Virus record (IMG/VR): IMGVR_UViG_3300043436_003052
Location: 1-23,764 of that record
Length of the DNA stretch: 23,764 nucleotides
Source of the DNA: a virus
Strand: one strand, 5' to 3'
The notes below the pieces were generated by a model. The model was not told where the DNA came from. It was given only the letters and a program-made list of their open reading frames with translations, and searched no databases. Numbering within the stretch: the stretch's first letter is position 1; each line of letters opens with the position of its first letter. Made by a program: the position numbers and the translations under genes. Positions 1 through 23,764 of this stretch are shown here, piece by piece.

Positions 1-139
1 AGCGCAGGAAAAGCGTGAAGTCGAAAATGAAATTAGGAATTTGTGCCGCGAATATGCGGAAGCTTGCCGTGTATGGAACTGGCAGCCGCACATGCTGCGT
101 CAGGCAGTCGAGTCCCGTCTGGGGAAAAAGGCCGCTTGA
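1..139 (+). CDS. 3' end of an unknown protein (partial)
   Basis: An open frame enters the window from the left with codons starting at base 2 and ends at TGA 137-139, giving 45 C-terminal residues. The peptide is charged and probably helical (it starts AQEKREVENEIRNLC and ends in SRLGKKAA). Its stop overlaps the -35 box of the promoter at 136, as expected for the end of an upstream transcription unit. No family is recognised. The alternative frame starting at base 15 is less likely because it has no ribosome binding site and an unusual composition. Confidence 0.55.
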   Translation, partial: AQEKREVENEIRNLCREYAEACRVWNWQPHMLRQAVESRLGKKAA

Positions 140-165
140 CATGTTAGGACGCCCCGCCCTACTTG
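136..165 (+). promoter_or_regulatory. Promoter with imperfect spacer palindrome (copy 1)
   Basis: TTGACA at 136-141 is a perfect -35 box. TACTTG at 160-165 sits in the -10 position with an 18-bp spacer (CTACTT if the spacer is 17). The spacer holds GGAC-N5-GCCC (147-159), a one-mismatch version of the GGGC-N5-GCCC palindrome found in the spacers of four other promoters in this window. It would drive the HTH gene at 200. Confidence 0.5.
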
Positions 166-199
166 GTGTGGCGATACCTATCGAACAATTGGAGTTATG

Positions 200-409
200 A
201 TGAAGCAGACAAAAGAAGATTTTGCGTTGGCGCGAAGTGCGCTGAACATGACAACTACGCAGTTGGCTAAGGCTTTGCGCATGGGGACTGGTTCAGATCG
301 CACAATTCGCCGCTACGAAAGTGGCGAATGCCCAGTGCCGGGACCAACGTCGGTCGCGGTCGAGGCCCTGCTGTCAGGGTTCAGGCCGGAGGGTTTTGAG
401 GAAAATTAA
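200..409 (+). CDS. Small helix-turn-helix DNA-binding protein (69 aa)
   Basis: This short protein has an XRE/Cro-like helix-turn-helix: a region around residues 16-40 reads MTTTQLAKALRMG, then DRTIRRYESGECPVPGP, the usual layout of small phage repressors in which the recognition helix is followed by RxYExG and a proline-rich turn. The ATG at 200 is chosen over the adjacent ATG at 197 because GGAG (191-194) then lies 5 rather than 2 bases upstream. It is the first gene after promoter copy 1, whose spacer carries an operator-like palindrome, so it may be an early transcriptional regulator of the phage. The fold assignment is by motif only. The target site is inferred. Confidence 0.7.
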   Translation: MKQTKEDFALARSALNMTTTQLAKALRMGTGSDRTIRRYESGECPVPGPTSVAVEALLSGFRPEGFEEN

Positions 410-432
410 CAACCACATTTAAGGAGCAACAA

Positions 433-519
433 ATGTTAAAAGTTTGGGATATGCCGCAATATTTGCGTGGCGAAAATCGCTTATTCTTTTCACCCAGCTT
501 ATTTAAAAATCTGACATGA
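433..519 (+). CDS. 28-aa small protein
   Basis: A short open frame begins with ATG directly after the strong ribosome binding site AAGGAGCAAC (421-430). It ends at TGA 517-519, which overlaps the next start (ATG 516) in the classic ATGA arrangement. The peptide is MLKVWDMPQYLRGENRLF followed by ten more residues. The ribosome binding site and the coupling to the next gene are the main support. No family is recognised. Confidence 0.5.
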   Translation: MLKVWDMPQYLRGENRLFFSPSLFKNLT

Positions 520-758
520 CCGTCATTTCGACCGACCACATAGAAACGGTCGAAGATCTGGTGACTGCAATGGCGAAGGCTATCAACCCTGCCGCTTTTT
601 CAGATGGCGGCTCAATGAAGGAAATAGCCCTTTGCCGTTTTGCAGCCAGACGGGCTTTGTCAGTAGTCGCGCCGATAATTGTGCGTGAGGCTTCTGCTTT
701 GGCCGGTGACAATAAAGAGATAGCCGCCAACATTATGCGGTTGAATGAAATTTTCTAA
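516..758 (+). CDS. Hypothetical protein (80 aa)
   Basis: A mostly helical, Ala-rich small protein with no recognisable domain. Its ATG overlaps the stop of the 28-aa gene before it by four bases (ATGA), so it is probably translated by coupling, and it has no good ribosome binding site of its own. It belongs to the run of small early phage genes between the HTH gene and gapR. An antisense frame over the same bases exists but has no start context or neighbours on that strand. Confidence 0.6.
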   Translation: MTVISTDHIETVEDLVTAMAKAINPAAFSDGGSMKEIALCRFAARRALSVVAPIIVREASALAGDNKEIAANIMRLNEIF

Positions 759-773
759 ATTTAAAGGATAGAT

Positions 774-1052
774 ATGACAGATGAAATGAACGCATTGGAT
801 GAGCAGGGGCTGGTTGATGCCGCTGCCAAAGCGCAAGGCTTTATGATGGAAGTTGCGCCAAATCCCGGCGATGCCCTTGGCGTCACAGCTATGCTGATGA
901 CAAACTTTCTTTCGACCGGACTAGTGTGCGGCATACTGGACGAAGGCTTCATCGACAAGATGATGGCGTCGATCCGCGAAGCCGTTAACGAATCAGTCGC
1001 AGCCATCCACGAAGGTATCGCAGCCGACGCTGTGACCGAAACAATTCAATAA
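774..1052 (+). CDS. Hypothetical protein (92 aa)
   Basis: A small acidic protein preceded by AAAGGATAGAT (762-772), a reasonable ribosome binding site. The middle part (about residues 34-60, starting DALGVTAMLMTNF) is hydrophobic and might form an amphipathic or membrane-touching helix, but there is no clear signal peptide. It sits 15 bases after the preceding gene and 12 before the next, in the same early operon. No family is recognised. Confidence 0.6.
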   Translation: MTDEMNALDEQGLVDAAAKAQGFMMEVAPNPGDALGVTAMLMTNFLSTGLVCGILDEGFIDKMMASIREAVNESVAAIHEGIAADAVTETIQ

Positions 1053-1064
1053 GAGGAAGTGAAT

Positions 1065-1253
1065 ATGAAGGATAAATACGTTTACCCACACGTTTCAGAC
1101 ACAGGCCCACGGCCCGGCATGGAACTTCGCGACTGGTTTGCTGGCATGGTTTTGCAGTCTGCCTGTCGCGAAAACAACGAGTGGGAGGCTGCGCGTCTGG
1201 CTTATGCTTACGCTGACGCAATGATTGAACAACGCAACAAGGAGCAAAACTAA
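1065..1253 (+). CDS. Conserved small phage protein (62 aa)
   Basis: The central pattern [14 protein letters not shown] followed by a C-terminal [11 protein letters not shown] matches, from memory, a small protein of unknown function common in phages and prophages (GMTLRDYFA...ADAML). The ATG at 1065 is preferred over the GTG at 1059 because AGAGGAAG (1051-1058) is then correctly spaced. Its TAA stop overlaps the ATG of gapR (TAATG, 1251-1255), so the two are translationally coupled. Function is unknown. Confidence 0.65.
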
Positions 1254-1489
1254 TGTCTTATGAAATTACAGCGGCGGAATTGCGCCAGTACATTGAGCGC
1301 ATTGAGCGTTTGGAAGAAGAGAAAAAGGGCACGGCTGAAGACATCAAGTGCGTCTACAGCGAAGCCAAGGGTCAGGGTTACGACACCAAGATCGTGAAGC
1401 AGATCATTCGCCTGCGCCGCATGGAAAAGGATGCGCGTGACGAAGAGGAAGCGGTTCTCGACACATACAAAAAGGCCCTTGGGCTTTAG
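1253..1489 (+). CDS. gapR: GapR-like DNA-binding protein (DUF2312 family)
   Basis: The whole 78-residue protein matches the DUF2312/GapR family: an N-terminal helix with [20 protein letters not shown], then [20 protein letters not shown], then [19 protein letters not shown]. In Caulobacter, GapR is an essential nucleoid-associated protein that binds overtwisted AT-rich DNA ahead of replication forks and helps topoisomerases. The length is close to cellular GapR. Its leader CAACAAGGAGCAA (1235-1247) is shared with other phage genes here. Encoded beside a resolvase and a primase-helicase, it probably serves phage DNA replication or competes with host GapR. The family call is firm, and the role in the phage is inferred. 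Confidence 0.88.
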
Positions 1490-1499
1490 GAGATGGGCG

Positions 1500-1784
1500 A
1501 TGCGTGATACCAGCCGGATGTTTAATTTTCGCGATGTGTCCAACAGGCTTGGCATCCCGCAAAACAATAAGAACAATTGGGCTATAGGGCATATACTTTC
1601 GTCCGCAGCGCAAAAAAGGGGCATTCAAGTTGATCGCCCTTTAACTGAAAAAACTGACCCAAACCCCACCGTCAGTGCAAAGCACTGTATCGCGGCATAT
1701 CCCATGTACTTCTTTGATGAAGCATTGGTTATTGTCGGTGATTGGTGGGGTGAGGCGAAGGCTCAAGGGGATTTGTTTGAATGA
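1500..1784 (+). CDS. Hypothetical protein (94 aa) upstream of resolvase
   Basis: The ATG at 1500 follows TAGGAGATGG (ribosome binding site AGGAG at 1488-1492). The N-terminal half (MFNFRDVSNRLGIPQNNKN) resembles a small DNA-binding or structural segment, and the C-terminal part is rich in aromatics and ends DLFE. No family is recognised. The stop overlaps the resolvase ATG by four bases, so the two are coupled and may act together on DNA. A longer reading from 1431 lies inside gapR and has no ribosome binding site. Confidence 0.55.
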   Translation: MRDTSRMFNFRDVSNRLGIPQNNKNNWAIGHILSSAAQKRGIQVDRPLTEKTDPNPTVSAKHCIAAYPMYFFDEALVIVGDWWGEAKAQGDLFE

Positions 1785-2251
1785 TTATACTTGGAATAGA
1801 TCCCGGATTAAGTGGGGCGCTTGCGTTCTACGATACGGTCGAACAGTCTGTTGAGGTGATCGACATGCCGGTGTTGGAACTTGTCCGCAATGGCAAGAAG
1901 AAGCGGGAGGTCAGCGCTCAGGCGCTGGCCAACCACATCGCTGGCCGGAAGATCAATGGCGCTTTTCTGGAGCGCGTCAATGCGATGACCGGACAGGGCG
2001 TGACATCTGTTTTCAGCTTTGGCCGATCATTAGGGATTGTCGAGGGCATCCTTGCTGCATATGACATCCCGACAACGCTTGTAACGCCTCAGGCGTGGCA
2101 GAAGGCTGTCAATCAGCGCGCAGGTAAGGACGGGAGCCGTGAAAGAGCGATGCAGCTTTTTCCAGCGCAGGTCGAACTGTTCCAGCGCAAGAAGGACGAT
2201 GGCCGATCTGACGCTTCCCTCATAGCTTATTACGGAGCGAAAACGCTTTAA
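1781..2251 (+). CDS. RuvC-like Holliday junction resolvase
   Basis: A 156-residue RNase H-fold nuclease of the RuvC type, which cuts branched DNA such as Holliday junctions. Visible motifs are GIDPGLSGA at the N terminus with catalytic Asp7, FLERV with Glu64, and KKDDGRSDASLIAYYG near the C terminus supplying the acidic residues (Asp140/Asp144). The length matches phage and bacterial RuvC proteins. It would resolve recombination or replication intermediates before packaging. It is translationally coupled to the unknown gene at 1500 and lies just before the primase-helicase. Exact specificity (four-way junction versus other branches) cannot be read from sequence. Confidence 0.88.
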   Translation: MIILGIDPGLSGALAFYDTVEQSVEVIDMPVLELVRNGKKKREVSAQALANHIAGRKINGAFLERVNAMTGQGVTSVFSFGRSLGIVEGILAAYDIPTTLVTPQAWQKAVNQRAGKDGSRERAMQLFPAQVELFQRKKDDGRSDASLIAYYGAKTL

Positions 2252-2275
2252 TTATATATAGATCAGGGGCTGATA

Positions 2276-4402
2276 GTGGAAAATATTCAATTCGATTACG
2301 ATTTTGCAGGTCCTGCTGACTATGCCAAAATGTATCGCCAACTGGGCATTCAGGTCGTTCCGGCCAAGATGCCCCGCGAAGACAAGGCGTGGAAGCGCCC
2401 TGTCATCAAGTGGCGTGATTACGAAGATCACATTGCCGACGAAGGCACGTTCAACAATTGGTTTGGTGGGAGCGGTGAATTCCGCTCTCGCCCCAATATG
2501 GGAATTATCACAGGCGATGCGTCCGGTGGCATATTTGTCCTCGACATCGACCTGCACAACCATCCAAAGGCCAAGACGTGGCTGGATGACCTGATCGACA
2601 ACCATAACCGCAGCATGCCGATTAACGCGCCCACACAGCGCACTGGCGGCGGTGGCCTGCAATTGCTGTTCAAGGCCCCTGAAGGCTGGGTGTCGCCCAC
2701 CAACAAAACAAGCATGGGCGTGGACATTCGCGGTCAGGGTGGATTTGCCATGCTGCCGCCCAGCCAGCACGAAAGCGGTCATTCTTACGAATGGGTCAAG
2801 GGCTTTGAGCCATGGGCGATTGCAGTCCCAGAGGCTCCCATGTGGCTCATTGAGGCCATTGACGATCTGTTGGCGCAATACACCAAGGTCGAGCGCGGTG
2901 AGCGCACAGACAGCCCTGCGACAGCTACAGACGCCTTCGGGCAGATCGTGGATGGTCGCGAAGATTATATGACGCGCCTGATCTGGGCGCGGGTCGTGCA
3001 GATGTATCGCGACTGCCCGTTTATCAGCGATGCTGAGGCGGAGCGTGAAATGCGCGATGCATTCACGAAATACGACCAGAACGTCAAAAGCAGATTATTC
3101 GAGCCCGGAACACCAAACCACATCCTGTTGGAGCGCGAAGGGCGCGGTGCGTCCCTGTTCTTCCAGAAATGGAATATTGCCATGGGGCAATGGGACGGTC
3201 GCGTAAAGGAAGCGGCGGCTGTCCCCGCACCAGAAAAAAAGCCCGATACGGCTTTTCAGGAGCCGACAGGCGATGGCGGTGATGGCGCGCACACCTTAAC
3301 GCAGGCCGACATCGACGTTTACGAACGGTTGAGCATAAAGGACATCAAGGCGCTGCCCGATCCGAAGTATCTGGTCGAGGGCATCGTGATCGAAAATTCG
3401 CTGATGTTTATCTATGGGCCTCCGGGATGTGGCAAGACGTTCATCAGCCTTGGCATGGCGCTGTCCATTGCCGCTGGCTTGGACGAATGGTGGGGCCGCA
3501 AGATCAACAAGCATGGCCCCGTTGTGCTTTTGTCGAGCGAAGGTGTCGCGGATCTTAAATTCCGCATCATGGCGTGGGAAAAGGAAACGGGCATCAGCGT
3601 CGATGATATTCCGTTTTACCTGATCCGCCAGACCATCAACTTTATGGCCGAAGCGGACGTTGATAAGCTTCTGCGCACGGTGCTGGACATCACTAACCAG
3701 CTTGGGGAGCCTCCGGTCCTGATCAACGTCGATACGGTCAGCCGTGTGCTTCCCGGAGCGGACGAAAACCTCCAGAAGGATATGACGCTGTTTATATCCG
3801 CCTGTGACCGCGTCAGGGAGGTGTTTGGATCGACTGTGGCTGGTGTCCACCACACAAGCCGGAATGGCAACCTGCGTGGCTCTACGGTCTTTGACGGGGC
3901 TGGTGACGCTCTGCTGTCTATCACCCGCGAAGAGGGTGCGGACATTGGCGAGATGCTGGCCAAGAAGATTAAGTCTGCACCGGACGGCTGGAAGCAGAAT
4001 TTCCGCCTGAAGAAGATTGAGATCGGGGACATCAAAGGCTCGACCAGCCTGTATGCGGAGCCAACAGACGAAAGCGCTGGGGAGGAAGCCAAGACAGACT
4101 GGCCATCAAAGCTTATATGTCAGGAGATACTATACGCCATGCAAGAGGCTTGGACATCCAAGCGCCCATGGTCGAACCATTATCATGCGAAGCGCGATGG
4201 TCGATATGCCGTCACGATAATCGCAAGCCGCTGGGGTGTCGCGCCCCAGACGGCGGAGCAGATGTTGGAGGCATGGCTGGTCAATGAGGTGATTGAAGTC
4301 AGCACCGCTGACTACAAGACCAAGACCCGTGGCCTGAAGGTCCTGCGCACCCTTTATGACGAAGCAGCACCGCCAGCCAACGCAAATTGGTATGACGATT
4401 AA
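2276..4402 (+). CDS. Bifunctional primase-polymerase / RepA-type helicase
   Basis: A 708-residue replication protein with two parts. The N-terminal ~220 residues look like a prim-pol (AEP) domain: GIFVLDIDLHN carries the metal-binding Asp90/Asp92 pair, followed by RTGGGGLQLLFKAP and VDIRGQGGFAMLPPS, typical of this family. Residues ~350-590 form a RecA-like AAA_25/RepA-type ATPase with Walker A GPPGCGKT (381-388) and Walker B LINVDTVSR (Asp486). The C-terminal ~100 residues may hold a winged-helix-like segment. The fusion would synthesise primers and unwind DNA at phage forks. The GTG start at 2276 is supported by AGGGG at 2265-2269. No DNA polymerase gene lies in the window, so the main replicase is probably elsewhere or host-supplied. 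Confidence 0.88.
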   Translation: MENIQFDYDFAGPADYAKMYRQLGIQVVPAKMPREDKAWKRPVIKWRDYEDHIADEGTFNNWFGGSGEFRSRPNMGIITGDASGGIFVLDIDLHNHPKAKTWLDDLIDNHNRSMPINAPTQRTGGGGLQLLFKAPEGWVSPTNKTSMGVDIRGQGGFAMLPPSQHESGHSYEWVKGFEPWAIAVPEAPMWLIEAIDDLLAQYTKVERGERTDSPATATDAFGQIVDGREDYMTRLIWARVVQMYRDCPFISDAEAEREMRDAFTKYDQNVKSRLFEPGTPNHILLEREGRGASLFFQKWNIAMGQWDGRVKEAAAVPAPEKKPDTAFQEPTGDGGDGAHTLTQADIDVYERLSIKDIKALPDPKYLVEGIVIENSLMFIYGPPGCGKTFISLGMALSIAAGLDEWWGRKINKHGPVVLLSSEGVADLKFRIMAWEKETGISVDDIPFYLIRQTINFMAEADVDKLLRTVLDITNQLGEPPVLINVDTVSRVLPGADENLQKDMTLFISACDRVREVFGSTVAGVHHTSRNGNLRGSTVFDGAGDALLSITREEGADIGEMLAKKIKSAPDGWKQNFRLKKIEIGDIKGSTSLYAEPTDESAGEEAKTDWPSKLICQEILYAMQEAWTSKRPWSNHYHAKRDGRYAVTIIASRWGVAPQTAEQMLEAWLVNEVIEVSTADYKTKTRGLKVLRTLYDEAAPPANANWYDD

Positions 4403-4415
4403 GGAGGAGAGTGAA

Positions 4416-4625
4416 ATGAGCATCATTAATAAATTAACCGGACTGCACACCCGCAAAGATGTCGAGGAAATTGTAGAATTCAGTAAAAGTGAGGTCAAGC
4501 GCCTGCGAAAAGAGCTTTTTCTTGCCCAGCTTATGATTTCAAAGGCATATTTCCGCGACCCTAAGACAGGTCGCCTGTTAAAAAAGGGCGTTGTACCGAA
4601 AAATGAAAAAGGAATTAAGAAATGA
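4416..4625 (+). CDS. Hypothetical coiled-coil-like protein (69 aa)
   Basis: The ATG at 4416 follows the very strong ribosome binding site AAGGAGGAGAG (4401-4411). The protein is highly charged, with a helical segment (VEEIVEFSKSEVKRLRKEL) and a basic C terminus (KKGVVPKNEKGIKK). No family is recognised. Its TGA overlaps the ATG of the following secreted peptide by four bases. A longer reading from 4356 lies within the primase-helicase gene and is not needed. Confidence 0.6.
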   Translation: MSIINKLTGLHTRKDVEEIVEFSKSEVKRLRKELFLAQLMISKAYFRDPKTGRLLKKGVVPKNEKGIKK

Positions 4626-4804
4626 AAAAGTTAGTGATTGGATTTATGATTGGCTTGGCTGCAGGTGCAGCGGTTCCAGCGGCAGCGGCTGTGCTTGTTG
4701 GCGACACTGGTTACTTGTCTGGCTGGACTGTGACCAAGGACGGAGATGAGATTTGCTACATGCCGTTCGTCTGGACTGCAACCCGTGAGATCGAGTGCGA
4801 TTGA
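4622..4804 (+). CDS. Small exported protein with signal peptide (60 aa)
   Basis: The N terminus is a clear signal-peptide-like segment: MKK, then a hydrophobic Gly/Ala-rich stretch (about residues 4-24) ending in an Ala-rich AAAAV cleavage-like region. The mature part contains GYLSGWTVTKDGDEICY and WTATREIECD with two cysteines, which may form a periplasmic disulfide. From memory, similar 60-residue proteins (GYLMGW...DG..IC...WT..REIEC) recur in phages of Proteobacteria without known function. It starts by ATGA overlap with the preceding gene. Export to the host periplasm or inner membrane is inferred. Confidence 0.65.
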   Translation: MKKLVIGFMIGLAAGAAVPAAAAVLVGDTGYLSGWTVTKDGDEICYMPFVWTATREIECD

Positions 4805-4805
4805 C

Positions 4806-5003
4806 ATGACATTTGTAAGACCATCAACATATGGCTTGCACGAAATGGCGGTCGGGGAGTCCAAGGACTTTCCGGCCCCGACACCCAATGACAATAAAAG
4901 GATCGCCCGCAGGGCAAGCGCATTCGGTATCAAGCATGATCGCTGTTACCGCTGCAAAACGAACAAGAAAACGCGCATTACGACCATTACGCGCATTAGA
5001 TAG
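4806..5003 (+). CDS. Small basic protein, possible DNA-binding (65 aa)
   Basis: The ATG at 4806 lies one base after the previous stop (TGACATG). The protein has the pattern LHEMAVGESKDFPAP followed by KRIARRASAFGIKHD and a strongly basic tail with two cysteines and KTNKKTRITTITRIR. The order of a MxVGES turn, an Arg-rich helix (RRASAFG) and a basic strand matches a small phage protein family seen often in early regions, and a DNA-binding role is plausible. No assigned function is known to me. Confidence 0.55.
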   Translation: MTFVRPSTYGLHEMAVGESKDFPAPTPNDNKRIARRASAFGIKHDRCYRCKTNKKTRITTITRIR

Positions 5004-5016
5004 GGAGCAAGGGCAG

Positions 5017-5145
5017 ATGAACAGCAACACGCCGTTATTCATCATAATTATCGGGCTGCTTGGCCTGACGGGTTACCTAATCGCAACGCGCCCAGTCATT
5101 TCAGATGATGAACGCAGAAGCATGGAGGATGATTGGTGGGGATGA
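5017..5145 (+). CDS. Small membrane protein (42 aa)
   Basis: A single hydrophobic helix (about residues 6-23, PLFIIIIGLLGLTGYLIA) is followed by a short acidic tail ending EDDWWG. GGGAGCAAGGG (5003-5013) provides the ribosome binding site. The TGA overlaps the next ATG by four bases. This is a one-pass inner-membrane peptide by composition. It could affect the host membrane or superinfection, but nothing specific can be shown. It is among four small secreted or membrane peptides in the early genes here. Confidence 0.55.
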   Translation: MNSNTPLFIIIIGLLGLTGYLIATRPVISDDERRSMEDDWWG

Positions 5146-5309
5146 TTAAAGAACGCATTGAGGCGCTGCGCAAGCGCGAACAGGTATGCTGGGATATGGC
5201 GGAGGTGTTTCTGCATGCCAAGGACGCTCACGGCCTGCACGACATGGGCGTCGAGATCCAAGGCATCCAATGGGCCATCCGTGAATTAGAGCATTTATTG
5301 TGTAAATAA
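5142..5309 (+). CDS. Hypothetical protein (55 aa)
   Basis: This starts by ATGA overlap with the membrane peptide gene and ends at TAA 5307-5309. The peptide (MIKERIEALRKREQVCWDMA...) is helical and amphipathic, ending in IRELEHLLCK. No family is recognised. It is the last gene before promoter copy 2 at 5329. Coupling to the upstream start and absence of any competing gene are the main evidence. Confidence 0.5.
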   Translation: MIKERIEALRKREQVCWDMAEVFLHAKDAHGLHDMGVEIQGIQWAIRELEHLLCK

Positions 5310-5328
5310 ATCGCCACCCAAAAAAGTC

Positions 5329-5357
5329 TTGATATAATGGGCGGCCTGCCCTAGCAG
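5329..5357 (+). promoter_or_regulatory. Promoter with spacer palindrome (copy 2)
   Basis: TTGATA (5329-5334) and TAGCAG (5352-5357) are 17 bp apart, and the spacer contains GGGC-N5-GCCC (5339-5351). The leader continues TATCAACAAGC and then AAGGAGCAA (5374-5382) before the ATG at 5389. TATAAT also occurs at 5333-5338, but no good -35 lies upstream of it, so the shared architecture is the better reading. It drives the gene at 5389. Confidence 0.6.
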
Positions 5358-5388
5358 GAGGTATCAACAAGCAAAGGAGCAAACCAAA

Positions 5389-5796
5389 ATGGACGATACT
5401 CAGGCAACGGCGCTGAATTTGGCCGTTCAAATTCACCTTGGGCGCAGGCAAAATAAGCGATTATGCCCAAATTCCCTGCTACAGCCATTCCTTTGGGAGG
5501 CTCTGTGCCTTGCCATTGAGCAGACCGATGCATTTAAGCAAGAAATGAGCGATGTGCTGGAGCAGGCCGTCCCGTTTTTTGGCAGACCATCCAAAGGTCC
5601 GCGCTGGAAAATGGCAAAGACCCTTTCCGGTTACATCATCCCCAAGCCAGAACCCGATCCAATAACGGAAATGGAGAAGGTGTGGAGCGAATTGTCCGAA
5701 GGTGGCTACGATCTACATGATTTTCGCGCCGCACTGGAAGCCCGTGGGCTGGAGATACGGGAGAAGAGCGATGACCCTGCGCCAATTCCTGCATGA
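5389..5796 (+). CDS. Hypothetical protein (135 aa)
   Basis: First gene after promoter copy 2, with the ribosome binding site AAGGAGCAA. The N-terminal half looks helical (ATALNLAVQIHLGRRQNK), the middle carries a GRPSKGPRWKMAKTLSGYI segment, and the C-terminal half is acidic and helical (MEKVWSELSEGGYDLHDF). No domain is recognised. The 3' end overlaps a possible 25-aa gene in another frame. Function is unknown. Confidence 0.6.
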   Translation: MDDTQATALNLAVQIHLGRRQNKRLCPNSLLQPFLWEALCLAIEQTDAFKQEMSDVLEQAVPFFGRPSKGPRWKMAKTLSGYIIPKPEPDPITEMEKVWSELSEGGYDLHDFRAALEARGLEIREKSDDPAPIPA

Positions 5797-5848
5797 TAAT
5801 TTCGGCTGGGATATTTATGAATGGGCAGATGATGATATTCGATTTTAA
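5771..5848 (+). CDS. 25-aa small protein overlapping the preceding gene
   Basis: ATG at 5771 follows GGGAGAAGAGCG (5759-5770), an acceptable ribosome binding site inside the end of the preceding gene. It encodes MTLRQFLHDNFGWDIYEWAD plus five residues and stops at TAA 5846-5848, where the next gene's AAGGAGCAA ribosome binding site begins. The peptide has a protein-like mix of aromatic and acidic residues. Support is positional only. Confidence 0.35.
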   Translation: MTLRQFLHDNFGWDIYEWADDDIRF

Positions 5849-5859
5849 AGGAGCAAAAA

Positions 5860-6183
5860 ATGAAGGAAGTAAGGGGAAGAACGCAGGCGGATTATGACAT
5901 TATCCGCATGTGCAAATATATCACGGACGACAGGTTCATTGCCTCATATTTGGGCGCGGATCTGAAGCGCGTCGTTTATCTGCGTGAGCAAATGCTGAAG
6001 CTTGAGGCAAAACGGGCGAAAGCGGAAAAGCATCGCGACTTTCAGATCACATGGAACAATGACGCGGAGCGCAAGGCGGCTATCGATGCCAAGAACGGAT
6101 CGGCCAAGCTGCTGAAGGCGCTGGTGTCGTTTTCCGTAAACAGGCAGGCGCGGATCAATGAGGGGCAGCAGCCATGCAAATAA
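5860..6183 (+). CDS. Hypothetical protein (107 aa)
   Basis: The ribosome binding site AAGGAGCAA (5848-5856) precedes the ATG. The N-terminal half may contain a helix-turn-helix-like segment (ADYDIIRMCKYITDDRFIAS then YLGADLKRVVYLREQ), as in small phage DNA-binding proteins, followed by a long basic helix (LEAKRAKAEKHRD). The assignment is tentative and the function unknown. The following 51-aa gene starts inside its last codons, suggesting coupling. Confidence 0.55.
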   Translation: MKEVRGRTQADYDIIRMCKYITDDRFIASYLGADLKRVVYLREQMLKLEAKRAKAEKHRDFQITWNNDAERKAAIDAKNGSAKLLKALVSFSVNRQARINEGQQPCK

Positions 6184-6329
6184 AGGCGGTAGGCGCACTC
6201 ATGAAGGCAGGCAATTTCACCTTCAAGGAGGCTGCCCAGATCATGGCCAAGCTGGATGCGGATGGGCTGGCGATATACAAAAAGAAGACGCCCAAGCTAA
6301 CCCGCGCAACGATCCATAAGCCATCGTAA
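6174..6329 (+). CDS. Small basic protein (51 aa)
   Basis: The ATG at 6174 overlaps the end of the preceding gene (stop at 6183), and GGGGCAGCAG upstream gives a weak ribosome binding site. The sequence MQIKAVGALMKAGNFTFKEA followed by a Lys-rich tail (YKKKTPKLTRATIHKPS) is basic and could bind nucleic acid. It is the last gene before the 6334-6549 repeat array. No family is recognised. Confidence 0.45.
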   Translation: MQIKAVGALMKAGNFTFKEAAQIMAKLDADGLAIYKKKTPKLTRATIHKPS

Positions 6330-6333
6330 TGTT

Positions 6334-6549
6334 GGCGGAGGTAAGCAAAATCTACTTCCGCCAAATGGCGGAGGTAACCACAAATCTACTTCCGCTTACT
6401 TCCGCCTTTGGCGGTTTTCTGCGGCGGACGTAGGCGGAGGTAAGTGGCGGAGGTAAATTGGCGGAGGTAAGCCAAAGCCAAAAGCATTTACTTCCGCTTT
6501 TCAAGGATTCCGTAGGCGGAGGTAGGCGGAAGTAAATTTGGCGGAAGTA
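6334..6549. repeat. Array of 13 copies of GGCGGARGTA (iteron-like)
   Basis: Forward copies start at 6334, 6367, 6423 (GGCGGACGTA), 6433, 6446, 6460, 6515, 6525 and 6540. Reverse copies (TACTTCCGCC or TACTTCCGCT) start at 6353, 6387, 6397 and 6489. Three pairs abut exactly at 10-bp spacing: 6387/6397, 6423/6433 and 6515/6525. Several forward/reverse neighbours (6334/6353, 6367/6387, 6460/6489) can also pair as stem-loops in RNA or single-stranded DNA. Dense short repeats in both orientations in a noncoding gap beside replication genes fit an iteron-type origin or a multi-site regulator. Confidence 0.8.
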
Positions 6550-6572
6550 CCCTGATACTAAACGTATACAGA

Positions 6573-6597
6573 GGGTGGGCGTATACGCCATACACCC
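6573..6597. repeat. Nested inverted repeat with GGCGTATACGCC core
   Basis: A perfect 12-bp palindrome GGCGTATACGCC (6578-6589) is flanked by GGGTG (6573-6577) and CACCC (6593-6597). A second GTATAC lies just upstream at 6563-6568. It sits 24 bp after the last unit of the repeat array and may be a protein-binding site of the same origin or control region. Confidence 0.55.
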
Positions 6598-6744
6598 TTG
6601 CGCGGAGCGGGTTACAGGGTGGTTGGGAATATGCGGAAGCTTCCCCCAACGCGGAAGGTCGCCTGTGGCTCCCATCCGCTCTCCCGCTGGTCGTGGGTGA
6701 TGCATCCGCTTGCGATATGGGAAACAGGTTGAAGGGAGGTTTGC

Positions 6745-7134
6745 ATGGCGAGACGTATGCCGAATGTAGGGGAGGTCGGGATGCGATATGGCAAGAGAAA
6801 CTATTTGCGGACGCAGAGGCACCTCTTGATGGCCAAACGGGGAAAATGGCATCTGGTCATTTGTCCCGATAAATGCATGGCCGGATGGATTAATGTGAAG
6901 GTGCATTTGGACCAGACGGCCAGCAAGAATGTTTTCGAGGTCGGGATATTCAATGGGAAGGCATCGCCCAAGGCAGATGTGAAATTGCTCAATGAGCATC
7001 ACCCGTCGATCATGGCATGGGTGATGGATAGGGTGGCGGCATATGTCGATGGCAAGGTCACCCTGAAGGCAGAGGTCGGGACGCCTGTGGTCTACACAAA
7101 GGAACGGCGCTGGAAGATTTTATCGAAGGGATGA
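6745..7134 (+). CDS. Basic hypothetical protein (129 aa)
   Basis: GGGAGG (6735-6740) precedes the ATG. The protein starts with a very basic segment (MARRMPNVGEVGMRYGKRNY) and remains Lys/Arg-rich, including GKWHLVICPDKC and a C-terminal KERRWKILSKG, so nucleic-acid binding is plausible. No family is recognised. It is the first gene after the 13-copy repeat array and pairs with the DDDIPF-tailed protein four bases downstream, so it is a candidate array-binding or initiator protein. That role is inferred from position and charge only. The 216-residue antisense frame over this region is not supported. Confidence 0.6.
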   Translation: MARRMPNVGEVGMRYGKRNYLRTQRHLLMAKRGKWHLVICPDKCMAGWINVKVHLDQTASKNVFEVGIFNGKASPKADVKLLNEHHPSIMAWVMDRVAAYVDGKVTLKAEVGTPVVYTKERRWKILSKG

Positions 7135-7137
7135 TTT

Positions 7138-7773
7138 ATGGCAAAGCCCGGCACAAAGAAATATAAACAGGAAAATGATTGGCGCACGATCCTGCCCAAA
7201 GAGCGCAGGCGTGACAGTGCCCCATGGCAGAAAACATACGGCACATATGTCACCGGACAGGCATGGGTGGATGAGGTGACGCTGTGCGCAGAGCGCATGG
7301 AACACAAATGGGGTGCAGGCCGATTGCGGTTGATGGTCGGCCCTGAATTGCGGGATAAGTTTGACCGCCAAAGGTATATGTTCAATCAGGCGCTTTACCA
7401 TGGCAGTCTGGAAGACGTCAGGGTGCAGTGTAAGCGCATGATCACTGGCTGGGGTGCTTTGGATAGGGCCGCAGACGAAATGGGCTTAGAAAGGCTCCCT
7501 GTGAATGCATGGGAGGTGTCTGGGGAGGCAGGGACGGTGCATGTGATCGTCCGGACGCTGGATGATGCCATCGACTATCGCAAGGGCCGTCAGAACGTCT
7601 GCATATACACGCTTGATGAAATTGCGGTCCTGTTGGACGCACAGGGGCTGCTGGGAGCCGCTAAGGCTGCATTTCCGGATGCGGAGGTGATAATGGTGCA
7701 GCGAAGTGTCGGGGACGCTCTGGATGACGTTGAAAGCACCCAGAACGACCTTGACGACGATATTCCGTTTTAG
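7138..7773 (+). CDS. Phage protein with SSB-like C-terminal tip (211 aa)
   Basis: A 211-residue protein whose final residues are DLDDDIPF, nearly the same as the conserved tip of bacterial single-stranded DNA-binding protein (FDDDIPF), which docks onto replication and repair partners. An acidic linker precedes it (GDALDDVESTQNDLDDD). The body does not look like the usual SSB OB fold: it begins MAKPGTKKYKQENDW, has a helical middle (VGPELRDKFDRQRYMFNQA, then RMITGWGALDRAADEMG) and a C-terminal part with TVHVIVRTLDDA. Similar bodies occur in phages of Alphaproteobacteria, from memory, as hypothetical proteins. It may be an unusual ssDNA-binding protein or a tip mimic recruiting host SSB partners. 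It lies four bases after the 6745 gene. Confidence 0.72.
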   Translation: MAKPGTKKYKQENDWRTILPKERRRDSAPWQKTYGTYVTGQAWVDEVTLCAERMEHKWGAGRLRLMVGPELRDKFDRQRYMFNQALYHGSLEDVRVQCKRMITGWGALDRAADEMGLERLPVNAWEVSGEAGTVHVIVRTLDDAIDYRKGRQNVCIYTLDEIAVLLDAQGLLGAAKAAFPDAEVIMVQRSVGDALDDVESTQNDLDDDIPF

Positions 7774-8006
7774 GCACGTTCGCCTGAATTGTGTGGCGGT
7801 GGGACTGGGATGTTTTTCTTTAGCCACCTTGGGGTGATCCGACCTTCCTCAAGGGCAGTCAGTAAGAGGGAAACAGATTGCGGGATTGGGCTGTCACCGT
7901 TTGCCCATTTGCGACCGTGGCGATGTGTCACGCCTGTTATCCATGACACATCCACCTGACGGAGCCCCATGCGTTGCAGCGCAGCGCGATATTGGTCCTT
8001 GGTCAT
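7770..8006 (-). CDS. Small helix-turn-helix protein (78 aa)
   Basis: The pattern GLRQVDVSWITGVTHRHGRK, then WANGDSPIPQSVSLLLTALE, is a compact HTH of the XRE/plasmid-regulator type, with the usual Trp-x-x-Gly and Pro turn after the recognition helix. A C-terminal tail is basic and Pro-rich. The ATG at 8006 overlaps the stop of the upstream 28-aa gene (TGATG), favouring it over the GTG at 8015. It ends the leftward operon, and its stop overlaps the stop of the rightward DDDIPF gene by four bases. It is a candidate regulator of the palindrome-spacer promoters. The target is not shown. Confidence 0.68.
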   Translation of the reverse strand: MTKDQYRAALQRMGLRQVDVSWITGVTHRHGRKWANGDSPIPQSVSLLLTALEEGRITPRWLKKNIPVPPPHNSGERA

Positions 8007-8092
8007 CAATCCCACCAGTCATGGGGACTTGGCATTGTCGCCAGTGCAAGGAGCCCAGAGGCGATCATTAGAACGACGAAAAACTGGTGCAT
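8006..8092 (-). CDS. 28-aa membrane peptide
   Basis: A short frame encoding MHQFFVVLMIASGLLALATM plus PSPHDWWD: one hydrophobic helix and a short acidic/aromatic tail, much like the 42-aa peptide at 5017, which also ends in a DWW motif. The start lies one base after the preceding stop (TGACATG on this strand) and the stop overlaps the HTH start (TGATG). This tight packing is the main support. It may be a membrane-active or lipoprotein-like peptide, and function is unknown. Confidence 0.5.
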   Translation of the reverse strand: MHQFFVVLMIASGLLALATMPSPHDWWD

Positions 8093-8093
8093 G

Positions 8094-8330
8094 TCATGCG
8101 GCCTTCAGCATGGCGTTTAATTCTGCCTTGATCCGGCGCGCAGCTTCACCCCGCCATGTCCCCGCATTGGCAAGGAAATACAGGACAACGCTTTGCGCAT
8201 CATCATAATAATATTTGTCCCGCATCGTGTCTAAGTGATGCATGGCGTCCAGATAGGGGACCGCGCCAAAATATGGCTTGGTCCAGTTATTGCGGATCTC
8301 ACGGGCGATGGTGGCAAGTGAACGTGTCAT
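8094..8330 (-). CDS. Conserved small phage protein (78 aa)
   Basis: The sequence IAREIRNNWTKPYFGAVPYL, then DAMHHLDTMRDKYYYDDAQS, then YFLANAGTWRGEAARRIKAE, matches a small protein found widely in phages and prophages (pattern IA.EI..DW..V.FGA.PYL.AM...YG.D....V..FL.NA..WRG..A..IK.EL), recalled from memory. Its function is not established. The start lies three bases after the stop of the 106-aa gene upstream in the same leftward operon. Confidence 0.68.
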   Translation of the reverse strand: MTRSLATIAREIRNNWTKPYFGAVPYLDAMHHLDTMRDKYYYDDAQSVVLYFLANAGTWRGEAARRIKAELNAMLKAA

Positions 8331-8333
8331 GGA

Positions 8334-8654
8334 TTAAGCCTTTCGTGCTGCAAGTTTGAGGGATGTGTAGCCAGATGTCTTTTTCTGGTTTGCCTGTGCG
8401 AATGATGCAAAAGCTTTTTCGCCAAGCATCTCGCGCAGCTTCTTTTCGACTGCCTTGGGATCGACCGAATAACGGTCATCGATCACGCAGACGGTTGCCG
8501 TGAACAGGTCACCGTCATGGCTGCCTGCGCCAAGGTCTTTGATGTCTGCTGCAAGCTTGTCAGCGACAGATGTCAGGTCTGCAATCTGCGCCTTGATCTC
8601 GCCAAGCTGGTCGATGGTGCACAGGTTGTGTGCGCGTGAGAAAACTGTAGCCAT
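8334..8654 (-). CDS. Hypothetical phage protein (106 aa)
   Basis: The N-terminal half is a helical coiled-coil-like segment (IDQLGEIKAQIADLTSVADK), and the second half contains DGDLFTATVCVIDDRYSVDP followed by AVEKKLREMLGE. This order of a helix, a short strand segment and a YSVDPKAVEKKL helix resembles a phage protein often encoded near recombination or replication genes, recalled from memory and without known activity. It has the ribosome binding site ATGGAGA on the minus strand and is driven by promoter copy 5 at 8720-8748. Confidence 0.6.
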   Translation of the reverse strand: MATVFSRAHNLCTIDQLGEIKAQIADLTSVADKLAADIKDLGAGSHDGDLFTATVCVIDDRYSVDPKAVEKKLREMLGEKAFASFAQANQKKTSGYTSLKLAARKA

Positions 8655-8719
8655 ATAAAATCTCCATAAAATAGAATAAATAAGGTTTTGTGCGGTTGTT
8701 AAATCGTTGCCGCCTGATT

Positions 8720-8748
8720 GCTGTAGGGCATAATGCCCTATCTGTCAA
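8720..8748 (-). promoter_or_regulatory. Promoter with perfect spacer palindrome (copy 5)
   Basis: On the minus strand, TTGACA (8748-8743) and TACAGC (8725-8720) are 17 bp apart. The spacer holds AGGGCATTATGCCCT (8739-8725), a 15-bp inverted repeat with 6-bp arms that shares the GGGC-N5-GCCC core of the other copies. It reads toward the 106-aa gene starting at 8654, leaving a leader of about 60 bases. Confidence 0.65.
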
Positions 8749-8819
8749 ACGCGCTTTGATATTTAATGCGGATTGTTTCGATAAGTTGGTGTCGATTAAG
8801 TGGGAAATGCGATTAGCGA

Positions 8820-8966
8820 TTATGCCCCTTGTCCCTCCGCCTCCTGCGCCTGTAGCTTTCGTTCAAGGCGCTTGATCTGGCGCAATCCCTCTGCACGATC
8901 TGCGGTCCAGTCACGGCCCTGTTGCCAATCAAGGCGCATTTTTTTTAAGCGCTCAACGTCGGTCAT
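8820..8966 (-). CDS. Small helical protein (48 aa)
   Basis: This encodes MTDVERLKKMRLDWQQGRDW, then a charged helix (RAEGLRQIKRLERKLQAQE), ending in GQGA and TAA. AAAGGAAAC on the minus strand just upstream is the ribosome binding site, and it starts one base after the stop of the 31-aa membrane peptide gene. The charge pattern suggests a short coiled coil. No family is recognised. The plus-strand reading of the same bases has no support. Confidence 0.5.
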   Translation of the reverse strand: MTDVERLKKMRLDWQQGRDWTADRAEGLRQIKRLERKLQAQEAEGQGA

Positions 8967-8967
8967 G

Positions 8968-9063
8968 TTAGTTTCCTTTGAATGTCTGCGCCATGGCGTA
9001 GATGATGATGGTGGGCACGACGCCCAAGAAGAAGATTGTCGATGCGATGTGGAGCGCGGTCAT
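8968..9063 (-). CDS. 31-aa membrane peptide
   Basis: A short frame, MTALHIASTIFFLGVVPTII followed by IYAMAQTFKGN, forms one hydrophobic helix with a short polar end. Its ATG overlaps the stop of the 90-aa gene (ATGA, 4 bases) and the next gene begins one base after its stop, so it is embedded in a coupled operon. It is a probable one-pass membrane peptide of unknown function. Confidence 0.52.
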   Translation of the reverse strand: MTALHIASTIFFLGVVPTIIIYAMAQTFKGN

Positions 9064-9332
9064 GCTCCCCGCGCCTTTGCGATTGCGTCAATGGCAGCTT
9101 GCAGTTGGTCGCCATCGAAGCGGATCATGCCGCCGCCAACAGGCGACGCCTCGACCAGAGGCAATAGCGCGGCCAGCAGGTCAGGCGCGGCTGCGACTAG
9201 CTGCATGTCTGCCGCTTCGGTAACGCCAGCGCACGATGAAAAGTTTGGGCGCACCGCTATTGCGCGTCCCTGCGGATCGTAAACGGCCATGTGCTGGGCG
9301 TTGTATTGCCAAGGTGTTTTTGAGATGGTCAT
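9060..9332 (-). CDS. Conserved phage protein (90 aa)
   Basis: First gene of the leftward operon, with the CAACAAGGAGCAA leader (9351-9339) shared with gapR and the gene at 9501. The sequence reads TISKTPWQYNAQHMAVYDPQ, then TEAADMQLVAAAPDLLAALL, then IRFDGDQLQAAIDAIAKARG. The pattern A.N..LIAAAPDLL.AL...V......AI.KA is very common in small phage and prophage proteins of unknown function, recalled from memory. Promoter copy 3 lies 27 bases upstream. Confidence 0.7.
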   Translation of the reverse strand: MTISKTPWQYNAQHMAVYDPQGRAIAVRPNFSSCAGVTEAADMQLVAAAPDLLAALLPLVEASPVGGGMIRFDGDQLQAAIDAIAKARGA

Positions 9333-9358
9333 TGTGTGTTGCTCCTTGTTGATGACTT

Positions 9359-9387
9359 ACATTAGGGCAGCTCGCCCACATGGTCAA
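9359..9387 (-). promoter_or_regulatory. Leftward promoter with spacer palindrome (copy 3)
   Basis: On the minus strand, TTGACC (9387-9382) and TAATGT (9364-9359) are 17 bp apart. The spacer contains GGGCGAGCTGCCC (9377-9365). It is followed within 20 bases by the CAACAAGGAGCAA leader and the 90-aa gene. It is the leftward half of a divergent promoter pair with copy 4. Confidence 0.68.
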
Positions 9388-9445
9388 CAACAATCGCACA
9401 TTCAAAAACTCGATTAATAAAATGCTATTGATCGAATTTTCCCTA

Positions 9446-9474
9446 TTTACATGTTGGGCGGTTCGCCCTAATGA
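9446..9474 (+). promoter_or_regulatory. Rightward promoter with spacer palindrome (copy 4)
   Basis: TTTACA (9446-9451) and TAATGA (9469-9474) are 17 bp apart, with GGGCGGTTCGCCC (9456-9468), an inverted repeat of GGGCG and CGCCC, in the spacer. The leader carries CAACAAGGAGCAA (9483-9495) and the ATG follows at 9501. It pairs divergently with copy 3, their -35 boxes 58 bp apart across an AT-rich stretch. Confidence 0.68.
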
Positions 9475-9500
9475 TTGGGTGTCAACAAGGAGCAAATGAC

Positions 9501-9701
9501 ATGAACGTAGAACTTGAAGCTAAATGCACCGTCACCCATGAATGGGGCACGGTAGCTAAATTCTTTAGCGCCGTCGAAGCTGGCTATGCGGCCCGCGCAC
9601 TGAGCAAGCTAAGCAACAGCACATACCGCACCTGCGACTATCGCTGGCCGGAAGAGGGCATCGATGTCACCGTCTACACCAGCGGGGAGATCGCAGCATG
9701 A
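9501..9701 (+). CDS. Hypothetical protein (66 aa)
   Basis: First gene of the rightward group from promoter copy 4. The ATG at 9501 follows AAGGAGCAAATGAC. An earlier in-frame ATG at 9471 overlaps the -10 box and is rejected. The protein has HEWGTVAKFFSAVEAGYAAR followed by strand-rich YRTCDYRWPEEGIDVTVYT, a small alpha/beta protein. No family is recognised. Its TGA overlaps the next ATG by four bases. Confidence 0.62.
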   Translation: MNVELEAKCTVTHEWGTVAKFFSAVEAGYAARALSKLSNSTYRTCDYRWPEEGIDVTVYTSGEIAA

Positions 9702-9925
9702 GCGCGCTGCATTACATCGTCAGCCAGCAGGACGTTACCTATGACGACGAATGGAACGAGCGCGCAGCCTTCCGTTGGTTCGCCGACGCACGGGCATACG
9801 CGCTGCGCGTTAGCAAGGCGGATGACCTTGAGCGCTTTGTGCGTGTGGAGCGCGAGGGATACGAGCCCAATTACTTCCGGCACGGTCAGTCCGCCGACCA
9901 CCTGTATGAAGAGGAGGCGGCATGA
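9698..9925 (+). CDS. Hypothetical protein (75 aa)
   Basis: Coupled by ATGA overlap to the genes on both sides. It is an acidic small protein with aromatic residues (ALHYIVSQQDVTYDDEWNER, FRWFADARAYALRVSKADDL) and an acidic C terminus (LYEEEAA). It shares with its 66-aa neighbour a FxxFxDAxxYA-like helix (KFFSAVEAGYAARAL versus FRWFADARAYALRVS), so the two may have arisen by duplication. Function is unknown. Confidence 0.6.
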   Translation: MSALHYIVSQQDVTYDDEWNERAAFRWFADARAYALRVSKADDLERFVRVEREGYEPNYFRHGQSADHLYEEEAA

Positions 9926-10074
9926 CGCGCAAGCGCACCGCCCGCGAACTGCGCGCCATGGCTTACGCCATCGCTGATGAGGTCGAGACACGCGCTGACC
10001 GCATCAAGCGGGAGCGCCCGCGCCTCACCTATGCGCAGTGCCAGTCGGCTGCGCTGCTGGAGATGCTGGGCTGA
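9922..10074 (+). CDS. Small basic protein (50 aa)
   Basis: The ATG overlaps the previous stop (ATGA). The peptide begins MTRKRTARELRAMAYAIADE, continues with an Arg-rich helix (RADRIKRERPRLTY) and ends LLEMLG at TGA 10072-10074. It is the last gene of the rightward trio and lies just before the LexA-like repeats. Nucleic-acid binding is possible from charge but not shown. Confidence 0.55.
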   Translation: MTRKRTARELRAMAYAIADEVETRADRIKRERPRLTYAQCQSAALLEMLG

Positions 10075-10090
10075 CCGCGCCCGTGTGCGT

Positions 10091-10217
10091 GTGTGTTCAT
10101 GCTTTGTTCCATCCGCATGTTCCACACGCGCCCGCACCTGCATGCGTTCATGCTTTGTTCCACACATATGTTCCACACGCGCCCGCAATAAAGAACACAT
10201 GCGTTCTCGCTTTGTTC
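10091..10217 (+). repeat. Tandem repeat with three GTTC-N7-GTTC (LexA-like) boxes
   Basis: GTTCATGCTTTGTTC occurs at 10095-10109 and 10146-10160, and GTTCTCGCTTTGTTC at 10203-10217, all matching the alphaproteobacterial LexA box GTTC-N7-GTTC with exact spacing. They sit in direct repeats of about 51 and 57 bp that also share ATGTTCCACACGCGCCCGCA (10118-10137 and 10169-10188). The third box is close to the SOS consensus reported for that bacterial class (GTTCTC...TTTGTTC). Confidence 0.6.
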
Positions 10218-10307
10218 CAAAACAGAACACCACATCAAGAACAATTTGCTTTTTGTGAGGTTGGAAAAGTTTGCCAAAAAAAGGTAGGGGGTACCCCACT
10301 TTTTTAT

Positions 10308-10400
10308 TTACTTTTGGTACCATGGGGGGTTACTTGCAGAGCAATCGGCACACAGCCCACTTGCACACATGCGCACAGTTCTGTATACACACCGCAACAC
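10308..10400 (-). CDS. Possible 30-aa Cys-rich peptide
   Basis: On the minus strand, AAGGAGCAA (10415-10407), the same leader motif used by six annotated genes in the window, is followed seven bases later by a GTG opening a 30-residue frame with four cysteines (starts MLRCVYRTVRMCASG, ends WYQK). No -10/-35 is evident and the bases opposite are noncoding. It is listed because the leader match is exact. It may be chance. Confidence 0.22.
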   Translation of the reverse strand: MLRCVYRTVRMCASGLCADCSASNPPWYQK

Positions 10401-10428
10401 GTTTGGTTGCTCCTTGCGTGGTTGATAG

Positions 10429-10478
10429 CAGTCAGTTGATTGCCACCCCCTTGCGGCAATTAACTGGCTGTTTTTCTT
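10429..10478 (+). terminator. Strong rho-independent terminator
   Basis: A 16-bp stem (10429-10444 with 10455-10470, including two G-U pairs) closes a 10-base loop and is followed by TTTTTCTT (10471-10478). The T-run is only on the plus strand, so it stops rightward transcription coming from the early genes or from the LexA-like repeats before the late block. Confidence 0.78.
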
Positions 10479-10532
10479 GCACAAAAGCGTCACCGCCCCA
10501 ATAAGGGGGTACCCCTTTGCAAAATAAAGGGG

Positions 10533-10742
10533 GTGGGGGGGGTACCAAAAAAAGTTAAGCAGTTCCGGCTGCTGAACCACCGCATATACCCTTACGGATT
10601 ACGCAGTGAAAACAAACCGGGTTGGCGGGGCCGTGGCGTGATCCACTGCGGCTTAAACAAGATGGAGGTAATTCCGCCCGCCACCATTGACCCATATACT
10701 TGCTCAAAGGCCCGTTCCGTATTAGATAGGGCCCATATTTAA
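10533..10742 (+). CDS. Doubtful short protein before terminase (69 aa)
   Basis: A frame starting at GTG 10533 in a G-run gives a basic, protein-like sequence (KKVKQFRLLNHRIYPYGLRS, then NKPGWRGRGVIHCGLNKMEV). It has no separate ribosome binding site and its start falls on a GGTACC palindrome. It ends 16 bases before the small terminase start. It may be a remnant of a longer gene. No family is recognised. Confidence 0.25.
   Translation: MGGVPKKVKQFRLLNHRIYPYGLRSENKPGWRGRGVIHCGLNKMEVIPPATIDPYTCSKARSVLDRAHI
10700..10728 (+). promoter_or_regulatory. Weak candidate late promoter
   Basis: TTGCTC (10700-10705) and TAGATA (10723-10728) are 17 bp apart, 30 bases before the small terminase start. It lacks the GGGC-N5-GCCC spacer palindrome of the early promoters, which would fit separate late control. 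TATACT at 10695-10700 is an alternative -10. Position after the terminator is the main argument. Confidence 0.3.
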
Positions 10743-10758
10743 TTCAGTGAGCATATCG

Positions 10759-11367
10759 ATGGCGTCTAAATCCAAAAATCTTATTATGCAGGACGGTGAA
10801 CTTACCGACGTTGACGGCATCCCCCAGCGCTATGCCGTGTCGCCTATCCGCGCATTGCTTCCGGATAAGGGCGCACGGAAGAAAAGCCCGCGTGAGCATA
10901 TCCCGACGGAAAAGAGCCGCAAGGGTGTGCTGCATGCGGTTGGGCTTGGCATGAACCATGAGAACATTGCCAAGGTGATGGGGATCAGCGTCACGGCCCT
11001 GACAAACCATTACCGCGAAGAGTTGGACATTGGCCTGAGCGTCGTGATGGATGACGTGAAGACCAACCTGTACAACATCGCCCGCGACCCTTTGCATAAG
11101 GGCACGGTACAGGCCGGTATCTATTTGCTCAGCCGTTTGGGCGGTGATGCGTTCAAGGATATTAAGCGCATTGAGATGACCGGTGCGGATGGGAAGGCGC
11201 TGGAGGTCAGTCACCAGACCCAGACCGTCGATCCGCGCTTGCTGGATGCTGATCAGCGTGAGGCATTACGGGATATATTAAATTCGGCCCTGCGGTTGGC
11301 TGCGCCAAATGTACAGGCACAATCAGATATTATTGATGGCGAATATAAGGAAGTAGATGATGCTTGA
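10759..11367 (+). CDS. terS: Terminase small subunit (putative)
   Basis: A 202-residue protein directly upstream of the large terminase gene. It has a helix-turn-helix around residues 57-90 (VLHAVGLGMNHENIAKVMG, then ISVTALTNHYREEL), the usual DNA-recognition element of small terminase subunits, which bind the packaging site and regulate the large subunit. A helical middle (LYNIARDPLHKGTVQAGIYL) and an acidic C terminus follow. The ATG at 10759 with GTGAG upstream is chosen over the GTG at 10747. The call rests on the HTH, size and position. Confidence 0.72.
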   Translation: MASKSKNLIMQDGELTDVDGIPQRYAVSPIRALLPDKGARKKSPREHIPTEKSRKGVLHAVGLGMNHENIAKVMGISVTALTNHYREELDIGLSVVMDDVKTNLYNIARDPLHKGTVQAGIYLLSRLGGDAFKDIKRIEMTGADGKALEVSHQTQTVDPRLLDADQREALRDILNSALRLAAPNVQAQSDIIDGEYKEVDDA

Positions 11368-11545
11368 TCCAAATGACTGGGTTTCGATGAAGTTTGACCC
11401 GCAGCTTAGCGTTAATGTGCGCAGCTTGATTAGCGTGATGCGCGGCGAGGTTGCGACCTTGAGCAAGGACCAGTGGGAAGACACCAAAGAGTGCTGCGCT
11501 GATGTGATGGAGCAGTTCTTAGAGATGCGGAAAGAGCGGGGATAA
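11360..11545 (+). CDS. Small protein between the terminase genes (61 aa)
   Basis: The ATG at 11360 (second of an ATGATG pair) is best spaced from AAGGAAG (11347-11353) and overlaps the end of the small terminase gene by eight bases. Its TAA overlaps the large terminase ATG (TAATG). It is an acidic helical protein (QWEDTKECCADVMEQFLEMR) of unknown function. Coupling on both sides suggests it is made in step with the terminase. Confidence 0.6.
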   Translation: MLDPNDWVSMKFDPQLSVNVRSLISVMRGEVATLSKDQWEDTKECCADVMEQFLEMRKERG

Positions 11546-13164
11546 TGATCGACTTCGACATTTCGAAGATCGACATCCAGCGCCAGTTGATGGAGTTGGA
11601 CCGGGCCGACTGCGAAGAAAGCCTGTATTATTTCCTGACCAACGCATGGAAATACATTGATGCCAGTTCGTGGAAGGACGGCTGGCCGATTGAAGCTGTG
11701 GCCGAGCATTTGCAGGCGGTGGTTGATGGCGACATCAAGCGGCTGATCATCAACATCCCGCCGCGTATGGGCAAGTCCACCATTACGTCGGTGGCTTTTC
11801 CGGCATGGACATGGGCCCAGCCTGAGGCTTCCGCTACGTCAGGGCCGGGTGTGCAGTTCCTGATGGCGTCCTATGCCAACCAGTTGGTGCTGCGCGACAG
11901 CGTTAAGTGCCGCCGACTGATTGAATCCCCATGGTATCAGAGCCTGTGGGGCGACCGTTTCAAGCTGAACTCCGACCAGAACACAAAGTCCCGCTTTTCG
12001 AATGACCATGGCGGTGAGCGCCTGATTACGTCGGTTGGTGCGGCGGTGACCGGTGAAGGTGGTTCGATTATCGTGATCGATGACCCTAACTCCGCGTCGG
12101 AGGCATTTTCGGATGCGAACATTGAAACCACGATTGAGTGGTGGGACGGCACCATGTCCACCCGTCTGAACGACGCCAAGACCGGTGCATATGTGATTAT
12201 TCAGCAGCGACTGGCCGAAAACGACCTGACCGGGCACGTTATTGAGAAAGATGTGGGCGAATGGACGCACTTGTGCCTGCCCATGAAGTACGAACCCGAC
12301 CGCTCGTTTGTCACCAGCATCGGATGGGAAGATCCGCGCACCGAAGAGGGTGAATTGCTGTGGCCTGACCGCTTCGGAGTGAAGGAAGTTCACGGGCTGG
12401 AGCGCTCACTGGGGCCATTTATGTCCGCAGGACAGCTTCAGCAGCGCCCAGAACCAGCCGGTGGCGGTGTCATTAAGCGCGAATGGTGGAAATTGTGGGA
12501 AGAGCAAAGCTATCCACCCATGGATTACATCATTGCGTCGCTGGATACCGCGTACACGACCAAAACCACCAACGATTACTCCGCAATTTCCATCTGGGGT
12601 GTGTTTACGACCGACTCCACGGCCATTGCGAACCGCATTTTGGACAAAGATGGTCGCCCAATGTACTTCGACCGGGGCTATGCGGAAACTGCACCGCGCC
12701 TGATGCTGATGCATGCATGGCAGGAGCGACTTGAATTTCACGATCTGGTCGAAAAGGTCGCCAAAACCTGTAAGTCATTGAAAGTAGACAAGCTTTTGGT
12801 GGAGAATAAGGCTGCGGGTATCTCCGTATCGCAGGAATTGCGCAGGCTTTATGGGTCTGAGGGCTTTGCCGTGCAGCTTTCTGACCCCAAAAGTCAGGAT
12901 AAGCTGTCGCGATTATATTCTGTTCAGCATTTATTTGCCGACGGCATGGTGTATGCGCCCGACAAGGTGTGGGCAGAGCAGGTAATTACGCAAGTTGGGC
13001 AGTTCCCTAAGGGAAAGCACGACGATTTGGTCGATACGGTGTCCATGAGCATTCGTCATTTGCGTGATATTGGGCTTTTGACGCGGTCGCAGGAGCGCAT
13101 CGAAGAGATTGAAAACATGAAAACATATCCGGGCAAGCAAAGTGTGCCCCTGTACCCGGCGTAA
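11545..13164 (+). CDS. terL: Terminase large subunit
   Basis: A 539-residue packaging motor with both expected parts. The N-terminal ATPase has Walker A NIPPRMGKSTITS (Lys77) and Walker B SIIVIDDPNS (Asp179/Asp180). The C-terminal RNase H-like nuclease has SLDTAYTTKTTNDYSAISIW (Asp334), KLLVENKAAG (Glu420) and KGKHDDLVDTVSMSIRH (Asp493/Asp494). This subunit cuts and pumps phage DNA into the prohead through the portal. Length and motif spacing are normal. It starts by TAATG overlap with the preceding small gene. Confidence 0.95.
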   Translation: MIDFDISKIDIQRQLMELDRADCEESLYYFLTNAWKYIDASSWKDGWPIEAVAEHLQAVVDGDIKRLIINIPPRMGKSTITSVAFPAWTWAQPEASATSGPGVQFLMASYANQLVLRDSVKCRRLIESPWYQSLWGDRFKLNSDQNTKSRFSNDHGGERLITSVGAAVTGEGGSIIVIDDPNSASEAFSDANIETTIEWWDGTMSTRLNDAKTGAYVIIQQRLAENDLTGHVIEKDVGEWTHLCLPMKYEPDRSFVTSIGWEDPRTEEGELLWPDRFGVKEVHGLERSLGPFMSAGQLQQRPEPAGGGVIKREWWKLWEEQSYPPMDYIIASLDTAYTTKTTNDYSAISIWGVFTTDSTAIANRILDKDGRPMYFDRGYAETAPRLMLMHAWQERLEFHDLVEKVAKTCKSLKVDKLLVENKAAGISVSQELRRLYGSEGFAVQLSDPKSQDKLSRLYSVQHLFADGMVYAPDKVWAEQVITQVGQFPKGKHDDLVDTVSMSIRHLRDIGLLTRSQERIEEIENMKTYPGKQSVPLYPA

Positions 13165-13174
13165 TGGAGAATTT

Positions 13175-13387
13175 ATGAGGTATATTGGTCGAGTTAACGC
13201 ATCCTGCACGGTCGATGATCTAGGGCAGAAGCAATTTGAAGTTCGTGTGTGGGGAGAAGAACCATTTGACCATGAACGGACCTATACATTGAGCGCCAAA
13301 GATGATAATTCGGCAGCAGAAGAAGGTTTGCGTCTTTTTTGCGATGAAATGGAATGCCTTAGGGACGCAGAAGCAAAGGAAGATTGA
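13175..13387 (+). CDS. Hypothetical protein (70 aa)
   Basis: The ATG at 13175 follows ATGGAGA (13164-13170). It is a small, strand-rich acidic protein (MRYIGRVNASCTVDDLGQKQ, then FEVRVWGEEPFDHERTYTLS). The TGA overlaps the portal ATG (TGATG). No family is recognised. Its place between terminase and portal suggests a packaging or head role, by position only. Confidence 0.6.
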   Translation: MRYIGRVNASCTVDDLGQKQFEVRVWGEEPFDHERTYTLSAKDDNSAAEEGLRLFCDEMECLRDAEAKED

Positions 13388-15699
13388 TGGCAACGCAACC
13401 CGGCCTCGCTCCAATGAATATTCGTCAACCCGCTCCTGATGAGCCGGGTGCGATTGACACGTCACCAATCCAGATCGACTTTGCCGACGAAGGCGGAGAC
13501 AATCCTGAGACAGATGAAAACGGGAATATCATTTCCATTGAGCATGAAGATGGCTCAATCACTGTTTCGCTCGACGGAAACCCGCTTGAGACTGCTGAAA
13601 ATGGCGACGACGGCGAATGGTTTGGCAATTTGGTCGATAGGATCGACGCAGACGAACTAAACACCATTTCCGGCGAACTGTTTCGCGGTATCGATGACGA
13701 TTTGCTGTCCCGCAAGGACTGGATTGAGACACGGGCGCAGGGAATTAAGCTTCTTGGCTTGAAAATTGAATTGCCGGGGCTGTCAGGGGCCGCTGATGGC
13801 GCGCCTGTCGAAGGCATGTCCAAAGTTCGCCACCCATTGCTGCTTGAAGCCGTGCTGCGCTTCCAAGCCAACTCGCGGTCGGAACTTTTGCCAACAGATG
13901 GACCTGTTAAGATCCGCAATGACGATAATAACGCGACATTGCAGGAAGATCAGATCGCAAATGCGCTTGAGCGCGACCTAAACCACTATCTAACATCGAC
14001 GGCGTCGGAATATTATCCCGATACCGACCGCATGCTGCTCATGCTTGGCTTTGGTGGCACGTCGTTCAAGAAAGTTTACTACTGCCCACTGCGCAACCGC
14101 CCAGTTTCGGAGACTGTGGACGCTGATGACCTGATCGTGAGCAACGACGCAACGGATTTGTCCAATGCGCGCCGCATTACGCACCGGATCATGATGCGCC
14201 CATCGATTGTGAAGCGCATGCAAATCCTTGGCGTCTATCGCGACGTTGATCTGGGCACCCCAAGCATGCGCCGCCTTGATCCATTGCAGCGCGAAGAGCG
14301 TGACCAGCAGGGTATCTCGACTGAGTCCACCAATCCGCTGGATCGCGACCGCGAGATTTACGAATGCTATTGCGAATTGGACATCAAGGGCTTTGAGCAT
14401 AAGCACAAGGGCAAAGTATCTGGGCTTGAGATTCCATACCGCGTGACCATTGACGTTTCCTCAAAGGAAATCCTGTCGATTGTCCGTAACTTTGACGAAG
14501 ATACGGCAGACCTGCCAGTCGCGAAGAAAAACTTTGTTAAGTTTACGTTCGTACCGGGCCTTGGCTTTTACGACATTGGCCTTTTGCACATTCTGGGCAA
14601 CACCACCAACGCCATCACGGCTGCATGGCGTGAGTTGCTGGATGCGGGCATGTATTCCAACTTCCCCGGCTTCCTGATGGCTGACACCGGGGCACGGCAG
14701 AACACCAACATCTTCCGCGTTCCTCCCGGCGGCGGTGCGCTGATTAAGACTGGCGGCATGCCAATTAGCCAAGCTGTTATGCCATTGCCGTACCAGCCGC
14801 CTTCGCAGGCGCTGATGCAGCTTGTTGGCGACATGGCGCAGACCGGCATGCGTATTGGTGGCACATCTGAGCAGCAGGTCGGTGAAGGTCGCGCTGACGC
14901 TCCTGTGGGCACCACGCTTGCGATGATTGAGCAGGCCACCAAAGTCATGAACGCTGTCCACAAGCGCCTTCACTCCGCTCAGGCTGAAGAATTCCGCTTG
15001 CTGTGCGACCGCTTCCGCGAACACCCAGAAAGCTTCTGGCAGCGCAACTCAAAGCCGACCATGCCATGGGATCAGGCAACTTTCATTCAGGCGCTGAATG
15101 ACTTTGACCTGACGCCTCAGGCTGACCCCAACACGGCGTCGCAGGGCCAGCGCATCATGAAGATCACTGCCCTGAAGCAGCTTCAGCAGGCAAACCCATC
15201 GATGTACGATCCAATCGCCATCGACGTTGCTGCGTTGCAGGCTATCGGCTGGTCCAACCCATCGCAGTTCATGGCACCGCCAAATGCTCAAGCATCGCCG
15301 CCACCTGAATTGTTGCAGGCTCAGGCTAAGATGAAGACTGACGAAATGACTGCCAATGCGCGCATGATGGAAGCGCAGGCACGGGTTGCTGAAACGCAAG
15401 CCAAAATCCAGTCCGGTGCCTTTGCGCCTAAGCAGGATGCACCAGAAATGGGTCAGGCAGCGCTCAACACCGCGCAGGCGGATTTGATTAATGCCGAAAC
15501 CAAGCGCAGCGAGATTGGCGTCCGCCATCAAGAGCGCATGGTTGAAGACCAGAACCGCGATCTGGACCGCCAGAGCCGTGAGCGCGTTGCCATGTTGCAG
15601 CTTGCCCGCGACCTTGTGATGCATCCGGAGCAGGCTGAGGCTGTCGAGCCATTGGCAGGCCCGTCAGAGCGCAAATTTAATAAGGATGAGGGCGAATGA
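13387..15699 (+). CDS. Portal protein
   Basis: A 770-residue head-tail connector. After an acidic N-terminal tail (about residues 1-80) come segments typical of large P22-like portals of marine phages: VRHPLLLEAVLRFQANSRSE, GPVKIRND, MLLMLGFGGTSFKKVYYCPL, then the conserved FLPGLGFYDIGLLHILGNTT-like region (here FVPGLGFYDIGLLHILGN) and a Met/Ala/Gln-rich helical C terminus, which forms the barrel or crown. It would form the dodecameric ring through which DNA enters. It follows terL as expected, starts by overlap with the 70-aa gene, and its stop overlaps the next start (ATGA). Confidence 0.85.
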   Translation: MATQPGLAPMNIRQPAPDEPGAIDTSPIQIDFADEGGDNPETDENGNIISIEHEDGSITVSLDGNPLETAENGDDGEWFGNLVDRIDADELNTISGELFRGIDDDLLSRKDWIETRAQGIKLLGLKIELPGLSGAADGAPVEGMSKVRHPLLLEAVLRFQANSRSELLPTDGPVKIRNDDNNATLQEDQIANALERDLNHYLTSTASEYYPDTDRMLLMLGFGGTSFKKVYYCPLRNRPVSETVDADDLIVSNDATDLSNARRITHRIMMRPSIVKRMQILGVYRDVDLGTPSMRRLDPLQREERDQQGISTESTNPLDRDREIYECYCELDIKGFEHKHKGKVSGLEIPYRVTIDVSSKEILSIVRNFDEDTADLPVAKKNFVKFTFVPGLGFYDIGLLHILGNTTNAITAAWRELLDAGMYSNFPGFLMADTGARQNTNIFRVPPGGGALIKTGGMPISQAVMPLPYQPPSQALMQLVGDMAQTGMRIGGTSEQQVGEGRADAPVGTTLAMIEQATKVMNAVHKRLHSAQAEEFRLLCDRFREHPESFWQRNSKPTMPWDQATFIQALNDFDLTPQADPNTASQGQRIMKITALKQLQQANPSMYDPIAIDVAALQAIGWSNPSQFMAPPNAQASPPPELLQAQAKMKTDEMTANARMMEAQARVAETQAKIQSGAFAPKQDAPEMGQAALNTAQADLINAETKRSEIGVRHQERMVEDQNRDLDRQSRERVAMLQLARDLVMHPEQAEAVEPLAGPSERKFNKDEGE

Positions 15700-18600
15700 G
15701 GGACCCAAAGGCTATCCGCAAAGCAATCATGACCGCACGAAACATTGCGGCCATGGTCGATCCAAACTTTGCGCGTGTGCCTTTGCCTCAGGTTGGTGAG
15801 CCTGATACGGAAGAAACGAAGCCGCCCCTTAATTTCATGGGCGGTGGATACGCCGCTGGCGGTGAGGTTGATCAGCCCACCGGCTATGCAGCGCCAGATG
15901 ATATGGGCCTGTACAGCCATGCTGCCGCAACGGCTGCCAGCTTCCCGCAAGCAAAAGCTTCGCCTGAGGAGTTCCGGAACATTCTGGCCAATCGTGGTGT
16001 CAAGCAAAGCGAATTTGATGCATCCGGATACGACAAAGCTTTCGCAGGGCAGCCGCAGGTTACCCGCGAACAGGTTGCAGAGCATTTTCATGGAAATCGG
16101 ACGCCGATTGAAGAGAAGATGTTCCATACCGAAAATACGAATTATGAAAGCATGGCAGCGCTTGAAAATGAGTATAGCAAAAAGTTTAATGATTTGTTCA
16201 AGCGCAAGATGGCGTTTCGCGAGGCAAACCCCGGAGTAGACAGTTCTAGGGGGATTGAGGAAGAAAGCGACGCCCTGCAAGCAGAATTGAAGCAAAAGCG
16301 CGCAGACATCAGGGAGCGCACAAAAAACATCGTAAGCCACGGTGATCCATACCATGAAGAACACATGCTTCCGGGCGGTGAAAACTACCGCGAAGTTGCG
16401 CTTAAGCATGGCGGCGATGACGTTAAGTTTGAGGGTGTTGGTGGTCACCTTGGCGGTGAGAAAAATATTCTTGCGCACGTTCTCATGAAAGACCGCACGG
16501 ACAATGAGGGCAATCGCCTTTTGCATCTTGATGAATTGCAAAGCGACTGGGCTCAGCAGGGGCGTGATCGGGGGTTTGACCAAGACCCTGAAGAAAGACA
16601 GAGAATTATTTCTGAATTTGAAGATTACAATAAAACCCTTAGGCAGCGGGCCCTTGAAACCGTTATGCAGCGCGCAAGGGAGCAGGGCAAAAACGAAGAA
16701 GACCTTGGTGTGGTTAAAGATCTAATCCAATCAGAACCATCCCCTGAAAATCTGGCTTATTATGCGGGTGGCGAATATGAAGCTGACCGCTTTTCGGAAA
16801 TGCGTTTGCAGGCAGAAAAGGCCCAAAATGCCATATCGCCAGCGCCTTATGTCACAAAAACTGATGACTGGGTCGATCTGGGCCTGAAACGCGCCCTAAT
16901 GGAAGCTGCCAAGGGTGGGCACGATAAGCTTGCATGGTCGCCGGGTGACGTTGTTGCTGACCGCTATAACCTCAGCAAGCACATCAAAGACATCCATCAC
17001 GAAAAGAATGATGACGGCACATACAACGTCATGGCGTACAACCACAATGGCGCAAAGGTTTATGACCAAGATAGCCTTGCTGAAAAAGATGTTGTGGACG
17101 CCTTGGGCAAAGATGTGGCTGGAAAGATTTTTTCCGGCGAAGGGGCTGGGATCAAAGAGGCTCAAGCCAGAATTGACAGCGCACACAAGGCGTATGAGGA
17201 ATTCAAAGACAAGCTGGTTGAAACTGGAATTCAGCAGACCCTTGATGCGAGGCGGGAAGAAGACCCGAATTTTAATTTTGATGAAGACCAAAAAAATAAC
17301 CTAAAAGAGATCCTGAGGGAAAAAGTTAACGGTGGCGGCATCCACACTTACGCCTCAACAATGGGCCTCCACGACGAACATCAGCCGTTGTATAATGAAT
17401 TGCGAAACGCCCATTCTGACATGAACAGGGGGCCTTATTCCCCATATCGCGATTGGCGCACGTTAAGCGGCGTCAACCTCACGGTTGGCGGCGAGGGCAT
17501 GAAGAAGTTCTATAACGAGATGCTTCCTAAGCGCTTGATGAAGCTTGCCAAACAGCACGATCCTGAAGCCAAATTTTCCGTTTCAACCGTTAAGCACCCC
17601 AAGGAATATTATGAATCCGAAGAGGGTGAAAATAGCCACGACTATATGCCCGACGTTGAAACCGATCTTCCCGCGCTGGAAATAACGCCCAAAATGCGCG
17701 AAAGCATCCTGAAAAAGGGCTTTGCTGCCTATGCCGACGGCGGTGAGGTTGAAGGTTACGCCGACGGTGGAGATGTCGATCCGGAGCGTATCCGGGAATA
17801 TATGAAGCGGATTCAAAGCCCGCTGAGCGATAATCCTGCTTCCGTCCAAAGGGCCTTGCAGATTGCGCAATCATATCGCGGCAAAACTGGTGCGGAAACG
17901 GGCACCGGTAGCTTCTACAACATCAAGCAATCCATGCCTGTCAGCGATGTCCGGTCAACCATTGGCGATATACCGGGAATCTCTTTGAAAAAAGAAAACC
18001 CGCTGTCATGGGAAAAGTTCCACGACATTGCCAAGGGTGGCTCCCTCATCAACATGGGCGGCGATCTGTCAAACTTTGGGCGCTTAACCCACATCAACGA
18101 CCAAGAACTTGCTTGGCCGGTGGATTTGCATGCTGGCGCTAAGTACATGCGTGAGCCCAATCCGGGTCAGGTTTGGCGCAACAACAAAAGCCATGCCACG
18201 GGCTTCATGAACAAGATTAAGGCAGAAGAAGCCGCTGGGCGTGATGTCTACGGCATTCTTTCGCCAATGGGGCCAACTGCTGTAAATTCATCGCACAACA
18301 TGTTCGATGCCCTGATGGCTCAAATTCCAACAGCAAAAATCAAAAAAGCAGACCTTGAGGAATTCGACCAAGCGCTTTTGAATGGCGAACATCTCCCTGC
18401 TGACGTGCGCAAAAACCCTGCCAAACTTGCAAGGGCGATGGAGGCACTGGATCAGTGGCCCGGAATCGCCAACGCCAAAGCAGCAAGCGAATACGCCAGA
18501 CCAACGGCAGGCAAGCTAAACGGCGGTCACCGCAGCCTGATTGTTGACTTCATGGATAAATCAAGGTGGCGCGATAAGGGCTTTCCCGAAGTCGGCGTCA

Positions 18601-19037
18601 CCCGCGCTGCCATTACTGACCCGGCGCTTAAAGGCATTTCAGGGAACCTTTTGGGCCATCGCGTTGTTAAACTGTCCTCTAAGCCCAGCGATCAGCCAGA
18701 GTTGTTTGAGCATTCCACATACGAAAAGCCATCGTTTGGCGAGTATATTGGCGACGTTCCGCTTGCCCAGCGGCACTATGTGATGCCTGATGTGATCGAG
18801 AAAATGATCGCAAATCCGACCCAAAAGGGTCAGGTTGTCCACCCGTATTCTGAGGACGCCATGGGCCGCAGCACCGCAAGGAAGCTGTTTGAAGAGCAAA
18901 AGCAGGTGCAGCCAATCAACCAGCGCATGTTGGACAGCGTCATGATGGATGAGGAAAATAGGCAAAAGTATGGCCTCAAAAAAGGCGGAGCCGTTCGCGG
19001 TGCCTTGATGATTGCCAAAGGTTTGAAAAAAAGGTAA
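15696..19037 (+). CDS. Very large polyvalent-type virion-associated protein (1113 aa)
   Basis: Residues ~88-145 (PEEFRNILANRGVKQSEFDA, GQPQVTREQVAEHF), ~226-295 (LPGGENYREV, NILAHVLMKDRTDNEGNRLL, LDELQSDWAQQGR) and ~383-430 (VTKTDDWVDLGLKRALMEAA, AWSPGD...RYNLSKHI) with GGEGMKKFYNEMLPKRL near 598 match a conserved block in large phage and conjugative-element proteins of unknown activity (polyvalent proteins). A second region, ~770-1080 (PVDLHAGAKYM, YGILSPMGPTAVNSS), resembles another such domain. Gly-Gly motifs occur near residues 55, 685, 694 and 1098. It lies between portal and scaffold genes, so it is probably packaged in the virion and injected. No catalytic residues can be assigned with confidence. 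Confidence 0.7.
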   Translation: MRDPKAIRKAIMTARNIAAMVDPNFARVPLPQVGEPDTEETKPPLNFMGGGYAAGGEVDQPTGYAAPDDMGLYSHAAATAASFPQAKASPEEFRNILANRGVKQSEFDASGYDKAFAGQPQVTREQVAEHFHGNRTPIEEKMFHTENTNYESMAALENEYSKKFNDLFKRKMAFREANPGVDSSRGIEEESDALQAELKQKRADIRERTKNIVSHGDPYHEEHMLPGGENYREVALKHGGDDVKFEGVGGHLGGEKNILAHVLMKDRTDNEGNRLLHLDELQSDWAQQGRDRGFDQDPEERQRIISEFEDYNKTLRQRALETVMQRAREQGKNEEDLGVVKDLIQSEPSPENLAYYAGGEYEADRFSEMRLQAEKAQNAISPAPYVTKTDDWVDLGLKRALMEAAKGGHDKLAWSPGDVVADRYNLSKHIKDIHHEKNDDGTYNVMAYNHNGAKVYDQDSLAEKDVVDALGKDVAGKIFSGEGAGIKEAQARIDSAHKAYEEFKDKLVETGIQQTLDARREEDPNFNFDEDQKNNLKEILREKVNGGGIHTYASTMGLHDEHQPLYNELRNAHSDMNRGPYSPYRDWRTLSGVNLTVGGEGMKKFYNEMLPKRLMKLAKQHDPEAKFSVSTVKHPKEYYESEEGENSHDYMPDVETDLPALEITPKMRESILKKGFAAYADGGEVEGYADGGDVDPERIREYMKRIQSPLSDNPASVQRALQIAQSYRGKTGAETGTGSFYNIKQSMPVSDVRSTIGDIPGISLKKENPLSWEKFHDIAKGGSLINMGGDLSNFGRLTHINDQELAWPVDLHAGAKYMREPNPGQVWRNNKSHATGFMNKIKAEEAAGRDVYGILSPMGPTAVNSSHNMFDALMAQIPTAKIKKADLEEFDQALLNGEHLPADVRKNPAKLARAMEALDQWPGIANAKAASEYARPTAGKLNGGHRSLIVDFMDKSRWRDKGFPEVGVTRAAITDPALKGISGNLLGHRVVKLSSKPSDQPELFEHSTYEKPSFGEYIGDVPLAQRHYVMPDVIEKMIANPTQKGQVVHPYSEDAMGRSTARKLFEEQKQVQPINQRMLDSVMMDEENRQKYGLKKGGAVRGALMIAKGLKKR

Positions 19038-19104
19038 TGCTCTTGCAGCCACAATTTTGTGGAACCTTTTATTCGCCGGTAATTCGGTAAGACAGGAGAC
19101 TGTA

Positions 19105-20463
19105 ATGTCAGAGATGTCCCGCAACGCTCGTCGCGCAATGCGCGCTAAAATTCATCGTTTAACCTCAGCAAAGTCGGGCAAGGTTGACGCTTCTGACTAC
19201 GGTCCAGAACAGGTTTTGAACTCCGAAGCCAAGACCGGCATGCGCCCAATCTCACGTCGCGCCTACAAGAAGGGCGGTAAGGTTGTTGCTGTTTCCGGCG
19301 CTGATGCCAAGCAAAACGCAGGCAAGAAGCCGCGCTCAGGCAGTAAGCACCTCACCGTCGATGCTCTTGTCAATCGCAATTACAAAGATGCAAACGAAGC
19401 CCGTGAAGGCAAAAAGCACGTTGGTGCTTTGAAAACAGGCGGTCGGGCCATGAAAAAGGGCGGTGGCGGTGTGCCAGATGTATACACCTCATCGCGCCCA
19501 ACCGACGATTCCGGTCGCCCTATTTCAAACAAAGAACTCAATTTGGCTCCCGGCGGTGGCGAGACAACTCCAGCGCCTAAGCCAAAGCCAGCGGCAAAGC
19601 CTGTCATGCGCTCAGGTCCTTCGCCAAAGACTGTATCAGAAACAGCAGCGTACATGCGTAACGTGCGTAAATCTGGCGGTCGCGCTTGGGAAGGTTCTGC
19701 CAAGGATGAAGCGCAGGACAAGAAGCTTGCCAAAAAGTACGGCATGTCGATGGAATCGTGGGAAAAGTCCAAGATGGACAAGAAGCACGACACTCAGCAT
19801 TCGGCAAAGGGCCTGAATAAGGGCGGTCGCACCGGCAAGAGCCTTGGCGGCGTCCTGAAAGATGTGGGTAAATATGGCGCGCTTGGGATTGCCGCCAATG
19901 AAGTAGCAAAGAACCCATCCCTGCTCATGGGCGGTCTTGGCGCGTTGGCATACAAGGCTTTCGACAAGAAGAAGGATGGCGCAGCAGCCGGTCCAGCCGT
20001 CGCAGGCAAGAAGCGCGGCGGCAAACTCACATCGCTTGATGGTGAAATGCAGACACAGGAAAAGGTCAGCGGTCGCATCGCAAAGCGCGATGGCGGCAGC
20101 CTCGCTGGCCTTGAAATGAATAGCGGTGGTCGTGCCAAGAAGAAAAAGAGCGGCACCAACATCAATATCGTGATCGCAACTGGTAAAGGTCAGCCACAAA
20201 TGGACCCCAATGCGCAGCAGGCACCGGCACCTCAAGGTGTTCCAGTGCAGATGCCGCCTCCCCCACAACCACAGGCTGGCGCTCCTATGCCTATGCCAAT
20301 GCCTGCACCAATGCCGCCAGCAGGCGGTCCGGGCGCAGGTCCCGTGCCAATGCCGCGCAAGGCTGGTGGTCGCACATACCGTTCATACAAAGACATGGAC
20401 GCTGGTGCTGGCAGCGGTTTGGGTCGTTTGGAAAAGACGGAGATCCAAAAACATAAGAAGTGA
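19105..20463 (+). CDS. Basic protein with repeated Gly-Gly motifs (452 aa)
   Basis: ACAGGAGA (19092-19099) sets the ATG at 19105. The protein is strongly basic at the N terminus (MSEMSRNARRAMRAKIHRL) and carries at least eight copies of a short motif, basic/polar-GG-[RK]-x: KKGGKV, KTGGRA, KSGGRA, NKGGRT, KRGGKL, RDGGSL, NSGGRA, KAGGRT. The C-terminal part is Pro/Met-rich (QMPPPPQPQAGAPMPMPMP). It has low complexity and no enzyme motif. Related proteins occur in many uncultured marine phages. Position suggests an internal or minor virion protein that may contact DNA, which is inferred. Confidence 0.6.
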   Translation: MSEMSRNARRAMRAKIHRLTSAKSGKVDASDYGPEQVLNSEAKTGMRPISRRAYKKGGKVVAVSGADAKQNAGKKPRSGSKHLTVDALVNRNYKDANEAREGKKHVGALKTGGRAMKKGGGGVPDVYTSSRPTDDSGRPISNKELNLAPGGGETTPAPKPKPAAKPVMRSGPSPKTVSETAAYMRNVRKSGGRAWEGSAKDEAQDKKLAKKYGMSMESWEKSKMDKKHDTQHSAKGLNKGGRTGKSLGGVLKDVGKYGALGIAANEVAKNPSLLMGGLGALAYKAFDKKKDGAAAGPAVAGKKRGGKLTSLDGEMQTQEKVSGRIAKRDGGSLAGLEMNSGGRAKKKKSGTNINIVIATGKGQPQMDPNAQQAPAPQGVPVQMPPPPQPQAGAPMPMPMPAPMPPAGGPGAGPVPMPRKAGGRTYRSYKDMDAGAGSGLGRLEKTEIQKHKK

Positions 20464-20469
20464 TTGAGT

Positions 20470-20514
20470 TTGGGCGGCGTTGGTTGGAAGAGCGCCGCCC
20501 AATATTTTATTTTA
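20470..20514 (+). terminator. Rho-independent terminator after the Gly-Gly protein gene
   Basis: TTGGGCGGCG (20470-20479) pairs with CGCCGCCCAA (20493-20502), a 10-bp perfect stem with a 13-base loop, followed by TATTTTATTTTA. It lies seven bases after the stop of the 452-aa gene and may reduce readthrough into the GroES/scaffold genes. No promoter is obvious just after it. Confidence 0.8.
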
Positions 20515-20526
20515 TAGGACCTATCG

Positions 20527-20724
20527 ATGAATTTTAATAATCTATTTGAATTCGAGTTGCTGAAACTCGTTGAGGCGCGCATCGCCACCCTCACAGAAAA
20601 CATCACAAACGCACACGCAGTCGTTGATTATTCCGACTACAAATACCAAGTTGGTAAGATCGCTGGCCTTCGCGAGTTCGAAGACCTGCGTGAAGAGGTC
20701 AATAAAATTATTTCTGAACGATAA
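20527..20724 (+). CDS. Conserved small phage protein (65 aa)
   Basis: Starts at ATG 20527 after TAGGAC. The sequence FELLKLVEARIATLTENITN, DYSDYKYQVGKIAGLREFED and a helical end match a small protein common in the head-gene region of phages (pattern L...RI..L.E.I..G...DY..YR..VG.I.GL), recalled from memory, with no known function. It lies between a terminator and the GroES-like gene. Confidence 0.65.
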   Translation: MNFNNLFEFELLKLVEARIATLTENITNAHAVVDYSDYKYQVGKIAGLREFEDLREEVNKIISER

Positions 20725-20741
20725 CTATGGAGAAAAATTAA

Positions 20742-21134
20742 ATGCCACATATGAATATGACCCATGAAGAAGACCCAAAGAAACTGATCCTTCAGGCATT
20801 GGGCGACATTGAAGAGTACAAGGTGTTCCACAATGAGGTGGTTGTCGCCGTTTACCTGCGTCCAGAAAAGACCAAGAGCGGCATTTATCTGCCTGACCAG
20901 CACCGTGACGAAGACCGTCACCAAAGCAAGGTCGGCCTTGTCGTTAAGATGGGCTCCGAAGCTTTTGATGATCCCAATGGCAATTGGTTCCGCGACATGG
21001 ACGTGAAGCTGCATGATTGGGTTGTTTATCGCCCTTCAGACGGCTGGACGATCACCGTCAACAACGTGCTTTGCCGTGCGCTAAAGGACACAAACATCCG
21101 TGGCAGCGTCCCACATCCCGATATGATCTGGTAA
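20742..21134 (+). CDS. GroES-like co-chaperonin fold protein (130 aa)
   Basis: Residues ~38-70 (VVVAVYLRPEKTKSGIYLPD, KVGLVVKMGSEAF) match the cpn10/GroES beta-barrel signature in which an Arg-Pro-x-x-x-x-x-x-GIxLP loop is followed by a VGxVVxxG strand. A later strand (HDWVVYRPSDGWTI) corresponds to the GDxVxxxxxxG strand. Cellular GroES is ~95 residues, and this one has extra N- and C-terminal ends. Phage GroES-like proteins (as T4 gp31) can partner host GroEL to fold the capsid protein. Its place among head genes fits. Whether it binds GroEL depends on a mobile loop (about residues 55-65) rich in charged residues, unlike the hydrophobic IVL of GroES. Confidence 0.75.
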   Translation: MPHMNMTHEEDPKKLILQALGDIEEYKVFHNEVVVAVYLRPEKTKSGIYLPDQHRDEDRHQSKVGLVVKMGSEAFDDPNGNWFRDMDVKLHDWVVYRPSDGWTITVNNVLCRALKDTNIRGSVPHPDMIW

Positions 21135-21144
21135 GGAAGCGAAA

Positions 21145-22035
21145 ATGAATATTGAAGATAACACAGAAGACCAATTTGAAATTGATCTGGGCGAAGATCC
21201 GAAGCCAGCCGAAGACATTATTGTCGAAAAGTCAGAGGAAAAAGAGCCTGAAGCTGACCCAGTAGATAATACCCTTGAAACTCTCAAGGAGCAGTTGGAA
21301 GCAGAGCGCAAGGCGCGTCAGGAAGCACAGCGACGCGCAAGCGAAGCTGAGCAGTCTGCGTATGAAGCCAAGGGTGAGGTGCAGGACACAAGCTTGCATT
21401 TAGTGTCGAATGCCATCGACACAGTCATTCAGAACAACAATATCCTTAAAGCAAATTACCGCGACGCCATGGCTATGGGTGATTTTGACACTGCGGCGGA
21501 TATTCAGTCGGAGATGTCCTCCAACGCAGCCAAGCTTCTTCAGCTTGAGCAAGGCAAGCAGGCGCTGGAAAACCAGCCACGTCAGGCAGCCCCAGCACCT
21601 TATGTTGCTGATCCTGTTGAGGCGTTGGCATCGCAGCTTTCGCCGCGTTCTGCCGATTGGGTGCGTCGGAATCCGCAATTTGCGACTGACCCGCGCCTGT
21701 ATCAAAAGATGCTGGCAGCGCACAATCTAGCCATGGCGGATGACATCCCTGCGGATTCGGACGATTATTTTAACGCGATTGAAGACACGCTTCGCATTCG
21801 CCGTCAGGATAATAGTGGCGATTATGACGCCATGGCTGACGCTGCAAAGCCAACGCAGCGTCGCTCTGCACCCCCAGCCGCACCTGTTTCGCGCAGTGGT
21901 GGAGGCGGTGGAAGCAAGCCAAATCGCGTTACCCTGACCGCAGCAGAGCGTGAAATGGCAAGCGTGATGGGCATGACGCCTGAAGAATATGGACGCAACA
22001 AGCTTACCCTTCAAAAAGAAGGCAAACTTAATTAA
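21145..22035 (+). CDS. Scaffolding protein (putative)
   Basis: A 296-residue acidic protein with a strongly acidic N terminus (EDNTEDQFEIDLGEDPKP), a predicted coiled coil (TLETLKEQLEAERKARQEAQ and on to about residue 80), a Gln/Ala-rich middle, and a Gly-rich linker (SRSGGGGGSKPNRVTLTAAE) before a C-terminal MGMTPEEYGRNK. These features and the position a few genes before the capsid gene fit a head-assembly scaffold. No protease domain is seen. The call is by composition and synteny. Confidence 0.65.
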   Translation: MNIEDNTEDQFEIDLGEDPKPAEDIIVEKSEEKEPEADPVDNTLETLKEQLEAERKARQEAQRRASEAEQSAYEAKGEVQDTSLHLVSNAIDTVIQNNNILKANYRDAMAMGDFDTAADIQSEMSSNAAKLLQLEQGKQALENQPRQAAPAPYVADPVEALASQLSPRSADWVRRNPQFATDPRLYQKMLAAHNLAMADDIPADSDDYFNAIEDTLRIRRQDNSGDYDAMADAAKPTQRRSAPPAAPVSRSGGGGGSKPNRVTLTAAEREMASVMGMTPEEYGRNKLTLQKEGKLN

Positions 22036-22052
22036 ATTTGAGGAGTATTATT

Positions 22053-22718
22053 ATGGAACCTATTGCACCTAAAAAACGCGGACGCCCACCAAAGGTTAAG
22101 GAAGCCCTAGATCAGGCAGCCCAAAGCGCGGCAGAAGCCGTAAATATGCATGTGCTGGAAGAAGCATTTGAGCCACTTGCTGCTGCGCCTGCCCCAACGC
22201 ATGCGGATATTGTGCCAAATATTCGTGCGGATGTTCGGGCTCCTATGCGTGAGGAAGACCCTCGCACCCGTGCTGCGCGTCGTGCCGCAGAACTCCGCGA
22301 TCACCTTGGCGATATGGATGAAGGCACTGATGACTTCTTTATCAATAAAGATGACATCCCACCGGGCTGGGAATACGAATGGAAGCGCAAGCTTTTGCTC
22401 GGCGCTGAAGACCCTGCATATCAGGTGGCTTTGGCCCGCGCTGGTTGGGAGCCTGTTCCAACTTCGCGTCACCCATCCTACATGCCGAATAATGGCGATC
22501 ACCCCATTATTGAGCGTAAGGGCATGGTCCTAATGGAGCGTCCGTCGGAAATTTCTGACGAAGCCCGTGCCATTGAATTGCGCAAGGCGCGTAATCAGGT
22601 CCGACAGAAGGAAGCCCAGCTAAACTCCGCAGAAGGCGGTCAGTTTGAGCGGTCAAATAAAGACCAGTCACTGGTCAATATCCGGAAATCTTACGATTCA
22701 ATTCCGATTCCTTCGTAA
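22053..22718 (+). CDS. Conserved virion-associated protein with AT-hook-like N terminus (221 aa)
   Basis: GAGGAG (22040-22045) sets the ATG at 22053. The N terminus reads MEPIAPKKRGRPPKVKEAL, an AT-hook-like RGRP motif. The middle segment (DDIPPGWEYEWKRKLLLGAE, DPAYQVALARAGWEPVPTSR) and the end (MVLMERPSEISDEARAIELR) match a protein common in uncultured marine phages in the head-gene region, with no established role. The Trp-rich core and acidic/basic tail suggest a structural or DNA-binding virion part. A strong terminator follows. Confidence 0.65.
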   Translation: MEPIAPKKRGRPPKVKEALDQAAQSAAEAVNMHVLEEAFEPLAAAPAPTHADIVPNIRADVRAPMREEDPRTRAARRAAELRDHLGDMDEGTDDFFINKDDIPPGWEYEWKRKLLLGAEDPAYQVALARAGWEPVPTSRHPSYMPNNGDHPIIERKGMVLMERPSEISDEARAIELRKARNQVRQKEAQLNSAEGGQFERSNKDQSLVNIRKSYDSIPIPS

Positions 22719-22733
22719 AAAAATTGGTAAATT

Positions 22734-22760
22734 GGGCGGCTATATGCCGCCCTTTTTATT
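22734..22760 (+). terminator. Rho-independent terminator before the capsid module
   Basis: GGGCGGC (22734-22740) pairs with GCCGCCC (22746-22752) around the loop TATAT, followed by TTTTTATT. It lies 15 bases after the 221-aa gene, and a TTGACA at 22767 starts the next candidate promoter. Confidence 0.85.
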
Positions 22761-22766
22761 GCATTG

Positions 22767-22795
22767 TTGACAAACCCGAAAAAATAAACGATTTA
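22767..22795 (+). promoter_or_regulatory. Candidate promoter of the decoration/capsid genes
   Basis: TTGACA (22767-22772) is a perfect -35. With a 17-bp gap the -10 would be GATTTA (22790-22795), which is weak. It sits immediately after a strong terminator and 90 bases before the decoration gene, so a dedicated capsid promoter is plausible. Confidence 0.4.
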
Positions 22796-22807
22796 TCGTG
22801 CCGCTTC

Positions 22808-22854
22808 CCCCGGTGCGGAGGTTCAAAAAACCCAGTCTTAGTCGCCCCGGTGCG
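22808..22854 (+). repeat. Direct repeat CCCCGGTGCG in a long leader
   Basis: CCCCGGTGCG occurs at 22808-22817 and 22845-22854 in the untranslated stretch (22761-22884) before the decoration gene. The region has no convincing gene. TTCCTAAAAGGAG at 22864-22876 can form a small hairpin over the ribosome binding site. The leader may affect translation or mRNA stability of the abundant head proteins. Confidence 0.35.
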
Positions 22855-22884
22855 CGATGATGGCTTCCTAAAAGGAGATCCGTC

Positions 22885-23478
22885 ATGGCAAATACTTTTG
22901 CGCCTTTCGGTTTTAGCCAGTTAAGTGGAACTGGTTCTGCTCCGACTTACGAGCAGGTTGTGGGCTTCTGTGCCTATAACACCGCTGCTATGTATTTCGG
23001 TGATCCCATCTTCCAGAACGCGAATGGTACAGTTTATCCTACCACTCCCGGCACTGGAATTCTTGCTGGTGTTTTCACCGGCTGCAAGTATCTTTCAGTT
23101 TCGCAGAAGCGTACCGTTTGGTCGAACTTCTGGGGCGCTGCTGACGTTGCTTCGACAAACACTGTTGAAGTTTATTACGTCAACGATCCGAATGCGAAGT
23201 TCTTGGCTCAGGTTGGTGGTTCGTCCTCGACTGGCCTTGCTGTCACCGACATCGGTGCCAACGTGCAGTTCGCTTACGGCACACCTAACACGATGAGCGG
23301 CATTTCTGGCGCATACATCGACATCACTGTAACACCGACAACGACATCCACATTGCCTTTCAAGGTAGTTGGCCTCGACGTTTCGCCTCCGGGTGCTAAT
23401 GGTACGGAAGCTGGCGCATACAATTATGCAATTGTTGCGTTCAACAACGTGTCCACTAAAACCCTCACTGGCATTTAA
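22885..23478 (+). CDS. Head decoration-type structural protein (197 aa)
   Basis: AAAAGGAGATCC precedes the ATG. The sequence begins MANTFAPFGFSQLSGTGSAP, then DPIFQNANGTVYPT and ILAGVFTGCKY, a pattern (MAN...PFG......Y.I......I..GD.V.......GI..GVF.G..Y) shared with small beta-rich proteins encoded just before the major capsid gene in many phages, recalled from memory. Ser/Thr/Gly-rich strands follow (TVTPTTTSTLPFKVVGLDVS). It probably sits on the outside of the capsid. The exact role is inferred from synteny. Confidence 0.68.
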   Translation: MANTFAPFGFSQLSGTGSAPTYEQVVGFCAYNTAAMYFGDPIFQNANGTVYPTTPGTGILAGVFTGCKYLSVSQKRTVWSNFWGAADVASTNTVEVYYVNDPNAKFLAQVGGSSSTGLAVTDIGANVQFAYGTPNTMSGISGAYIDITVTPTTTSTLPFKVVGLDVSPPGANGTEAGAYNYAIVAFNNVSTKTLTGI

Positions 23479-23492
23479 GGGAGTAAGGTACC

Positions 23493-23764
23493 ATGGCTGT
23501 TAATTTATCAGCAATTAAAGACCTTCTGCTCCCCGGCTTGCGGGGCGTAGAAGGCAAGTACGAGATGATCCCATCTCAGTACGACAAGATCTTCACAAAG
23601 CATGATTCGAAGCTGGCGCTCGAACGTACCGCTGAAATGCGTTACCTCGGCCTTGCTCAGTTGAAGACTGAAGGCGGTCAAACGTCTTTCGATAACGGCG
23701 CTGGTGAGCGTTATGTATACAACCAAGAGCATAACGAAATTGCTCTCGGCTATGCAATTACGCG
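23493..23764 (+). CDS. Major capsid protein, N-terminal part (partial)
   Basis: The ATG at 23493 follows AAGGGAGTAAGG (23477-23488), and the frame runs off the end of the window after 90 codons. The N terminus (MAVNLSAIKDLLLPGLRGVE, then SQYDKIFTKHDSKLALERTA and TEGGQTSFDNGAG, NEIALGYAIT) matches the start of Mu gpT-like/HK97-fold major head proteins of marine phages: a PGL...G.Y...P..Y..IF segment and an EG....YD..G loop. It forms the capsid shell, probably decorated by the protein encoded just before. The family call is from motif memory. Confidence 0.72.
   Translation, partial: MAVNLSAIKDLLLPGLRGVEGKYEMIPSQYDKIFTKHDSKLALERTAEMRYLGLAQLKTEGGQTSFDNGAGERYVYNQEHNEIALGYAIT

Follow-up and report, generated by a model that had tools for sequence, protein, structure and literature searches.

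The question raised by this locus is what function is served by the cluster of short repeats at positions 6334 to 6549 of the window, by which we mean the whole stretch of 23,764 nucleotides that was analysed. The repeats were recounted, and the total of nine forward and four reverse copies given by an earlier, sequence-only reading was reproduced. Ten of the thirteen copies of RGCGGANGTA are exact matches to GGCGGARGTA (eight forward and two reverse; expected 0.06, shuffle maximum 2), and the other three, at 6387 (reverse), 6423 (forward) and 6489 (reverse), were found when one mismatch was allowed. The sites are as follows.

6334..6549, both strands: iteron array, 13 copies of RGCGGANGTA
6334..6343, plus strand: iteron 1, exact
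6353..6362, minus strand: iteron 2, exact
6367..6376, plus strand: iteron 3, exact
6387..6396, minus strand: iteron 4, one mismatch
6397..6406, minus strand: iteron 5, exact
6423..6432, plus strand: iteron 6, one mismatch
6433..6442, plus strand: iteron 7, exact
6446..6455, plus strand: iteron 8, exact
6460..6469, plus strand: iteron 9, exact
6489..6498, minus strand: iteron 10, one mismatch
6515..6524, plus strand: iteron 11, exact
6525..6534, plus strand: iteron 12, exact
6540..6549, plus strand: iteron 13, exact

One-mismatch matches in the rest of the window were all single and scattered. The description of the array as noncoding, with some copies abutting, also held: the segment is intergenic (a small ORF ends at 6329, and the next ORF starts at 6745), and three iteron pairs abut exactly (6387/6397, 6423/6433 and 6515/6525). 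A minus-strand ORF (6352-7002) runs across the array and was treated as mechanical because it overlaps the conserved 6745 gene. Neighbouring iterons on the same strand were mostly spaced 9-13 bp apart, about one helical turn. No DnaA boxes were found near the array, the sole match being at 14582, and blastn of positions 5700-7200 against named phages gave no match. The placement of the array was confirmed in part: the 6745 and SSB-tip genes do lie downstream, but the helicase gene does not adjoin it, being separated from it in the window by small genes that span about 1.9 kb. The genes that bear on the question are listed below.

2276..4402, plus strand: initiator candidate of 708 aa, with Prim-Pol (20-190), RepA/AAA_25 (357-531) and a C-terminal winged helix
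4106..4351 (about residues 611-692), plus strand: winged helix, the proposed iteron reader, from AlphaFold, fold matches and covariation
6745..7134, plus strand: array-adjacent protein family, fused to a helicase-like winged helix in about a dozen relatives, not here
7138..7773, plus strand: SSB-like acidic tip protein (DDDIPF), homologues of which follow the array in many members of the family

The 708-aa protein matched the Pfam families Prim-Pol (2.7e-22) and AAA_25 (9.3e-30), and a profile built from 24 AAA domains retrieved RSF1010 RepA (1g8y, E 3.3e-25) as by far the best solved relative. The C-terminal domain was predicted by AlphaFold with a pLDDT of 94-97, and its nearest solved folds were winged-helix domains; the winged-helix profile had no match among PDB sequences. 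Directly upstream of the helicase gene, the window also encodes a RuvC-like Holliday junction resolvase (1781-2251; phrog_1770, E 4.6e-38).

Relatives were collected as 11 contigs encoding the 6745 protein and 80 loci encoding the helicase. The comparison with related phages that the sequence-only reading had proposed showed that the array is kept, while copy number and orientation shift. It was present in the close relatives containing the region, among which the order and orientation of sites differed through gains, losses and inversions (+-+--++++-+++ in the window, +--+---+++--++ in L007), and the core and the flank just 3' of the array stayed fixed. Sites that are gained, lost and inverted around a fixed core behave like protein binding sites; a folded RNA would be disrupted by such changes. 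The mixed orientation singled out earlier is present in the window but depends on lineage, differing between close relatives and being absent in relatives such as L044 and L084.

The association with the helicase extends well beyond the close relatives. In phages sharing only the helicase family (about 50% identity, some 21-30%), arrays of core CGGARGT lay 3' of the helicase gene. When the helicase loci were searched without bias for repeated 8-mers, the same core was recovered (ACCTCCGC, CTTCCGCA and similar), and de novo motif building gave NCGGARGT in most loci, again 3' of the gene. Of the 36 loci that were selected by helicase and extend at least 3.6 kb downstream, 32 carried an array, mostly of core CGGARGT; the stretch examined contained none in L020, L033, L055 and L087, and in L055 a single close pair of sites was found just past its end. 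The array started 4-29 bp past the helicase stop codon in many loci, including Rhizobium phage RHph_N65 (GGCGGAGAT), EBPR siphovirus 5 (GGCGGAAGTA) and Caenibius sp. WL plasmid p1 (TTGCGGAAGTC), and small genes intervened in others. Ten long virus records were searched, nine of which matched with sites in one place each, and the reversed control pattern never matched. With the more distant RepA-type helicases of actinophages (BFK20, Gustav and Wanda) and of CRP-406, no array was seen in the gaps examined.

The same association was reached from the opposite direction by a scan for the motif only in 2.9 million viral contigs, with counts that apply among the matches listed. At least 25 irregularly spaced arrays with six or more copies were found; 18 of the 25 among the matches listed have a helicase-family gene, and some of these helicases, again among the matches listed, are just 21-30% identical to that of the window. 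The remaining 7 of the 25 listed were rejected as 7-nt tandems, contig-edge pieces or tandem, coding-like repeats. Because loci found by the motif are biased to CGGARGT, motif conservation is to be judged from the helicase-selected loci alone.

If the winged helix reads the iterons, the two should vary together. Across 43 arrays, iteron distance was related to winged-helix distance with the AAA domain held constant (partial r 0.30, permutation p 0.001) and with the Prim-Pol domain held constant (partial r 0.26, p 0.001), while the reverse test (AAA given the winged helix) gave -0.21, and the AAA and Prim-Pol domains showed no such relation to the iterons; the covariation is modest and correlational, and it controls for sequence relatedness only in part. 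In two genomes whose helicase C-terminus was unmatched by the winged-helix profile, the same layout was found with another word, which is GGTACA for Idiomarinaceae phage 1N2-2 and CGCAACA for a Methylobacterium currus plasmid. The position is therefore retained, and it is the word that changes with the DNA-binding domain. In the isolated phage 1N2-2, the array (L233 4629-4836, both orientations) starts about 10 bp after the primase-helicase stop and has a CCTATATAGG dyad in its 3' part, and this segment is a candidate origin of that phage. The array of the M. currus plasmid (L236 4582-4692, both orientations) comes right after an AAA ATPase gene, which is preceded by a separate TOPRIM primase gene.

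The DNA just 3' of the array contains three potential stem-loops.

6550..6574, no strand assigned: dyad/stem-loop I, CCCTGATACTAAACGTATACAGAGG, directly 3' of the array and nearly invariant in 7 relatives
6575..6599, no strand assigned: stem-loop II, with compensatory changes
6628..6719, no strand assigned: branched stem-loop III, with compensatory changes

The stem covariation score in 7 close relatives was above all 500 shuffles and all slid controls. Dyads like stem-loop I also follow the array in L044, L084, L159 and L163, and over 39 arrays the first 60 bases of the flank folded better than coding controls (mean z -1.3 vs -0.1). Stem-loop III is a possible priming (ssi-like) structure. 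Within the array, an AT-rich unwinding element was looked for: TTGAAATCATT spacers occur in many relatives, and the array of the window itself is 52% GC, not AT-rich. The spacers of many lineages share CATTGAAATCATT or ATTGAAATCATT words, and 7-mers of CATTGAAATCATT occurred in up to 18 of 38 loci, which are partly related, vs a shuffle maximum of 7.

The analysis itself established the conserved array and its association with the helicase family, predicted the winged helix, and showed that this domain covaries with the iterons and that the stem-loops covary. The data suggest that positions 6334-6549, together with the 3' flank to about 6719, are probably the replication origin of this phage, an origin of iteron type bound by the helicase's own winged helix. 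As in other iteron-type origins, short specific repeats are clustered in noncoding DNA, they lie near an initiator gene at one locus per genome (4-29 bp away in relatives, 1.9 kb in the window), and the candidate cognate initiator carries a predicted DNA-binding domain that covaries with them. The iteron-origin reading proposed from the sequence alone is supported in that core, place and single-locus occurrence are conserved across the helicase family. The change of GC skew suggested as a check was not seen at the array in five long relatives, in which skew follows gene direction, and the absence of a switch is not decisive.

We propose that initiation proceeds through binding, loading, melting and priming. 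The iterons would be bound by the Prim-Pol/RepA-type helicase through its C-terminal winged helix, and several copies of this protein would load on the array; the helicase would then open the duplex, and the fused primase would lay the first primers, perhaps at the stem-loops at 6550-6719.

The 6745 protein had been put forward as the array binder. Its family gave 50 ORF matches among the loci and was absent from some array carriers, and the helicase winged helix is the better candidate. Nevertheless, members in L043, L057, L062, L066, L069, L070, L072, L075, L081, L093 and L094 carry a winged helix related to that of the helicase (E down to 6e-19), which the window copy is without. A winged helix common to the helicase and the array-side protein suggests that both see the array, and the 6745-type protein may, judging from sequence, be a second array binder. 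The window's protein has a confidently predicted, beta-rich fold (pLDDT 91); it had no match in Pfam or NCBIfam and no convincing one in PHROGs or among solved folds (best Z 3.9).

Such a second binder also bears on another reading, that the array is a cluster of transcriptional operators through which the helicase, a 6745-type protein or another regulator controls 6745/7138 or the helicase operon. Autoregulation would fit the 6745-type proteins with a helicase-like winged helix in about a dozen relatives, but the family is missing from some array carriers. The array does lie in the gap just upstream of early genes; however, the feature that it constantly adjoins is not a promoter but the helicase gene's 3' end, and no promoter-like site was reported within the array or next to it. 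Up to 15 irregular copies over 200 bp would also be large for an operator. We therefore regard an operator as unlikely, and operator and origin roles may coexist.

It was also suggested that the transcribed array is an RNA element whose hairpins or Shine-Dalgarno-like words titrate ribosomes or a CsrA-type protein. The repeat unit does contain GGAGGT, but the words of other lineages (CGGAAGT, GGAGAT, GGATAA, GGTACA and CGCAACA) break the Shine-Dalgarno likeness. Similarly, shuffles fold far less well than the array of the window (z -9.4), but RNA structure is absent from the all-direct L044 array (z 0.19), and z was above -2 in 19 of 39 arrays. In Rfam, nothing matched up to E 1. Since all-direct arrays do not fold, RNA structure was rejected as the array's conserved feature, and a titrating RNA appears very improbable. 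Partition and pac sites can take the form of repeats in a short gap, but a site of parS-like or packaging type, bound by some other protein of the phage, is highly implausible here: the genes with which the array associates are those of the helicase and the SSB-tip protein, not of ParB or terminase, and the motif-only scan leads to the helicase among the matches listed.

Returning to the iteron-type origin, one of the closest parallels is with RSF1010 (IncQ) oriV, where RepC is the iteron binder, RepA the helicase whose unwinding exposes ssi stem-loops, and RepB' the primase that acts on them (PMC4234260, PMC4538821). A RepA-type helicase, an archaeo-eukaryotic-type primase, iterons and stem-loops are common to both (PMC4234260, PMC4538821), and the assignment to RepA-type hexameric helicases follows from the 1g8y match by sequence alone. 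RSF1010 is a plasmid, whereas primase, helicase and DNA-binding domain are fused here in one phage protein, and no separate RepC was seen. Covarying stem-loops lie 3' of the array, with a putative priming role of ssi type.

Phage P4 has a second cis site, crr, besides ori, whereas the iterons occupied one place in the relatives searched. The alpha protein of P4 is like the present protein in combining primase, helicase and a winged helix, which in P4 binds origin repeats (PMC4234260); unlike it, alpha has a TOPRIM primase, another helicase family and another iteron word, where Prim-Pol and AAA_25 are found here. In PICI/SaPI elements, the pri-rep origin directly follows the initiator gene at its 3' end and has iteron sets around an AT-rich stretch (PMC6092414). 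The present iterons likewise lie 3' of the helicase gene, but the initiator is of another type, and here short CGGARGT sites form one long block of up to 16, with several spacers, of TTGAAATCATT in many lineages. Finally, pRN1 ORF904 and Bordetella phage BIP-1 have a Prim-Pol protein with a C-terminal winged helix and an origin with a stem-loop directly 3' of the gene (PMC4234260), features that recur here; they differ in having an SF3 helicase and no iterons, in place of a RepA-type helicase with iterons.

More tentatively, the locus could belong to an undescribed, widespread replicon class whose single initiator protein, with Prim-Pol, RepA helicase and winged helix together, carries out RSF1010-style initiation at iterons and stem-loops next to the gene that encodes it. 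The orphan-fold 6745 family, which repeatedly carries a related winged helix, would then control copy number or timing by competing with the initiator for the iterons or by occupying them alongside it; we lean somewhat against this fuller scheme.

The kind of origin is already known. What is apparently new is the combination of a RepA-type helicase fused to Prim-Pol and a winged helix with CGGARGT iterons and a sister protein with a related winged helix, which was not found described in the literature searched. The recurrence of such arrays next to the primase-helicase in dozens of related phages is apparently undescribed as well; no description of them was found in the literature searched, which covers few subscription papers. 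Since the replication origins of most phages are unknown, a simple rule may be useful: where a gene for a RepA-type primase-helicase is present, its 3' side should be searched for arrayed copies of CGGARGT or of a lineage-specific word. The rule is open to direct test in Rhizobium phage RHph_N65, Idiomarinaceae phage 1N2-2 and Caenibius plasmid p1. The comparison brings the initiation schemes of RSF1010, P4 and PICI together, links a winged-helix domain with its DNA word and points to an undescribed protein family (6745) sharing the initiator's DNA-binding domain.

Other repeats were met during the searches. A different array (TTAACGGGTATT, both orientations) was present about 20-30 bp after the helicase stop in L038 (6146-6230), L039 and L049, and L039 has an additional CGGAGGT array about 2 kb beyond its TTAACGGGTATT array. 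Scan matches set aside comprised coding repeats spaced in threes, 7-nt tandems and TTTTGCGGAGGT repeats by Mu-like transposase genes. The last were seen beside the transposase gene in the Mu-like phages L111 (8982-9061), L123 (8210-8278) and L201 (4288-4356), where they are perhaps transposase end sites with a similar word.
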